Assembly (NCBI RefSeq): GCF_029537735.1
Contig: NZ_JARPUQ010000002.1
Location: 922,240 to 986,239 of the forward strand
DNA: 64,000 nucleotides
Source: Robiginitalea aestuariiviva
GTDB taxonomy: Bacteria; Bacteroidota; Bacteroidia; Flavobacteriales; Flavobacteriaceae
Direction of reading: 5' to 3'
Positions 1 through 64,000 of the stretch are shown here, in pieces. The notes beneath the pieces are model-generated. The model saw nothing but the letters and a program-made list of their open reading frames with translations, was not told the DNA's origin and did no database searches. Each line of letters begins with the position of its first letter. Position 1 is the stretch's first letter. Position numbers and translations under genes: made by a program.

Positions 1-1
1 G

Positions 2-817
2 GGCGCCAGGGTCAGTGTGGTGGAATATATGGATCGGATCATACCCGGCATGGATGGGGCCCTTTCCCGGGAACTCACCAAGGTCCTCAAAAAGCAGGGG
101 GTTAAATTCTACCTCTCCCACAAGGTGACCGGGGTTTCCCGTAAAGGCAAAACCGTTACCGTAAAGGCCAACGACAAGAAAGGGGAGGAAGTGACGCTGA
201 AAGCCGACTACTGCCTGGTATCCGTGGGGAGGCGCCCCTATACGGATGGCCTGAATGCGGAGGCTGCCGGGGTGAAACTCAACGATCGCGGGCAGGTAGA
301 GGTGAACGACCACCTGCAGACCACGGCCAAAAACATCTACGCCATTGGCGATGTGGTCCGGGGCGCGATGCTGGCCCACAAGGCAGAAGAGGAAGGCGTG
401 ATGGTGGCCGAAATCCTGGCAGGGCAGAAACCCCATATCGACTATAACCTGATTCCGGGCGTGGTGTATACCTGGCCCGAGGTTGCTGCGGTCGGCAAGA
501 CCGAGGAACAGCTCAAAGAAGCCGGCGTGGAATACAAGAGCGGCCAGTTCCCCATGCGGGCCCTGGGGCGTTCCCGCGCCAGTATGGATACGGATGGTTT
601 TGTGAAAATACTGGCCGACAAGAAAACGGACGAGGTTCTGGGCGTGCACATGGTGGGCGCCCGGGTAGCGGATTTGATTGCCGAGGCGGTAACGGCTATG
701 GAATTCCGCGCTTCTGCCGAAGATATTGCCCGCATGAGCCATGCCCACCCCACCTATGCCGAAGCCGTGAAGGAAGCGGCCCTGGCCGCCACGGACAACC
801 GGGCCCTACACAGCTAA
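2..817 (+). CDS. lpdA: dihydrolipoyl dehydrogenase, C-terminal part (5' truncated by window edge)
   Basis: E3 subunit of 2-oxoacid dehydrogenase complexes, a flavoprotein that reoxidises lipoyl groups with NAD. The frame is already open at base 2, so the FAD-binding N-terminus with the redox CxxxxC lies outside the window. What is seen: the end of the NAD-binding fold (VVEYMDRIIPGMD), the second FAD contact (YAIGDVVRG) and the dimerisation domain with the active-site base motif HAHPTYAE near the end. The internal GTG at base 17 is not the real start. It ends 2 bases from a convergent membrane-protein gene. Its natural partner, an E1 component, also occurs in this window at 46820-49228, but the two are not in one operon. 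Family assignment is secure. Confidence 0.95.
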   Translation, partial: GARVSVVEYMDRIIPGMDGALSRELTKVLKKQGVKFYLSHKVTGVSRKGKTVTVKANDKKGEEVTLKADYCLVSVGRRPYTDGLNAEAAGVKLNDRGQVEVNDHLQTTAKNIYAIGDVVRGAMLAHKAEEEGVMVAEILAGQKPHIDYNLIPGVVYTWPEVAAVGKTEEQLKEAGVEYKSGQFPMRALGRSRASMDTDGFVKILADKKTDEVLGVHMVGARVADLIAEAVTAMEFRASAEDIARMSHAHPTYAEAVKEAALAATDNRALHS

Positions 818-818
818 T

Positions 819-2000
819 TTATCTGGGGGCCCACCCCAACAGGCGAAGTAAACGATTCCAGAGTACCTGCAGGGCCTTCCGGAGGTTCCTGGTGCCCTGG
901 CGGGCCCACCCCCCAGCGGTATCCAGCCCTTGGCGCAGGCCGGTGCGGAGGTTTGCTTCCCGGGTATCGTAAACCAGAGCCAGCCAGGTACAGAGGATCA
1001 TAAAACCGAGGGCACCGGCAATGGCTGCCCAGGGTGTAAGGCTGTGGTGGAAATACCGGTACAGCCCCATACCGGTAAAACTCCCGTACAGGATAATAAA
1101 GTGAATCACGTAGATGCTCAGGGTATTCTGCCCGATGCGCAGGAACAGCGCCTGCTCCATCAGCTTTCTCAGGAGCATAAAGGCGGCAAAGACCAGCATC
1201 ACATCACCCAGGCGGATAAACAGGTAGTTGTTGGAAACGATCATAGGAAAGAGCTCCCAACCCGTGGCTTTCCCGGCCCAATCGAAAAAGGGGGAGGAAT
1301 ACCAGAGGAGGAAGACCCCAGCCAGCAGGCTCAGGACAATGCTTTTTAAATACAGGCGAGGGGTGTTGCGGAACCGCCGGAATGCCATGGCCAGAAAACC
1401 GCCGATAGCCGCATAGCCGACCCAGGGGATAATGGTAAAGACCGAACCATTGGCTTTGGTAAAATAATTGGCCAGCATGGGGGGAATGCCGCTGTAATCC
1501 CAGGTTTTATATACCGGCTCAAAGAGGAACAACACCAGGGCTGTACCCAGCAGCAGGGCAGGGAAGGCCCATCCCCTCCATTTGCCGGAAAGGACATAGA
1601 CCCCGATAATCAGCAGCAGGGCGGCCCCGATGCAGTGCAATACATCCACAAGGAAGAACGAGGGATACAGGGACCCTTTCATTAAACCCAGGAAGTTGGT
1701 GCGCAACAGGTAACCGATGATGATGAGTTGTACTCCCCGTCGCAGCCCCTTGCGCAGTCGCGGGTTCTGTATCCCCTGCCGGGGTGCCCGTACCAGCAGG
1801 AAGGTGAAGATAAAGCCAGACACCGTGAAGAACACGGGGGCCGTAATGCCACGGAAATACTTCCAGGTTTGGTAAACGGCATTGGCGGGATCCCGGAACG
1901 CATTGTCCAGCAGGCCGTCCACAAAATGGCCCTGCAGCATCATCAGGATGGCCCAGGCCCGCATGGCATCGATAAAATATAAACGTTGGCTATTCTCCAA
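819..2000 (-). CDS. multi-pass membrane acyltransferase-like protein (DUF1624/HGSNAT-like)
   Basis: A 393-residue integral membrane protein with about ten hydrophobic segments. The N-terminus (RLYFIDAMRAWAILMMLQGHFVDG) has the Asp and His near the first membrane segment that are typical of DUF1624/heparan-alpha-glucosaminide N-acetyltransferase-like and acyltransferase-3-like proteins, which acylate sugars using acyl-CoA across the membrane. The C-terminal tail is basic and soluble. The substrate cannot be told from sequence. It is convergent with lpdA and divergent from the FMN reductase, with 135 bases between the two starts. The family is likely; the role in sugar or envelope modification is inference. 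Confidence 0.7.
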   Translation of the reverse strand: MENSQRLYFIDAMRAWAILMMLQGHFVDGLLDNAFRDPANAVYQTWKYFRGITAPVFFTVSGFIFTFLLVRAPRQGIQNPRLRKGLRRGVQLIIIGYLLRTNFLGLMKGSLYPSFFLVDVLHCIGAALLLIIGVYVLSGKWRGWAFPALLLGTALVLFLFEPVYKTWDYSGIPPMLANYFTKANGSVFTIIPWVGYAAIGGFLAMAFRRFRNTPRLYLKSIVLSLLAGVFLLWYSSPFFDWAGKATGWELFPMIVSNNYLFIRLGDVMLVFAAFMLLRKLMEQALFLRIGQNTLSIYVIHFIILYGSFTGMGLYRYFHHSLTPWAAIAGALGFMILCTWLALVYDTREANLRTGLRQGLDTAGGWARQGTRNLRKALQVLWNRLLRLLGWAPR

Positions 2001-2135
2001 TCCGCTCCTGTTTAAAACACCCTATATACTCCGGTTAAGGGGCGGTCGGATGTTTTCGGCCGTAAAATTAACCAAAAATGGATGGGAGGTCCTGTAAAAC
2101 CTTTATTTTAAGGCGCAAAACCAAATGTCACGCTT

Positions 2136-2669
2136 ATGGGAACCCTCCTGGCCTTTGCAGGCAGCAACTCCTCTACCTCTATCAATTTCAGGCTGGTCCG
2201 CTATACGGTTGGCCTTATCCATGACCGGGCCGTGGATTGCCGGGATATGGCCGAAGTGTCCATCCCCATGTACAGCGAAGACCGGGAACGGGCTGCAGGT
2301 TTCCCGGATGCGATAGAGGACCTTTACCAGGCGCTTCAAAAGACGGAGGGACTGGTCCTTTCCGTCAATGAACACAACGGCAACCCTTCGGCATTTACCA
2401 AGAACCTGTTGGACTGGCTATCCCGCAAGGACCGGGCTTTTCTGGAAGGCGTGCCCATACTGCTCATGTCTACCTCTCCCGGGAAGCGAGGGGCACAATC
2501 CTCCCATGGGATCATCGAGGGCATGCTGAAGCGTTTTGGGGGGCAGGTCACGGCTACCTTTTCCCTTCCATCCTTTAAAGAACATTTTGGTGAGGACGGC
2601 ATTGCAGAACTGGAATTGCGCGAGGCCCATGCCCACGCCCTATCCCTTTTCCTCCAGGAGCTCAACTAG
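2136..2669 (+). CDS. NAD(P)H-dependent FMN reductase family protein
   Basis: A 177-residue flavodoxin-like reductase. The N-terminal strand-loop AFAGSNSSTSINFRLV is the FMN phosphate-binding loop of the NADPH-dependent FMN reductase family (ChrR/AzoR-like), and the SVNEHNGNPSAFTKNLLDWLSR region matches the second flavin contact and following helix. Proteins of this group move electrons from NAD(P)H to FMN, quinones or azo compounds. The start at 2136 is the only one that keeps the loop at the usual distance; an ATG at 2125 is in another frame. It lies 6 bases before the alpha/beta hydrolase gene, so the two are probably co-transcribed. The substrate is unknown. Confidence 0.85.
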   Translation: MGTLLAFAGSNSSTSINFRLVRYTVGLIHDRAVDCRDMAEVSIPMYSEDRERAAGFPDAIEDLYQALQKTEGLVLSVNEHNGNPSAFTKNLLDWLSRKDRAFLEGVPILLMSTSPGKRGAQSSHGIIEGMLKRFGGQVTATFSLPSFKEHFGEDGIAELELREAHAHALSLFLQELN

Positions 2670-2675
2670 TCTCAC

Positions 2676-3527
2676 ATGTCATTACACATGCAATCCGAAA
2701 CCCTGGAAACCCAATGGGGAGGCGTCCGAACAGCAGCCTGCTGGGTGATACCCCCGGCTCCCATTGGCGTAGTGGTGCTGGCCCACGGTTTTGGGGAGCA
2801 CAGCGGCCGCTACGGGAATTCGGTCTGGCCTTTGCTATATGAGCAAGGGTGGGCGGTGCTTACCTTCGATTGGGTGGGCCACGGCCAGAGCGCGGGCCGC
2901 AGGGGCTCCTGCCGGGGGTATGACCAGCTGCTGGGGCAGCTTTCCGGCGCCTGGAATGCTGCGGAAGACCGGTTCCCGGGCCTTCTCCGGGTCTTGTATG
3001 GACATAGTATGGGCGGCAACCTGGTCCTGAACTTTGTGCTCAGGGGGCTGGGCAGCCCCGACGGGGTAGTGGCCAGCAGCCCCTACCTGCGCTTGGCGTT
3101 TCGACCGCCCGCCTGGAAATGGAAGTTGGGCAGGTTGCTGTACCACCTGGCCCCCCGACTGACCCTGGCATCGGGGCTGGATCCCAACGGGATTTCCACG
3201 GACCCCGCGCAGGTAAGGGCCTATAGGGAAGACCCCCTGGTGCACGACCGGGTAAGCCCCAGCTACAGTTTTCCCATCCTGGACGCCGGGGCATGGGCCC
3301 TAAAGCACGCTGCCCAATGGCAGACGCCAGCCCTGGTACTACACGGTACGGCAGACCCCATTATAGATCCTAACGGCTCCCGGGAATGGTGTAAAAAGGC
3401 ACCGCAAACCCGGTTATTCCTGGCCCGGGGTGCCTACCACGAATTACATCACGACCATGCCTGGCCAGAGGTTTCCCGGGAGGTTGCCCAATTCCTGGAA
3501 GCCGTGAGATCCACGGCCCGAAGGTAG
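2676..3527 (+). CDS. alpha/beta hydrolase, monoacylglycerol lipase-like
   Basis: A 283-residue serine hydrolase of the Hydrolase_4/lysophospholipase group. Seen: the oxyanion-hole region VVLAHGFGEHSGRY, the lid-side DWVGHGQSAGRRG, and the nucleophile elbow YGHSMGGNLVLNF, followed by ADPIID (acid) and AYHELHHD (His). This pattern matches monoacylglycerol lipases, which cleave glycerides or lysophospholipids. There is no signal peptide, so it should be cytoplasmic or peripheral. It follows the FMN reductase by 6 bases. A promoter-like element for the next gene, tilS, lies just downstream. The substrate preference is inferred from family only. Confidence 0.85.
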   Translation: MSLHMQSETLETQWGGVRTAACWVIPPAPIGVVVLAHGFGEHSGRYGNSVWPLLYEQGWAVLTFDWVGHGQSAGRRGSCRGYDQLLGQLSGAWNAAEDRFPGLLRVLYGHSMGGNLVLNFVLRGLGSPDGVVASSPYLRLAFRPPAWKWKLGRLLYHLAPRLTLASGLDPNGISTDPAQVRAYREDPLVHDRVSPSYSFPILDAGAWALKHAAQWQTPALVLHGTADPIIDPNGSREWCKKAPQTRLFLARGAYHELHHDHAWPEVSREVAQFLEAVRSTARR

Positions 3528-3550
3528 CGGTATCCGCGTAAAAAAGGCCG

Positions 3551-3558
3551 TACCTTTG
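3551..3558 (+). promoter_or_regulatory. -7 promoter element of tilS
   Basis: TACCTTTG fits the Bacteroidota -7 consensus TAnnTTTG exactly. It ends 4 bases before the tilS ATG at 3563, so transcription would begin at or within a few bases of the start codon. No good TTG is seen at -33. Confidence 0.5.
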
Positions 3559-3562
3559 CGGT

Positions 3563-4876
3563 ATGGAGGCCGCCTTTAAAGCCCATCTGGAAACCCATTT
3601 CCCGGAAATTTTACTGCAGCCGGTCCTGCTTGCCTGCAGCGGAGGCCTGGACAGCGTGGTCCTGGCGCACCTGTGTGCCCGTCTGGGGGTGCAGGCCACT
3701 TTGGCCCATTGCAATTTCCAGCTTAGGGGTGGCGAAAGCGACGGGGACCAGCACTTTGTGGAGGTCCTGGGAAAATCCCTGGGCATCCCTGTGGTCTGCA
3801 AAACCTTTCAGACCCGTGAATACCTGGAGGAACATGGCCTTTCCGTTCAAGAGGGGGCTCGTGAATTGCGGTATGCCTGGTTTGAAACCCTCCTGGACGC
3901 GGGCAGGGCCAATTTTGTGCTTACAGCCCACCATGCCAACGACCAGCTGGAAACGTTCCTGATCCATCTGGGGCGGGGGACCGGCCTGGACGGGTTATGC
4001 GGTATCCCTGCGCGAAACGGCCGGGTCCTGAGGCCGTTACTCCTATTTACGCGGGAGCGGCTGGAGGCCTATGCCCAGGCCAGTGGCCTAACCTGGCGGG
4101 AGGATAAAACCAATGCCGAACTGGAGTATTTGCGCAACCGCTACAGGCACCTGGTTATCCCGGGGTTGAAAGCGGTGGTGCCGGAGTTCCCGGAGCGTTT
4201 CCAAACCACCCTGACCCACCTGCAGGGCAGCCGCGCCCTTGTTGAACGATACGCCGGGCAGCTGCGGGAATCCCTGTTCCGGGAACAGGAAGACGGCACC
4301 CATGTACTCATAAAGGGACTCCTGGAACTGGAGCCCCTGCAACCCCATCTCTATGCTCTGTTCCAGCCTTATGGGTTTTCCGACTGGCCGGCACTGGAAC
4401 GCCTGTTGTACGGCCCTGCCGGCAAGGAAGTCCGTTCGCATACGCATCGCATGCTGCGTGGGAGGGAGAGCCTGATCCTGAGGTTGTTGGAGCCAAAGGA
4501 AAAAGGGGTTTATGAAGTTGACCCTGAAGGGGGCGGGACCGGCCTGCCGCTTTCCCTGAGGTTTGAAAATGTTTCTGAGTTGGGCCCTACAGGACCGGGC
4601 ATACTATATGCAGACCGGGATGCGTTAAAGCAGGGGCTACGCCTTCGTAAATGGAAAAAAGGGGACTATTTTTATCCCCTGGGACTGGGCGGCCGGAAAA
4701 CGATTTCCAAATATTTCCGCGATGCCCGCCAATCCCGTTTCCGGAAGGAAGATGCCTGGCTGCTATGCAGCGGGGAAGATGTGGTCTGGATTATAGGCCA
4801 TCGGGCGGACGACCGTTTTAAAGTGACTGAAAGCACCCAAAACATATGGAAAATTACCTGCGAAGCATACGAATAG
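3563..4876 (+). CDS. tilS: tRNA(Ile)-lysidine synthase
   Basis: Converts C34 of the CAU anticodon of a tRNA-Ile to lysidine, changing its decoding to AUA and its charging to isoleucine; essential and cytoplasmic. The 437-residue protein has the PP-loop ATP-binding motif SGGLDS at about residues 24-29, the second motif with HHANDQLETFLIHL near residue 120, and the C-terminal TilS domain (LRLRKWKKGDYFYPLGLGG). Length is normal. A -7 element ends 4 bases before the ATG, suggesting a leaderless mRNA. The 3' end overlaps dsbD by 31 bases, so the two are probably translated from one transcript, although their functions are unrelated. Confidence 0.95.
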   Translation: MEAAFKAHLETHFPEILLQPVLLACSGGLDSVVLAHLCARLGVQATLAHCNFQLRGGESDGDQHFVEVLGKSLGIPVVCKTFQTREYLEEHGLSVQEGARELRYAWFETLLDAGRANFVLTAHHANDQLETFLIHLGRGTGLDGLCGIPARNGRVLRPLLLFTRERLEAYAQASGLTWREDKTNAELEYLRNRYRHLVIPGLKAVVPEFPERFQTTLTHLQGSRALVERYAGQLRESLFREQEDGTHVLIKGLLELEPLQPHLYALFQPYGFSDWPALERLLYGPAGKEVRSHTHRMLRGRESLILRLLEPKEKGVYEVDPEGGGTGLPLSLRFENVSELGPTGPGILYADRDALKQGLRLRKWKKGDYFYPLGLGGRKTISKYFRDARQSRFRKEDAWLLCSGEDVVWIIGHRADDRFKVTESTQNIWKITCEAYE

Positions 4877-6843
4877 GCCTGTTGGCCCTGGTTTTACCTG
4901 CGGTCGTGTCGGCCCAATTCGGACTCCCTACCCAGATCGAGGACCCGGTACAATGGCAACAGTCCCTGCAGCGCGGGGACTCTACCCTGACCCTGGTTAT
5001 GGAAGCCGAGATCCAGGAAGGATGGCATTTGTATACTCAGTATTCGGACCCCAACGGCGCCATGCCGGCCGAATTTGAGTTCGTAGGGGAGGGGACGGGC
5101 TACCTGCGGGAAGGCCCGGTGGAAGAAAGCGAGACCCACACGGCCTACAATGACATTTTTGAGGTGGATGAGACTTTCTACAAGGAACAGGGCAGCTTTC
5201 GCCAGCGCATCCGCCTGCTGGACCCGGAACTGGATCAAATAGTGGTTCGGATCCACTACCAGGTGTGCGAGGAGGTCTGCATCCCGGGGGATCACGAATT
5301 TGTATTCCGTTTGAAGGAAGGCACCACCCCGCCGCCCGGCAAGATGGAAGGGACCGACGCCCGCGCCGCCGCCCTGGGGGCGGCCCTGAAACTGGATTTA
5401 AAATACACAGAGCGCCTCCGCGGTAGCGATGCCCCTGCCGAAGCCGGGGAGTCTTCCCTGTGGGTGATTTTTGGCCTGGGCTTTCTTGGGGGCCTCATCG
5501 CCCTGCTCACCCCCTGCGTTTTCCCGCTGATTCCCCTGACAGTGTCTTTTTTTACCAAGCAATCCGGGAGCCGCGGTTCGGGAATACGCCGTGCCCTGTG
5601 GTACGGAGCCAGCATTATCCTGATTTACTTCCTGTTGAGCCTGCCCTTCCATTTTTTCGATTCCGTGGACTCGCAAATCCTGAATTCCATCGCCACCAAT
5701 ATCTGGCTGAACCTGTTCTTCTTTGTGGTGTTTATCGCCTTTGCCTTGTCCTTTTTCGGGTATTATGAACTCACTTTGCCTGCTTCCTGGGCCAACCGGG
5801 TGGATGCCGCCTCCGAACGCATTGGCGGAGGGGTGGGGATCTTCTTCATGGCCCTGACCCTGGCCATTGTATCCTTTTCCTGTACAGGACCCATCCTGGG
5901 GGGCTTGCTGGGGAGCACAGCCCTTTCCGAAGGCTCCGTGGCTACCAACCTCACGGCCGGCATGCTGGGCTTCGGGGTGGCGCTGGCATTGCCCTTTACC
6001 GTATTTGCCCTCTTTCCGGCAGGCCTGAGCAGGCTGCCCGCTTCCGGGGGGTGGATGGAAACGGTGAAAGTGGTCTTGGGCTTCCTGGAACTGGCCCTGG
6101 CTTTTAAATTCCTCTCCAATGCCGACCTGGTAGGCCACTGGGGGCTATTGAAACGGGAAGTTTTCCTGGGCATCTGGATTGCCCTGGCCCTGGGGCTGGC
6201 CCTTTACCTGCTGGGCGTTTTTCGTTTTAAATCCCATGGGGGTTCTGCGGGTATCGGATGGGTGCGCCGCGCTCTGGCCCTGGCCAGCCTGGCGTTTGCC
6301 GGGTATCTGGCCTATGGTTTGGTTACCCGTCAACCCCTGCAGGGCCTGAGCGGCTTTCCGCCCCCGGATTTTTACAGCGTGGTGGAGTTGGAGAGCGATT
6401 GCCCCCTGGGGCTGGATTGTTACAAGGATTTTGAAGCCGGCCTGGAGGTGTCCCGGGAATCCGGGAAACCCATCCTTCTCGATTTTACGGGGTGGGCCTG
6501 TGTGAACTGCCGGAAAATGGAGGAGCAGGTTTGGAGCGACCCGGCCGTCTTCCAGTTACTCAAGGACCGCTATATCCTGGTGAGCCTGTATGTGGACGAC
6601 CGCGAGGCCCTGCCCGAGGACCAGCAATTTGTTTACCGTTTCAATGCGGAACGCACCAAGCGCATCCAAACCATTGGCGACCGTTGGGCCACTTTCCAGA
6701 CGGTCAACTTCGGTTCGGTCTCCCAGCCCTATTACGTAGCGCTAAGCCCGGACCTGGAAGTGCTGGGGCCTGCGGTACAGACCACGGATACCGAAACCTA
6801 TCGGGAGTGGTTAACGGCCGGCTTGCGGGCCATGGAGCCCTGA
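4846..6843 (+). CDS. dsbD: thiol:disulfide interchange protein DsbD
   Basis: Carries electrons from cytoplasmic thioredoxin across the inner membrane to periplasmic reductases. Domains in order: signal peptide (residues 1-24, ending VVSAQ), an N-terminal immunoglobulin-like nDsbD domain with the Cys pair C141 and C145 (CEEVC), eight or so membrane segments bearing the CcdA-type cysteines in LTPCVFPLIP and SFSCTGPILG, and a C-terminal thioredoxin domain with CVNC at residues 552-555. All redox cysteines are present at 665 residues, so it should be active. The ATG at 4846 lies inside the end of tilS; the signal peptide begins at once after it, which supports this start. Downstream, 91 bases separate it from the acylase gene. 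Confidence 0.93.
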   Translation: MENYLRSIRIGLLALVLPAVVSAQFGLPTQIEDPVQWQQSLQRGDSTLTLVMEAEIQEGWHLYTQYSDPNGAMPAEFEFVGEGTGYLREGPVEESETHTAYNDIFEVDETFYKEQGSFRQRIRLLDPELDQIVVRIHYQVCEEVCIPGDHEFVFRLKEGTTPPPGKMEGTDARAAALGAALKLDLKYTERLRGSDAPAEAGESSLWVIFGLGFLGGLIALLTPCVFPLIPLTVSFFTKQSGSRGSGIRRALWYGASIILIYFLLSLPFHFFDSVDSQILNSIATNIWLNLFFFVVFIAFALSFFGYYELTLPASWANRVDAASERIGGGVGIFFMALTLAIVSFSCTGPILGGLLGSTALSEGSVATNLTAGMLGFGVALALPFTVFALFPAGLSRLPASGGWMETVKVVLGFLELALAFKFLSNADLVGHWGLLKREVFLGIWIALALGLALYLLGVFRFKSHGGSAGIGWVRRALALASLAFAGYLAYGLVTRQPLQGLSGFPPPDFYSVVELESDCPLGLDCYKDFEAGLEVSRESGKPILLDFTGWACVNCRKMEEQVWSDPAVFQLLKDRYILVSLYVDDREALPEDQQFVYRFNAERTKRIQTIGDRWATFQTVNFGSVSQPYYVALSPDLEVLGPAVQTTDTETYREWLTAGLRAMEP

Positions 6844-6934
6844 GCAGGCACGGTCAGATGCAGATGGTCGGGCTTTTGCTGGCGGATTCCGCGTAAAGAG
6901 CTATCTTTAATTCCAAGCAAACCGAACACCCACC

Positions 6935-9337
6935 TTGAAGCGATTTCGTAAACCCCTGCGCCTGGTACTGATCCTGGTACTCGTGCTGCTGCTGGCCGGC
7001 TTTTGGCTGGTAAGAAGCCTGAAACCCGATTATTCCGGAGACCGTCCCCTGGCCGGGCTCACCGATAGCGTACAGGTGCGCTACGACCCCTATGGCATTC
7101 CGCATATTTATGCCGAAAACCAGGCAGACGCCTTTCGTGCCCTGGGGTATGCGCATGCCCAGGACCGGCTCTGGCAGATGGAATTACTGCGCCGTGTGGG
7201 GCGGGGCGGTCTTTCCGAGGTTTTTGGCCCGGATTTGTTGCCTACCGATCGCCTTTTCCTAAGCCTGGGCATAGACCGGGCCACCGGGGCCCTGCTGGCG
7301 GAAGCAGACTGGAATACGCCTGAAATGCGACTGGCCCAGGCCTATCTGGATGGGATAAACACCTTTGTGGAACAGGGGCCCACCCCTCCGGAATATTATC
7401 TGACCGGCCTGGATAAGACACCCTTTTCCCTGAGGGACGTATATAATTCCATTGGGTATATGGCTTTTAGTTTTGCCATGGCCCATAAAACCGACCCCCT
7501 GCTGGAGCAGATCGGCCAAAAGCTGCCGCCTGCCTACCTGCAGGAACTCCTGGACGAAGACCCCTCCCGCACGCAGCGCATCGGCAATTACGACGCCCGT
7601 ACGGCCGAGCCGGAGGAAACTTCCTGGGCCGCGGCCGTACGCCGCGTCCTGGCCCCCTTGCCGCTCCCGGCCCTGGAAGGCAGCAATTCCTGGGTGATCC
7701 ACCCTTCGCGTACGGCTACCGGCGCCGTGATCCTGGCCAACGACCCCCATATTGGCTTTGCCCAGCCTTCGGTGTGGTTTGAAGCCCACCTGAGTACCCC
7801 GGATTACGAAAAATACGGCTACCACCTGGCAGGTATCCCCTTCCCGCTGCTGGGGCACGACCGGAACCTGGCCTATGGCCTGACCATGTTCGAAAATGAC
7901 GATATCGATTTCTACCGGGAGACCACAGACCCTGCCGATAGTTCCCGATACCTGCGCCCGGAGGGATGGCAGGACTTTGAGGTGGTGGAAACCGAAATCA
8001 AAGTCAAGGGGGCAGCCCCGGTAACCTTTTCCTACCGCCGTACGGACCTGGGGCCGGTTATGAACCCGGTACTCGGGATGGGGGAAGGGCAGCCGCCTGT
8101 GTCCATGGCCTGGACCTATACCCAGGGCGCCAACAGGGTTTTGCAAGCCCTGTATGGCATTGCCCATGCCAAAGACCTGGCCACTTTTGAAATGGCCGTA
8201 AAGGACATCCACGCGCCCGGGCTGAACGTGATGTACGGGGATGCCAAAGGCAATGTAGCCTGGTGGGCCGCAGCCCGCCTGTACCGCCTGCCGGATTCCT
8301 TGTCTACCAAGGTGTTTCGGGAGGGCGCTGCCACCGGACCCGGTTATGCGCAAACCTTGCCGTTTGCGGACAACCCCAAAGCCATTAACCCACCCTGGGG
8401 ATATGTGTATTCGGCCAACAACCAGCCGGACAGCACGGCTGCCGGGTATATTCCCGGGTATTATTTACCCGAAAACAGGGCACGCCGTATTGTGAATTTA
8501 CTCGATTCCCGCAGGGATTGGGACCCGGATGCGGTGGCGGGGATGCTTACCGATGCCGTGTCTCCGGTTAATCCGGAAATAGTTCGTACCCTGTCCCGCT
8601 ATATGAAAGTAGAAGGCCTGGAAGGGCAGGAGCTACCCTGCCTGGACTTGATCAACGCCTGGGACGGCGACTACCCGGTAGAGGGGCAGGAAGGCCTGAT
8701 CTACCACCGCTGGATCTATTACCTGCTGGCCGAAGGCTATGCAGACGAACTGGGGGCGGAAGACTTTCAGGGGTTGCTGGCCACCCACCTCCATAAACGG
8801 CTTATTGCCCGTATGGTCGAAAATCCAGAATCCGTCTGGTGGGACAATTTCCATACCCCGGAGGTTTCGGAAACGCTGACTGATGCTGTAAACACGGCTT
8901 TTAAAAAAGCTATCGCCTCCCTGGTCCGGGATTTCGGGCCCAATCGGGAGCAATGGCAGTGGGGGCGGGCCCATACCCTGGAACACAAACACCCCATCGG
9001 GCAGGTGGCCTGGTTGCGCCCCTTCTTTAACGTTGGGCCATTCCCGGTACCGGCAACCCGGGAGGTGATCAACAACCTGGCATTCCAGTACGATTCCACG
9101 GGCATGTACCCCGTAACTTCCGGGCCTTCTACCCGCCGGATTGTCGATTTCTCGGATATCGAAAACAGCCGCAGTATCCTGCCTACCGGGCAGTCTGGCA
9201 ACCCCCTAAGCCCCCATTACGATGACCAGGCGGCCATGTATGTGCAGGGGGAATTCCGGAAAATGATGCTCAATGCCGAGGAGATCCGGGAAAACACCCG
9301 CTACCTGCTGCGTTTTTACCCTGCCCCCATTAAATAA
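6935..9337 (+). CDS. penicillin acylase family amidohydrolase (S45), membrane-anchored or periplasmic
   Basis: An Ntn-hydrolase that self-cleaves and hydrolyses amides such as acyl-homoserine lactones, beta-lactam side chains or acylated amino acids. The start is a TTG; the product opens with a basic stretch and one membrane segment (LVLILVLVLLLAGFWLV), a signal or anchor. The autocatalytic site is G249-S250 in LEGSNSWVIHPSRT, where Ser becomes the N-terminal nucleophile of the beta chain; ANDPHIGF and the late FxNVGPFPVPA region are typical of the family. At 800 residues it is of full length. A TATCTTTA promoter-like box lies upstream near 6902. Substrate unknown; quorum-signal degradation is one possibility. 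Confidence 0.9.
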   Translation: MKRFRKPLRLVLILVLVLLLAGFWLVRSLKPDYSGDRPLAGLTDSVQVRYDPYGIPHIYAENQADAFRALGYAHAQDRLWQMELLRRVGRGGLSEVFGPDLLPTDRLFLSLGIDRATGALLAEADWNTPEMRLAQAYLDGINTFVEQGPTPPEYYLTGLDKTPFSLRDVYNSIGYMAFSFAMAHKTDPLLEQIGQKLPPAYLQELLDEDPSRTQRIGNYDARTAEPEETSWAAAVRRVLAPLPLPALEGSNSWVIHPSRTATGAVILANDPHIGFAQPSVWFEAHLSTPDYEKYGYHLAGIPFPLLGHDRNLAYGLTMFENDDIDFYRETTDPADSSRYLRPEGWQDFEVVETEIKVKGAAPVTFSYRRTDLGPVMNPVLGMGEGQPPVSMAWTYTQGANRVLQALYGIAHAKDLATFEMAVKDIHAPGLNVMYGDAKGNVAWWAAARLYRLPDSLSTKVFREGAATGPGYAQTLPFADNPKAINPPWGYVYSANNQPDSTAAGYIPGYYLPENRARRIVNLLDSRRDWDPDAVAGMLTDAVSPVNPEIVRTLSRYMKVEGLEGQELPCLDLINAWDGDYPVEGQEGLIYHRWIYYLLAEGYADELGAEDFQGLLATHLHKRLIARMVENPESVWWDNFHTPEVSETLTDAVNTAFKKAIASLVRDFGPNREQWQWGRAHTLEHKHPIGQVAWLRPFFNVGPFPVPATREVINNLAFQYDSTGMYPVTSGPSTRRIVDFSDIENSRSILPTGQSGNPLSPHYDDQAAMYVQGEFRKMMLNAEEIRENTRYLLRFYPAPIK

Positions 9338-9402
9338 CCCGCTGGCACCCGGGCTGCAAGAGGCCTGCACTATGGAGGGGTACCTTGCGGCAAAAATCCC
9401 TT

Positions 9403-10932
9403 ATGCTGGCAAAAGTCTACGGGAGCGCGGTCCTGGGGATCGAGGCCATCACCGTTACTATTGAAGTCAATATAGATACCGGAATCGGGTACCACCTGGT
9501 GGGGCTGCCGGATAATGCCATCCGGGAGAGTAATTACCGCATTGCTGCCGCGTTGTTGCATAACGGCTATCGCATCCCTGGTAAAAAGGTAACTATCAAC
9601 ATGGCCCCCGCCGACCTCAGGAAGGAGGGGGCAGCCTATGACCTGAGCCTGGCCCTGGGGATCCTGTTGGCTTCCGGGCAACTCGCTTCGGAAGCGGCCG
9701 ACCGGTATATGGTGATGGGAGAACTGGCCCTGGACGGCACCCTTCATCCCATCAAAGGCGCACTGTCCATTGCGTTAAAGGCCAGGAACGAGGGGTTCCG
9801 GGGGGTGGTATTTCCCGCTGCCAATGCCCCTGAAGCTGCAGTGGTAAAGGGCCTGGAGGTGTATGGGGCCGGGAGCCTGGAACAGGTAATTACGTTTTTT
9901 AAAACCGGGGAAGGCCTGGAACCGGTTAAGGCGACCCCTTTTGAGACCCAACCGGACCCCGTGGAGGGCCTGCCGGATTTCAACGAGGTCCGCGGGCAGG
10001 AAACGGTCAAGCGGTGTATGGAAATTGCAGCTGCCGGGGGGCATAACATGATCCTGATCGGCCCCCCGGGATCGGGCAAAACCATGCTGGCCAAGCGCCT
10101 GCCCGGCATCCTGCCGCCCATGAGTCTGGAAGAGGCTTTGGAAACCACCAAGATCCATAGTGTAACCGGGGTCCAGGGCCGTTGCGGGCTGGTGCGGCAA
10201 CGCCCGTTTCGTTGCCCCCACCATACCATTTCGGATGTAGCCCTGGTGGGCGGGGGCAGCTACCCCCAGCCGGGGGAGATTTCCCTGGCCCATAACGGGG
10301 TGCTTTTCCTGGACGAGCTCCCGGAGTTCAAGCGGCATGTCCTGGAGGTGATGCGGCAACCCCTGGAAGAGCGGGAAGTTACCATTTCCCGGGCCCGGGT
10401 AACCGTTACCTACCCGAGCAGCTTTATGCTGGTAGCCAGCATGAACCCCAGCCCCGGGGGGTATTTTAACGACCAGGCCGGGGGGCACGGGAATAACCCC
10501 GCCGAGGTCCGGCGGTACCTGGGGCGGGTCTCCGGCCCGCTGTTGGACCGCATCGACATCCATATGGAGGTTTCCCCTGTGCCGTACGAACAGCTCTCAG
10601 ATGCGCGTAAGGGCGAACCGAGTGCTTCCATACGGGCCCGTGTTACCCGTGCCCGTGAGGTACAGAAAACGCGTTTGCAAGGGGCGGGCATCCATTGCAA
10701 TGCCCAGATGAATGTCCGGCAAATCCGGCAGTATTGTGCCCTGAGTCCTGCGGCTTCGAGATTGTTGGGGAGCGCTATGGAACGGCTGCAACTGTCGGCC
10801 CGTGCTTACGACCGCATCCTGAAGGTGGCCCGTACCATTGCAGACCTGGAGGGTTCGGCTGCAGTGACGGAATCCCATTTGTCGGAAGCCATACAATACC
10901 GCAGCCTGGACCGGGAGGGATGGCTGGCGTAA
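9403..10932 (+). CDS. comM: ComM/YifB family magnesium-chelatase-like AAA+ ATPase
   Basis: In transformable bacteria ComM is a hexameric helicase that drives branch migration when incoming DNA is integrated. The 509-residue product has an N-terminal Lon-S16-like fold (LAKVYGSAVLGIEA through the LHPIKGAL region), a central AAA+ Mg-chelatase domain with Walker A GPPGSGKT at about residues 220-227 and Walker B VLFLDELPEF, and the C-terminal Mg_chelatase_C domain (RAYDRILKVARTIADL). The frame extends to a TTG at 9385, but family members start at the equivalent of MLAKVYG, so ATG 9403 is chosen. It converges on the next gene with one base between stops. Natural competence in this organism is not shown here. 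Confidence 0.93.
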   Translation: MLAKVYGSAVLGIEAITVTIEVNIDTGIGYHLVGLPDNAIRESNYRIAAALLHNGYRIPGKKVTINMAPADLRKEGAAYDLSLALGILLASGQLASEAADRYMVMGELALDGTLHPIKGALSIALKARNEGFRGVVFPAANAPEAAVVKGLEVYGAGSLEQVITFFKTGEGLEPVKATPFETQPDPVEGLPDFNEVRGQETVKRCMEIAAAGGHNMILIGPPGSGKTMLAKRLPGILPPMSLEEALETTKIHSVTGVQGRCGLVRQRPFRCPHHTISDVALVGGGSYPQPGEISLAHNGVLFLDELPEFKRHVLEVMRQPLEEREVTISRARVTVTYPSSFMLVASMNPSPGGYFNDQAGGHGNNPAEVRRYLGRVSGPLLDRIDIHMEVSPVPYEQLSDARKGEPSASIRARVTRAREVQKTRLQGAGIHCNAQMNVRQIRQYCALSPAASRLLGSAMERLQLSARAYDRILKVARTIADLEGSAAVTESHLSEAIQYRSLDREGWLA

Positions 10933-10933
10933 G

Positions 10934-12052
10934 TTAGCCCATTACCTTCCTAAGGGCAGTGTTAAAGGCCTCTACTTCCTCCAGCGTACCGGTACTGATG
11001 CGCGCCCAGTTGGTCAGGGGTGGGAAGGGCCGGCCAATCTGCACGTTTTCCGTTGCCATTTTGCCGATCAGGCTGCGGATGTCCATGCCGCTGCGGAAAA
11101 AGACAAAATTGGTATGGGAGCGCACATAGGGCAACCCCAGGGTGTCCAGGTTTTTGTAGATCATGGCCTTGGCCTTTTCGTTCTGCTGTAGGCTGAATTT
11201 GTAAAAGGCATCGTCTTGCAGGGCCGCCTCGGCCGCAATCAGGGCCGGGGTGTTGGTGTTGGCCATCAGGGAATCCCGCAGGCGTGCAGCGATGTCCGGA
11301 CGAGCAATCAGGTATCCGATGCGGAAGCCCGCCAGGCCGTATACCTTGGAAAAGGTCTTGGATACGATTACGTTGTGACCCGCTTTCACAAATTCCACCA
11401 TGGAAGGGTAATCCGGTTCGGTGATAAAATCGTAATAGGCCTCGTCGCTGAAGATCACGGCCTTTTTCTCGGTGGCAGCGATAAAATCCCGGAGGCGGTC
11501 GGCCGGCAGCAGGGTACCGGAGGGGTTGTTCGGGTTGCAGATAAAGATCAGTCGCGTTTTGGAGGTTACACGCCGGTGCATGGCATCCAGGTCGTGGGAG
11601 AGGGTGTCATCCAGGGGTACGCGGTGTACGTAGGCGCCAAAATGTTCCGCGTAGGTCAGCAGGGCCTGGAAGGTGGGGTCTGCCGCGATCACTTCGCCCC
11701 CGCTAAGCCCATAGACCAGGCCTGTGGCCTTCAGGCCTTCGGTAGATCCGCCCGTGATCACCACGCAGGCCTCGGGCACCTCCTCCTTGGCCGCAATGGA
11801 CTTCACCAGGCTTTCTGAATAGGCAAAGGGGTACCTGCATCCGGCGTCCATGCGGTCTATCACAGCCTGGCGTACCCGCTGGGAGGGCCCGTAGGGATTT
11901 TCATTGGCGTTGAGTTTGACCGGCCCGGCCAAAGGCGGGCGCGTCAAAACAGGTTTGGACATTTCTGCCAGGGCGGAGGCCCCGCCAAAAAGGGTAAGCC
12001 CTCCTCCGAGGGCCATGGTTTTAAGCCATTGTCTGCGATCCGTCGAATTCAT
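10934..12052 (-). CDS. Tat-exported PLP aminotransferase, histidinol-phosphate aminotransferase-like (fold type I)
   Basis: A 372-residue class I/II aminotransferase. The core carries LNANENPYGPS, the substrate-loop motif; FICNPNNPSG; the PLP-binding SDEAY; and the Schiff-base lysine in SKTFSKVYGLAGFRIGY. These place it near HisC and related enzymes that transaminate histidinol phosphate, aromatic or other amino acids. Unusually, the N-terminus is a twin-arginine signal: DRRQWLKTMALGGGL followed by a hydrophobic stretch and ASALA. Export in folded form with bound PLP is therefore predicted, which argues against a role in histidine synthesis. No other his genes are nearby. The reaction is not known. 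Confidence 0.85.
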   Translation of the reverse strand: MNSTDRRQWLKTMALGGGLTLFGGASALAEMSKPVLTRPPLAGPVKLNANENPYGPSQRVRQAVIDRMDAGCRYPFAYSESLVKSIAAKEEVPEACVVITGGSTEGLKATGLVYGLSGGEVIAADPTFQALLTYAEHFGAYVHRVPLDDTLSHDLDAMHRRVTSKTRLIFICNPNNPSGTLLPADRLRDFIAATEKKAVIFSDEAYYDFITEPDYPSMVEFVKAGHNVIVSKTFSKVYGLAGFRIGYLIARPDIAARLRDSLMANTNTPALIAAEAALQDDAFYKFSLQQNEKAKAMIYKNLDTLGLPYVRSHTNFVFFRSGMDIRSLIGKMATENVQIGRPFPPLTNWARISTGTLEEVEAFNTALRKVMG

Positions 12053-12109
12053 ATCACTTGATTTGCGTATTGCATCAAGGTACGAAACTTTCAGAATTCC
12101 CGTTGCGGC

Positions 12110-12409
12110 TTAGAAGATGTGGTAGAGGGTATTGCTGAGCAGGATGGCCAGCATCAGGATTACCATAGCCAGGTTTACGGTAATGGCAATCACTTTCTTT
12201 TCGGTTAGGGGTTCCCCTATACCCCGGTATATGTAAAAGGATCCCAGGATGCCCAGGCAACAAGAGGCCAGCACCGGCAATCCGAACAGGACACGGGAAA
12301 TAGTGGGGTTAAAATTGATCATGATGGACACCGCAGCAAAGGTGAGCAGGATCAGGATGAACTTGCTCATGCGGTAGGACCTTTCGGTGTACTTGATTTC
12401 AGCGTCCAT
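12110..12409 (-). CDS. small membrane protein of unknown function
   Basis: A 99-residue protein with three hydrophobic segments (FILILLTFAAVSIMI; VLFGLPVLASCCLGILGSF; VIAITVNLAMVILMLAILL) and a charged N-terminus. I do not recognise the family. A second possible start is the internal Met in RMSKFILILL, which would shorten it by 13 residues. It sits 18 bases after the nuclease-like gene at 12428-12871 and 57 bases before the Tat aminotransferase gene, all on the same strand, so the three may form one operon. The coding nature is supported by the clean segment pattern and lack of a better frame. Confidence 0.65.
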   Translation of the reverse strand: MDAEIKYTERSYRMSKFILILLTFAAVSIMINFNPTISRVLFGLPVLASCCLGILGSFYIYRGIGEPLTEKKVIAITVNLAMVILMLAILLSNTLYHIF

Positions 12410-12427
12410 ACTTCTGGGGTTTAAGGG

Positions 12428-12871
12428 TTAAACGACCTTGATATTGGCCTTGAGTCCTTCGATAATGCCCCTGATATTTTCGATGGTGTCTTGCAAATGG
12501 TGCCGGATCAACAGCTCCGGGATCCGAATGGTGGTAAAACCGTTCTTGAAGGCTTCCATGGTCGATTCGAGTTCACAGATCGCCTGTTCTGCGGTCAGGG
12601 GTTTATGGCCCCGGTCGATTTCGATATTCAGCTTCACCCTGGAAATGGCCAGGTCTACGGTTTTCTTGCCATCCCACCAGGCCAGCATAGAAGGGATACC
12701 CGCTTCCTTAAGCCCGTAATACAGCACTACTGCTGCCTCCGGGATACCCTGCTGGCGAATCAAACGGTCTACCCGTTTGAAATGAGATTCGCAAAGTGCC
12801 GCCTTAAAGCGCTCCATGCTTTGGCGGTGGTCCAGATAGTTCAATGGTCTATTGCATTCCAGACAGCTCAT
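12428..12871 (-). CDS. small zinc-finger protein with Vsr/DUF559-like nuclease motif
   Basis: A 147-residue protein with no firm family name. Seen: C3, C6, C27 and H30, spaced like a treble-clef or zinc-ribbon site; a basic helix (FKRVDRLIRQQG); then D73 in TVDLAISRVK, E84 and D86 in LNIEIDRGHK, and a final GFTTIRIPE strand. The run from D73 to the last strand resembles the very-short-patch-repair/DUF559 branch of the PD-(D/E)XK fold, where an acidic pair precedes a Gly-His and a later helix and strand close the core. A DNA-directed role is inference. It is first in a reverse-strand group with the small membrane protein and is divergent from the Nramp/pxp operon. Confidence 0.7.
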   Translation of the reverse strand: MSCLECNRPLNYLDHRQSMERFKAALCESHFKRVDRLIRQQGIPEAAVVLYYGLKEAGIPSMLAWWDGKKTVDLAISRVKLNIEIDRGHKPLTAEQAICELESTMEAFKNGFTTIRIPELLIRHHLQDTIENIRGIIEGLKANIKVV

Positions 12872-12973
12872 GTGCTTATGTTCGATTTATAGTTCGTTTT
12901 ACAGGTTTCGGGAAAGTTATAACCCGCGATTTTTGGATTTCGTATAACGATTCGACGTATGACACTCCAGGGG

Positions 12974-12994
12974 TGGGGGAAACCCCCCTTTTTT
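12974..12994 (+). terminator. terminator-like hairpin in the leader of the Nramp/pxp operon
   Basis: GGGGG-AAA-CCCCC followed at once by six T residues reads as an intrinsic terminator on the plus strand. No plus-strand coding sequence lies upstream between it and the divergent gene at 12871. It could end a short leader or small RNA, or act as an attenuator about 90 bases before the transporter start. Confidence 0.45.
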
Positions 12995-13085
12995 CGATGA
13001 ACGACATTTTTTACCCGGCCGAAGCGGTCCGGGTAGCTTCCTGCGAAAGGGTTATCTTTACCCGAACCTCTAACCGGGCAAACGG

Positions 13086-14273
13086 ATGCGAAAAACAGGA
13101 CCTGGGCTGCTGATTGCAGCTGCTTTTATCGGGCCGGGAACGGTAACCACCTGCCTGCGGGCCGGCATCGAAAATGGATACACCCTGCTTTGGGCCCTCC
13201 TGCTCTCGGTACTGGCGACCCTGGTATTACAGGAAATGGCCGGGCGCCTGGGCCTGGTTACCCGTTCCGGGATCCCAGAAATCCTGCGCAGGCGTGCCAT
13301 GCGCCCGGCGTTGCGGTGGGGTGCCCTGGGGCTGATCCTGGCTGCGGTGGTGTTAGGCAATGCGGCGTACCAGGCGGGGAATGTGGCCGGGGCCGTGCTG
13401 GGGATGGAAGCCCTGGGCGGTAGCACCGGATATGTGGTATACCCCTGGTTGATCGGGGGCATTGCCGGGGGAATGCTTTGGTTTGGCACCTATAAATTCC
13501 TGGAAGGGGTTTTTGCCGTACTGGTAGGCCTGATGAGTCTATCCTTCCTGGTAGCAGCTGTGGCATTGGGTCCGGCCCTGCCGGCCTTGTTGGAAGGCTT
13601 GTTTGTTCCGCGGGCACCCGGGGCCTCCATCTGGACCGTCCTGGCCCTGATCGGGACCACCGTGGTCCCCTATAATGTATTCCTGTATGCTTCTTTGGTC
13701 AATGAAAAATGGTCCGGTGCCGAAAGTATCCCGGCCATGCGCCGGGACATTGGATTATCCGTGGTCCTGGGCGGCCTTATTTCTATGGGGATCCTGGTAG
13801 CCGCGGCAGCCTCAGGAGTTACCGGGGTTTCCGGGGTGATGGACCTGGCATCTGCCCTGGAGCCGGTATACGGAGCAGGTGCCCGTTACGGGTTGGGGAT
13901 CGGGCTATTTGCAGCCGGGATCAGTTCGGCCATTACCGCCCCGCTGGCTGCCGCCTATGTGGCCCAGCAGTGTATGGGCTGGGACCCTATGGTTGATCGC
14001 GCCAAATTCCGGGCCGTTTGGCTGGGGGTACTCCTGTTCGGGGTCCTTTCCCTGAGCCTGGAATTCAGGCCCCTGGAGGTGATCTACTTTGCGCAGATTG
14101 CCAATGCCCTTTTGCTGCCCCTGATTGCTGCCTTCCTCTGGTGGGGGGTGCGCAGCGGGGCCGTTATGGCAGGGTACCGAAATACAGCCTGGCAAAATGC
14201 CTTTGCCGCCGGGGTCTTGCTGGTTGTAACCCTGCTGGCTTTGAAAAGCATCCTGGGAATCCTGCAAAATTGA
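13086..14273 (+). CDS. Nramp-superfamily transporter (YcsG-like) with non-canonical binding site
   Basis: A 395-residue membrane protein with about eleven hydrophobic segments and the LeuT-type Nramp fold. It starts right at the first helix (TGPGLLIAAAFIGPGTVTTC). In true Mn/Fe Nramp carriers helix 1 has DPGN and helix 6 has MPH; here these read G16-P17-G18-T19 and V194-P195-Y196, so the acidic, amide and thioether metal ligands are all lost. The stop lies 3 bases before pxpA, so it belongs to the 5-oxoprolinase operon, matching the Bacillus ycsF-ycsG-kipI-kipA arrangement. Transport of 5-oxoproline or another organic solute is inferred from context; metal transport would be the default family call but is poorly supported. 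Confidence 0.85.
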   Translation: MRKTGPGLLIAAAFIGPGTVTTCLRAGIENGYTLLWALLLSVLATLVLQEMAGRLGLVTRSGIPEILRRRAMRPALRWGALGLILAAVVLGNAAYQAGNVAGAVLGMEALGGSTGYVVYPWLIGGIAGGMLWFGTYKFLEGVFAVLVGLMSLSFLVAAVALGPALPALLEGLFVPRAPGASIWTVLALIGTTVVPYNVFLYASLVNEKWSGAESIPAMRRDIGLSVVLGGLISMGILVAAAASGVTGVSGVMDLASALEPVYGAGARYGLGIGLFAAGISSAITAPLAAAYVAQQCMGWDPMVDRAKFRAVWLGVLLFGVLSLSLEFRPLEVIYFAQIANALLLPLIAAFLWWGVRSGAVMAGYRNTAWQNAFAAGVLLVVTLLALKSILGILQN

Positions 14274-14276
14274 CGT

Positions 14277-15014
14277 ATGTACCAGATCGATATTAATTGC
14301 GACACCGGGGAGGGGATTGGGAATGAGGCCTTGCTTATGCCCCTGATCGGTTCCTGCAACATAGCCTGCGGCGGCCATGCGGGCGATATGGCATCCATGG
14401 AGATGTGCGTGTCCTTGGCCCGGAAGCACGGGGTGCGTATCGGGGCGCACCCGTCATATCCGGACCGGGAACATTTCGGACGGCAATCCCTGGTGCTTGC
14501 GCCGGATGTCTTACAGGCCAGCCTGCAAGAGCAGCTCCGCGCCATGGACCAGGTTCTGGAATCTTCGGGCGCCCCTTTGCACCATATCAAGGCGCACGGG
14601 GCCCTCTATAATGACCTGGCTGTGGGAGGAGCCCTGGCCGCAACCTACCTGCAGGCCCTGGCTGCATATCGGGGAATAGCAGCCTTATATGCCCCTGCCG
14701 GTTCTGCATTTGCCGACCAGGCCCGCGAAGCCGGATATGCGGTAATTGAAGAGGCCTTTGGGGACCGCGCTTATCAACCCGATGGAAGGCTGGTGCCGAG
14801 AACGCAGGCAGGAGCCGTGCTCCATACCCCCGAGGCCGTCCTGGCCCAGTTGCTGGAGATGGTTTTCCATGAGCGGGTACGTAGCCTTCAAGGGGCCTTT
14901 GTGCCCCTGAAGGCACAGACCTTTTGCATTCACGGCGATACCGCCGAGGCGTATGAAATATTGGCGTATCTTGCCCGTGAATTGCCCAAACACCAGATAC
15001 AGTTCTCCCCGTGA
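14277..15014 (+). CDS. pxpA: 5-oxoprolinase subunit A (LamB/YcsF family)
   Basis: With PxpB and PxpC it opens 5-oxoproline (pyroglutamate) to glutamate using ATP, clearing a damage product formed from glutamine, glutamate and glutathione. The 245-residue product has the family start YQIDINCDTGEGIGNEALLMPLIGSCNIACGGHAGD, the GAHPSYPDREHFGR loop and the HIKAHGALYND motif, all as in characterised PxpA. It begins 3 bases after the transporter stop and its TGA overlaps the GTG start of pxpB by 4 bases, so translation is coupled. Full length and intact. Confidence 0.95.
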   Translation: MYQIDINCDTGEGIGNEALLMPLIGSCNIACGGHAGDMASMEMCVSLARKHGVRIGAHPSYPDREHFGRQSLVLAPDVLQASLQEQLRAMDQVLESSGAPLHHIKAHGALYNDLAVGGALAATYLQALAAYRGIAALYAPAGSAFADQAREAGYAVIEEAFGDRAYQPDGRLVPRTQAGAVLHTPEAVLAQLLEMVFHERVRSLQGAFVPLKAQTFCIHGDTAEAYEILAYLARELPKHQIQFSP

Positions 15015-15754
15015 AACCCGTACCCTTTCACCTGAAACCTTTTGGCAACCGCGCCGTCCTGCTGGAATGGCCCGCAGAAGTACGGGAGGAAATCCTGTTT
15101 GACCTGCTGGGGTTTGCGGACTTTTTAAAATTTGGGGATTTTCCGGAGTCCGAATGGGAATTCATCCCGATTTACCATTCCCTTACCCTGATCCGCAAAG
15201 CAGGCGACCTGCACTATGCAGAGACACATAAGGCCCTGGAAGCCGCCTATACCCGCTACCCGGGGCCAACGGATACAGTAGGACAGCATTGGGAGCTACC
15301 CGTCCATTACGATCCCGAATTTGGACCGGATCTGGAAACCGCTGCCCAGGCGGCCGGTATGGACGTGGACGGCCTGATCCGGGCACATACCGCCCAGGCC
15401 TACCGGGTGTATGGGATTGGCTTCCTGCCGGGCTTCCTTTACCTGGGGGGCGTTCCGGAACTCCTGCAGATTCCGCGAAAGGCAACGCCCAGGCTCCGGG
15501 TGCCCAAGGGCTCGGTTGGGCTGGCAGCACAACAAACCGGGATATATCCGCAGGAATCCCCCGGGGGGTGGAACCTGATCGGGAATTGCCCGATCCCCCT
15601 GTTTAATCCCGGCCAATCCCCGCCATGTTTTATTTCCCTGGGCGATACGGTGGGCTTTCGCAGCGTAAGCCGGAGTGAATTCGACCTCCATCGCATTGAA
15701 GGGGAAGTAGGGGTGTACGACTTTAAAAAGAAATACGGCAATGCTAAGGATTAA
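15011..15754 (+). CDS. pxpB: 5-oxoprolinase subunit B (KipI/allophanate hydrolase subunit 1 family)
   Basis: A 247-residue carboxyltransferase-domain protein, partner of PxpA and PxpC. The hallmark region is YRVYGIGFLPGFLYLGGVP followed by LQIPRKATPRLRVPKGSVGLA and QTGIYPQESPGGWNLIG, where GIYP and PGGW are strongly conserved. It starts with GTG at 15011 inside the overlap with pxpA and ends 14 bases inside pxpC. In Bacillus the orthologue KipI was first known as an inhibitor of the sporulation kinase KinA; in this non-sporulating lineage the enzymatic role is the sensible reading. Confidence 0.94.
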   Translation: MKPVPFHLKPFGNRAVLLEWPAEVREEILFDLLGFADFLKFGDFPESEWEFIPIYHSLTLIRKAGDLHYAETHKALEAAYTRYPGPTDTVGQHWELPVHYDPEFGPDLETAAQAAGMDVDGLIRAHTAQAYRVYGIGFLPGFLYLGGVPELLQIPRKATPRLRVPKGSVGLAAQQTGIYPQESPGGWNLIGNCPIPLFNPGQSPPCFISLGDTVGFRSVSRSEFDLHRIEGEVGVYDFKKKYGNAKD

Positions 15755-16586
15755 ACGCCCCGGGTTTTACGTATGTGTGCAGGATTACGGCCGCACGGAT
15801 TTCCGACATTACGGGGTGCCCCGAAGCGGGGTGGCAGACCGCCTTGCTGCAGCACGGGTGAATTCCCTGCTGGAAAATCCCGAAACGGATGCCATGCTGG
15901 AAATTGTGATGCAGGGCCCGGAGCTCGAGTTTGAAGTGCCTTCCCATATTGTTATAAGCGGGGGATGGATGGAAGCCTGGCTGGGGGATGAAGCCCTGGA
16001 AATGGATCGGGTTTACGCCGTACCCAAAGGCGCCGTATTGCAATGTGGGCGGGTGCGCAGCGGCTTTCGCGCCTATTTGGGCGTGAAAGGAGGCATCCGC
16101 ACCAAGCCGGTTATGGGTAGCCGTTCCCAGTTTTTCCCAGTCACCCCGGCGGGGAAACTGGTTGCGGGGGATGCGCTCCCCATCGAACCCTCCGAGGCTT
16201 TTGAGCCCAAACTCTTGAAGTTGAGCCCCCTGGAGTTGTATCGGGAAGTGACGCTGGACGTGGCCCCGGGGCCCGAATTTGAATTGCTGGACGAACCCGC
16301 TCGCGATGCCCTTTTCAACACGGTGTTTACCCTGGCTAAGGAACACGATCGCATGGCCTGTCAGCTGCAGGAAACCCTGCCGCCGCATACCCACCGGATG
16401 ATTACCTCGGCAACCCTGCCGGGTACCGTACAACTTACCCCTGCGGGCAAGCTGATCCTGCTGATGCCCGATGGGCAAACCACGGGGGGCTACCCCAGGA
16501 TGCTGCAACTGTCTGCCCGGGCACAGAGTATACTGGCCCAGAAGAAATTCGGGGATCGGGTGCGTTTTCGGGAAGATTCCTTCTGA
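15741..16586 (+). CDS. pxpC: 5-oxoprolinase subunit C (KipA/allophanate hydrolase subunit 2 family)
   Basis: A 281-residue biotin-dependent carboxyltransferase-like protein, third subunit of the prokaryotic 5-oxoprolinase. Seen: the opening IKRPGFYVCVQDYGRTDFRHYGVPRSGVAD, the FRAYLGVKGGI segment, VMGSRSQFFP, and the late TPAGKLILLMPDGQTTGGYPRM, all diagnostic. It overlaps pxpB by 14 bases and closes the operon that begins with the Nramp-like gene. The following 196 bases hold no gene and lead to ilvD. Confidence 0.94.
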   Translation: MLRIKRPGFYVCVQDYGRTDFRHYGVPRSGVADRLAAARVNSLLENPETDAMLEIVMQGPELEFEVPSHIVISGGWMEAWLGDEALEMDRVYAVPKGAVLQCGRVRSGFRAYLGVKGGIRTKPVMGSRSQFFPVTPAGKLVAGDALPIEPSEAFEPKLLKLSPLELYREVTLDVAPGPEFELLDEPARDALFNTVFTLAKEHDRMACQLQETLPPHTHRMITSATLPGTVQLTPAGKLILLMPDGQTTGGYPRMLQLSARAQSILAQKKFGDRVRFREDSF

Positions 16587-16735
16587 CCCCTGTATTTCAG
16601 GCCTGATTTAACTCATGATTGAATATGGTAATTTTTAGCACCTAAGACACTGTAATACAGTATTTTGGTAGCTTTAAACTTCAAATGAGCACATAGCCAG
16701 ACCAGGTTCGTGTCCATAAGGCTTTAACAATCCTA

Positions 16736-16743
16736 TATCTTTG
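16736..16743 (+). promoter_or_regulatory. -7 promoter element of the ilv operon
   Basis: TATCTTTG matches TAnnTTTG and would start transcription about 35 bases before the ilvD ATG. A small GGGC-AAT-GCCC hairpin follows in the leader. No clear TTG is present at -33. No leader peptide rich in Ile, Val or Leu codons was found upstream. Confidence 0.45.
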
Positions 16744-16782
16744 GATAAGGGCAATGCCCCTGCTTTGATGTGAAGGATACAT

Positions 16783-18459
16783 ATGGAATTAAATAAATAC
16801 AGTAAAAACGTTACCCAGGACCCAACCCAACCCGCTGCGCAGGCCATGCTACACGCCATTGGCCTGACCGAAGATGACCTCGCCAAACCCCTGATTGGGG
16901 TGGCAAGCACGGGGTATGAGGGCAACCCTTGTAATATGCACCTGAATGACCTTGCCGGGTATGTAAAGGAAGGCATACAGCAAACGGATCTGGTAGGTTT
17001 GATTTTCAATACCATAGGCGTAAGTGATGGGATCTCCATGGGGACATACGGGATGCGGTATTCCCTGCCTTCCCGCGATATTATCGCGGATTCCATGGAA
17101 ACCGTGGTACAGGCCATGAACTATGACGGCCTGGTAACCGTGGTGGGTTGCGACAAAAACATGCCGGGCGCCCTAATGGCTATGATCCGGCTGAACCGCC
17201 CCTCCGTTCTGGTGTACGGCGGAACCATAGCCTCCGGCTGTTTGAACAACCAGAAACTGGATGTGGTTTCGGCCTTTGAGGCCTGGGGTCAAAAAGTGGC
17301 CGGGAACATGGGCGAGGCCGAATACAAGCAAGTGATACAGCACGCCTGCCCGGGGGCCGGTGCCTGCGGCGGCATGTATACTGCCAATACCATGGCTTCG
17401 GCCATTGAAGCCCTGGGGATGTCCCTCCCGTTCAGTTCTTCCAACCCTGCTGTAGGGGCGGATAAGAAGCAGGATTGCCTGAAGGCGGGCCAGGCCGTGC
17501 GCCAACTCCTTGAAAAAGACATTAAGCCCCTGGATATCGTAACCCGTAAATCCCTGGAAAATGCCATCCGCCTGGTGGTGCTGATGGGGGGCTCTACCAA
17601 TGCGGTCCTGCATTTCCTGGCCATTGCCCGGGCGGCCGAGGTGGAATTCACCCTGGATGATTTCCAGCGCATCAGCGACGAGACTCCCTTTTTGGCGGAC
17701 CTGAAACCCAGCGGGAAATACCTGATGGAAGATGTACACCGCGTAGGCGGGATCCCGGCTGTGCTCAAGTTTATGCTCCGGGAAGGGATGCTTCACGGGG
17801 ATTGTTTGACCGTAACCGGGAAAACCCTGGCCGAGAACCTGGCGGAGGTACCCGACCTGCAGGAAGGACAAAAAGTAATCCACCCGCTTTCCGACCCTAT
17901 CAAACCCACGGGGCACCTGCGCATCCTTTACGGGAACCTGTCGCCCACCGGGGCCGTAGCCAAGATCACCGGGAAGGAAGGGCTCCGATTTGAAGGCCCG
18001 GCCAAGGTTTTTGAAAGCGAGTTTGAAGCCAATGACGGCATCGGGGCCGGGAAGGTTAAAAAGGGAGACGTGGTGGTGATTCGCTATGAAGGGCCCATGG
18101 GCGGCCCGGGTATGCCCGAAATGCTGAAGCCCACCAGTGCCATTATGGGGGCTGGCCTGGGCAAGGAGGTGGCCCTGATTACCGACGGACGTTTCTCCGG
18201 GGGGACCCACGGCTTTGTGGTGGGGCACGTTACCCCCGAGGCTCAGGACGGCGGCCCGATCGCCCTGGTACAGGATGGGGATATCATCACGCTCGATGCT
18301 GAAACCAATTCGATTTCGGTAGCCCTGTCCGAAGCGGAACTGGAAGCGCGCCGCGCCGCCTGGAAACAGCCCCCGCTGAAAGTCCGCAAGGGCAGCCTTT
18401 ACAAATACGCCAAAACGGTTTCATCGGCTTCGGAAGGCTGTGTAACCGATGCATTATAA
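16783..18459 (+). CDS. ilvD: dihydroxy-acid dehydratase
   Basis: Removes water from 2,3-dihydroxy-3-methylbutanoate or -pentanoate to give the 2-oxo acids that precede valine and isoleucine; an iron-sulfur enzyme. The 558-residue product has the cluster cysteines in [23 protein letters not shown] and [16 protein letters not shown], and the C-terminal [15 protein letters not shown] and [11 protein letters not shown] motifs. Length is typical. It heads a forward operon, with 21 bases to ilvB, and a -7 element lies about 40 bases upstream. Confidence 0.97.
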
Positions 18460-18480
18460 GATTTAATAGCCACAAGGCCT

Positions 18481-20214
18481 ATGGAACCAGTTAAAGCCAT
18501 GCAAAAAGCCAGCGCCACCCCGGAAACCATGAACGTTACCGGGGCGGAAGCCATTATTCACTGCCTGCTTGCCGAAGGGGTGGATATCCTGTACGGATAT
18601 CCCGGAGGCGCCATCATGCCGGTGTACGACGAACTCTTTAAGTTTAAGGACCAGTTGCACCACGTGCTTACGCGCCACGAACAGGGGGCCGTACACGCCG
18701 CACAGGGCTTTGCCCGCGTGAGCGGCCGGGTTGGGGTAGCCATGGCCACCTCCGGTCCCGGGGCCACCAACCTGGTTACCGGCCTGGCCGATGCCCAGAT
18801 CGATTCCACCCCCGTGGTTTGTATTACCGGGCAGGTACCCCGCCACTTGTTAGGGTCCGACGCCTTCCAGGAAACGGACATTATCGGGATATCAACTCCC
18901 GTGACCAAATGGAATTACCAGATTACCCGGGCAGAGGAAATCCCGGAGATCATGGCCAAGGCCTTTTACATTGCCCGCAGCGGCAGGCCTGGTCCTGTAC
19001 TGGTGGACATCACTAAAAATGCCCAGTTCGACAGCCTGGATTTTCAGTACAAGCCCTGCAAAGGGGTGCGTAGCTATACGCCCATCCCCGAGCCGGATGC
19101 CGATGCCATTGCCCGGGCTGCCGAAATGATCAATCAGGCCAAGAAGCCGTATATCGTTTATGGACAGGGAGTTATTCTGGGAGAGGCAGAGGAAGAACTC
19201 AAGGCCTTTGTGGAAAAATCCGGTATCCCGGCCGCCTGGACTATCCTGGGGCTTTCAGCCATGGATTCGGACCACCCCCTGAATGTGGGGATGGTGGGGA
19301 TGCACGGGAATTACGGCCCTAACGTGCTCACCAATGAGTGCGATCTGCTGATCGCCATCGGGATGCGCTTTGACGACCGGGTAACGGGTAACCTGGAGAC
19401 CTATGCCAAACAGGCCCGGATCATCCATTTTGAAATCGACCCGGCGGAAGTCAATAAAAATGTAAAGGTAGACCTGGCTGTGCTCGGGAATGCCAAGGAA
19501 ACGCTCTCCCTGTTGCTGCCGCAGGTAGAAGCCCGGTCCCACGAGGCCTGGTTGGGGGAATTCCGCAAGAAATACGAAGAGGAATACGCCTCGGTGATCC
19601 GCAAAGACGTAACCCCCGATAAACCCGGCCTGACCATGGGCGAGGTGGTGGCACAGATCAATAAGGCCACCGACCACCGTGCGGTTATTGTGAGCGATGT
19701 GGGGCAGCACCAGATGATTGCCTGCCGTTACGCCAAATTCCGGGAAAGCAAGAGCAATATCACCTCCGGGGGCCTGGGGACCATGGGCTTTGCCCTCCCG
19801 GCAGCCCTGGGTGCTAAAATGGCGGCCCCCCAACGGGAGGTAGTCGCCATTATCGGAGACGGGGGCTTCCAGATGAACATACAGGAACTCGGGACCATTT
19901 TCCAAACCCGGACCCCGGTAAAAATCGTGGTGCTGAACAACGATTTCCTGGGGATGGTGCGCCAGTGGCAGGAGCTCTTCTTTGACAAGCGCTACGCCTC
20001 CACGGTCATGACCAACCCGGACTTTGTCAAGATTGCCGAAGGGTATTACCTGAAAGCCCGCCGGGTGGAAGACCGGGCCAGCCTGGCCGAAGCCGTGGAA
20101 GAAATGATCGCCTCCGAGGACGCCTACTTCCTGGAAGTGCGGGTGGAAAAAGAAGACAACGTATTCCCGATGATCCCCTCCGGGGCCTCCGTATCGGACA
20201 TCAGACTGAAATAA
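18481..20214 (+). CDS. ilvB: acetolactate synthase large (catalytic) subunit
   Basis: TPP-dependent condensation of pyruvate with pyruvate or 2-oxobutyrate, the first common step of valine, leucine and isoleucine synthesis. The 577-residue protein has the catalytic Glu in RHEQGAVHAAQGFAR, the central FAD-binding domain, and the TPP/Mg motif IIGDGGFQMNIQELG with the downstream NND. The start at 18481 gives a short leader before the conserved VTGAEAIIHCLLAEGVD; an internal Met 6 codons on is a possible alternative. Second gene of the ilv operon, 33 bases before ilvN. Confidence 0.97.
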   Translation: MEPVKAMQKASATPETMNVTGAEAIIHCLLAEGVDILYGYPGGAIMPVYDELFKFKDQLHHVLTRHEQGAVHAAQGFARVSGRVGVAMATSGPGATNLVTGLADAQIDSTPVVCITGQVPRHLLGSDAFQETDIIGISTPVTKWNYQITRAEEIPEIMAKAFYIARSGRPGPVLVDITKNAQFDSLDFQYKPCKGVRSYTPIPEPDADAIARAAEMINQAKKPYIVYGQGVILGEAEEELKAFVEKSGIPAAWTILGLSAMDSDHPLNVGMVGMHGNYGPNVLTNECDLLIAIGMRFDDRVTGNLETYAKQARIIHFEIDPAEVNKNVKVDLAVLGNAKETLSLLLPQVEARSHEAWLGEFRKKYEEEYASVIRKDVTPDKPGLTMGEVVAQINKATDHRAVIVSDVGQHQMIACRYAKFRESKSNITSGGLGTMGFALPAALGAKMAAPQREVVAIIGDGGFQMNIQELGTIFQTRTPVKIVVLNNDFLGMVRQWQELFFDKRYASTVMTNPDFVKIAEGYYLKARRVEDRASLAEAVEEMIASEDAYFLEVRVEKEDNVFPMIPSGASVSDIRLK

Positions 20215-20247
20215 CAATGATACCGCCCCACAGGGGCCCTATGACCT

Positions 20248-20775
20248 ATGGAAAAACAATGGTTTACCATCTCCGTCTACTCCGAAAACCATGTGGGTCT
20301 CTTGAACCGCATCTCCGGAATATTTTTAAAGCGTCACATTAACATAGAAAGCCTAAATGTTTCTAAATCAGAAATAGATGAGGTTTCTAAATTTACCATC
20401 GTGGTCTTTACTACGGAGCGGTGGACACGGCATATTGTGGCCCAGATTGAGAAACAGGTCGAGGTGATCAAGGCCTTCTACCACACGGACGACGAGACCA
20501 TTTACCAGGAGTCTGCCCTCTTTAAAATTGCCTCCCATTTGCTTTTTGACGAACGGCAGATCCAGAATATCATCAAGGAGAGCAACAGCCAGATCGTTAC
20601 GGTAAGCCGGGACTTTTTTGTGCTGGCCAAAACCGGCCGGCGGCATGAGATTGACCAGATGTATCACGAGCTGGAGCCTTTTGGCATCATGCAATTTGTG
20701 CGCTCCGGCCGCATTACCGTAACCAAGGCAGAAATGCCGATTTCGGCTATGCTGGAAAAATTCCAACACGTTTAA
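20248..20775 (+). CDS. ilvN: acetolactate synthase small (regulatory) subunit
   Basis: Binds end-product amino acids and sets activity and feedback control of the IlvB subunit. The 175 residues begin with an ACT domain ([34 protein letters not shown]) followed by the second ACT-like/ALS_ss_C region ending [10 protein letters not shown]. The ACT domain holds the residues expected for valine binding, so feedback inhibition is likely. It lies between ilvB and ilvC in the same direction, 35 bases before ilvC. The longer small-subunit form is normal for Bacteroidota. Confidence 0.95.
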
Positions 20776-20810
20776 TTTCGCAAAACCAAACCAGAACAAC
20801 AGTTACAGTT

Positions 20811-22286
20811 ATGACAAATTACTTCAACACGCTATCCCTTCGGGAAAAACTTGAACAACTGGGCAAATGCCGCTTTATGGAAGCTTCCGAGTTCTCGGAT
20901 GGCGTTGCCGCCCTCAAGGGAAAGAAGATCGTGATTGTCGGATGCGGGGCCCAGGGACTGAACCAGGGCTTGAATATGCGGGATTCCGGGCTGGATATCG
21001 CTTATGCCCTGCGGGCAGCAGCCATAGCCGAAAAGCGGGCTTCCTACCAGAATGCCACCGAAAACGGGTTTACCGTAGGCACCTATGAAGAACTTATTCC
21101 CAAGGCGGACCTGGTGATTAACCTGACGCCGGACAAACAGCATACCCAGGTGGTCAGCGCCGTGATGCCCCTGATGAAAAAAGGCGCCACCCTGTCCTAT
21201 TCCCACGGGTTCAACATTGTGGAGGAGGGCATGCAGGTGCGTGCGGACCTCACCGTAATCATGGTGGCTCCGAAAAGCCCGGGCTCCGAAGTGCGGGAGG
21301 AATACAAACGGGGCTTTGGGGTGCCTACCCTGATTGCCGTTCATCCGGAAAACGACCCGGAAGGTAAGGGATTGGCCCAGGCCAAGGCCTATGCCGCAGC
21401 TACGGGGGGGCACCGTGCCGGGGTCCTGGAATCTTCCTTTGTGGCAGAAGTAAAGTCCGACCTGATGGGTGAACAGACTATTCTCTGCGGGCTGTTGCAG
21501 ACCGGTTCCATCCTGTGTTTCGACAAGATGGTGGAAGAGGGGGTTGCCCCGGAATATGCCGCCAAACTGGTGCAGTACGGGTGGGAAACCGTAACGGAAG
21601 GCTTGAAATACGGCGGGATCACCAATATGATGGACCGCCTGTCCAACCCGGCCAAAATCAAGGCCTTCGACCTTTCCGAAGAACTAAAGGCCATCATGCG
21701 TCCCCTGTTCCGCAAGCATATGGACGACATCATGAGCGGGCATTTCTCCAAAACCATGATGGAAGACTGGGCCAATGACGACAAAAACCTGCTGACCTGG
21801 CGGGCGGCTACCGGCGAAACCGCTTTTGAGAAGACCGATGCCGGATCCCAGTCCATCAGCGAACAGGAATACTACGACAAAGGAGTACTTATGGTGGCCC
21901 TGGTACGCGCCGGGGTGGAGCTCGCCTTTGAATCCATGACCGAGAGCGGTATCATCGGGGAGTCTGCCTATTACGAATCCCTGCATGAAACCCCTCTGAT
22001 TGCCAACACCATAGCCCGCAAAAAGCTCTTCGAAATGAATCGGGTGATTTCCGATACAGCCGAATACGGTTGTTACCTCTTTGACCATGCATGTAAGCCC
22101 TTGCTGGCCGACTTCATGAAGGGGATCAAAACCGATGTAATTGGCCAGGCCTACGGGGCAGGGAAGGACAATGGGGTAGACAATGCTCGCCTGATTGCCG
22201 TAAACAAGGCCCTGCGCACCCACCCGATTGAAGTGGTAGGGCAGCGGCTGCGCGAATCCATGACGGCCATGAAGCCGATAATCTAA
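20811..22286 (+). CDS. ilvC: ketol-acid reductoisomerase, long class II form
   Basis: Isomerises and reduces acetolactate or acetohydroxybutyrate with NADPH. At 491 residues it is the long class II enzyme, like that of E. coli, with two copies of the knotted C-terminal domain. Seen: the Rossmann loop [21 protein letters not shown], the nucleotide-specificity stretch YALR, and the metal-binding acidic residues in the two helical domains ([36 protein letters not shown]). It is the last classical ilv gene here and is followed after 10 bases by gapN. Confidence 0.96.
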
Positions 22287-22296
22287 GCAAACGCCT

Positions 22297-23886
22297 ATGT
22301 TGAAATTACCAGAAATCCCCGAAGCGGTCCGGCTAAAGGCACCGATTCACCAGCGGGAATACCTGGTGGGCGGGGAATTGCGGACCTGGGACGGCGAGGT
22401 ATCCGAGGTGTATTCCACCCTTTCCGATACCCAGCCCTATGTACCCACCTTGCTGGGCAGCATTCCCACTATGGGGGAACCCGAGGCGCTGGACGCCCTG
22501 GACGCCGCCCTGCAGGCCTTTGGTAAAGGGAAGGGGGAATGGCCCACCATGAAGGTGCGGGACCGTATCGGCTGCATGGAAAACTTTGTGCGTCGTATGG
22601 AAACCCAACGGGAAACCGTGGTAAACCTCTTGATGTGGGAAATCGGGAAATCCCGGGCCGATTCGGAAAAGGAATTCGACCGGACCATAGAGTACATCTA
22701 CGATACCATTGCCGAATACAAGGACCTGGACCGGGCTTCGGCCAAGTTCACCAAGCACGACGGGGTATATGCCCATATCCGCCGGGGCCCGCTGGGCGTG
22801 GTTCTCTGCCTGGGGCCGTATAATTACCCCCTGAACGAGACTTTTGCCCTGCTGATCCCTGCGATTATCATGGGGAATACCACTGTCTTTAAACCTGCCA
22901 AACACGGGGTGCTGCTGATTACCCCCCTGCTGGAGGCCTTCCGGGACAGTTTTCCGAAAGGGGTGGTAAACATCCTTTTCGGGCGGGGGCGTGCCGTGGC
23001 CACCCCCATCATGCAAACCGGGAAGGTAGACGTACTGGCGCTCATTGGCAACAGTAAATCCGCCAATGCGCTGCAGGACCAACACCCCAAGAGCAACCGG
23101 CTGCGGCTGGTCCTGGGGCTGGAAGCCAAAAACCCGGGTATAATCCTGCCGGACGCAGACCTGGACCTCACGGTGCAGGAATGCCTCACAGGGACGCTTG
23201 CCTTTAACGGGCAGCGGTGTACCGCCCTGAAGATCCTGTACGTGCACGAGGCGGTGCGGGAGGCCTTTCTGGAGCGCTTTGTGAAGGAGGTGGACCAATT
23301 GCCTTTTGGAAACCCCTGGGATTCCGGGGTTAAACTCACCCCCCTGCCGGAGGCGGACAAACCGGATTACATCCAGGAACTCATAGACGACGCCCTGGCT
23401 AAAGGGGCCAGGATCCTGAACCCCAGGGGAGGGGAGCGGTGCGAGAACTTTATCTGGCCTGCTGTCCTCTATCCGGTGACCAAAGACATGCGGGTGTATC
23501 AGGAAGAGCAATTTGGCCCGGTTATCCCGGTGGTGTCCTTCACCGATATGGACCAACCCCTGGATGATATGGCCGAAAGCAACTACGGGCAGCAGGTAAG
23601 CCTGTTTGGACGGGATGCTTACACCCTGGCCCCCCTGATCGATGCCCTGGTAAACCTGGTGTGCCGGGTAAACCTGAACAGCGCCTGCCAGCGCGGGCCG
23701 GACGTATACCCCTTTACGGGCCGTAAGGATTCCGCCCAGTCTACCTTAAGCGTCCACGATGCGCTGCGGTCTTTTTCCATACGCACCTTTGTGGCCTTCA
23801 AGGACAATGCGTTGAACAATGAAACGGTGGAAGCCCTGTTGGAAGCCAAGCGCTCCAATTTTGTGAGCACCGAATACCTGCTATAA
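22297..23886 (+). CDS. gapN: NADP-dependent non-phosphorylating glyceraldehyde-3-phosphate dehydrogenase (GapN-like ALDH)
   Basis: An aldehyde dehydrogenase superfamily member of 529 residues. It oxidises glyceraldehyde 3-phosphate directly to 3-phosphoglycerate while making NADPH, by-passing ATP formation in glycolysis. Seen: [28 protein letters not shown] (cofactor and substrate region), [11 protein letters not shown] (general base region) and the catalytic C308 in [10 protein letters not shown]. The overall pattern, including [24 protein letters not shown] near the end, matches GapN rather than generic ALDHs, but substrate is not proven. It starts 10 bases after ilvC and ends just before a strong terminator, so it is the last gene of the ilv operon. 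Confidence 0.85.
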
Positions 23887-23906
23887 GATTGTGGAACATT
23901 CAGAAA

Positions 23907-23936
23907 AAAACGCCGGAAGTCTCCGGTGTTTTTTTT
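23907..23936 (+). terminator. intrinsic terminator of the ilv-gapN operon
   Basis: An 8-bp stem (ACGCCGGA paired with TCCGGTGT, one G-T pair) with a 4-base loop, 23910-23929, preceded by A residues and followed by eight T residues. It lies 20 bases after the gapN stop. Confidence 0.9.
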
Positions 23937-23958
23937 GGATTCCGCCTAAATTGCACCC

Positions 23959-25146
23959 ATGCCCGCATTATCTACTTATACCAAAGCCGTGATTGCCCTT
24001 GCTATGGGGGCTTTCGGAATTGCCCTCACGGAATTCGTGATCATGGGCATCCTGCCACGGGTAGCCGGTGCCCTGGAGGTGACCATTCCCCAGGCCGGAC
24101 ATTTTATCTCGGCCTATGCCCTGGGGGTGGTGGTGGGCGCCCCTTTGCTTACGCGCCTGGCAATGCGCTGGCCTTCCCGGCAGATCCTGCTGGCCCTGAT
24201 GGTTTGGTTTACGGTGTTTAATAGCCTGTCTGCACTGGCGGAAGACTATTACAGCCTGCTGGCCATCCGTTTTCTGGCGGGCCTGCCCCACGGGGCCTAT
24301 TTCGGGGTGGGTGCGGTACGCGCAGCCCAACTGGCGCCCAAAGGTCGGGAAGCCCGGGCCATTGCCCATATGTTTTCCGGGTTCACCCTGGCCAACGTCC
24401 TGGGGGTCCCTCTGGGGACCTTTATCGGGAACAGCCTGCACTGGGGGGCATCCTTTGTGATGATCGGCGTGGTAGGGGGGCTTACCGTCCTGAGCCTCTA
24501 CCTGTGGATGCCACCAGCTCCGGTGCCGGAGAGAACGCCTCCTGGCCAACGCCAAAAAGGCATGGGCGGATGGGAATTATGGGCCCTTTTAGGGCTTACG
24601 GCCATCGGAACCGGTGGGTTTTTTGCCTGGTACAGTTATATCGCCCCCTTGCTGATCGAAGTTTCCGGGCATACCGAAACCACAGTGAGCCTGGCCATGA
24701 TCCTGGCCGGGACCGGCATGGTGATCGGCAACCTTTTTGGCGCCCGTATGGTAGAGTGGTTGCGCCCGGTGCGGGCCACTGCCGTTGGGATGGCCGGGAT
24801 GGCCGGGATGCTGGCCCTGAATGCCCTGGCGGCTCAGCACCCGGTGGCGGTGCTGGTGATGTGTTTTGTGATTGGGGCGGTTACCTTTACCATGGCCGCA
24901 CCCATCCAGATGTCTATTATCGATGCCAGCGCAGGCTCCGAAATGCTGGCTTCCTCCTTTAACCAAAGTGCCTTCAATATTGCCAATGCGGCAGGGGCCT
25001 TCTTTGCCGGCCTGCCCATTGCCATGGGGTACGGCTTTCGGGCTCCCAGCCTGGTTGGTGCATTACTGGCAGCTACAGGCGCCTGTATCGCCCTGGTGAT
25101 CTGGCAACGCAAGCGCGCGCTGGAAAGGCGAAGGGAAGTTTTCTAA
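23959..25146 (+). CDS. MFS transporter, AraJ/sugar-efflux-like family
   Basis: A 395-residue major facilitator with twelve predicted membrane segments. The first two helices (IALAMGAFGIALTEFVIMGILP; AGHFISAYALGVVVGAPLL) and the loop-2/3 motif RLAMRWPSRQILLALM are typical of the AraJ/YdhP drug and sugar efflux group. It starts just after the ilv operon terminator, so it has its own promoter or depends on read-through. Its 3' end overlaps the convergent leuA-like gene by 4 bases. Position between two branched-chain amino acid operons could point to amino acid export, but nothing in the protein itself shows this. Confidence 0.85.
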   Translation: MPALSTYTKAVIALAMGAFGIALTEFVIMGILPRVAGALEVTIPQAGHFISAYALGVVVGAPLLTRLAMRWPSRQILLALMVWFTVFNSLSALAEDYYSLLAIRFLAGLPHGAYFGVGAVRAAQLAPKGREARAIAHMFSGFTLANVLGVPLGTFIGNSLHWGASFVMIGVVGGLTVLSLYLWMPPAPVPERTPPGQRQKGMGGWELWALLGLTAIGTGGFFAWYSYIAPLLIEVSGHTETTVSLAMILAGTGMVIGNLFGARMVEWLRPVRATAVGMAGMAGMLALNALAAQHPVAVLVMCFVIGAVTFTMAAPIQMSIIDASAGSEMLASSFNQSAFNIANAAGAFFAGLPIAMGYGFRAPSLVGALLAATGACIALVIWQRKRALERRREVF

Positions 25147-26660
25147 CAGAGGTTGAGCATCTTTTCCGTGGCCTTGATGGCCGAAACGGTCTGGTCGGAA
25201 TCCAGCCCCCGGGTCGTAAATTCCCGTTGGTCCTGTTTCCAGGTGATCACGGTTTCACAAAGGGCATCGGAGTGGGAGCCCGGCGGGATGCGCACCGCGT
25301 AATCAATCAGGGTAGGCAGGGGGCGTTTCAGGGACTTGTAGACGCTCCGCAGGGCATTCATAAAAGCGTCAAACTGCCCGTCTCCCTGGGCATGGGCTTC
25401 GTAGGTGGCTCCGTCTATCTCCAGGGCAACGGCCGTGGAAGGCTGCAGCCCCTTGGCATGGGTGAGTACATAGGAGCGGATAAATACCCGCTGCTGCTGG
25501 TTGCCACTCCCCAAAACGTCGGAAATAATAAAGGGGAGGTCTTCCTTGGTAACCTTTTCCTTTTTATCGCCCAGTTCAATGATACGGGCAGTAACCTTGC
25601 GGATTTCTTCCTCGTTCAGGGTAAGGCCCATCTCCTGCAGGTTCTTCTGAATGTTGGCCTTACCAGAGGTTTTCCCCAGGGCATATTTGCGTTTGCGCCC
25701 AAAGCGCTCCGGCATTAGATCATTGAAGTAAAGATTCTTCTTATTATCCCCATCAGCATGTATTCCAGCGGTTTGCGTGAATACATTGTCTCCCACTATG
25801 GGCTTGTTGGCTGGGATTGCAATCCCGGTAAAGGCAGAGACCAGTTTGCTCACTTTAAAGAGGGAAGTTTCCACCACCCCTACGGCAACCTCGGGCATAA
25901 AGTCGTTCAGTACGGCCACCACGCTGGCCAGGGGGGCATTGCCGGCGCGTTCTCCCATCCCATTCACGGTGAGGTGGAGCCCATTGATCCCGGCCCGGAC
26001 CGCCTGCATCACATTAGCCACGCTCAGGTCATAATCGTTGTGCCCGTGAAAATCGAAATGCTGGTCGGGGTATCGCTCCCGAATGGCCTTGAGGTATTCA
26101 AAGGTCTCCTCCGGGGTCAGGACGCCCAGGGTATCCGGCAACAGGATACGCGCCACGGGCTGGGTTTGAAGGAAATCCAGGAATTGAAAAACGTATTGTG
26201 GGGAATTCCGCATCCCGTTGCTCCAGTCTTCCAGGTAAATGTTGGACGTAATCCCCAGGGATTGGGCCTGCTTCAGCACCGCTGCAATGTCTGCAAAATG
26301 GGCTTCAGGGGTTTTCTTGAGCTGATAGGTGAGGTGGTTCATGGAACCTTTGGTGAGCAGGTTCTGCACCTGCGCACCGGCTTGTTGCATCCATTTCAGG
26401 GATTGGCCCCCGTCTACAAAGGTCAGCACTTCGACCCGGTCCAGCAGGTCGTGTTCCGCTGCCCATCCCGTAATTTGACGTACGGATTCAAATTCGCCTT
26501 CGGAAACCCGGGCAGAAGCCACTTCAATGCGGTCTACCTTGAGTTCTTCCAGCAGAAGCTTGGCCAGGGTCAGTTTTTCGGACGCCGTAAAGGAGACGCC
26601 GGAAGTCTGTTCCCCGTCCCGCAGGGTCGTGTCCATGATTTCAATACGCCGCGCACTCAT
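25143..26660 (-). CDS. 2-isopropylmalate synthase/citramalate synthase family enzyme
   Basis: A 505-residue DRE-TIM acyltransferase that condenses acetyl-CoA with a 2-oxo acid. Seen: the catalytic start EIMDTTLRDGEQTSGVSF, the metal-binding DFHGHNDYDLSVANVMQAV, the LTVNGMGERAGNAPLASVV loop, and a C-terminal LeuA allosteric domain ending about residue 500. Operon position after leuC and leuD supports a leucine role, taking 2-oxoisovalerate. However, the sequence differs from standard LeuA, and no ilvA is in this window, so a citramalate synthase serving isoleucine is a real alternative. It lies 21 bases after leuD and overlaps the convergent MFS gene by 4 bases. Confidence 0.85.
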   Translation of the reverse strand: MSARRIEIMDTTLRDGEQTSGVSFTASEKLTLAKLLLEELKVDRIEVASARVSEGEFESVRQITGWAAEHDLLDRVEVLTFVDGGQSLKWMQQAGAQVQNLLTKGSMNHLTYQLKKTPEAHFADIAAVLKQAQSLGITSNIYLEDWSNGMRNSPQYVFQFLDFLQTQPVARILLPDTLGVLTPEETFEYLKAIRERYPDQHFDFHGHNDYDLSVANVMQAVRAGINGLHLTVNGMGERAGNAPLASVVAVLNDFMPEVAVGVVETSLFKVSKLVSAFTGIAIPANKPIVGDNVFTQTAGIHADGDNKKNLYFNDLMPERFGRKRKYALGKTSGKANIQKNLQEMGLTLNEEEIRKVTARIIELGDKKEKVTKEDLPFIISDVLGSGNQQQRVFIRSYVLTHAKGLQPSTAVALEIDGATYEAHAQGDGQFDAFMNALRSVYKSLKRPLPTLIDYAVRIPPGSHSDALCETVITWKQDQREFTTRGLDSDQTVSAIKATEKMLNLC

Positions 26661-26681
26661 GCCGTCCGTGGTGTTGGCCCC

Positions 26682-27278
26682 TTACAGGGGCGTGTTCTGG
26701 GCAAAGGTTTTGATCTCCTCCTTCATGTTCAGGAGGTAATCGATGTCGTCAAACCCGTTGGTCAGGTTGTCTTTCTTATAGCCATTGATGTCGAAGGCTT
26801 CGGAGGCCCCTGTGGCCTTCAGGGTAATGGTCTGGGCAGGCAGGTCTACTACCAATTCCGTTTTAGGGTCCTTTTCAATGGCCTCAAAGATCTGTTGCAG
26901 GAACTCCGGGCTAACCTGCACCGGTAGTACGCCTACGTTCAGGCAGTTGTTACGGAATATGTCCGCAAAAAAACTGGAGACCACACAGCGGAATCCGTAA
27001 TCGTATACGGCCCAGGCTGCATGCTCCCGGGAAGACCCGGAACCGAAGTTCTTGCCGCCAACCAGGATCTGCCCCCCGTAAAGCGGGTTGTTCAGCACAA
27101 AGTGCTCTTTGGGCGTGTTGTCCGGGTGGTAACGCCAGTCCCGGAACAGGTTGTCCCCAAACCCTTTGCGTTCGGTGGCTTTCAAAAAGCGGGCGGGAAT
27201 AATCTGGTCCGTATCCACATTTTCAATGGGGAGCGGAACGGCCGTGCTTTGCAGTACAGTGAATTTATCGTATGCCAT
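26682..27278 (-). CDS. leuD: 3-isopropylmalate dehydratase small subunit
   Basis: Partner of LeuC in isomerising 2- to 3-isopropylmalate; also acts on citramalate-derived substrates in some bacteria. The 198 residues show the aconitase swivel domain: [31 protein letters not shown] and the substrate-binding [40 protein letters not shown]. Length is normal for the bacterial LeuD. It lies 33 bases after leuC and 21 bases before the leuA-like gene on the same strand. Confidence 0.96.
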
Positions 27279-27311
27279 GGATAGTAATGCTTTTGGGTGA
27301 TTTCAGCCGGG

Positions 27312-28721
27312 TCAGGCCATTTCGATTTCCAGGAGTTGGCGGGGGTCAGTCACCTTACCGGTTACTGCGGCTGCAGCGGCTACCAGGGGGCTGGCCAGCA
27401 GGGTTCGCGCCCCGGGCCCCTGACGCCCTTCAAAGTTCCGGTTGGAGGTGCTTACGGCGTATTTCCCCGCCGGGATTTTGTCCTCATTCATAGCCAGACA
27501 GGCAGAACACCCGGGCTCCCGTAGCTCGAAGCCTGCTTCGGTGAGCACCTCCAGGATGCCTTCCTCCCGGATGGCCGCTTCCACCTGGTGGGAGCCAGGC
27601 ACCAGCCATGCGGTCACGTGGTCCGCCTTTTTGCGGCCCTTGACCACCTGGGCAAAGGCGCGGAAATCCTCAATCCGGCCATTGGTGCAACTGCCGAGGA
27701 ATACAAAATCCACCTTTTTCCCGATCATGGCTTCCCCTTCGGAGAAGGCCATATACTCCAGGGATTTCCGGTAGGTGCTAACCCCGCCTTCCACAGTCTC
27801 GGCAGCCGGGATGCTCTGGGAAATCCCCAGCCCCATGCCCGGGTTGGTACCGTAGGTGATCATGGGTTCGATATCCGCCCCGTTAAAGGTGAGTTCCTTG
27901 TCGAAACGGGCATCCTTGTCGGTATAAAGGGTCTCCCAGTAGGCCATGGCCTCGTCCCAGGCTGCGCCTTTGGGGGCAAATTCCCGGCCTTTCACATAGT
28001 CGAAAGTCTTCTGGTCAGGCGCCACCATACCGCCACGCGCCCCCATTTCAATACTGAGGTTGCAAACGGTCATACGCCCTTCCATACTCATGTTCCGGAA
28101 TACTTCCCCGGCGTATTCCACAAAATACCCGGTGGCCCCGGAGGTGGTGAGCTGGGAAATGATATACAGGGCCACATCCTTGGGGGTTACCCCGGGGTTC
28201 AGGCTCCCGTTTATATTGATCCGCATACTTTTGGGTTTGGGCTGCATGATGCACTGGGTGGCCAGCACCATTTCTACCTCCGAGGTCCCGATGCCAAATG
28301 CAATGGCCCCGAATGCCCCATGGGTAGAGGTATGGGAATCCCCGCAAACGATGGTGGCCCCGGGAAGGGTGATTCCGTTTTCCGGCCCGATTACGTGGAC
28401 AATACCGTTCTTTTCATGCCCCAGGCCCCAATACGGGATACCGTGCTCGGTGGCATTGCGCTCCAAAGCGGCCAACTGGTTGGCCGAGAGCGGGTCCGCC
28501 ACAGGCAGGTGCTGATTGCGGGTTGGGGTATTGTGGTCTGCGGTAGCGAAGGTGCGGTTGGGGTACAGCACCGGGATACCCCGGTTCTTAAGCCCCAGGA
28601 ATGCCACTGGGCTGGTCACCTCGTGTACCAGGTGCCGGTCGATAAACAATACGTCCGGGCCGTTTTCCACGCTGCGTACCACGTGGGAATCCCAGACTTT
28701 GTCAAAAAGCGTTTTGCTCAT
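27312..28721 (-). CDS. leuC: 3-isopropylmalate dehydratase large subunit
   Basis: The iron-sulfur aconitase-like subunit. The 469-residue product has the cluster cysteines in [12 protein letters not shown] and [14 protein letters not shown], plus [26 protein letters not shown]. The frame runs back to 28754, but the conserved start is [15 protein letters not shown] at 28721, and a TAnnTTTG element at 28752-28759 would place the transcript start after 28754, so the shorter form is chosen. It heads the reverse leuC-leuD-leuA-like operon. leuB is not in the window. Confidence 0.96.
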
Positions 28722-28751
28722 AATCCGTGTTCTGCCTTGGTTCAATTTTAG

Positions 28752-28759
28752 CAAAGCTA
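28752..28759 (-). promoter_or_regulatory. -7 promoter element of the leuCD operon
   Basis: TAGCTTTG on the minus strand fits TAnnTTTG and lies about 30 bases before the leuC ATG at 28721. No TTG at -33 is evident; a palindrome lies there instead (28773-28784). Confidence 0.5.
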
Positions 28760-28772
28760 AAGTACAAAGGAG

Positions 28773-28784
28773 CCCCTGCAGGGG
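28773..28784. promoter_or_regulatory. perfect 12-bp palindrome upstream of the leuC promoter
   Basis: CCCCTGCAGGGG lies 13 bases upstream of the leuC -7 element, just where a -33 contact or operator would be. A regulator-binding role is inference; no matching site was noticed elsewhere in the window. Confidence 0.3.
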
Positions 28785-28862
28785 AAAATACGCCCCCTGA
28801 AAATTACGATGCCCAAAAACAGGGAAAGGCTCGAGTGTTACCCCGGGGTTGGGGGTATGGGG

Positions 28863-30968
28863 CTAGCTGATATAGTCCCACCGGCTTTTAAAGACCTCCA
28901 TTCGGGCCATCTTTTCCCGTACCATGCTGTGGGCCGGGTCGGTCAGGACAGGGTCGGCCTGCAACAGGGCAGAGGCATGGTGGCGGGCCGTGCGCAACCA
29001 TTCGCCGTCTTTGACCACGTCGGCGATTTTTAGGCTCAGAATTCCACTTTGCTGGGTGCCCATGAGGTCCCCGGGCCCCCGCAGCCGCAAATCGGTTTCC
29101 GCAATTTCAAACCCGTCATTGGTGCGGACCATGGTCTGCAGGCGGGTTTGGGCATCTTCCGAAAGTTTGTGGCTACCCATCAGGATGCAATAGCTCTGGT
29201 CTGCCCCACGGCCCACACGCCCCCGCAACTGGTGCAGTTGGGAGAGGCCAAACCGCTCTGCGCTTTCAATGACCATCACCGAGGCATTGGGGACATTCAC
29301 CCCCACCTCAATCACGGTGGTGGCTACCATGATCTGGGTTTTCCCCTCCGCAAACCGCTGCATTTCAAAATCCTTGTCTTCGGGTTTCATTTGCCCGTGT
29401 ACAATAGAGACCTGGTACTGTGGCTGCGGGAATTCCCTACTGATGCTTTCATATCCATCCATCAGGTCCTTGTAATCCAGGGCTTCCGATTCCTGTATCA
29501 GGGGATAGACCACATAGACCTGCCTGCCTTTGGCAATTTCGTCCTTCATAAACCGGAAAACCTTGAGGCGGTCCGCATCCGAGCGCCAGACGGTGCGCAC
29601 GGGTTTTCGGCCCGGGGGAAGGGTGTCGATCACGCTGATGTCCAGGTCTCCGTACAGGCTCATGGCCAGGGTGCGGGGGATAGGGGTGGCCGTCATCACC
29701 AGCACATGGGGGGGCGAGGTGTTCTTTTTCCAGAGCCGGGCCCGCTGCGCCACGCCAAAGCGGTGCTGTTCGTCCACAATGGCCAGCCCCAGGTTATGGA
29801 AACGCACCCGTTCCTCCAGCACGGCATGCGTCCCGATCAGAAAGGGGAGGTCTCCGCTGGCCAGGGCTTCCAGCATGGGTTTGCGGTCCTTTTCCTTTAC
29901 GGAGCCGGTTAACAGCTCCACCCCAATCTCCATGGGCTCCAGCAGTTCCCGCACCGCCCGGTAATGTTGCTGCGCCAGAATTTCCGTAGGGGCAACCAGG
30001 CAGGCCTGATAGCCGTTGTCCAGGGCCAGGAGCATGGCCAGTACCGCCACAATGGTCTTCCCGCTGCCTACATCGCCCTGCAACAAGCGGTTCATCTGGG
30101 CGTTGCTGCCCAGGTCTGCCCGGATTTCGCGTACCACCCGCTTTTGGGCCGGGGTAAGTTCAAAGGGCAGGTGCTGGTCGTAAAAGGTATTGAAGTGGCT
30201 GCCTACCTCTGCAAAGGGAAAACCCTTGATCTTGCGCTTGCGCTGCTGCTTTTTAGCCAGCAGGGCCAGCTGGATATAGAAGAGTTCTTCAAATTTCAGG
30301 CGGGCCTGGGCGCCGGCCAGGTGCTTTTGGGAATCCGGGAAGTGGATCTGAATAAGGGCCCGTTGCTTGCCCATTAGCCCCAGGGTTTCGCGGAGTTCCC
30401 GGGGCAGGGTTTCCGTAAGGGTGTCCCGTACTTCGCCCAGCAATTGGGCCACCCACTGGCTGAGCAGGCGGTTGGTTACCCCCTGCCGGCCCAGTTTTTC
30501 CGTGGACGGGTATACGGGTTGCATCCGCAACCTTGGCTTTTGTTCGTGTTCGCGCAACAGCTCCAATTCGGGGTGGGCTATAGAGTAGACCCCGTTATAC
30601 CAGTTCACCCGGCCGTAGACCACATAGGGTTCCCCCAGTTTTAACCGGTCGCGGAACCATTGCTGGCTGCGAAACCAGACCAGTTCCATCTCCCCGGTGG
30701 CATCCCGGAAGGTAGCTACCAGCCGGCTCCCTTTTTTTTGTTGTACTGTTTTCAGGTGGACTACCTGCCCCACGATCTGTACCTCCGAACTGTTGCGTTC
30801 CAGCTGCGCTATCGTATAAAAACGGGTTTTGTCGATATAGCGGTTCGGGAAGAAGTACAGCAGGTCCTGGTAGGTCTCTATACCCAGTTCCTGGCGCAAC
30901 AGCCGCGCCCGCCCGGGGCCTACGCCCTTCAGATAGGTTACATCGGTATGCAGCTGTTGGGGATGCAT
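28863..30968 (-). CDS. recG: ATP-dependent DNA helicase RecG
   Basis: Reverses stalled replication forks and moves Holliday junctions. The 701-residue product has the N-terminal wedge/OB domain (residues about 60-170, with EVQIVGQVVHLKTVQQKKGSR), Walker A LQGDVGSGKT, the RecG-specific DEQHRFGVAQRARLW box, motif III VMTATPIPRTLAMSLYGDLD, and C-terminal QLHQLRGRVGRGADQSYC. Length is normal. It is divergent from the M1 peptidase gene, with 79 bases between starts, and lies 108 bases before leuC read leftward. Confidence 0.96.
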   Translation of the reverse strand: MHPQQLHTDVTYLKGVGPGRARLLRQELGIETYQDLLYFFPNRYIDKTRFYTIAQLERNSSEVQIVGQVVHLKTVQQKKGSRLVATFRDATGEMELVWFRSQQWFRDRLKLGEPYVVYGRVNWYNGVYSIAHPELELLREHEQKPRLRMQPVYPSTEKLGRQGVTNRLLSQWVAQLLGEVRDTLTETLPRELRETLGLMGKQRALIQIHFPDSQKHLAGAQARLKFEELFYIQLALLAKKQQRKRKIKGFPFAEVGSHFNTFYDQHLPFELTPAQKRVVREIRADLGSNAQMNRLLQGDVGSGKTIVAVLAMLLALDNGYQACLVAPTEILAQQHYRAVRELLEPMEIGVELLTGSVKEKDRKPMLEALASGDLPFLIGTHAVLEERVRFHNLGLAIVDEQHRFGVAQRARLWKKNTSPPHVLVMTATPIPRTLAMSLYGDLDISVIDTLPPGRKPVRTVWRSDADRLKVFRFMKDEIAKGRQVYVVYPLIQESEALDYKDLMDGYESISREFPQPQYQVSIVHGQMKPEDKDFEMQRFAEGKTQIMVATTVIEVGVNVPNASVMVIESAERFGLSQLHQLRGRVGRGADQSYCILMGSHKLSEDAQTRLQTMVRTNDGFEIAETDLRLRGPGDLMGTQQSGILSLKIADVVKDGEWLRTARHHASALLQADPVLTDPAHSMVREKMARMEVFKSRWDYIS

Positions 30969-31047
30969 CGGTCTAAATTACGCCTTAGGCCATACGCATG
31001 CAACCGCCAATGCCTAAATTTGGTCTGGATCTTGTACGCTATAACCC

Positions 31048-33129
31048 ATGCGCGCTCAATTGCTCTGGACATTTCTGGTTTTCGCCTTTCACGGACTACA
31101 GGCCCAGCAGGATGCCGTGGATTTCCTCAGGGGCGATATTGAAATAACCCCTTTTCCCGTTATGGAAATCCTGCGTGGTGCGGTGGATTATACCTTTAAT
31201 CTGAATGGACAGGCGGACAGTCTGCGCATCGATGCCCGTAATATGGAATTCCACCGGGTGCTGATGGATGGCAAGCCGGCACCTTATGCCTACCAGGGGC
31301 GCAACCTCCGTCTGCAGGCACCCGCGGCAGCTGGCACCCATCGCCTGCGCCTGGAATACACGGCCAGGCCCTCCCAAACGGTCTATTTTATGGGCTGGGT
31401 AGATCAGGTATCCGGCAACGAGCAAATCTGGACCCAGGGACAGGGAAAATATTCCAGCCACTGGGTGCCCAGTTTCGATGCCATGGAGGAAAAAGTAATC
31501 TTTAGTCTGAAAGTGCATTTTTCTCCGGCGTATACAGTGGTGGCCAATGGCCGCCTGGAGGGAAAATCCCAAAAGGACTCCCTGGCCGTTTGGGAGTATC
31601 GGATGCAACAGCCCATGAGTAGTTACCTCCTGGCTTTTGCCATTGGGGATTTTGACCACCTGGAAGACCGTTCGGCCAGTGGCGTGCCCATAAAGCTATA
31701 CTATCCGAAAGGGGAGGAGGCCAAGGCCCGCCTGGCGTATTCGGGCAGTGCCGCCCTTTTTGATTTTCTGGAAGCAGAAATCGGAGTGCCCTATCCCTGG
31801 CAGGAGTACAAACAGGTGCCGGTTTGGGATTTCCTCTATGCCGGCATGGAAAATACCGGGGCCACTTTTTTTGCGGACACTTATCTGGTGGACTCCCTGG
31901 GATGGGCAGACCGGGAATACACCAATGTGAACGCCCACGAACTGGCCCACCAGTGGTTTGGCAACCTGGTTACCGAAACCGATGGGGGGCAGCACTGGCT
32001 GCACGAAGGGTTTGCCACCTACTACGCTTACCTGGCGCAGGCTGCCCTGAAAGGGGAGGAAGACCTCTACTGGAACCTGTTGCAGTCTGCGGAAGCCCTT
32101 GAAGGCTTATCCGGGGAACAGGCCCGTGCCCTGCTGGATCCAGGGGCAGGTAGTCTGGTATTCTATGAAAAAGGGGCCTGGGCCCTGTTTGCACTCCGGG
32201 AACTGGTCGGGGATGCCGCCTTTGGGACCGGAATCCGGCGCTACCTGCAACACTATGCCTATGCCAATGCCACGGTTGCCGATTTCCTGCAGGTCATGGA
32301 AGAAGTATACGGGAAACCCCTGGACGGGTTTTCCAGGCAGTGGCTCCAAAGCGAGGCCTTTCCCTCGGAAGCTGCATTCGCGCTGCTCGGAAACCATCTG
32401 CCCGCCCTGGCCGGGTACAGGGAGTATCGTGAAGGCGATGCCGGGCGACGGCTACATCAGGATACCCTGATGGCCTTCTGGGACCGGCACGATGCGCCGC
32501 GATACCGGGAGGCGTTGCTGCGGCAGTACGCGGGCCCATGGACCCCCAACCTTTTTGAGGCCATACACCAGCAGGGCCATGTAACCCTGGTCCGCTTGCT
32601 GGCCGAGCGGCTGACCGGGGCGGAACCCTGGATGCGCCCCTATCTGGACGCCTGGATGGAAGGGGCTTCCTACCGGCTCCGGGAGGCCGCCTTTTTCTGG
32701 CGTTGGCAGGGCTTTCCCGCGGAGCGGGCCCGGATCCTCAATCGGATGGCTGCCAATGGCAGCTTAGGCCATCTCCCATTACAACAACTTTGGTGGCTCC
32801 TGGCGGTGGCCACGGACGGGTATCAGGATCCCGGTTTGCGCATGCAGTATCTGGATGCCTTAAGGGAATCCACGCGCCCCTGGTACCGGCGTGAGGTACG
32901 TGAAAATGCCTTTCGCCTGCTGCAGCAGGTGGATGCCCTGTCCGAAGAAAACCTCAGGGACCTGATCCAGGCCACCGAGCATCACGCCTGGGAATTCCGC
33001 CTGTTCTGCCGTCGTATGCTGGACCGGCTCATGGCCGGGTACCGTGACCCGGCATTTTGGAAACGCCTGGGCACGGAATTCCCCCAGGATAAATTCCGAT
33101 ATTTCCATTCCAAATTGAACGAATTATGA
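31048..33129 (+). CDS. secreted M1 family zinc aminopeptidase
   Basis: A gluzincin peptidase removing N-terminal residues from peptides. A signal peptide ends at about residue 20 (FAFHGLQAQ), so it works in the periplasm or outside. The substrate-side motif is AGMENTGATFF; the zinc ligands H297, H301 and E320 sit in NAHELAHQW and HWLHEGF, so the enzyme should be active. The C-terminal half (about 400-693) is a helical region shared with other Bacteroidota M1 enzymes. Its last bases overlap the patatin gene by 4. Contrast the inactive relative at 49385-52231. Confidence 0.93.
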   Translation: MRAQLLWTFLVFAFHGLQAQQDAVDFLRGDIEITPFPVMEILRGAVDYTFNLNGQADSLRIDARNMEFHRVLMDGKPAPYAYQGRNLRLQAPAAAGTHRLRLEYTARPSQTVYFMGWVDQVSGNEQIWTQGQGKYSSHWVPSFDAMEEKVIFSLKVHFSPAYTVVANGRLEGKSQKDSLAVWEYRMQQPMSSYLLAFAIGDFDHLEDRSASGVPIKLYYPKGEEAKARLAYSGSAALFDFLEAEIGVPYPWQEYKQVPVWDFLYAGMENTGATFFADTYLVDSLGWADREYTNVNAHELAHQWFGNLVTETDGGQHWLHEGFATYYAYLAQAALKGEEDLYWNLLQSAEALEGLSGEQARALLDPGAGSLVFYEKGAWALFALRELVGDAAFGTGIRRYLQHYAYANATVADFLQVMEEVYGKPLDGFSRQWLQSEAFPSEAAFALLGNHLPALAGYREYREGDAGRRLHQDTLMAFWDRHDAPRYREALLRQYAGPWTPNLFEAIHQQGHVTLVRLLAERLTGAEPWMRPYLDAWMEGASYRLREAAFFWRWQGFPAERARILNRMAANGSLGHLPLQQLWWLLAVATDGYQDPGLRMQYLDALRESTRPWYRREVRENAFRLLQQVDALSEENLRDLIQATEHHAWEFRLFCRRMLDRLMAGYRDPAFWKRLGTEFPQDKFRYFHSKLNEL

Positions 33130-34031
33130 GAGCATTGGTGATTTCAGGTGGCGGCAGCAAAGGCGCATTTGCCGGGGGCGTGGCTCAATACCTGATCCAG
33201 GAGCGTGGCCTGAAGTACGACCTGTACCTCGGCACCTCTACCGGAAGCCTGCTGATCCCCCACCTGGCCCTGGGGAAAATCCAGAAAATCAGGGAGGTGT
33301 ATACTTCGGTGAACCAGGAAAGTATTTTCAGCCACCGCCCCTTTACCATCCACCGTAAATACGGGGCATCTACCATTGGCATCAACCACTGGAACGTGGT
33401 GCGCAACTTTATGCGTGGCAGTAAAACCTTTGGGGAGAGTCATAACCTGTTGCAGTTGATCCGCAATACCATCACCCCGGAAGAGTTTGAAGCCCTGCAA
33501 AGCGGCCCCTACGACCTGGCAGTTACCGTGTCCAACCTCTCCCTGAACCAGGTGGAGTATAAGTCCGTCAAGGATTTTGATTATGAGGAATTCTGCGAAT
33601 GGGTCTGGATTTCCTGTAATTATACCCCGTTTATGAGCCTGGTGCGTAAAAACGGGTGCGAGTACGCAGATGGCGGCCTGGGCAACATGGTGCCCATAGA
33701 GGAGGCCATCCGCCGCGGAGCGCGGGAAGTGGATGCCATTATCCTGCATACGGAGGTGACCCAGGTAAACCGCCTGCCCTCCAGGAATGCCTTTTCCCTG
33801 TTAACCAATATGTTCGGGTTTATGCTGGATCGGATTGAGCAGCAAAACATTAAGATCGGGAAATTTGTGGCTAACCAGCAGGACGCCATCATCAATTTCT
33901 ACTATACTCCTACGGTACTCACCACCAATTCCCTGATCTTTGATCGCGATCAGATGGCCAAATGGTGGCGCAGTGGGTTGCTCTACGCCGAATCCAAATC
34001 GGAAAATACGAGCCCCCTGGAGCCCGAATAG
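33126..34031 (+). CDS. patatin-like phospholipase
   Basis: A 301-residue lipid acyl hydrolase. The oxyanion loop SGGGSKGAFAGG is at residues 7-18, the nucleophile S38 lies in LGTSTGS and the catalytic Asp in EYADGGLGNMVP, so the Ser-Asp dyad is complete. No signal peptide is seen; action on the inner membrane from the cytoplasm is likely. It overlaps the M1 peptidase stop by 4 bases, suggesting coupled translation, though the functional link is unclear. The next gene converges on it. Confidence 0.92.
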   Translation: MRALVISGGGSKGAFAGGVAQYLIQERGLKYDLYLGTSTGSLLIPHLALGKIQKIREVYTSVNQESIFSHRPFTIHRKYGASTIGINHWNVVRNFMRGSKTFGESHNLLQLIRNTITPEEFEALQSGPYDLAVTVSNLSLNQVEYKSVKDFDYEEFCEWVWISCNYTPFMSLVRKNGCEYADGGLGNMVPIEEAIRRGAREVDAIILHTEVTQVNRLPSRNAFSLLTNMFGFMLDRIEQQNIKIGKFVANQQDAIINFYYTPTVLTTNSLIFDRDQMAKWWRSGLLYAESKSENTSPLEPE

Positions 34032-34038
34032 GATACGC

Positions 34039-34557
34039 CTACCAGAGTTCCCCGATCTCCTTTTTAACAAAGGAGAGGGCGGTGGCGGAAGGGGAGGCCT
34101 TGTCCATGGTTTCGCTCAGGATGTCTTCCCGGAATTTATCTGCGGCCTCTGAGGCGCCCATGGCGGCCTTGCGGATGGTCTGTATGGTCGCATTCTTGGC
34201 GGCCTTGATCACGTTCCAGCAATCGTCTGTCATATAAATCTGCTGGGAAAGGTTGTGGTCGAATTCGTTTTCGATGGTACGGATCAAAAGGTTTTCATAA
34301 TCGTCCTTGTCTGCAGAGCGGGGTGCAACGCGCACCACCAGGCTGGGAATAGAAATGCGTTCCAGGAACAGGGCCATGCGCTCGTAGGCCTGCAGGCGGA
34401 TGGGCAGTGCATTTTTCTGGCTGTCTTTATGCAGGAGGTAGCGCCGGCGCCCGTCTTCGTTTCGGGTATGCAAGCGAAAAAAATAAAAGGCGACAGCCCC
34501 GGTAACGACTGAGGGCAATAAAAAGGCAAAAAGCTGAAAGATGTCTTCTGAGGACAT
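34039..34557 (-). CDS. conserved single-pass membrane protein of unknown function
   Basis: A 172-residue protein with one N-terminal membrane helix (IFQLFAFLLPSVVTGAVAFYFF) followed by a basic juxtamembrane stretch and a soluble helical domain. It resembles an uncharacterised protein family common in flavobacteria, but I cannot name its function. No catalytic motif is visible; the soluble part includes a long amphipathic segment (ENEFDHNLSQQIYMTDDCW). It stands alone, convergent with the patatin gene and 88 bases downstream of the next reverse-strand gene. Confidence 0.75.
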   Translation of the reverse strand: MSSEDIFQLFAFLLPSVVTGAVAFYFFRLHTRNEDGRRRYLLHKDSQKNALPIRLQAYERMALFLERISIPSLVVRVAPRSADKDDYENLLIRTIENEFDHNLSQQIYMTDDCWNVIKAAKNATIQTIRKAAMGASEAADKFREDILSETMDKASPSATALSFVKKEIGELW

Positions 34558-34645
34558 AAGGCGGTTTAGGTTTGGTTTCGGAAATCAGAACGGCTGAAAT
34601 CCGCAAAAATTATATCGCTAACCGGTTAATGCGCTTCCCGGGGCT

Positions 34646-35434
34646 TTATTGTTTGATTTCGGATTTTACTTCCCGGTAAAAGGCGCGGTAATCCGGGTGC
34701 AGGAGGATGTCTACCCCTTCCGAAAAGTTGCCGTCCCGCCCGCGGGCGCCCATACGGACTACAGGCACCCCATGCTGGTCCCTCAGGGCACTGAGGACAC
34801 TGGCTGCCTGCTGGGTAGCGGTAGCCAGGTCACCCGTCATGGAGAGGCCTTCCACGGTAATGCCCAGTTGGGGGTGGGCCGCTGCCAGGGTGGCCACCCC
34901 GGCCAGCAAAGGGTTAGACGTTTCGGTGAGGGCCGTCCCCGTATCACTGCCGAAGAGTTGCTCCAGGGAGGCCGAGATGACCAGGCTGCCTCCGGCTGCT
35001 TTCAACTGGGCGTCCGGCCCCAGGGTTTTCTTTGCGTCGGTGAGCAGGGCAATCAGGGAGGAGTCATTGCGGCTGAGCGTTTCCATGATCTGCCGTAACT
35101 CCGACTCCCGGGCTTCCAGGGAAGAAAGGGCCTGGTTCAGGGCTTCGGTATTCTTGTTGGACACCTGCGCAAAACTCCCCAGGTTTTTCAACAGGGTGGC
35201 ATTGGCATCCTTTAGTTCCGATACCTGGGTTTCGTAGGCTTCGGCTTCGGCACGGCTGGCTTTTTCTTTTTGCTGGGCGGTGTTGATTTCCGCCTGCATC
35301 TCCGTGATTTTCCGGTTTAAGGTATCGATCTGCGCCAGCAGGTCGCTCCGCCGCTGGGCAAATACACCATTACCGGTAGGCAAAAGGATTCCGGTTGTGA
35401 AAAGCACAAGGAGGGTACGGGTCATTTGGGGCAT
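34646..35434 (-). CDS. secreted coiled-coil protein with degenerate OmpA-like domain
   Basis: A 262-residue protein with a signal peptide ending GNGVFAQ, a long coiled coil (residues about 28-130) and a C-terminal domain that lines up with the OmpA lipoprotein encoded at 40528-41391. The segments LIALLTDAKKTLGPDAQLKAAGGSLVIS and ITVEGLSMTGDL match that paralogue in position, but the peptidoglycan-binding residues (TDN after VEGH; NRRTRI near the end) are missing. Binding of cell wall is thus unlikely. A second start, the Met three codons in, is possible. It follows the M20 gene by 12 bases on the same strand. Confidence 0.75.
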   Translation of the reverse strand: MPQMTRTLLVLFTTGILLPTGNGVFAQRRSDLLAQIDTLNRKITEMQAEINTAQQKEKASRAEAEAYETQVSELKDANATLLKNLGSFAQVSNKNTEALNQALSSLEARESELRQIMETLSRNDSSLIALLTDAKKTLGPDAQLKAAGGSLVISASLEQLFGSDTGTALTETSNPLLAGVATLAAAHPQLGITVEGLSMTGDLATATQQAASVLSALRDQHGVPVVRMGARGRDGNFSEGVDILLHPDYRAFYREVKSEIKQ

Positions 35435-35446
35435 GGGTTCTGGGAA

Positions 35447-36721
35447 TTAGCGGTTCATGTAGTCCAGGGTAAGCTCGCTTAGGGCACGTACCCCGAGTAG
35501 GAGCCCACTGTCGTCAATCTTGAAATCCGGGGTATGATGGGGGTAAGACTCCGTATTGCCCGGGGTCATCCCGCCCAGGAAAAAGTAAAACCCGGGGGCC
35601 ACTTTCTGAAAATAGGAGAAATCCTCCGCCCCAGTGATGGCTTTTTGAGCCACCGCCTGCCCGGGGCCCGCCACCCGCTGCAGGGTGGGGAGCATTTCCG
35701 AAACGAGTTCCGGGTCGTTGTAGGTAATTTCGGTGCCGTCCGTGATCTCAATGGTGGCATCCCCCCCATAGGCACGGGCCAGGGCCGGGACCATTTCCTC
35801 CATCCGGCGGTTGATGTGGTCCTTCATGTCGTAATCCAGGGTCCGGATGGTGCCAATCATTTCGGCGGATTCCGGGATGATGTTAAAGCGCACCCCACTC
35901 TGGATCTTGCCCACAGTAATAACGGCGGCTTCGTTAGTCAGGTTGGTTTCCCGGCTGATGATGGTTTGCAACCCGTCTATGATTTTGGCGCTGATCAGGA
36001 TAGGGTCTACGCCGCCCCAGGGCTGGGACCCGTGGGTTTGCTTGCCCTGTACCCGGATCCGAAAGCTTTGGGAGGCGGCCATGGCCCCGCCGGATTTATA
36101 CCGGATCATCCCTACCGGGGTCTGGGAATTGATATGCAGCCCAAAGATGGCATCCACTTTCGGGTTTTCCATCACCCCTTCCTTCACCATGAGCAGGGCG
36201 CCGCCCTCTTCCCCTTCCGGGGCGCCTTCCTCTGCGGGCTGGAAAATAAATTTAACCGTGCCTTTGATCAGCTGGCGGTTTTGGGCCAGCACTTCGGCTA
36301 CCCCCATCAGGATAGCCACATGCGTGTCGTGCCCGCAGGCGTGCATCACCCCGACTTCCTGCCCGTTGAACTCGCCCCGCACCTCGGATTTAAAGGGCAG
36401 GTCGTTACGTTCGGTAACCGGCAGGGCGTCCATATCTGCCCGCAGGGCCACTACCGGCCCCGGTTTGCTGCCCCTGAGCAGGCCTACCACCCCGGTATGG
36501 GCTACCCCGGTCTCGACTTCTATCCCTAGGGATTCGAGATGGGCGGCTACCTTGGCTGCGGTTTTGAATTCCCGGTTGGAGAGTTCAGGGTTTTGGTGGA
36601 TATCGCGTCTCCATTCGATCACTTTAGGGGCTACATTCTCATAAGCCTTTTCGAGGCTTTTATACTGGGCATTGGTGGCCAGGACGCAAAAGGCGGCCAT
36701 GGCAGTGAAGAGGTATTTCAT
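35447..36721 (-). CDS. secreted M20D family amidohydrolase (IAA-amino acid hydrolase/HipO-like)
   Basis: A zinc-dependent hydrolase of N-acyl amino acids or dipeptides. A signal peptide (MKYLFTAMAAFCVLATNAQ) shows export. Metal-binding motifs: ACGHDTHVAILMG, PAEEGAPEGEEGGALLM and the late ITGAEDFSYFQ; IHQNPELSNREF near the start is typical of M20D. The frame runs back to a TTG at 36730, but ATG 36721 begins the signal peptide directly. It sits between the DsrE-family gene and the coiled-coil gene on the same strand with short gaps, so one transcript is likely. Confidence 0.92.
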   Translation of the reverse strand: MKYLFTAMAAFCVLATNAQYKSLEKAYENVAPKVIEWRRDIHQNPELSNREFKTAAKVAAHLESLGIEVETGVAHTGVVGLLRGSKPGPVVALRADMDALPVTERNDLPFKSEVRGEFNGQEVGVMHACGHDTHVAILMGVAEVLAQNRQLIKGTVKFIFQPAEEGAPEGEEGGALLMVKEGVMENPKVDAIFGLHINSQTPVGMIRYKSGGAMAASQSFRIRVQGKQTHGSQPWGGVDPILISAKIIDGLQTIISRETNLTNEAAVITVGKIQSGVRFNIIPESAEMIGTIRTLDYDMKDHINRRMEEMVPALARAYGGDATIEITDGTEITYNDPELVSEMLPTLQRVAGPGQAVAQKAITGAEDFSYFQKVAPGFYFFLGGMTPGNTESYPHHTPDFKIDDSGLLLGVRALSELTLDYMNR

Positions 36722-36730
36722 GTCTTGCAA

Positions 36731-37276
36731 TTAAAATTTTATGAGTTGGTATCCTTCGCTTTGCAGTCGGATCAGGGCCGTCATGGCGGAAAGCGCCAGT
36801 TCCACCCCGGGTACAGTCTGGGCCACGGGAATGTTCCGGGACCGTGAGGACTGTCCGCACAACACCACGCGAACCCCTGCTTCCATCAGATGTTCCAGCA
36901 TCGGGGCGTTGGGATTATCTGTCCCGAAGCGCTCCCGGTAGGCAGGGTTATCCAGCAGATCGGGGGCGGCTCGGTTGTGCACCACCAGGGCTACGTGCAA
37001 TTGTTCTTTTGGCACCCCGGCACGTACGTGCATGTTCAGGAAGCGGGCAGCAGTTTCCATCCAGGGGTTCACGGCGGTGGGGTCTTCGGGACTGTTCATC
37101 ACGTCAAAAACCACCTTGTAGGAGGCTGTGGTTTCCGTGGGGAAGGTGGCCTCGGGGATATCCCATACCGGGCCGTACGCCTCAAGCACCGGGCCTGTGG
37201 CCTTTTCCTGTCCGAAAAGGGTAGCGCCCGCCAACAGGCACAGGCAGGGGAGGATTTTTGCGGTAATCCGTTGCAT
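36731..37276 (-). CDS. exported DsrE-family protein
   Basis: A 181-residue protein with a signal peptide (ILPCLCLLAGATLFGQ) and a DsrE/DsrF-like fold. The core KVVFDVMNSPE, LHVALVVHNRAAPDLL and VVLCGQSSRSRNIP show the typical strand pattern and a conserved Cys in the LCGQS loop, the residue that carries sulfur in cytoplasmic relatives. Being exported, it cannot feed the usual cytosolic sulfur relay; a periplasmic redox or sulfur role is inference. It heads a reverse group with the M20 gene next; a TATCTTTA promoter-like box lies about 30 bases upstream (37304-37311). Confidence 0.8.
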   Translation of the reverse strand: MQRITAKILPCLCLLAGATLFGQEKATGPVLEAYGPVWDIPEATFPTETTASYKVVFDVMNSPEDPTAVNPWMETAARFLNMHVRAGVPKEQLHVALVVHNRAAPDLLDNPAYRERFGTDNPNAPMLEHLMEAGVRVVLCGQSSRSRNIPVAQTVPGVELALSAMTALIRLQSEGYQLIKF

Positions 37277-37408
37277 AAGGTCAGGTTTGGTTTATCCAAA
37301 GGCTAAAGATATTCAAAATGACACACTTCCCGGGGGCTTTGTTTATAACTCAGAAGCCGGGGGGTTTGAGGTTGCAGTGGATAATACCTAAATTCACACC
37401 TTTAAAAC

Positions 37409-39730
37409 ATGGGCATGTTCCTGGACGAACTTAACGACGCGCAAAAAGCCCCCGTACTCCATAAAGACGGGCCCCTGATGGTTATAGCGGGGGCCGGTTC
37501 GGGCAAGACCCGGGTGCTCACTTACCGCATTGCCCACCTGATGCAACAGGGGGTGGATGCCTTCAATATCCTGTCTTTGACCTTTACCAACAAGGCGGCC
37601 CGGGAAATGAAGAAGCGGATTGCCCAGATCGTCGGGGAAGGGGAGGCCAAGAACCTCTGGATGGGGACCTTCCACTCCGTTTTCGCCCGCCTGCTTCGCT
37701 ATGAGGGGGATAAACTGGGCTTCCCGAGCAATTTTACCATTTACGATACCCAGGACTCCCAGCGCCTGATCGCCTCCATTATCAAGGAAATGGGGCTCGA
37801 TAAAGACATCTACAAATACAAGCAGATCCAGCAGCGCATATCCTCCTACAAGAACAGCCTGATTACCGTTCGGGCCTACTACCAGAACCCGGAGCTGCAG
37901 GAGGCCGATGCCATGGCCAAACGCCCCCGTATGGGCGAAATCTACAAGGAATACGTAGATCGCTGCTTCAAGGCTGGCGCCATGGATTTTGACGACCTGC
38001 TGCTGCGCACCAACGAATTGCTGAACCGCTTCCCCGAGGTCCTGAAGAAATACCAGGAACGCTTCCAATATATCCTGGTAGATGAGTATCAGGATACCAA
38101 CCATTCCCAGTACCTGATTGTTCGGGCCCTGGCGGACCGCTACCAGAACATCTGTGTGGTGGGGGACGATGCCCAGAGTATCTATTCCTTCCGGGGGGCC
38201 AACATCACCAACATCCTGAACTTCCAGCGGGATTACGACCAGGTGGCGGTATACCGCCTGGAGCAGAACTACCGCTCCACCAAGAATATAGTAGGCGCGG
38301 CCAACAGCGTGATTGCGAACAACAAGCAACAACTGGAAAAGGTTGTCTGGACGGCAAACGATGATGGTCCCCTGATCAAACTCCACCGCAGCCCCACCGA
38401 TGCGGAGGAAGGGCGCTTCGTGGCCTCTTCCATTTTCGAACACAAAATGCAGCAGCAATTGCCGAACGGGGAATTTGCCGTGCTGTACCGCACCAACTCC
38501 CAGTCCCGGGCTATAGAGGACGCCCTGCGCAAACGGGATATCCCGTACCGTATTTACGGCGGCCTGTCCTTCTACCAACGCAAGGAGATCAAGGATGTGT
38601 TGGCCTACCTTCGGCTGATTGTCAATCCGGCAGACGAGGAGGCCCTGAAGCGGGTTATCAATTTTCCGGCGCGCGGCATCGGGCAGACCACGGTAGACAA
38701 GCTCACCGTAGCAGCGAATGCCGCCGGCACCTCCATTTTTGCGCTGATGGAGCGCCTCCCCCAGGATTCCCTGGGCCTGCATGCGGGCACCCGGAGAAGG
38801 CTGGAGGATTTTACCAACATGATCCGGAGCTTCCAAATCATGAACCAGGAGGCGGATGCCTTTACCCTGGCCGAACATGTAGCCAAAAAATCCGGGTTGT
38901 TGCTGGAGTTTAAAAAAGACGGGACCCCGGAAGGCATCGCCCGGATGGAAAATATTGAAGAATTGCTGAACGGGATCAGGGATTTTGTGGAAGGGCAGCG
39001 GGAACTGGCCGATGCCAAAGGCGACCTTACGGAATTCCTGGAGGATGTGGCCCTGGCCACGGACATGGACAAGGAAACCGGAGACGACGACCGTGTGGCC
39101 CTGATGACTATCCACCTGGCTAAAGGGCTGGAATTCCCCTATGTTTATATTGTGGGGATGGAAGAAGATCTCTTCCCCTCGGCCATGAGCATGAATACCC
39201 GCAGCGAACTGGAAGAGGAACGCAGGCTGTTTTATGTGGCTCTGACCCGGGCCGAGACCCAGGCGTATCTGACCTATGCCCAAAACCGGTACCGTTGGGG
39301 GAAACTGATCGATGCGGAACCCAGCCGGTTTATTGAGGAGATCGATGAAAAATACGTCGAAAACCTTACGCCGGTGGACAATTACCGGTTCCGCCCCATG
39401 CTGAATACGGATATTTTCGGGGAGGTGGACAAAAGCCGGCTGCGGCAGCAAAAGCCTGTGGCGGGCACCCCGCCCCCGGCCCACAAACCCTCGGAGCAGC
39501 AATTGCGAAAGTTACGGAAGATAAAACCCCAGTTGGGGGAACCGGGGCCTTCACAGCCAGACCTGGAAGGACTTGCAGAAGGCAGCCGGGTAGACCACTC
39601 CCGTTTTGGCCAGGGCACGGTCCTGAAGCTGGAAGGATCCGGGAACGACCGCAAGGCCGAGATCCGCTTTGAACGGGGGGACGTAAAGAAATTATTGCTG
39701 CGTTTTGCCAAGCTGCGGGTGTTGGACTAA
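37409..39730 (+). CDS. uvrD: UvrD/PcrA-type superfamily 1 DNA helicase
   Basis: A 3'-5' helicase for nucleotide excision and mismatch repair or for clearing recombination and replication intermediates. The 773-residue product opens with LNDAQKAPVLHKDGPLMVIAGAGSGKTRVL (Q motif and Walker A) and carries VDEYQDTN (motif II), VGDDAQSIYSFRGA (III), YRSTKNI (IV), LMTIHLAKGLEFPYVYIVG (V) and VALTRAE (VI). The C-terminal 60 residues contain the PcrA-type Tudor-like module (GSRVDHSRFGQGTVLKLEG). All motifs are intact. It stands alone, divergent from the DsrE gene. A 702-codon antisense frame over it is a composition artefact. Confidence 0.96.
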   Translation: MGMFLDELNDAQKAPVLHKDGPLMVIAGAGSGKTRVLTYRIAHLMQQGVDAFNILSLTFTNKAAREMKKRIAQIVGEGEAKNLWMGTFHSVFARLLRYEGDKLGFPSNFTIYDTQDSQRLIASIIKEMGLDKDIYKYKQIQQRISSYKNSLITVRAYYQNPELQEADAMAKRPRMGEIYKEYVDRCFKAGAMDFDDLLLRTNELLNRFPEVLKKYQERFQYILVDEYQDTNHSQYLIVRALADRYQNICVVGDDAQSIYSFRGANITNILNFQRDYDQVAVYRLEQNYRSTKNIVGAANSVIANNKQQLEKVVWTANDDGPLIKLHRSPTDAEEGRFVASSIFEHKMQQQLPNGEFAVLYRTNSQSRAIEDALRKRDIPYRIYGGLSFYQRKEIKDVLAYLRLIVNPADEEALKRVINFPARGIGQTTVDKLTVAANAAGTSIFALMERLPQDSLGLHAGTRRRLEDFTNMIRSFQIMNQEADAFTLAEHVAKKSGLLLEFKKDGTPEGIARMENIEELLNGIRDFVEGQRELADAKGDLTEFLEDVALATDMDKETGDDDRVALMTIHLAKGLEFPYVYIVGMEEDLFPSAMSMNTRSELEEERRLFYVALTRAETQAYLTYAQNRYRWGKLIDAEPSRFIEEIDEKYVENLTPVDNYRFRPMLNTDIFGEVDKSRLRQQKPVAGTPPPAHKPSEQQLRKLRKIKPQLGEPGPSQPDLEGLAEGSRVDHSRFGQGTVLKLEGSGNDRKAEIRFERGDVKKLLLRFAKLRVLD

Positions 39731-39857
39731 ACCCTTACGGGCAGGAGGTGCCCTGGGGGGAGGAGGGCCATTTTTCACCAATGCTTTAAAGTAGATAGGG
39801 ATCGGTTGTTCCTATTGCATCCCAACTTCGTACCTTAATGGCGCATAAAACCACCCC

Positions 39858-40478
39858 ATGGCCGAACTGATCCGGATATACGAGGAAAACCCCAACCCCA
39901 AAGCGGTGAAACGTGTAGTGGATATCCTGCGTGGCGGGGGGCTGGTGATCTACCCGACGGATACCGTGTACGGCCTGGGTTGTGATATTACCCAATCCAA
40001 AGCCCTGGATCGGCTGGCCCGCATTAAAGGGGTGAAGCTGGAAAAGGCCAACTGGTCCTTTATCTGCGAGGATCTCAGTAACCTGTCCGATTACGTCCGC
40101 CAGATCGATACGGCCACGTTTAAGATCCTGAAACGCGCCCTGCCTGGGCCTTACACCTTTATCCTGCCCGGCGGAAAGGATTTGCCCCGGGACTTCAAGA
40201 AAAAGAAAACGGTGGGAATACGGGTGCCGGACCACGCCATTGCCCATGCCCTGGTTCGTGAGTTGGGCCATCCCATTGTTTCAACTTCCATCCGGGACGA
40301 TGACGATATTATTGAATACACCACAGACCCGGAACTGATCTATGAAAAATGGGGCAACCTGGTAGATGCCGTAGTCCACGGGGGCTATGGGGGGAATGTG
40401 GCCTCTACCGTAATAGATCTTTCCGGCACCGCCCCGGAAGTAGTGCGGGAAGGAAAAGGCTCCCTGGATATTCTGTAA
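39858..40478 (+). CDS. L-threonylcarbamoyladenylate synthase (Sua5/YciO/YrdC family)
   Basis: Makes threonylcarbamoyl-AMP from threonine, bicarbonate and ATP for the t6A modification of tRNAs that read ANN codons. The 206 residues show KAVKRVVDILRGGGLVIYPTDTVYGLGCDI, the nucleotide-pocket KGVKLEKANWSFICEDLSNLS and GPYTFILPG. There is no C-terminal Sua5 domain, and the basic KKKKTVGIRVPDH stretch fits the YciO/YrdC-like branch, so the exact subfamily, and whether it is the main t6A enzyme, is uncertain. It ends just before a bidirectional terminator. Confidence 0.88.
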   Translation: MAELIRIYEENPNPKAVKRVVDILRGGGLVIYPTDTVYGLGCDITQSKALDRLARIKGVKLEKANWSFICEDLSNLSDYVRQIDTATFKILKRALPGPYTFILPGGKDLPRDFKKKKTVGIRVPDHAIAHALVRELGHPIVSTSIRDDDDIIEYTTDPELIYEKWGNLVDAVVHGGYGGNVASTVIDLSGTAPEVVREGKGSLDIL

Positions 40479-40479
40479 T

Positions 40480-40508
40480 AAAAAAAGCCCCGGAATTTCC
40501 GGGGCTTT
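40480..40508. terminator. bidirectional intrinsic terminator between convergent genes
   Basis: A perfect 12-bp inverted repeat (AAAGCCCCGGAA with TTCCGGGGCTTT, 40484-40508). On the minus strand the stem is followed by a run of T residues, which suits the OmpA gene at 40528; on the plus strand the T-run is shorter (TTT, then CTGCGTTTT). Confidence 0.88.
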
Positions 40509-40527
40509 CTGCGTTTTAAGACGGGCT

Positions 40528-41391
40528 TTAGTTGTTGATGGCCGGGTCTTTCATGCCTTCCTCGATCATATTGTAGAACTGATCCAGTTTGGGCAGTACC
40601 ACAATGCGGGTACGACGGTTTTTGGCGCGGTTGGCAGCGGTATCGTTGCTGGCCAGGGGCACGTAGTAACTGCGGCCTGCGGCGGTCATCCGGGCCGGAT
40701 CTACACCAAAGTCGTTTTGCAGAATGCGTACCACAGCGGTGGCGCGCTTGGCACTCAGATCCCAGTTGTCCAGCAGCACGCCGCTGCGGTAGGGAACATT
40801 ATCGGTGTGGCCTTCTACCATAAATTCGAAGTCGGGCTTGTTGTTTACCACCTGGGCTACTTTTCCCAGTACTTGCTTAGCTGCAGAGGTAACATTGTAA
40901 CTGCCGCTGGTGAAGAGCAGTTTATCGGAGATGGAAACAAAAACCACCCCTTTCTCCACGCTGATTTCGATGTCCTCGTCGTCCAGGTTACCCAGCACGC
41001 CTTTCAGGCTTTGAACCAGGGCCAGGTTTACGGAATCCCGACGGGTAATGGCATCCTGCAGTTTGCGGATGGTAAGGTCCTTCTCGCGAAGGCTCTCCAG
41101 GGATTTTTCGAGGTTTTCGGCACCTTTTGCAGTAAGGGTAGTCAGGTTGCCCATGTTGTTGATGAGTTCCTGATTGTTGGCTTTCAGGAATGCATTTTGT
41201 TCTTCCAGGGTTTTCAGGCGGGCATCGGCGGTTGCTTTATCCTCCAGGCAGGAGTTGAGCTTTACCGTAGCCGAATTCAGCAGGTCCTGGGTTTCTTTTT
41301 GTTTGGCTTCCAATTCCGCGTATTTTTTCTGGGATACACAAGAAGAGAGGGCCAGGGCAAGACCCATGCAGCCAATGATGAGTTTTTTCAT
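40528..41391 (-). CDS. OmpA-family outer-membrane lipoprotein with coiled coil
   Basis: A 287-residue lipoprotein that tethers the outer membrane to peptidoglycan. The signal peptide ends ALSSC, giving a lipid-modified Cys at about residue 17. A coiled coil spans about residues 22-120, then the OmpA domain has VEGHTDNVPY, NWDLSAKRATAVVRILQ and NRRTRIVVLPK, the full set for diaminopimelate binding. It is the intact paralogue of the degenerate protein at 34646-35434. It is flanked by its own TAATTTTG promoter box upstream and the shared terminator downstream, so it is a single-gene unit. Confidence 0.93.
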   Translation of the reverse strand: MKKLIIGCMGLALALSSCVSQKKYAELEAKQKETQDLLNSATVKLNSCLEDKATADARLKTLEEQNAFLKANNQELINNMGNLTTLTAKGAENLEKSLESLREKDLTIRKLQDAITRRDSVNLALVQSLKGVLGNLDDEDIEISVEKGVVFVSISDKLLFTSGSYNVTSAAKQVLGKVAQVVNNKPDFEFMVEGHTDNVPYRSGVLLDNWDLSAKRATAVVRILQNDFGVDPARMTAAGRSYYVPLASNDTAANRAKNRRTRIVVLPKLDQFYNMIEEGMKDPAINN

Positions 41392-41445
41392 GGTATTATT
41401 TCAGCATTTTAGTTGTTAAGGATTCGTTTGTCGTTTGAACTTAAA

Positions 41446-41453
41446 CAAAATTA
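41446..41453 (-). promoter_or_regulatory. -7 promoter element of the OmpA lipoprotein gene
   Basis: TAATTTTG on the minus strand matches TAnnTTTG and would give a leader of about 50 bases before the ATG at 41391. Confidence 0.5.
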
Positions 41454-41486
41454 GAGAAATGGGAAAGGGCCCTTTGGGGCAATCCG

Positions 41487-42497
41487 TTAATCTTTTACTA
41501 AAATGTTAAAGTTCTTTATCCCATTTACGTAGTAAGACCAAACTATGGATGTTGCCTCGTGGTATTTTAAGACAAATTTCACTCTTTCGCGTTTGCGGAG
41601 CATGGTACGCACCTGCCGGTAGTAACTCAGGTGCGCCCGCAAGATGGCCAGGGCATGCGGCAAACGGCCCTGTAACAAAAAACGCAGGGCGGCCACCCCA
41701 TCCAGCAAGAGCCGGCAGAAGATAATCGGAAAGGCTTTTTTCCGGGGCAGGTTCTTGGTGATGGAAAACAGGGAATTCCGGAAATTCAGGTAGGTTTTCC
41801 GGGGGTCCATATTGCTTAGGGTAGATCCTCCCAGATGATATACGGCGGATTCGCCGGTGTAATAAACCTGGTGGCCGTGGTTGTGGGCCCGCCAGCACAG
41901 GTCTACCTCTTCCTGGTGGGCAAAATAATCCGCATCAAACCCTTCCAGTTCCCGGAATACACTTTTTCGGATAAACATACAGGCCCCGGTGGCCCAAAAT
42001 ATGGGGCGGGTATCGTCGTATTGCCCCAGGTCTTCCTCCAGGGTCTGGAATATCCGGCCCCGGCAGAACGGGTAGCCAAAACGGTCCAGAAAGCCACCGG
42101 CAGCACCCGCGTACTCAAAACGGGAGGGATGGAGCAGGTCTCTGATCTTGGGTTGGATGATCCCGATTTCCGGGTTGCGTTTAAAAAGGTCCAGTACAGG
42201 ATCCAGCCAGCCTTCGGTAACTTCTACATCCGAATTCAGCAGGCAGTAAAGGTCGGTTTCCACCGCTTCCAGCGCCCAGTTGTATCCCTGGGCAAACCCG
42301 CCGTTTTCCGGGTTCTGTATGATGCGCACCTGTGGGTAGGCTTCCTGCAGGAAAGCGACGGAATCGTCTTCGGACGCGTTGTCTGCCACCATAATCTCAG
42401 CCCCGGGACTGTAGCGGACCACCGAAGGGAGAAAGCGCTCGAGCAGGGCTTTCCCGTTCCAGTTCAGGATTACAATGGCAATGGAAGGTGCAGGCAT
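41487..42497 (-). CDS. glycosyltransferase family 2
   Basis: A 336-residue GT-A enzyme that adds a sugar from a nucleotide-activated donor, probably for surface polysaccharide. The N-terminus has AIVILNWNGKALLERFLPSVV, VADNASEDDSV, and the metal-binding LLNSDVEV; FWATGACMFIRKSVF and the QEEVDLCWRAHNHGHQVYY motif follow, as in rhamnosyltransferase-like GT2 enzymes. A hydrophobic stretch in the last third suggests membrane association. It is separated from other polysaccharide genes, so its pathway cannot be told from context. Confidence 0.9.
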   Translation of the reverse strand: MPAPSIAIVILNWNGKALLERFLPSVVRYSPGAEIMVADNASEDDSVAFLQEAYPQVRIIQNPENGGFAQGYNWALEAVETDLYCLLNSDVEVTEGWLDPVLDLFKRNPEIGIIQPKIRDLLHPSRFEYAGAAGGFLDRFGYPFCRGRIFQTLEEDLGQYDDTRPIFWATGACMFIRKSVFRELEGFDADYFAHQEEVDLCWRAHNHGHQVYYTGESAVYHLGGSTLSNMDPRKTYLNFRNSLFSITKNLPRKKAFPIIFCRLLLDGVAALRFLLQGRLPHALAILRAHLSYYRQVRTMLRKRERVKFVLKYHEATSIVWSYYVNGIKNFNILVKD

Positions 42498-42568
42498 GGT
42501 TTCGGCCGGGGTTCAGGTGGGCCCGGAAGGGGCAAAAGTAAATAAAAATAGGCGTTATACCGCTCCGA

Positions 42569-43018
42569 TTATTCCGTGGAATACGGGGGCAGTTCGCGAA
42601 GGTACTCATAGCGTTGCCCGGCATAATCCATACGGCAGTACACATGGGAAAGGCCGTTGGTGACCATCAGTAGTCGGGCATTCAGGGCCAGGTTATACCG
42701 GGCCATCTGGTCGAAGACCTCCTGGGTAATAGGCACTTCCGGGGCCTTGCACTCTACCAGCAGGTCTACCTGGCCCAGGGCGTCGCAGACCGCAATATCC
42801 ACCCGTCTGGGAAGGTTGTTTACCCGGATTTCACGTTCTACCAGCATGCGTCCTACAGGGTATCCCTTTTCCTGAATCAGAAAGTGAATGCAATGCTGGC
42901 GCACCCATTCCTCAGGCTGTAAACGGACGTATTTTTTGCGCACTACATCAAAGACAAGGGGGTTATTTTCCCTACTTTTGAAACGAAGCCGGTATTCGGG
43001 AAAATTCAATTTCAGCAT
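42569..43018 (-). CDS. orphan type I restriction HsdR N-terminal-domain protein
   Basis: A 149-residue PD-(D/E)XK nuclease-fold protein matching the N-terminal domain of HsdR with no helicase or methylase partner nearby. With the start at 43018 (MLKLNFPEYR), the nuclease residues D74, E89 and K91 lie in RRVDIAVCD and DLLVECKAPE. The frame reaches 43033, but the ATG at 43018 begins the conserved part. It is divergent from holA with only 26 bases between starts. From knowledge of flavobacterial genomes, this pairing with the DNA polymerase III delta gene is common, which suggests a housekeeping rather than a restriction role; that is inference. Confidence 0.88.
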   Translation of the reverse strand: MLKLNFPEYRLRFKSRENNPLVFDVVRKKYVRLQPEEWVRQHCIHFLIQEKGYPVGRMLVEREIRVNNLPRRVDIAVCDALGQVDLLVECKAPEVPITQEVFDQMARYNLALNARLLMVTNGLSHVYCRMDYAGQRYEYLRELPPYSTE

Positions 43019-43044
43019 ACTGCAAAAGTGCATTTAATTTTCCA

Positions 43045-44049
43045 ATGGAAGAAGTCAAAGAACTGATCGCCGCCATCCGTCAAAGGCAATTTGCACCCGT
43101 CTATTTCCTGATGGGGGAGGAGCCGTATTACATTGACCGGATTTCCGAATTTATTGCCGAAACCGTACTTACGGAAGAGGAACGCGGCTTTAATCAGGCC
43201 GTGTTGTACGGAAAGGATGTGACCCTGGACGAGGTCGTAGGGCAGGCCAAGCGCTTTCCCATGATGTCCGAATACCAGGTGATTATTGTGCGGGAGGCCC
43301 AGCACCTGAGCCGGACCATCGAACAACTGGTTTCCTATGTAGAGAACCCGCAACCCAGCACCCTGTTGGTTTTCTGTTATAAATACAAGGTGCTGGACAA
43401 GCGCAAAAAGCTGGGAAAGGCCCTGAAAAAAAATGGATGTGTACTTTTTGAAAGCCGCAAGCTGTATGAAAACCAGGTAGCAGACTGGATCCGTCGGGTG
43501 CTGCTGGGGGATGGCTACACCATATCGCATAAAGCCTCGGCCCTTTTGGTGGAGTTCCTGGGAACGGACCTGAGCAAGATTTCCAAGGAGTTGGAAAAGC
43601 TCAAGATTGTGTTGCCCAAGGGTTCCGAAATCACCCCGGCAACCGTAGAGGACCATATCGGGATCAGCAAGGATTACAACAACTTTGAGCTGCGCAAGGC
43701 CATTGCCACGCGGGATATTGCCAAGGCCACCCGCATCATCAAATATTTTGCCGAGAACCCCAAGGAGAACCCTTTCGTGATGACCATAGCGCTCTTGCAC
43801 AATTTCTTTGTGCAATTGCTGCAATACCACGGTCTTAAGGATCACAGCCCCAGAAGTGTAGCCCAGGCCCTCCACATCAACCCGTATTTTGTTGGGGAAT
43901 ACCAGACCGCTGCCCGGAACTACCCCATGAAGCGTGTTAGCGCCATCATTGGGATCCTCCGGGAGATGGATGTAAAAGGCAAGGGGGTAGGCTCCGCCTC
44001 CCTGACCCAGCAGGATCTGCTGCGGGAATTACTCTATAAAATTTCCTGA
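43045..44049 (+). CDS. holA: DNA polymerase III delta subunit
   Basis: The clamp-loader subunit that opens the beta clamp. The 334-residue product fits the DNA_pol3_delta family: the opening FAPVYFLMGEEPYYIDRISEFIAE, the region VIIVREAQHLSRTIEQLVSYVENPQPSTLLVF, and C-terminal helices ending near LTQQDLLRELLYKIS. Length is normal. It shares a very short divergent start region with the HsdR_N protein gene and converges on DoxX with 2 bases between them. Confidence 0.93.
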   Translation: MEEVKELIAAIRQRQFAPVYFLMGEEPYYIDRISEFIAETVLTEEERGFNQAVLYGKDVTLDEVVGQAKRFPMMSEYQVIIVREAQHLSRTIEQLVSYVENPQPSTLLVFCYKYKVLDKRKKLGKALKKNGCVLFESRKLYENQVADWIRRVLLGDGYTISHKASALLVEFLGTDLSKISKELEKLKIVLPKGSEITPATVEDHIGISKDYNNFELRKAIATRDIAKATRIIKYFAENPKENPFVMTIALLHNFFVQLLQYHGLKDHSPRSVAQALHINPYFVGEYQTAARNYPMKRVSAIIGILREMDVKGKGVGSASLTQQDLLRELLYKIS

Positions 44050-44051
44050 AA

Positions 44052-44432
44052 CTATTTCCGGTCCACGCTGTAGGTGCCGGGCCCCATCAGGAAGATGCTG
44101 ATGAAGATGGCCGCAAACAGCAGGGACTTTTCCTTGGTGCCAATAGGGTCTGCCGCATGGGCGATGAGGGCTGCTACCAGCATGGCGATGATTACCGGGA
44201 CAGCTGCCCACCGGGTTTTCAACCCAATAAGTACGAGGAAGGCACAAATGACCTCGGCAAACATAACCAGGAAATGGGAAGGGCCTTCGCCTATCCCAAT
44301 GGGGTTGGCAAATTTAATGGGTTCATCCCCGAAATACCGCATCAGTTTGGGGATACCGTGCGTAAGCAGTAAGCCAGCCCCGGCTACCCGAAGGATGAGC
44401 AGTCCAAGGTCTTTTTTAAGGGAACTATTCAT
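44052..44432 (-). CDS. DoxX family membrane protein
   Basis: A 126-residue protein with four hydrophobic segments. ILRVAGAGLLLTHGIPKL, HFLVMFAEVICAFLVLIGLKTRWAAVPVIIAMLVA and the late KSLLFAAIFISIFLMGPGTYSVD are typical of DoxX/DoxD-like proteins, whose bacterial roles are mostly unknown but include terminal-oxidase or thiosulfate-linked redox functions. ATG 44432 is preferred over the TTG at 44441. It is convergent with holA. The family is clear; the function is not. Confidence 0.85.
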   Translation of the reverse strand: MNSSLKKDLGLLILRVAGAGLLLTHGIPKLMRYFGDEPIKFANPIGIGEGPSHFLVMFAEVICAFLVLIGLKTRWAAVPVIIAMLVAALIAHAADPIGTKEKSLLFAAIFISIFLMGPGTYSVDRK

Positions 44433-44480
44433 GGTTGGCAATGTTTTGGTGCATCACTAAAGTATTAATTTAAAATGAAT

Positions 44481-46727
44481 CTAACTTAATTTCCTTAGGA
44501 TTCCATCCAGTTTTTCGACCAACTCCCCTGCATTGGCCCGGGAAAAGGGTAAGGGGGGCTTTATTTTTAAAACATTGTCATCAGGCCCGTCCGTGCCAAT
44601 CAGGACCTGTTGCTCCCGGAGTTCGTTCTTCAGGGCCCTGGCAAGGTTGGTTGCGGGACGCCCATCCGGTTGCAGGCATTCTACGCCCAGAAACAAACCC
44701 TGGCCCCGTACGTTTGCCAGAACCGGGTACCTTTGCTGCAGGCCCTGGAGTTCCTGAATAAGGAAGGCTCCGACCCCTGCCGCGTGCTCCGGCAATCTTT
44801 CCGCTTCGAGGACATCCAACACAGCCAACCCAACAGCACAGGACACCGGGTTACCCCCAAAGGAGCTGAAGAATTCTGGGCCGGACGCAAAGGCCTCTGC
44901 CACCGCCTGGGTACACACCACGGCCCCGAGGGGGTGGCCATTGCCCATAGGTTTGCCCAGGATCACCATATCCGGTGTCACGCCGTATTGCTCAAATCCC
45001 CAGAAATACTTACCCAGGCGCCCGAACCCAACTTGTACCTCATCGCTGATGCAGAGTCCGCCCTGCCGCCTAACTTCCGGATAGATGGCCTCCAGGTAGC
45101 CCTGGGGCAGGGGTACCTGCCCGCCACAACCCATGATGGGTTCGGCCAGAAAGGCAGCCAGGTCCGTGCCGTGGGTTATGGCCGTTTCCAAGGCCGGGGC
45201 TGCAAAGGCATTCCCGGCTTCCCCTGTGTCCGGGTAGCTGGACCCGAAGGCTTTCGGCATAGGGCAAAGCAGGGTATTCGGATAAGCCTGTCCCGGCTGG
45301 TGTTTGTAATGGCTTACCGCAATAGCAGCCTCCGTATTCCCGTGGTATCCGTATTCCAGGGCCATGATTTTGCGTTTTCCTGTAACATGGCGGGCCAGCC
45401 TTAGGGCCAGGTCTGTGGCAGCGCTTCCGGAATTCACAAGAAATACCCTGCTGAGTTCCGGCGGGAAGGTTGCCAGCAGTTTTTCAGCATAGTCCAGCAA
45501 AACGTCGTAGTGGTAACGCGTATTGGTGTTCAGTTTTCGCATGGCAGCGGCACCGCAGGCCACAACTTCCGGGTGGCAGTGTCCTACCAGCATGATATTG
45601 TTATAGGCGTCCAGAAAGGTGGTGCCATCCTGCGCATACATATATTGCAAGGCTGCCCGTTCCATAATGATGGGCCGCTTGTAACTCAGGCTCAGAGACG
45701 GGCTCAGCAGGTTTTTCCTGCGTCGGGCAAAGGTGTCCGGGTCTGTGGTGTGGGACACCGGCAGTTGCAGGGCCTTGCGGAAGCTGCGTCGGGCCTGTTC
45801 CGGCGAAATGCGCACCCATTGCTGCAGCAATTGCCGGGCGGCTGTTTCGCTAATGGCCACATAATCGGATTCCGGACGCAGTTTAGCGGCATGGGCGCTT
45901 TGACACAGGCTCATACAAAGGCGGGCAGCCACCAGGTAATACAACAGGTCTGCCTCCGTTTCCTCCAGTGCCGTGATGGAGCGGTAACCGCACAGCACCT
46001 GGCTGGCGGCCTCCAGGGGAGCTTCCTTAGTCATCAGGGCATAGGTCAACCCTACAGCCAGGTCCCCGGCCAGCCAGGAATAGGTGGCATCCCCAAAGTC
46101 GATCAGGCCCCTAGCACCGCCATCACCAACCAGCAGGTTCCAGTCGTTGGCATCGTTGTGGATAAATCCCTTCCGCAGCTTATACTGTAGGGGTAATACC
46201 TGGGCACGGAATTGCTGGGCAAAATAAGCAATGAGCGTGCGTATGCGCGGGTCTGATACTTCCGGCAGGTACTCCAGGCTCAGGGAAAGGTGCTGCAGAT
46301 CCCAGGAAGAAGGTTCGGCAGGTGGGCAGACGGCGGTAAAGGTTGCAGCCCGCAAGGCAGACACCCCAAGCAGGGCGCCTACGGATTCGAGAAGCACGGG
46401 CGTGTGCGATACTTCCGCCAGGAAATCCCCTTCCAGGAATTCCAGCAGGCGGCATATGCAGCCATCCCTTTTGAAATGGTTGGCCCCCTGCCGGGTTTGC
46501 AGGGTTTTGGGAAAAGTAAACCGGGGCGCCTGGGCATAATGGGCCATCAAGTCTGCCTCCAGGTCAATACGCGCCTCACATCCGGGCCGCTCCCGATGTT
46601 CCTTATAGATCCACCGACCCTGGGGGCCTTCCAGGAGGAAGGTGCGGTCTTCGTACCCTTCCAGGGGTTTTAAGCGAGAGGCGGTTATGCCATAATGGTG
46701 GGCAATGGCCTTAAATACATCCTGCAT
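44481..46727 (-). CDS. fused amino-alcohol kinase and class III PLP phospho-lyase/aminotransferase
   Basis: A 748-residue two-domain protein. Residues about 1-340 form an aminoglycoside-phosphotransferase-like kinase with the catalytic loop FIHNDANDWNLL (about residue 188) and the metal-binding LIDFGD. Residues about 350-748 form a class III aminotransferase with SDEVQVGFGRLGKYFWGFE and the PLP lysine in LGKPMGNGHPLGA (about residue 592). GKPMGNGHP is the signature of the AGXT2L ethanolamine-phosphate/phosphohydroxylysine phospho-lyases, and the kinase resembles hydroxylysine kinase. The fusion therefore likely phosphorylates an amino alcohol, then removes ammonia and phosphate to make an aldehyde. 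The substrate is unproven. It lies 92 bases after the E1 gene read leftward. Confidence 0.88.
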   Translation of the reverse strand: MQDVFKAIAHHYGITASRLKPLEGYEDRTFLLEGPQGRWIYKEHRERPGCEARIDLEADLMAHYAQAPRFTFPKTLQTRQGANHFKRDGCICRLLEFLEGDFLAEVSHTPVLLESVGALLGVSALRAATFTAVCPPAEPSSWDLQHLSLSLEYLPEVSDPRIRTLIAYFAQQFRAQVLPLQYKLRKGFIHNDANDWNLLVGDGGARGLIDFGDATYSWLAGDLAVGLTYALMTKEAPLEAASQVLCGYRSITALEETEADLLYYLVAARLCMSLCQSAHAAKLRPESDYVAISETAARQLLQQWVRISPEQARRSFRKALQLPVSHTTDPDTFARRRKNLLSPSLSLSYKRPIIMERAALQYMYAQDGTTFLDAYNNIMLVGHCHPEVVACGAAAMRKLNTNTRYHYDVLLDYAEKLLATFPPELSRVFLVNSGSAATDLALRLARHVTGKRKIMALEYGYHGNTEAAIAVSHYKHQPGQAYPNTLLCPMPKAFGSSYPDTGEAGNAFAAPALETAITHGTDLAAFLAEPIMGCGGQVPLPQGYLEAIYPEVRRQGGLCISDEVQVGFGRLGKYFWGFEQYGVTPDMVILGKPMGNGHPLGAVVCTQAVAEAFASGPEFFSSFGGNPVSCAVGLAVLDVLEAERLPEHAAGVGAFLIQELQGLQQRYPVLANVRGQGLFLGVECLQPDGRPATNLARALKNELREQQVLIGTDGPDDNVLKIKPPLPFSRANAGELVEKLDGILRKLS

Positions 46728-46819
46728 TCCGTTGCGCTTTGCTGGTAAACTTAACTAAAATCCGCAAGCGGGGAATGCCCTTCAGGCAACCTTAAGGGAT
46801 GGCGCTTTTAGGCCGGGTA

Positions 46820-49228
46820 TTACAGGGGCGGGTAGTGGGAGGGATCGGTTTCGCTCAGGATGGCATAGACCTTTTCGAAAACGTCCTCGGTGTTGGGTTT
46901 GGAAAAATAGTCTCCGTCGCTGGCATAGGCCGGGCGGTGGGCATGGGCCGTGAGTGTTTGGGGGGGCGAATCCAGAAAACGGTAGGCGCCCTGCACCTCC
47001 ACAATCTGTTGCAGCAGGTAGGCGGCACATCCCCCGGGCACATCTTCGTCCACCACCAACAGGCGGTTGGTCTTCTCCACGCTTTTTACCACCTGGTGGT
47101 CCAGGTCGAAAGGCAGGAGGGACTGGGCATCGATCACCTCGGCGGAAATACCCACCTCTTCCAACTCCTGGGCTGCCTGCAGGACTACCCTGAGGGTAGA
47201 ACCATAGGACACGATGGTGATATCCCGGCCTTCGCGGAGCGTTTCCACCTTCCCGATGGGGGTACAGAGCTCACCCAGGTTGGTGGGTACGGGCTCCTTC
47301 AGGCGGTAGCCGTTCAGGCTTTCCACGATCAGCGCCGGTTCGTCACTTTTCATCAGGGTATTGTAGAATCCGGCAGCCCGGGTCATGTCCCGGGGCACCA
47401 GAATGTACATCCCTCGAAGTAAGTGGATCAGCCCGCCCATCTGGGATCCGGAGTGCCAGATGCCTTCCAGGCGGTGCCCCCGGGTACGTACAATCAGGGG
47501 CGCCTTTTGTTTGCCCACGGTGCGGTAGAGCAGGGTAGCCAGGTCGTCGCTCAGGGTTTGCAAGCCGTAAAGCACATAATCCAGATACTGGATTTCGGCA
47601 ATGGGCCTGAGCCCGCGAAGGGCCATCCCGATCCCCTGGCCAATTATGGTGGTCTCCCGGATCCCGGTATCGGCTATCCTAAGCGGACCGTATTTTTTTT
47701 GCAATCCTTCCAGGCCCTGATTTACGTCCCCGATGGCCCCGCTGTCTTCTCCAAAAATTACGGCTTCGGGGTGGCGCGTGAACAACAAATCAAAATTGTC
47801 CCTCAGGATCACCCGCCCGTCCACCAATTCCGGATCCTCCGGGTATTGGGGGGGCACGCCGGTAATATTGGTGGCCTTGTTGGGCAATTCGGAATAAAGG
47901 TGGGAGCTGTAGTGGGGCTGGTTTTCCGCCATAAAGGCATCAATCCAGGCTTTGAGGGCCGTTTTCTGGGGGTGGTCTTCCCCGATCAGATACCGTATGG
48001 CCTTGCGCGCCTTGGAGACCAGGTCCCGCTTCAGGGGTTCTTCCACGGCAATCAAGTCGTTTTTGATGCGGGAAATAAATGCCTTGTTGGGACTGGTCTG
48101 AGCAGCGGCTTCCAGCAATCCCTGTAATTCTTTTTTATGTTGCAGGTGCGGCCCCAGGAATTCGGCCCAGGCGTCTTTCTTGGCGGCCCGTACCTCTCGT
48201 TTTACTTCTTTTTCCAGGGCGGAGAGTTCCTCTTCTGAAATAATCTGGTTGGCCAGGATCCACTCCCGGAATTTAAGATTGCAGTCGTGCTGCCGTTCCC
48301 ACTCCAAACGCTTTTCGGTTTTGTAACGCTCATGGGAGCCCGAAGTGCTGTGCCCCTGGGGCTGGGTGAGTTCGGTCACGTGGATCAGCACGGGCACATG
48401 CTCTTCCCGGGCAATATCCCCGGCATTTTCGAAGGTGTGGATCAGGGCGGTATAATCCCAGCCATTGACCCGGAAAATTTCGTAACCGCTTTCCGTTTCC
48501 GTACGGCGGAACCCTTTTAGGATCTCCGAAATGTTTTCTTTGGTGGTCTGATATTTTGCAGGAACGGAAATACCATAGGCATCATCCCAGATACTGATTA
48601 CCATGGGAACCTGCAGAACGCCTGCGGCATTGATGGTTTCAAAGAAATGCCCCTCACTGGTGGAAGCATTTCCGATGGTACCCCAGGCCACCTCATTTCC
48701 GTTTACAGAAAAGCCTTCGGATGGGATATCCTTCAGGTTGCGATACAGCTTGGATGCCTGGGCCAAACCCAGCAGGCGGGGCATTTGCCCGGCTGTGGGG
48801 GAGATGTCGGGGCTGCTGTTGGGTTGCTGGGTGAGGTCTTTCCAGCTGCCGTCTTCATTCAGGCTGTAGGTGCCAAAGTGGCCGCCCATCTGCCGTCCTG
48901 CACTCATAGGTTCCAGGGCAATGTCTGTGGTGGCGTATAAACCGTGGAAGAAATCCTTGGCTGTAAGGAGCCCCAGCGCCATCATAAAGGTCTGGTCCCT
49001 GTAATACCCGCTGCGGAAATCCCCATTTCTGAAGGCGCGGGCCATAGCCAGTTGGGGCAGTTCCTTCCCATCGCCGAAAATCCCGAATTTGGCCTTGCCG
49101 GTGAGGACTTCCCGACGGCCTAAGAGACTGCATTCCCGACTTAGGACGGCTACCCTGTAATCCTTCAGGATTTGGTCTTTGAAATCTTTGAAAGAGATGT
49201 CTTTTTCGGGATCCAGATGAACTTCCAT
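46820..49228 (-). CDS. fused E1 alpha/beta subunit of a 2-oxoacid (branched-chain or pyruvate-type) dehydrogenase
   Basis: TPP-dependent decarboxylase that passes acyl groups to lipoyl-E2. The 802 residues join an alpha half (with VAWGTIGNASTSEGHFFETINAAG and SIWDDAYGISVPAKYQ, the TPP site) and a beta half starting near residue 450 (FGEDSGAIGDVNQGLEGLQ; AEIQYLDYVLYGLQTLSDDLATLLYRT; VDEDVPGGCAAYLLQQIVE). Fusion of the two halves is usual for one Bacteroidota E1 family. No E2 gene is adjacent; lpdA is at the left edge of the window. Whether it uses branched-chain 2-oxo acids or pyruvate cannot be settled here. Confidence 0.92.
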   Translation of the reverse strand: MEVHLDPEKDISFKDFKDQILKDYRVAVLSRECSLLGRREVLTGKAKFGIFGDGKELPQLAMARAFRNGDFRSGYYRDQTFMMALGLLTAKDFFHGLYATTDIALEPMSAGRQMGGHFGTYSLNEDGSWKDLTQQPNSSPDISPTAGQMPRLLGLAQASKLYRNLKDIPSEGFSVNGNEVAWGTIGNASTSEGHFFETINAAGVLQVPMVISIWDDAYGISVPAKYQTTKENISEILKGFRRTETESGYEIFRVNGWDYTALIHTFENAGDIAREEHVPVLIHVTELTQPQGHSTSGSHERYKTEKRLEWERQHDCNLKFREWILANQIISEEELSALEKEVKREVRAAKKDAWAEFLGPHLQHKKELQGLLEAAAQTSPNKAFISRIKNDLIAVEEPLKRDLVSKARKAIRYLIGEDHPQKTALKAWIDAFMAENQPHYSSHLYSELPNKATNITGVPPQYPEDPELVDGRVILRDNFDLLFTRHPEAVIFGEDSGAIGDVNQGLEGLQKKYGPLRIADTGIRETTIIGQGIGMALRGLRPIAEIQYLDYVLYGLQTLSDDLATLLYRTVGKQKAPLIVRTRGHRLEGIWHSGSQMGGLIHLLRGMYILVPRDMTRAAGFYNTLMKSDEPALIVESLNGYRLKEPVPTNLGELCTPIGKVETLREGRDITIVSYGSTLRVVLQAAQELEEVGISAEVIDAQSLLPFDLDHQVVKSVEKTNRLLVVDEDVPGGCAAYLLQQIVEVQGAYRFLDSPPQTLTAHAHRPAYASDGDYFSKPNTEDVFEKVYAILSETDPSHYPPL

Positions 49229-49249
49229 AGGTGTGCAGTGGGATTGTCG

Positions 49250-49280
49250 CGAAGGTACAACTTCTCCTACTTTTTTGCAA
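49250..49280 (-). promoter_or_regulatory. promoter of the E1 fusion gene
   Basis: On the minus strand TTG (49280-49278), a 20-base spacer and TACCTTCG (49257-49250) fit the TTG/TAnnTTTG pattern with one mismatch. The start codon at 49228 lies about 20 bases downstream. Confidence 0.5.
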
Positions 49281-49384
49281 TGGAAATCCGCAAATAAATT
49301 GGATTATTCACAAAATATCATTAAAAATAGGCGGATATATTGCGTATATAACAAAATAAACTCAAAATATTGCGAAAAATATAA

Positions 49385-52231
49385 CTAAAACCACTTCCGG
49401 GTAAACAATCCCGTTAAGGTCTTGGGGCTGATGGTGATAATGAAGCGGATGCGTTCCCCGTAGTTAGGCGCTGCAATTTCCCACCCCAGGTTGGAATGCA
49501 GGGGGAAATAGAGTTCGAAATAATCCGTAACCAGGTTCAGCCGGATGCCGGAATCGTAAACGAATTGCGGATTGGCGCCCCGGTTTCGAATAAAACCGAT
49601 GTCTCCGTACAGTTCAAACCACCGCCAGAGGTTAAAGCTGGCGTTGCCCGTTACCATCCAGGAATTGGCGTAGGGCTGGGGGAGTTTGGATTTAAAACCA
49701 CCTTCGGCAATGATGATCTGCTGGCTCATGAGTCCGGAATCTTCGGAGCGCCCCAAAAAATTATAATCAAAGAGATAATCCGTGGGCCGGTCCAGGGCAA
49801 AACTAAAATAATCGGACTGCGTCTTGTTGCGCAGGAAAGCCCCGGCAAAGAGCCGTAAGTTCAGCTGGCGGTTATTGTCGAAAAGCTTTCGGTATTCTGC
49901 ATTGAGGGAAAGCTTGGTGAAGTCCGGGGCATGCTGAGCATCTGCAAACCCAGAAAAGTAATCTATAATATGGTTTTTCAGGTAGTTGAACCTCAAATTC
50001 AACACGCTGTAATCCGGGTCCGTTTCCAGGTCGCCTATGGCCGGGTCAATGGTCCGGAATACGTTGACATAGCGCAGCAGCAGGCTTGAGCGGGTATTGG
50101 AGATCAGGTCGTCCGGACGCCATCCCAGCAGGATGGAAGGCGTAAGGGTTGAATAACGGGAATTTTCTGCAAAATGGTAGGAAGACCCGTTAAAGGAATA
50201 CCGCGTAAGGTAAAAGCCCGTTTTTCGGTGGAATTGCTGGTAACTCAGCCGGCCATATCCCACCAGGGCGCTTTCCTTGGTGGCATAGGTGGGGGCAAAA
50301 TCGAAGACAAAGGGCCGCTGCAGCAGGGTTTTGTTGGTCAGGCGGATGCCCGGGGTAATCCCATCGTACAGGTTGTAATTCGCCACGGGCACCCAGAAGA
50401 CCTGGTTGTAATATGGATTTTCGGAATCCCGGAAGAACTGCAGTTTCAGTTTCCGGTTGCCGGAGAAGAACCCGCCCAGGGTTTTCCAGTTGTCCCGCTG
50501 GTTGAATTCCGGGATGGTTTGGTCGTAATTCAGCACCAGCCGGCGTTCGCCTTGCTGTGGGATGGTAAAGGTTTTGGTGTTTTGGAATCCCTTAAACCAG
50601 TATTGGGATACCACGGAATCCCGGTCTATTCCGAAGAGGGAGATGGGTACTTCGGCCCCGGTCTTGTTTTTCAGGGTCACCCGCAGGGAGTCCTCCGTTT
50701 TTTCTATGCGCCTGATCTTGTAATCGATCTGCTTGCTGGTGGTCACATAAGTGTCGAAGAACCAGTGGACGTCTTTCCCGGCATGGGTGAGGATCAGGTG
50801 TTCAAAGTCTTCCGGATGAGCGGCCTTTAATTTAAAGGTTTCATAGAAGATCTTGATCGCCCGGTTAATCCCATTGGATCCGGCGTAGCGCCCCAGATAG
50901 GCCAGCCCCAGCCCGGCCTTGTAGGTGTTGGCGATCTTCTGGTTGAACTTGATCAGCGAATCGTTGGGGGTGTCCAGGGCCTGGTCCAGGTTCCGCCGCG
51001 CCGAGATCATATAGAGGAAGGGGTACTGCTCGTTGAACTGCATGCGCGAAAGGTGGAAGCCCCGAAGCAACCACCAGTCCGAGAGTTTGCCCAGGAGTTT
51101 CTGATCCGGATAAAAGGTTTCTACATAGCGGATCATCAGGTAATTGACAATGGCGTCGCTGATCCATTTGTCCTGGCGCGGGTTTAAAAAGATGGATTCC
51201 CGCATATAGCTGATCAGGGCGGTCTTCAGGAATTTCATCTCAAACTGAAACTGCTCTTCATACGGGCGTATGAAGGAGGGGAGCTGGTTGAGGCCGTAGA
51301 GCGGATTTTTGTTAAAGTCGATTTCGCTTACCAGGAGTTGCTCATAGGGGAAGTCCCCCAGGTTTTCATGGATAAAACGGGAAATGCGGTCTATGGATAC
51401 CCCCTGCAGGACTTCGTTGTACCGTGGGGACTGAATGTCTGTAATGATCAGCAGGAAGGGGGTCAGGTGCTTCTGGAAGGGGCGCTGCGCATTCAGGATG
51501 ATGTCGCAATTCTTGCGTTGAACCCCCCGCAGGGTGGCCAGTTGCCGCCCGGGCAGCGGCCTGAGGCTGTAATCCACGTAATTGGTTCCCAGATAAAGGG
51601 AATCCGGGAAGTTCAGGTCGATGCGGGTATCGGCAATATCGGTATAGAGGTCTTCCAGGTTCTTATTGGAATACAGGTGCCATTGCCCGTCTTCGTACAC
51701 GGCCGGGGTCAGGTACCAGTCTTTCAGGTAATAGCTTCCGTTGGGGCTGTAGCCGTATGGAGTGTATCGGTTGGGGGGAAGTTTTACGGTGTAGGTAATA
51801 AACAGGCGGGTGGAATCTCCCGGGGCGAGAGGGGTTCCCAGGTCAAAACGCACCACGTCCTTGCCTTCAGTGCGTTCCCATCGCAGCCCGCGGTACACCT
51901 GGTCCACCACGCTCAGGATTTGGGTGGCCCCGCGTTCTTCGGCCTTGGCCAGATGGAGGGATTTCTTGAATTCCTCTGCAAAGCGTTTGGCCAGGGCCGT
52001 GCCTTTGTGCGAGTAGGCGTTGTTCCAGTCGTTAAAATAGAGTTCCGGGAGGGTGTCCCGGGAGGCATTGATATAGGTGAATTCCTGCTGGATTTCCAGG
52101 GTCTGGGATTCTTCCACCAGGTTTACCTTCATGATGTTGCGGTGTTGGGCCCGGGCGCACAGGCATGCCCCGGCCACCATAAGGGCAGCCAGTAGGCGGG
52201 GGGTCCGGGATATGTACCGCAGCAATCCCAC
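49385..52231 (-). CDS. M1-peptidase-like domain without zinc ligands, fused to an outer-membrane beta-barrel
   Basis: A 948-residue exported protein. The first half follows the M1 aminopeptidase layout (LVEESQTLEIQQEFTYINASRDTLPELYFNDW; later SIFLNPRQDKWISDAIVNYLMIRYVETF), but the HExxH and following EG motif are replaced, so no zinc site remains. The second half, from about residue 590, is rich in alternating aromatic strands and ends RIRFIITISPKTLTGLFTRKWF, a C-terminal aromatic typical of outer-membrane barrels. GTG 52231, 4 bases after the LOG gene stop, begins a signal peptide (LLAALMVAGACLCARAQ) directly; the frame also reaches an ATG at 52279. Function is unknown. Confidence 0.8.
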   Translation of the reverse strand: MGLLRYISRTPRLLAALMVAGACLCARAQHRNIMKVNLVEESQTLEIQQEFTYINASRDTLPELYFNDWNNAYSHKGTALAKRFAEEFKKSLHLAKAEERGATQILSVVDQVYRGLRWERTEGKDVVRFDLGTPLAPGDSTRLFITYTVKLPPNRYTPYGYSPNGSYYLKDWYLTPAVYEDGQWHLYSNKNLEDLYTDIADTRIDLNFPDSLYLGTNYVDYSLRPLPGRQLATLRGVQRKNCDIILNAQRPFQKHLTPFLLIITDIQSPRYNEVLQGVSIDRISRFIHENLGDFPYEQLLVSEIDFNKNPLYGLNQLPSFIRPYEEQFQFEMKFLKTALISYMRESIFLNPRQDKWISDAIVNYLMIRYVETFYPDQKLLGKLSDWWLLRGFHLSRMQFNEQYPFLYMISARRNLDQALDTPNDSLIKFNQKIANTYKAGLGLAYLGRYAGSNGINRAIKIFYETFKLKAAHPEDFEHLILTHAGKDVHWFFDTYVTTSKQIDYKIRRIEKTEDSLRVTLKNKTGAEVPISLFGIDRDSVVSQYWFKGFQNTKTFTIPQQGERRLVLNYDQTIPEFNQRDNWKTLGGFFSGNRKLKLQFFRDSENPYYNQVFWVPVANYNLYDGITPGIRLTNKTLLQRPFVFDFAPTYATKESALVGYGRLSYQQFHRKTGFYLTRYSFNGSSYHFAENSRYSTLTPSILLGWRPDDLISNTRSSLLLRYVNVFRTIDPAIGDLETDPDYSVLNLRFNYLKNHIIDYFSGFADAQHAPDFTKLSLNAEYRKLFDNNRQLNLRLFAGAFLRNKTQSDYFSFALDRPTDYLFDYNFLGRSEDSGLMSQQIIIAEGGFKSKLPQPYANSWMVTGNASFNLWRWFELYGDIGFIRNRGANPQFVYDSGIRLNLVTDYFELYFPLHSNLGWEIAAPNYGERIRFIITISPKTLTGLFTRKWF

Positions 52232-52235
52232 AGAC

Positions 52236-52922
52236 TCAGAAGTTCGGGCTGAGCATATTGCCTTTATAGAACCCGTCAATCACCTGTACCACATCCTCGG
52301 GGCGGTCTACTACATGGATCAGGTCCAGGTCTTCCGGGCTGATATTGCCGGCCTCCAGCATGGTGGCTCGCACCCAGTCCAGTAACCCCATCCAGAACTC
52401 CGTCCCAACCAGTACAATGGGGAAGCGCGCGATCTTTTCGGTCTGGATCAGGGTAATGGCCTCAAAGAGCTCGTCCAGGGTGCCGAAGCCGCCCGGCATC
52501 ACCACAAACCCCTGGGCGTATTTAACAAACATCACCTTACGCACAAAGAAATAATCAAAATCCAGGCTCTTGTCTTCGTCTATGTAGGGGTTGTTGTGCT
52601 GTTCAAAGGGCAGGTCGATGTTCAGACCCACCGAAGTACCTCCGGCCAGTTTGGCTCCCCGGTTCCCGGCCTCCATAATTCCCGGGCCGCCCCCGGTAAT
52701 GATGCCGTACCCGGCCTCTGCCAGTTGGCGGGAAACTTCCACGCACAGCTGGTAGTAGGGGTGGTCCTCCCCGGTGCGGGCAGAGCCGAATATGCTCACG
52801 CAGGGCCCGATCAGGCTCAGGCGTTCATACCCGTTCACAAATTCGCCCATAATCTTGAAGATGGCCCAGGAATCGTTGGTCTTGATTTCATTCCAGCCTT
52901 TGTGGTGCTTTTCTTTTCTCAT
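52236..52922 (-). CDS. LOG family protein (nucleotide 5'-monophosphate phosphoribohydrolase-like)
   Basis: A 228-residue Rossmann-fold enzyme of the TIGR00730/LOG family, which cleaves base from nucleoside monophosphates; plant members activate cytokinins. Seen: VSIFGSARTGEDHPYY, GGGPGIMEAGNRGAKLAGG and the hallmark MPGGFGTLDELFE. The role in flavobacteria is probably nucleotide turnover rather than hormone production; this is inference. It lies just upstream of the M1-like/barrel gene on the same strand, so co-transcription is likely, and 54 bases after the uvrA stop read leftward. Confidence 0.93.
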   Translation of the reverse strand: MRKEKHHKGWNEIKTNDSWAIFKIMGEFVNGYERLSLIGPCVSIFGSARTGEDHPYYQLCVEVSRQLAEAGYGIITGGGPGIMEAGNRGAKLAGGTSVGLNIDLPFEQHNNPYIDEDKSLDFDYFFVRKVMFVKYAQGFVVMPGGFGTLDELFEAITLIQTEKIARFPIVLVGTEFWMGLLDWVRATMLEAGNISPEDLDLIHVVDRPEDVVQVIDGFYKGNMLSPNF

Positions 52923-52976
52923 GTTACTACTAACGGTAAATTCCCGGAAATTTTATTTCCCGGAAGGGTTTTCTTC

Positions 52977-55835
<2,859 letters not shown>

Positions 55836-55943
55836 GGTTGCGAAATTACGATTTTACGCACGAAAAAGGAAGGTGGCTTCCCTTTGCATTTGATTATTCG
55901 CAGCGGTCGATCTAATTTAGGTCCCAAATCAAAAATATACACC

Positions 55944-56471
55944 ATGGAGTTACTTGGAATCGGATCCCGGATCAAACACCCCGATCACGGAAAAGGCGTT
56001 GTGGTTAATGTGAGTTCGCGTCACTACTGGGTGACCTTTATGGATTCCGGCCTGGAAACCATAGACCTGGACGATGAATTTGAAGTGTTGGAATCCCTGC
56101 AGGACGACGTGGATACCGTAAGCTTTTCCGAGGTGGAGACCTCGTTGATCCGGATTCTGAGGAAATGGAGCGATGTCACCAGCCTGGTCCCCCTGGGCGA
56201 TAAATGGAAAGGAGGCACCGTACTCCTTAAACCCGGTGATCCCGGGCTCACGGAAAAGGAGATTCCCATTGACACCTTCTTTCATAAAATTGTGATGGTC
56301 CGGGACCGCCTGCGCGTGCTGGAGCAAAAAATCAATGCCCATGCCCAACTCTCCGATGTGGAGAAGGTGGAAATGCAACAGTACGTGACCCGCATTTACG
56401 GCAGCCTGACGACTTTTAATGTGCTGTTTAAAAATAAAAGTGACCAGTTTATTGGGGAGCGCAGCAAATGA
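55944..56471 (+). CDS. conserved hypothetical protein with N-terminal SH3-like fold
   Basis: A 175-residue protein. The first 50 residues (LLGIGSRIKHPDHGKGVVVNVSSRHYWVTFMDSGLETIDLDDEFEVLE) look like a small beta-barrel of the SH3/KOW or CarD-like type; the rest is helical (SEVETSLIRILRKWSDVT; IVMVRDRLRVLEQKINAHAQLSDVEKVEMQQYVTRIYGSLTTFNVLF). I do not recognise a named family. The longest frame starts far upstream inside antisense uvrA; ATG 55944 gives the clean domain. It is divergent from uvrA and convergent with the DUF4130 gene (stops abut), so it sits inside a repair-gene cluster. A nucleic acid role is inference. Confidence 0.8.
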   Translation: MELLGIGSRIKHPDHGKGVVVNVSSRHYWVTFMDSGLETIDLDDEFEVLESLQDDVDTVSFSEVETSLIRILRKWSDVTSLVPLGDKWKGGTVLLKPGDPGLTEKEIPIDTFFHKIVMVRDRLRVLEQKINAHAQLSDVEKVEMQQYVTRIYGSLTTFNVLFKNKSDQFIGERSK

Positions 56472-57152
56472 TCAGACCGCCCTGCGTACCTGGCCCCATG
56501 CTGCTGTAGCCTGCAACCCTTCCGGCAGCGCACTCCCGTAAAAGGCTGTGGGCGGATCGGATGCTTTCCGGTTGGAGAAGAGGGAGACCCCATCCGGGTT
56601 TCCTGAGAGCCCATACTTTCTTTTCTGGTCGTACAGTACCCAGGCCCGGGCACCAAATTGTTGCCTTAGCGCCTTGCTCAGTAAGGGCAGTACATCGCAA
56701 TCCGGACGGATTTCACAGCGGGCGGGTTGCTCCGAGGCCCCGGTAAAGAAGAGGCGGGAGAGGACTTTTTCCTTTTCGGCTGCCGTTTCCCGGGCCAGCC
56801 GCATCAAGGGGTCCTGGATGGATTTGGGGATGGGCCCGCCCCCATGGGTTTCCGGATATAAGAGGGCTCTCAGGTAATGCAACAAGATGGCCTCCCGCCC
56901 GGACTTTTCGGCAAGGAAGGCAAAATACACCAGGCGTTGGTGGGCCACCCCTTTCTGCCCCAACCATTCCCAATAATACTGGGCCAGTTCCCGGTCTGTG
57001 GGTAATACCGTTGGGGCGACAAATAGATTGGGTTCTTCCGCCCCCGCCTTACACAATACCGGAGTGGCTTCCGGATGGGCCAGGGCCCAGGCGGCTGCGG
57101 TAAGGAAACCTTCGAAGGTGCCGTCGTACAATCCTGTGGTGCCATTTTCCAT
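56472..57152 (-). CDS. DUF4130/TIGR03915 family DNA-metabolism-associated protein
   Basis: A 226-residue protein whose opening TGLYDGTFEGFLTAAAWAL is the signature of the family often found next to a radical SAM protein proposed to act in DNA modification or repair. The middle (RLARETAAEKEKVLSRLFFTG) and the late WVLYDQKRKYGLSGNPDGVSLF fit too. Here the usual radical SAM neighbour is absent: to the right is the LexA-like regulator on the other strand. The start at 57152 is next to operator-like repeats at 57178-57244, so repression by that regulator is likely. The biochemical role of the family is unknown. Confidence 0.85.
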   Translation of the reverse strand: MENGTTGLYDGTFEGFLTAAAWALAHPEATPVLCKAGAEEPNLFVAPTVLPTDRELAQYYWEWLGQKGVAHQRLVYFAFLAEKSGREAILLHYLRALLYPETHGGGPIPKSIQDPLMRLARETAAEKEKVLSRLFFTGASEQPARCEIRPDCDVLPLLSKALRQQFGARAWVLYDQKRKYGLSGNPDGVSLFSNRKASDPPTAFYGSALPEGLQATAAWGQVRRAV

Positions 57153-57177
57153 AACGCGATGTATTGAGTTGGATATA

Positions 57178-57244
57178 TTCCAAAAATATGGAAATAAGCC
57201 ATAATATGGAAATATTCCGCAAATTATTTTGGAAAATCTCCAAA
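57178..57244. promoter_or_regulatory. operator cluster: three inverted repeats between the DUF4130 and S24 regulator genes
   Basis: Three short palindromes share a TCCA/TGGA theme: TTCCA-N6-TGGAA (57178-57193), GGAA-N3-TTCC (57208-57218, inside AATAT-GGAA-ATATT) and TTTGGA-N5-TCCAAA (57228-57244, perfect 6-bp arms). The first covers a TATTTTTG -7 element (57181-57188, minus strand) for the DUF4130 gene; the third covers the -33 region of the regulator's promoter. Binding by the adjacent S24 repressor is inferred from placement. Confidence 0.6.
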
Positions 57245-57257
57245 TTTCATAACTTTG
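57229..57257 (+). promoter_or_regulatory. promoter of the S24 regulator gene
   Basis: TTG (57229-57231), an 18-base spacer and TAACTTTG (57250-57257) match the Bacteroidota consensus exactly. The -33 element and spacer are covered by the third inverted repeat, the classical layout for autorepression. Confidence 0.65.
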
Positions 57258-57287
57258 AAGGCCTGCCGGGCGCTAAATCACGGGTTT

Positions 57288-58043
57288 ATGGAATCAGAAA
57301 TCAGCACCAAACGCTTTACGGACCTGCGCCGGGAACTGGGGTATACCCAGTCGGAATTTGCAGAAATCCTGGGGATTCCCAGCACCACCGCAGACATTGA
57401 ACGGGGGCGCACCAAGCTCTCCGGGAAAGTGGTAGCGGAATTGCTGCGGCAGTTTAAGGTAAACCCACTCTGGCTCTTTGGCAACAGCACGCAGAAGCAT
57501 CTGGAGCCCTCAGGGGTGCAGGTGTTGCCCAAGGTGGTTACTGTAGATAGTGCCGAACAGGAAAATATTGTTTTGGTCAATGCCAAGGCGGCGGCGGGGT
57601 ATCCGCAAAACATACAGGACACCAGCTGGTACCGGCAGCTGCCGGCCTTTGACCTTCCCATCCCCCAGTTCCGCAACGCTTCCTACCGGGGTTTTCAGGT
57701 GGAAGGGGACAGTATGCTGCCCAACCTCAGGCCCGGGGACTGGGTGCTGGGCCGGGCCGTGGAAGACTGGCAACATGTAAGCCCGAACCGGATTTATGTG
57801 GTGATCCTGCAAGATGCCGTGCTGGTCAAAAAGATTGAAAAGCTGCCCGGTAACGGGAACTTCCGGCTGATCTCCCTGAATGAATCCTATGCCCCTTATG
57901 AAGTGGGTGAAAGCCAGTTGCAAGAATTATGGGAAGTGAGCAGCAAGATCACCTTCGGGGTGGAAGCCACCACCGAAAGCGGGCTGCTGCGGCAGTTGCA
58001 GGCTTCCATGGAAGAACTCAAGCAAAAACTGGGGCAGGCCTAA
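57288..58043 (+). CDS. LexA-like XRE/S24 self-cleaving transcriptional repressor
   Basis: A 251-residue regulator. Residues about 8-55 form an XRE helix-turn-helix (FTDLRRELGYTQSEFAEILGIPSTTADIERGRTKLS); residues about 95-225 form an S24 peptidase with the cleavage pair A103-G104 (KAAAGYPQN), nucleophile S142 (VEGDSMLPNLRPGD) and lysine K181 or K182 (AVLVKKIEK). All parts for RecA-stimulated self-cleavage are present. ATG 57288 lies 26 bases after the expected transcript start and before the helix-turn-helix; the frame also reaches a TTG at 57255, too near the promoter. It is divergent from the DUF4130 gene and overlaps the convergent ggt stop by 4 bases. DNA-damage response is inferred. Confidence 0.88.
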   Translation: MESEISTKRFTDLRRELGYTQSEFAEILGIPSTTADIERGRTKLSGKVVAELLRQFKVNPLWLFGNSTQKHLEPSGVQVLPKVVTVDSAEQENIVLVNAKAAAGYPQNIQDTSWYRQLPAFDLPIPQFRNASYRGFQVEGDSMLPNLRPGDWVLGRAVEDWQHVSPNRIYVVILQDAVLVKKIEKLPGNGNFRLISLNESYAPYEVGESQLQELWEVSSKITFGVEATTESGLLRQLQASMEELKQKLGQA

Positions 58044-59761
58044 AAGCCCGCGGCCGCATCGTCCCCCCTGGGGTCTGCGCCCCCTTCCAACCGCCCGTCC
58101 GGCAGTACCCGGATGGCATCGACCTTCCCAATTATCGGCGTCCGGTTTTCATTGATGTGATACCCCCTGGCCCGCAGGCTGTCCTTCAGGGCTTCCGAAA
58201 AGCCTTCCGGTTCAAAGGTGATCAGGTCCGGTAACCACTGGTGGTGGAAGCGGGGAGCACTCACTGCCTCCTGCATGCTTTGTTCAAACTCGTATACGTT
58301 CAGGATAGTCTGGGTTACCGCCGTAATTATGGTGGACCCCCCGGGGGTGCCAACAACCATCCACAATTCCCCGTCCCGCTCCACAATGGTGGGGGTCATG
58401 CTGCTGAGCATGCGCTTCCCGGGGGCAATGCTGTTGGCTTCCGCCCCAATCAGCCCGAACATGTTGGGCACACCCGGCTTGGCACTGAAATCGTCCATTT
58501 CGTTGTTCAGGAAGAAGCCCAGGGGGGTGCAGTACAGCTTGGAACCGTAAGCCCCGTTCAATGTGGTGGTGGCCGAGACGGCGTTACCCCATTGGTCCAC
58601 GATGGAATAGTGGGTGGTTTCGGAGCTCTCGTAGACTTGTATTTCGCCTTCTTTTACCTCCGAGGACGGGGTGGCAGCCTCAAAGGAAAAACCAGCCATC
58701 CGTTCCTGTAGATAGGCTTCGCTCAGGAGGGTTTCCAGGGGAATATCCACAAAATCCGGGTCGCCCAGGAAGTAATTCCGGTCTGCATAGGCCCGGCGGG
58801 CGGCTTCCGTAAAAAGTTGGATGCTCCGGCTGCTGTGCTGGCCCATTTTGGAAAGCTCATAGGGCTCCATCATCTTAAGAATCTGTTGCATGGTAACCCC
58901 GCCGCTACTGGGCGGCGCCATGGAGATAATGCGCAGGTCCTTATAGCGGAACTCCACCGGATCGCGCCATACCGCCTGGTAGGCAGCCAGGTCTTCCAGG
59001 GTGATATATCCGCCCCGTGCCTGCAGGAAATCCACCAGGACCCGGGCCGTTTCCCCTTTGTAGAATTCATCCCTGCCATGGGCCGCGATCCGCTCCAGCG
59101 TTCGCGCCAGGGCGGCATATCGCAGGGTATCCCCGGCCTGGCAATCGTTGGCGAACAACACGCTGTCACCATTGACCTCCATCATCTCGTCCCGGTAGGC
59201 TTCCAGCCGGCGGGCCTGTTTTTCCGTAACCCGCACCCCGGATTCGCAAAGGGCAATGGTTGGGGCCAGCAACTCTTTCATGGGGAGGCTGCCAAAGCGG
59301 CGGTGGACCTCGAAGATTCCGGCTATGGTGCCGGGCACGCCCACGGCAGTGGCGCCTTTGCGGCTCAGTTCCGGGTTGGGGTTTCCCAGGGAATCCAGAT
59401 ACATGTCTTTATGGGCGGCCAGGGGCGCCTTTTCCCGGTAATCCAGGCTGCCGGTTTCCCCTTCGGCCGTCCGATAGACCATAAACCCACCCCCGCCCAG
59501 GTTCCCGGCAAAGGGATAGGCACTGGCCAGAGCGATCTCGGTAGCTACCATGGCATCGAAGGCATTGCCCCCCTTTTTAAGGACTTCCAGCCCAATACGG
59601 GAGGCCTCCTCCCGGGCGGAAACCACCATAGCTTTTTCGGCCACCGTACCGGTAGGCTCCGGGGCAGATTCCGCACACGAGTTCAGGGAAAGCAACAGGA
59701 GGGTTAGGCTGGCCAGCAGCGCCTTGCCGCCGGCACGGCCGGAAGGGATCAATGTTTTCAA
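58040..59761 (-). CDS. ggt: gamma-glutamyltransferase (exported lipoprotein-type)
   Basis: An Ntn-hydrolase that cleaves the gamma-glutamyl bond of glutathione and transfers or releases glutamate. The lipoprotein-like signal ends LLSLNSC, so it is likely membrane-anchored in the periplasm. The autocleavage Thr is in SSETTHYSIVDQWGNAVSATTTLNGAYGSKL (about residue 382), and GLIGAEANSIAPGKRMLSSMTPTIV and the VVGTPGGSTIITAV stretch complete the site. The start is a TTG overlapping the TGA of the ACP phosphodiesterase gene (TTGA), so the two are translationally coupled. 573 residues, full length. Confidence 0.93.
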   Translation of the reverse strand: MKTLIPSGRAGGKALLASLTLLLLSLNSCAESAPEPTGTVAEKAMVVSAREEASRIGLEVLKKGGNAFDAMVATEIALASAYPFAGNLGGGGFMVYRTAEGETGSLDYREKAPLAAHKDMYLDSLGNPNPELSRKGATAVGVPGTIAGIFEVHRRFGSLPMKELLAPTIALCESGVRVTEKQARRLEAYRDEMMEVNGDSVLFANDCQAGDTLRYAALARTLERIAAHGRDEFYKGETARVLVDFLQARGGYITLEDLAAYQAVWRDPVEFRYKDLRIISMAPPSSGGVTMQQILKMMEPYELSKMGQHSSRSIQLFTEAARRAYADRNYFLGDPDFVDIPLETLLSEAYLQERMAGFSFEAATPSSEVKEGEIQVYESSETTHYSIVDQWGNAVSATTTLNGAYGSKLYCTPLGFFLNNEMDDFSAKPGVPNMFGLIGAEANSIAPGKRMLSSMTPTIVERDGELWMVVGTPGGSTIITAVTQTILNVYEFEQSMQEAVSAPRFHHQWLPDLITFEPEGFSEALKDSLRARGYHINENRTPIIGKVDAIRVLPDGRLEGGADPRGDDAAAGF

Positions 59762-60342
59762 AGGGTGTCGAATTTTTGTCGCGAAAAGATAACCAATTCC
59801 TCAAAGAAGCTCTGGAATTCGGTTTCGAATTTGTCGTAATGCAACCAGAGGTCTTCTATGGCCCGATCCATACCGCTGCGCAAGCGGGTACGCCGGTTCA
59901 TCCCTTCCAGCACCCTGGCAATCCCGTCCATTTCCGCATAGCTAAGCAACCAGTTATCCGAGATCATATAGGGCATCATCCGCTGCACGTTAGGCGGGAG
60001 CATGGCGTACCGGGATTCCAGCAGGTCATAGAATTCATTCACAAAGGCCTCCAGGGGCGTATCGCTGTAGGCCTGCCAGTTGCGCGCCAGGAAATGGTCG
60101 TAGAAGATGTCCACAATTACCCGGCTGTAATGGCTGTATTTGGGGTGCAGGCGCTTGCTGCTTTTGCGCGTGGTGGGGTGGGTATCCGTAAAGGTGTCTA
60201 TGGCCCGGTGCAGGTGGATGCCCTGCTGGATACGGTCCGGGTACTCCTCATAGGCCCGGCCCCGGATGCTGTCTGCAATAAAATTCCCGATGGCGATGTC
60301 TGCATCGCCGAAGGAAAGGTAGATGTGTGCGAGAAAATTCAA
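59758..60342 (-). CDS. acyl carrier protein phosphodiesterase-like protein (AcpH/DUF479)
   Basis: Removes phosphopantetheine from acyl carrier protein in characterised members. The true start is TTG 60342, giving LNFLAHIYLSFGDADIAIGNFIADSIRG, the family opening with the metal-binding His, Asp and Asn. The longer frame to 60498 overlaps the divergent glmM and has no family match before residue 53. Also seen: IHLHRAIDTFTDTHP and VIVDIFYDHFLARNW, with further conserved His and Asp. 194 residues is normal. It overlaps ggt by 4 bases downstream. Activity is inferred from family. Confidence 0.88.
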   Translation of the reverse strand: MNFLAHIYLSFGDADIAIGNFIADSIRGRAYEEYPDRIQQGIHLHRAIDTFTDTHPTTRKSSKRLHPKYSHYSRVIVDIFYDHFLARNWQAYSDTPLEAFVNEFYDLLESRYAMLPPNVQRMMPYMISDNWLLSYAEMDGIARVLEGMNRRTRLRSGMDRAIEDLWLHYDKFETEFQSFFEELVIFSRQKFDTL

Positions 60343-60430
60343 ATACGACTCGGTTTGCCTGCAGCCTAAAAGTACAAATTCGCCTGAATTGAGGCGGAAG
60401 CCTGTATATTTGCCTGCAAAATAATACACC

Positions 60431-61822
60431 ATGACGCTGATCAAATCTATCTCCGGGATCCGGGGGACCATCGGGGGCCGCCCGGATAACAACCTCACAC
60501 CGCTGGACGCGGTTAAATTTGCCGCGGCTTACGGGCAGTGGCTGCGGGCCGAGAGCGGTAAAACCCGGCCCCGGGTGGTGATCGGGCGGGATGCCCGCCT
60601 CTCCGGGGAAATGATCCACCAATTGGTGGCCCAGACCCTGGTGGGCCTGGGGATCGACATCGTGGACCTTGGACTTTCCACCACCCCGACGGTAGAACTT
60701 GCGGTTCCGGGGGAAGGGGCGGACGGCGGCATTATCCTAACCGCCAGCCACAACCCCAAACAATGGAATGCCTTGAAACTGCTCAACGCCCGTGGCGAAT
60801 TCATTAATGCCGCCCAGGGGCAGCGCATCCTGGAACTGGCTGCTGCCGAGGATTTTGATTTTGCCCAGGTGGACGACCTCGGGACCGTTACCGCCCACGA
60901 TGCCTACATGGACATCCATGTGGACGAAGTCCTGGATCTGGAGCTGGTGGAAGCCGATGTGATTCGCAAGGCCGGGTTCAAAGTCGTGGTGGATGGGGTT
61001 TGTTCCACCGGAGGTGTGGCCATTCCCAAGCTGCTCGATGCCCTGGGAGTAGAAGTGGTGAAGCTGTATTGCGAGCCCACCGGACACTTTCCCCACAACC
61101 CCGAACCCCTAAAAGAACACCTGGCAGACATTTGTGCCAAAGTAAAGGAGACCGGAGCCGATTTCGGGATCGTGGTAGACCCGGATGTAGACCGCCTGGC
61201 CTTTATTGACGAGACCGGGGAGATGTTCGGGGAGGAGTATACCCTGGTCGCCTGTGCGGATTATGTGCTGGGTAAAACCCCGGGGAATACCGTTTCCAAC
61301 CTGTCGTCCACCCGCGCTCTTCGGGACGTGACCCAGGCGCATGGCGGCACCTACCGCGCCGCAGCCGTGGGGGAGGTGAATGTGGTGGCGACCATGAAGG
61401 ATCACCATGCGGTTATAGGCGGGGAGGGTAATGGCGGCATTATCTATCCCGCCAGCCATTACGGCCGCGACGCCCTGGTGGGTACGGCCCTCTTTCTGAT
61501 GCTGCTGGCCGAACGGGGTATTACCGTAAGCGCTTTAAAGGCCGGGTACCCCCAATACTTTATGAGCAAGAAAAAAATCGAACTGACCCCGGGCCTGGAT
61601 GTAGACGCCCTCCTGGCGCGTATTGCCGAACGCTATAAGGACGAGGATCTCACCACCGTAGACGGGGTGAAGATCGATTTCCCCGAGGCCTGGGTGCACC
61701 TGCGTAAATCCAATACCGAGCCCATTATCCGGATCTATACAGAAGCAGGCAGCCAGGCAGAAGCGGATTCCCTGGCTGATCGCTTGATTGCGGAATTGAA
61801 GGAATTGTCTGAAAGCGCCTGA
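60431..61822 (+). CDS. glmM: phosphoglucosamine mutase-type phosphohexomutase
   Basis: Converts glucosamine 6-phosphate to glucosamine 1-phosphate for peptidoglycan and lipopolysaccharide. The 463-residue alpha-D-phosphohexomutase shows ISGIRGTIGG, the phosphoserine loop LTASHNPKQWNALKLL with S106, the Mg loop VVDPDVDRLAFID, GGEGNGGIIYP and the phosphate-binding RKSNTEPIIRIYTEA. The Mg loop and the short EGNGG loop favour GlmM, but bifunctional phosphomannomutase/phosphoglucomutase is a close alternative. It is divergent from the AcpH gene and convergent with the acyltransferase gene (no gap). Confidence 0.9.
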   Translation: MTLIKSISGIRGTIGGRPDNNLTPLDAVKFAAAYGQWLRAESGKTRPRVVIGRDARLSGEMIHQLVAQTLVGLGIDIVDLGLSTTPTVELAVPGEGADGGIILTASHNPKQWNALKLLNARGEFINAAQGQRILELAAAEDFDFAQVDDLGTVTAHDAYMDIHVDEVLDLELVEADVIRKAGFKVVVDGVCSTGGVAIPKLLDALGVEVVKLYCEPTGHFPHNPEPLKEHLADICAKVKETGADFGIVVDPDVDRLAFIDETGEMFGEEYTLVACADYVLGKTPGNTVSNLSSTRALRDVTQAHGGTYRAAAVGEVNVVATMKDHHAVIGGEGNGGIIYPASHYGRDALVGTALFLMLLAERGITVSALKAGYPQYFMSKKKIELTPGLDVDALLARIAERYKDEDLTTVDGVKIDFPEAWVHLRKSNTEPIIRIYTEAGSQAEADSLADRLIAELKELSESA

Positions 61823-62713
61823 TCAGGCCCGGGCAGCGTCCTTTTTTCCGCGGTGCTTCCACCGCTTGTGGGTCCAGAAATAATACTCCGGGGCTTCGCG
61901 TATGGCCCGTTCCGTTTCCCGGAAGAACATATCGGTAATCTGGTAGTCGGGCACGGCAGATGGGTTATCGCTCAGCAGGATGCATTCCCCGTGGTAGTAT
62001 CCCCTTTTGATCTTGGTGACCTTGAGGTAAATGGCCGGCAGGTCCAGCTGCTTACACAGGAGTTCGGCGCCGGTGTGCATGGGCACTTCAATCCCCATAA
62101 ATGGCGCCCAGTAATGGGTTTTCTTCAGCATGGGGGATTGGTCTGTGAGGATGCCATAAGTGGCTAAAATCCCGTTTTTCCGGTTCTGGGCTACCACCTC
62201 CCGGGTCTGTTTGGTCGTGATCAGCGTCATCCCGAATTTACCCCGGATATCCCGGATGAGCTTGTCAAAATCGGGATGATTGATGGGTTGGTATATGCCG
62301 AAACCCCGGGAACGGATATGGCTGTCCAGGATAATGGCCCATTCCCAGCTGGCGTAGTGGGGGAATTGGATCATCACACTTTTGCCCTGGTCTTCCAGGC
62401 GATGGAGCAACTCCAGGTTGGAAAAGGTAAAGCGGCGGCGCATTTCTTCCGGGGTCATCCCCATGGTTTTGATCATCTCCAGGAACATGTCGCACATATG
62501 GGCGTAAAAGCGGCGCTCTATGCGGCTGCGCTCGGCTTCCGGTTTTTCAGGAAAGACGAGTTTCAGGTTTTCCCTCACTACCTTCCTGCGGTAACGCACC
62601 AGGTAATATACCAGCAAGAAAACCCCATCCGAAAGGGCGTATAGCAGCGGAAAGGGAAGGCGGGAAACCAGCCAGAGAAAGGGAAAAGAGAGGAGGTATA
62701 CGGCTCTTTGCAT
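61823..62713 (-). CDS. lipid A-type lysophospholipid acyltransferase (LpxL/HtrB family)
   Basis: Adds a secondary acyl chain to lipid A or a related acceptor at the inner membrane. With ATG 62713, the product is 296 residues: an N-terminal membrane anchor (AVYLLSFPFLWLVSRLPF), the HX4D catalytic motif in QFPHYASWEWAIIL, a second conserved block (KTHYWAPFMGIEVPMHTGAELLCKQLDLPAIYLKV) and a basic C-terminus (EYYFWTHKRWKHRG). In the usual LpxL/HtrB motif the catalytic His precedes an acidic residue; here HYASWE ends in Glu, a known variant. The TTG at 62731 is also possible. It converges on glmM, a functional relative in envelope synthesis. Confidence 0.88.
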   Translation of the reverse strand: MQRAVYLLSFPFLWLVSRLPFPLLYALSDGVFLLVYYLVRYRRKVVRENLKLVFPEKPEAERSRIERRFYAHMCDMFLEMIKTMGMTPEEMRRRFTFSNLELLHRLEDQGKSVMIQFPHYASWEWAIILDSHIRSRGFGIYQPINHPDFDKLIRDIRGKFGMTLITTKQTREVVAQNRKNGILATYGILTDQSPMLKKTHYWAPFMGIEVPMHTGAELLCKQLDLPAIYLKVTKIKRGYYHGECILLSDNPSAVPDYQITDMFFRETERAIREAPEYYFWTHKRWKHRGKKDAARA

Positions 62714-62768
62714 GGGCTCGATTCTGCGCAAATATAGCTATATTTGAGGCGTCCGATAAGGCTTCACT

Positions 62769-63416
62769 ATGAATTTACACTGGGCAACCCTGTTGCTGAT
62801 CGCCTCCAATGTGCTGGTGAGCATCAAAGGGTTTAACGACCTCGGTTTTTTTGAACGCTATAAGTTTAATGTGAGCGCCATTCGCGCCGGGCAGAAAGAC
62901 CGAACCCTCACCTCCGGGTTCCTGCATGTGGATGTGGCCCACCTCTTCCTGAACATGTTCACCCTCTATTTCTTTGCAGATGTGGTGATTGCCTGGTTCG
63001 GCCCCTCCCGGTTTCTGATCCTTTATGCAGCAAGTTTGCTGGCTGGAAGTGTGTTGGCCCTGTATTTCCACCGCAATGAACCGTATTACAGTGCCGTGGG
63101 TGCCAGCGGGGCCGTTACCGGGGTGCTGTATGCGGCCATCCTGTTGCAGCCGGATATGCGCCTGGCCCTGATGTTTATCCCAATCCCTTTTCCGGCCTAT
63201 GTTTTCGGGATTGCCTATCTGCTCTATTCCATTTACGGGATGAAAAGCCGCGTGGGCAACATCGGGCACTCTGCCCACTTTGGCGGTGCCATAGGCGGTT
63301 TTGCCGTCACCCTACTTTTTAAGCCGGACCTGGTGACTGACCATCCGCTTATGGTATTCTTGCTCGCCATTCCCATTTTGCTATTGTTTGTGTTGCAAAA
63401 GATGGGTCGGATTTGA
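62769..63416 (+). CDS. rhomboid family intramembrane serine protease
   Basis: A 215-residue protein with six or so membrane segments that cleaves membrane proteins within the bilayer. The catalytic Ser S113 is in AVGASGAVTGVLY and the His H170 in NIGHSAHFGGAIGGF, so the dyad is complete. The first helix and TSGFLHVDVAHLFLNMFTLYFFAD segment, with the conserved HxxxxHLxxNM pattern, are typical. It is divergent from the acyltransferase gene and followed 64 bases later by a lipoprotein gene. Confidence 0.93.
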   Translation: MNLHWATLLLIASNVLVSIKGFNDLGFFERYKFNVSAIRAGQKDRTLTSGFLHVDVAHLFLNMFTLYFFADVVIAWFGPSRFLILYAASLLAGSVLALYFHRNEPYYSAVGASGAVTGVLYAAILLQPDMRLALMFIPIPFPAYVFGIAYLLYSIYGMKSRVGNIGHSAHFGGAIGGFAVTLLFKPDLVTDHPLMVFLLAIPILLLFVLQKMGRI

Positions 63417-63480
63417 GCTCCTGATGGCTTATACGAATCCATGGTTATGGGCGTTAGTGTATTAGCAACACCCTAAGCCC

Positions 63481-64000
63481 ATGAACTTCCGACAGGTATT
63501 ACCCGCCCTGCTGTTCTGCCTTTCACTGACTGGTTGCAGCGACCAAACCACCATTTTTGACGAACCCCTTAGGGACCAACTGGTACCCGAAACCCGTGCT
63601 GCTGTGCTGGCAGGGGCGGTTCGTTTTGATACGGCCGGCGTCCTCGAAATCTATGAAGACCCTTCCAATACGGGGAAAGCTGCAGACGTAGCCGGAGATT
63701 TTCCGCTGAACCTGATTGCTTCCGTTGCTCCGCCATCCTATGCCGCCGGAGATCAGTTAACTGCTTCACATGTGGACCTGGACGGCGACTATGCCTATGT
63801 TGGCTATAATACCGTGGGGGAGGAGTTCTATGGCGCCATAGACGTGGTGGACATTTCGGACCCGCATAACCCCAGGGTGAGCGGCCGGATGTTCTACCTG
63901 GAAGCGGACATTAATGCCCTGAAATACGACCAGGGCTACCTGTATATAGTCGGGGGCGTAAATGCGGAAACCTCCGTGGAAGCCACCTCGAATTCCTTTG
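63481..64000 (+). CDS. lipoprotein with LVIVD-like beta-propeller repeats (3' truncated by window edge)
   Basis: The frame is open from ATG 63481 to the end of the window (173 codons, no stop). The N-terminus is a lipoprotein signal: LPALLFCLSLTGCSDQ, Cys at residue 19. Further on, the segments HVDLDGDYAYVGYNT, AIDVVDISDPHNPRVSGRMFY and ALKYDQGYLYIVGGV have the pattern of LVIVD repeats, which form secreted or surface beta-propellers of unknown role. An imperfect hairpin (GGGC...GCCC, 63448-63480) lies just before the start. The gene must continue outside the window. Confidence 0.8.
   Translation, partial: MNFRQVLPALLFCLSLTGCSDQTTIFDEPLRDQLVPETRAAVLAGAVRFDTAGVLEIYEDPSNTGKAADVAGDFPLNLIASVAPPSYAAGDQLTASHVDLDGDYAYVGYNTVGEEFYGAIDVVDISDPHNPRVSGRMFYLEADINALKYDQGYLYIVGGVNAETSVEATSNSF

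Follow-up and report, generated by a model that had tools for sequence, protein, structure and literature searches.

A transporter gene at the head of a 5-oxoprolinase operon

Within the window, the 64,000-nucleotide stretch of Robiginitalea aestuariiviva DNA analysed here, a gene for an Nramp-fold transporter precedes pxpA, pxpB and pxpC, which adjoin and are co-directional as in the PxpABC 5-oxoprolinase operon (Table 1). The TGA stop of the transporter gene (14271-14273) lies 3 bases before the pxpA ATG at 14277, pxpA and pxpB overlap by 4 bases, and pxpB and pxpC overlap by 14 bases; the ORF coordinates thus bear out the gap and overlaps claimed in an earlier sequence-only reading. PxpC scored under both NCBIfam cut-offs (151 versus 500 and 194.5 versus 230.2 bits). 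A metal riboswitch in the operon was rejected, since an Rfam search of positions 12000-17000 to E 0.1 matched zero families.

Table 1. Genes of the operon and motifs of the transporter, in window coordinates.
Feature	Position	Strand	Basis
Nramp-fold transporter (395 aa) of the non-metal class; predicted to import 5-oxoproline	13086-14273	+	PF01566 249 bits, motifs, AF2 model
Helix 1 GPGT, residues 16-19, replaces DPGN	13131-13142	+	alignment; model helix break at 15-16
Helix 3 YQAGN, residues 95-99; relatives mostly YEAGN	13368-13382	+	class table
Helix 6 TTVVPYN, residues 191-197, replaces A[T/V/L]VMPH[N/A]	13656-13676	+	alignment; model helix break 193-194
Helix 10 QIAN, residues 337-340	14094-14105	+	class table
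pxpA (LamB/YcsF), 5-oxoprolinase subunit	14277-15014	+	PF03746 268 bits; NF003814 249 bits, cut-off 226
pxpB, 5-oxoprolinase subunit	15011-15754	+	PF02682 (CT_C_D) 215 bits; TIGR00370 146.7 bits, cut-off 145.55
pxpC, 5-oxoprolinase subunit	15741-16586	+	PF02626 (CT_A_B) 226 bits; below NCBIfam cut-offs

The transporter scored 248.9 bits against PF01566 (Nramp; cut-off 29.8) over positions 1-356 of the 357-position profile. Its AF2 model (pLDDT 84.5, pTM 0.86) had DraNramp and EleNRMT as best PDB matches, with query TM-scores of 0.81-0.88 in the first ten. This score and these matches agree with the claim that the protein keeps the Nramp helix pattern, and the structure prediction proposed as a check returned an Nramp-like model in which helices 1 and 6 are broken at residues 15-16 and 193-194. 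The protein failed the MntH/nramp models NF001923 and TIGR01197 (119 versus 430 and 82 versus 272.5 bits) and passed NF037982, an equivalog named 'Nramp family divalent metal transporter' (65.4 versus 50 bits). Searching the window genome with PF01566 gave three matches: this transporter, a distant protein of the GTSH type, and a weak match in a protein with the look of an SSS-type carrier; no DPGN-type MntH was seen in that search.

Replacement of the metal signature

In the alignment, GPGT of helix 1 falls on DPGN and TTVVPY of helix 6 falls on the A..MPH positions, confirming the GPGT and VPY replacements noted earlier. Of the Slc11 motifs, DxxN is absent (GxxT), A/CxxM is absent (TxxV), and both helix-6 His are absent. 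The statement that all main metal ligands are missing held for the Asp, the Asn, the Met and the first helix-6 His, but not for the helix-10 Gln, which is kept. This Gln is common to metal carriers, and the helix-10 Asn is common to NRMT-like rows, the MntH rows having Leu.

Conservation was read from a class table of 178 rows (168 distinct sequences). Membership required TT....YN in helix 6 and GPG[T/S] in helix 1, which makes those positions invariant from the outset; N99, S281, T284, Q337 and N340 carry no such constraint. One row, L181, was excluded for length; by hand, its hyuA match begins 9 bases on. Among relatives fetched by similarity only, TT[VI]V.YN was present in 62/62 and GPG[TS] in 61/62, and the sole remaining row has a trimmed start, with GPGT present in its fuller sequence. 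The motif change in the window branch exceeds chance, and the main metal signature is lost class-wide.

Asn99 and Gln337 occur in all 178 rows. Residue 96 in helix 3 is Glu in 167 rows and Gln in 11, the window transporter having Gln. The second helix-6 His is present in 148/178 rows and is Tyr201 in the window transporter, where the first His position is Tyr196. A Cys at residue 23, one turn beyond GPGT in helix 1, is found in 155/178 rows, the window transporter included; 133 of the 135 pxp-linked rows have it, and Ala predominates at this position among hyu-linked rows. Helices 1 and 6 of the branch contain no conserved Asp, Glu or Met, which upholds the lost-motif claim against the shifted-ligand alternative. 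Metal ligands at shifted positions were rejected, leaving Cys23 and, in relatives, the second helix-6 His.

Pairing with PxpA or HyuB

HyuB belongs to the hydantoinase/oxoprolinase family, which is unrelated to PxpABC, and both enzyme kinds open pyroglutamate-like rings. In a sample of 296 genomes of one phylum, Bacteroidota to judge by named relatives, the window branch (called at a score of at least 148 bits; the next group begins at 117 bits) was present in 63 genomes from 30 genera and 12 families; 62 of the sequences were fetched and read, genome G119 excepted. PxpA only was found in 41 of the 63 genomes and HyuB only in 22, with both in 0 and neither in 0 (one below-cut-off PF03746 match, in G106, was excluded). 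The background for either enzyme was 101/296 genomes (Fisher p 4.5e-38, ignoring descent); by contrast, only 3/25 fetched DPGN-class genomes had either. Counted from the enzyme side and again ignoring descent, 57 PxpA genomes comprised 41 with the window branch, 10 with the YcsG type, 0 with both and 6 with neither; neither branch was present in 21 HyuB genomes. In this sample the two branches never occur in one genome, and among PxpA genomes one takes the place of the other. The transporter gene lay within 4 kb of pxpA in 31/41 genomes for the window branch and in 9/10 for the YcsG type, so that 10/41 window-branch genes stand apart. In genus g70, the window branch occurs in six genomes and PxpA in five of them; in the sixth, G282, PxpA is absent, and a fused hyuAB lies 0.6 kb from the transporter gene on the opposite strand, this transporter being 76% identical to those of three congeners.

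At close loci, pxpA was downstream on the same strand in 76/80, within 304 bases in 75. It was also downstream in 8/8 fetched same-genus loci, where the match begins 12-24 bases on. In haloarchaea, hyuA immediately follows the transporter gene in 10/11 fetched loci; the haloarchaeal HyuA scored 490 bits with N-methylhydantoinase, 403 with a chain labelled 5-oxoprolinase, and 278 and 213 with acetophenone and acetone carboxylase subunits. Among deeper class members with flanks of 4-5 kb, 19/33 lacked a nearby pxp or hyu match. In the VTYN/VAYN subclass, 7/9 members adjoin 2-oxoacid:acceptor oxidoreductase genes, not pxp or hyu, and those seven genomes have HyuB elsewhere. At plasmid pxpA loci fetched by PxpA match, Nramp was not adjacent in 6/7. 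Viral contig scans (queries A1 and P0002) gave nothing useful.

DUF2891, a predicted lipoprotein (lipobox judged by eye), is encoded immediately upstream of the transporter in 49/80 loci. Four loci (G053, L080, L086 and L120) have it next to the transporter gene and lack pxp in the vicinity. DUF2891 as a PxpABC substitute was rejected, because PxpA was found elsewhere in G053 and in the genomes of the other three; PxpA was present in 11/12 genomes of that check, the exception being G282. Excerpts of PMC12795558 place DUF2891 third in the Campylobacter jejuni gene set cj0552-4 and describe a preliminary test in which cells that had lost this set no longer used 5-oxoproline.

Predicted substrate and comparison with known carriers

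From these comparisons, the window transporter is quite likely an importer of 5-oxoproline (pyroglutamate) or a closely related lactam acid with a five-membered ring, not of metal. The analysis establishes the fold, the class-wide loss of the main ligands, and the way in which the gene sits near, and is shared out between, two unrelated families of lactam-opening enzymes. The pairing and the signature loss lend comparative-genomic support to the 5-oxoproline idea of the earlier reading. Also in its favour are the g70 genome with hyuAB and no PxpA, the mutual exclusion of the two Nramp branches, the DUF2891 neighbour, and Gly at the position of the metal-site Asp. The carried substrate would be the one common to those enzymes. 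5-Oxoproline would be imported and its ring then opened to glutamate by PxpABC from the same gene cluster. The carrier may work by a LeuT-type rocking bundle, binding its substrate where helices 1 and 6 break. Amino-acid carriers of the LeuT-type fold hold the carboxylate via backbone amides of a GxG loop, and the change from Asp to Gly would turn the helix-1 loop into G-P-G, resembling it. T19, T191, Y196, N99 and N340 would line the putative site, and the helix-3 Glu of most relatives, Gln in the window transporter, could be a proton carrier. The substrate of hyu-linked members may differ, because ring opening by HyuAB proteins can extend to hydantoins or other lactams.

Points that count against 5-oxoproline import are the deeper members without nearby pxp or hyu, the 10/41 genomes in which transporter and pxpA genes stand apart, the other neighbours of the VTYN/VAYN subclass, the 6 PxpA and 21 HyuB genomes without either branch, the wider range of HyuAB substrates, the remaining Gln and Cys23, the relatives' Glu and His, the NF037982 name, and the Mn phenotypes published for the other pxp-linked branch. 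It is unlikely, in our view, that another solute (glutamate, glutamine, proline, D-glutamate, a pyroglutamyl peptide, or broader lactams or hydantoins) is carried, with 5-oxoproline minor or absent. The HyuAB-type partners match caprolactamase and N-methylhydantoinase by score, a Haladaptatus operon with the window branch holds an additional Asp/Glu-racemase-family gene, the DUF2891 lipoprotein could process an outside precursor, and the VTYN subclass has a different partner. However, glutamate import needs no oxoprolinase-type enzyme, yet 63/63 genomes have one, and the substrate common to PxpABC and OPLAH-type HyuAB is 5-oxoproline.

We regard as improbable a metal importer (Mn2+, Fe2+ or Mg2+) with a rebuilt site, feeding a metal-dependent 5-oxoprolinase or supplying the cell, a role claimed for B. 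subtilis YcsG and A. baumannii MumT. PxpABC and HyuAB kinds may both use divalent metal and ATP. The kept Gln and Cys23, the Glu and second His of relatives as possible ligands or proton carriers, and the lack of a DPGN-type MntH among the three PF01566 matches would all fit metal import. In the window class, however, Asp, Asn, Met and the first His have become G, T, V and Y, and the window transporter also lacks the helix-3 Glu and second His. The operon region gave no Rfam match to E 0.1, and a shared substrate is the simpler account of PxpA or HyuB but never neither. Available parts of PMC8806188 call the metal-site Asp universally conserved in SLC11 and report that transport is severely impaired when it is mutated in the family members tested, NRMT among them; they also report that an EcoDMT triple mutant devoid of Asn, Ala and Met retained Mn transport. 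Excerpts of two further papers report that YcsG (MntG) over-expression raised cell Mn and that MntR binds the pxpA promoter (PMC10448178), and that an Acinetobacter baumannii mumT mutant had lower, complementable Mn (PMC5050338); as far as can be told, these concern another branch, itself without the metal signature. An exporter of 5-oxoproline or a sensor (transceptor) is very improbable: direction is unreadable from sequence and 5-oxoproline arises inside cells too, but the catabolic operon partners favour uptake, and PxpT, of the other branch, is required for growth on external 5-oxoproline (both latter facts on 5-oxoproline from excerpts of PMC13274462).

If the window branch carries 5-oxoproline, 'Nramp' annotations such as those on haloarchaeal plasmid records, where its genes are annotated as divalent metal transporters, would be wrong, the outgroup used in reading Slc11 evolution would gain a substrate, and the Mn-versus-5-oxoproline dispute would become testable on two separate branches. 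The either/or pairing with two unrelated enzymes offers a handle for substrate naming and for HyuAB and DUF2891 tests. With slightly less than even confidence, we suggest that the 'orphan' branch adjoining the Slc11 metal carriers could be a 5-oxoproline (lactam-acid) carrier family of Bacteroidota and haloarchaea, serving either of two unrelated 5-oxoprolinase kinds, and so a second Nramp-fold branch for that substrate, separate from YcsG/PxpT; Nramp metal import might then have originated alongside an organic-anion carrier or from one, the GxG carboxylate loop becoming DPGN, and DUF2891 might be an outer partner in 5-oxoproline supply. A literature search for the substrate of the window branch found nothing.

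Among known systems, the DUF969/DUF979 transporter of C. jejuni (cj0552-3) shares the DUF2891 neighbour and the 5-oxoproline link (PMC12795558, in part) and is of different protein families, set apart by name only. Slc11/Nramp/MntH proteins (DraNramp, ScaDMT, EcoDMT) share the fold, the broken helices 1 and 6 and the helix-10 Gln, DraNramp giving query TM-scores of 0.81-0.86 in the first ten matches; they differ in having DPGN and A..MPH where the window transporter has GPGT and T..VPY, and a Bacteroidota MntH row (L048) is 28.7% identical to it. NRMT (EleNRMT, 7qia) is alike in TM-score (0.88), helix-6 Thr and helix-10 Gln and Asn, but retains in helix 1 the Asp of DxxG, a residue that matters for transport and is Gly in the window transporter. 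The NRMT helix-6 motif TxxA/T reads TxxV here, with Thr common and Val at the fourth position; NRMT-like rows form their own branch, and a DAGG-type row (L046) is 33.4% identical to the window transporter. The substitutions named for the Slc11 'orphan' outgroup of Cellier (PMC9606685, PMC10606218) are window-class residues: helix 1 D to G and N to T, helix 3 Y/N with fixed Gly, and helix 6 T, V and Y (PMC10606218), fitted by G16, T19, Y95, N99, G98, G102, G106, T191, V194 and Y196. This match was made via substitutions named in the text, the papers' own sequences being absent from the tree, and the available portions of both papers name no substrate or gene partner.

The YcsG/PxpT/MumT type, to which pxp-linked Nramp proteins of Lactiplantibacillus, Rhizobium, Deinococcus and one A. 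baumannii strain belong, is alike in lying beside pxpA, in lacking the metal signature, in GPG of helix 1, in the GN..G...G run of helix 3 and in similarly placed Thr and Tyr of helix 6. It is unlike in its GPGF and GGT[VI]GGY motifs, present in all 16 members read, in its identity to the window transporter (23.3% and 25.9% for two rows) and in forming its own branch with 100/100 support; close orthology was rejected on these grounds. Bacillus subtilis YcsG and Corynebacterium glutamicum PxpT probably belong there as well, going by their type of operon, by the 21% identity that Foldseek gave between the YcsG model in PDB and the window transporter, and by the 50% PxpT-YcsG identity in excerpts of PMC13274462. 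One tree grouped the window class with MntH and NRMT (96/90); minus three long rows, a tree joining the window class and YcsG was better by 0.64 log units (p-AU 0.563). The B. subtilis gene link once offered as evidence was not supported, as it probably involves a far branch. The proposed phylogeny of pxp-operon Nramp proteins did find both branches without the metal signature, but as two far branches with differing motifs, and published YcsG/PxpT phenotypes are therefore not transferable by simple orthology. 5-Oxoproline transport has already been proposed in print for the YcsG/PxpT type (PMC13274462, in the text available); new here is a second Nramp-fold branch with two enzyme partners.

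Gene cluster and class of the window protein

The transporter gene and its neighbours are listed in the table. The spacing described in the sequence-only reading, with a transporter stop just before pxpA and overlaps among the pxp genes, was borne out at every joint.

Genes of the pxp cluster and adjacent ORFs in the window
Feature	Position	Strand	Remark
Nramp-fold transporter, 395 aa	13086-14273	+	Pfam Nramp, full-length match, 249 bits
pxpA	14277-15014		3 bases downstream of the transporter gene
pxpB	15011-15754		overlaps pxpA by 4 bases
pxpC	15741-16586		overlaps pxpB by 14 bases
ORF beside the operon	12110-12409	-	no Pfam match
ORF beside the operon	12428-12871	-	no Pfam match

In the window protein, helix 1 reads AAAFIGPGTVTT and helix 6 reads GTTVVPYN. 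By phmmer against DraNramp and EleNRMT, GPGT aligned to the helix-1 metal positions and TTVVPY to the helix-6 ones. The earlier claim that all main metal ligands are missing thus stood for these two stretches, but the helix-10 Gln is kept, and the relatives mostly keep the helix-3 Glu (167 of 178 class rows) and the second helix-6 His (148 of 178), neither of which the window protein has. Cys23 lies one turn beyond GPGT. In agreement with the Nramp helix pattern noted before, an AlphaFold2 model (63 sequences; pLDDT 84.5, pTM 0.86) recovered the Nramp fold, with predicted helix 1 and 6 breaks at residues 15-16 and 193-194. Foldseek ranked DraNramp and EleNRMT at the top (query TM-score 0.81-0.88 in the first ten), and amino-acid and cation-chloride carriers that share this fold appeared from rank 30 on. 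The second PF01566 protein of this genome (L002:1411-2661) is very divergent (46 bits, helix 1 IGTSH), and no DPGN/MPH-type MntH was matched in the genome.

Relatives were drawn from 296 genomes of the phylum (Bacteroidota, as inferred from the named relatives), 80 close loci from Flavobacteriaceae or other Bacteroidota groups, same-genus and same-family genomes, and plasmids. Among 62 proteins picked by similarity alone from the 296 genomes, all carried TT[VI]V.YN and 61 carried GPG[T/S]; the exception (L044) has a trimmed start, with GPGT upstream of it. Every one of the 80 close loci reads GPGT (one with an unread letter just before it), 79 with TT[VI]VPYN and one with TTVVLYN. N99, S281, T284, Q337 and N340 were invariant in 178 class rows (168 distinct), and 26 DPGN rows carry N19, A191, M194 and H196. 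On a tree of 83 rows, a single branch (SH-aLRT 97) separated the 54 class members from MntH, the NRMT-like proteins and three more groups; in another tree, of 68 rows, the class branch had 99/92 support. The class residues are the substitutions that Cellier names for the 'orphan' Slc11 outgroup in PF01566, for which the available parts of these papers name no substrate (PMC9606685, PMC10606218). Other non-DPGN groups in PF01566 read GSGS/TTALWPN (L050, L206-L208), GPGS/SSFS-like (L193, L221, L140) or GTGS (L203, L210, L211, L216, L220, L225, L226, L229, L230).

Enzyme partners of the window branch

Close loci had pxpA downstream of the transporter in 76 of 80 cases (at most 304 bases away in 75), and pxpA, pxpB and pxpC together beside it in 75. 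The same held for pxpA in all eight same-genus loci; a ninth genome (G303) gave just a 63-residue fragment. HyuA-HyuB, of the hydantoinase/oxoprolinase family and unrelated to PxpABC, immediately followed the transporter gene in 10 of the 11 haloarchaeal loci examined, out of 23 records among the matches listed, the exception being Natrononativus L138; the Halobellus pair (L238) was detected by tblastn, not from annotation. Haloarchaeal HyuA scored 490 bits against N-methylhydantoinase and 403 against a chain labelled 5-oxoprolinase, with lower scores against acetophenone (278) and acetone (213) carboxylase subunits. An RHH (CopG) regulator gene (181-183 aa) precedes the haloarchaeal transporter at L134:5306-5851 and in nine of ten other loci (not L137), even in L138, where hyuAB is absent; RHH-type domains were the sole Pfam recognition of this regulator (three tested). 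In the phylum sample, HyuA-HyuB adjoined the transporter, either at 0-9 bases (L041, L042, L182-L184; 9 bases in L181) or at 42-151 bases as single ORFs of 1270-1288 codons (L177, L180, L189), and lay within 3 kb in L040, L043 and L052.

In a deeper sample with 4-5 kb flanks, pxp or hyu matches were near 14 of 33 class members (19 had none). Elsewhere in PF01566 the figure was 1 of 46 proteins (Fisher p 7e-6, with L181 excluded). Seven of the nine members of the VTYN/VAYN subclass (L037, L174-L176, L178, L179, L185) adjoin 2-oxoacid:acceptor oxidoreductase alpha/beta genes, and the substrate of this subclass may differ from that of the rest.

PF03746 (PxpA) matched 58 of the 296 genomes, of which the 57 above the cut-off were used, and PF02538 (HyuB) matched 45. 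All 63 window-branch genomes had one enzyme and never both (41 PxpA only, 22 HyuB only), against a background of 101 of 296 with either (Fisher p 4.5e-38, which ignores descent; the 63 represent 30 genera and 12 families). In contrast, either enzyme occurred in 3 of 25 DPGN-class genomes examined. Counter-evidence came from 27 genomes with an enzyme but neither this branch nor the YcsG type described below (6 PxpA, 21 HyuB), and from 10 of the 41 PxpA genomes, where transporter and pxpA are more than 4 kb apart. One sampled genus (g70) has six genomes with the window branch, five of them with PxpA. The sixth (G282, 97% complete) has no PxpA and carries a fused HyuAB 0.6 kb from the transporter on the opposite strand, and its transporter is 76% identical to those of three congeners. 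This genus shows a swap between PxpA and HyuAB beside a kept transporter. Staying through such a change of enzyme is expected of a 5-oxoproline carrier; it is not expected of a metal carrier that serves PxpABC, except where the two enzymes depend on the same metal.

The gene for DUF2891 (PF11199), a predicted lipoprotein, immediately precedes that of the transporter in 49 of the 80 loci (L054-L133); the copy in the window's genome is unlinked (L231:1342-2484). The family has a lipoprotein-like N-terminus and PDB entries 8ieu/8iev. C. jejuni cj0552-4 encode DUF969, DUF979 and DUF2891, and in a preliminary test a mutant in cj0552-4 could no longer use 5-oxoproline, according to the available text (PMC12795558). 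DUF2891 may produce or collect 5-oxoproline on the outer side of the membrane.

Candidate substrates

In addition to its demonstrated fold, helix breaks, motif and gene partners, the window branch has a probable function, the carriage of 5-oxoproline or a close lactam acid. The substrate would bind at the helix 1/6 breaks, where the Asp-to-Gly change would give a GPG loop resembling the GxG loop of LeuT-fold amino-acid carriers. In those carriers the GxG loop binds substrate carboxylates, and fewer acidic residues would suit an anionic substrate. Carriage of another solute of the pathway is unlikely, and carriage of metal is a little more doubtful still. The NCBIfam equivalog model NF037982 labels the window protein a divalent metal transporter. 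Mutation of the helix-1 Asp strongly compromised NRMT transport, whereas an EcoDMT mutant changed at all three remaining positions could still transport Mn (PMC8806188); metal transport by the Gly version of helix 1 is unlikely. That the protein is an exporter or sensor is very improbable.

The YcsG-type branch and known systems

The sequence-only reading had cited B. subtilis as having the same link, a parallel that was not supported for the protein itself: the pxp-linked Nramp proteins read fall into two branches. Another Nramp-fold gene lies in the pxp cluster of L. plantarum (L240), Rhizobium (L248), Deinococcus (L246) and an A. baumannii strain (L245) (plasmid loci), and occurs without pxp in Ilyobacter (L247). 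This YcsG type shares 23.3% (L240) and 25.9% (L245) identity with the window protein, reads GPGF and GGT[VI]GGY (16 members read) where the window class has GPG[T/S] and TT[VI]V.YN, and forms its own branch (100/100). One tree joined the window branch to MntH and NRMT (support 96/90); once three long rows were left out, a tree uniting the window branch and the YcsG type scored better by 0.64 log units, with neither topology rejected in the AU test (p 0.563). The YcsG type gave 11 strong matches in the 296 genomes, none shared with the window branch. Among the 57 PxpA genomes, the window branch occurred in 41 and the YcsG type in 10; none had both and 6 had neither (Fisher p 1.9e-7, which ignores descent), and the two branches look like replacements of each other.

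PxpT is reported to be required for growth on external 5-oxoproline (PMC13274462). Reference 18 of PMC13274462 is presumably Niehaus 2017. It is the earlier work cited for the ycsG deletion in the available text (PMC13274462). We provisionally assign B. subtilis YcsG and C. glutamicum PxpT to the second branch on three grounds: operon type, a Foldseek identity of 21% between the YcsG model 9a52 and the model of the window protein, and the 50% PxpT-YcsG identity given there (PMC13274462). YcsG has been argued to be a Mn importer, polar effects being described as not excluded in earlier work (PMC10448178, in part), and so has MumT (PMC5050338, in part). In A. baumannii, L245:5899-11719 carries the transporter, pxpA, a D-glutamate-cyclase-like gene, a pxpB/C-like stretch and biotin carboxylase, an order that matches the mumTLUHC order in the accessible text of that paper (PMC5050338). 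The 'manganese and urea metabolism' type locus looks like a pxp-type operon, and its urea and Mn readings merit a second look.

Among the matches listed in our literature searches, which left most subscription papers outside their scope, no paper assigned the window branch a substrate. The literature searched did not describe a second Nramp-fold branch tied to one or the other of two unrelated enzymes. The core idea, 5-oxoproline import, is already published for the comparable YcsG type, where it is disputed by the Mn claims.
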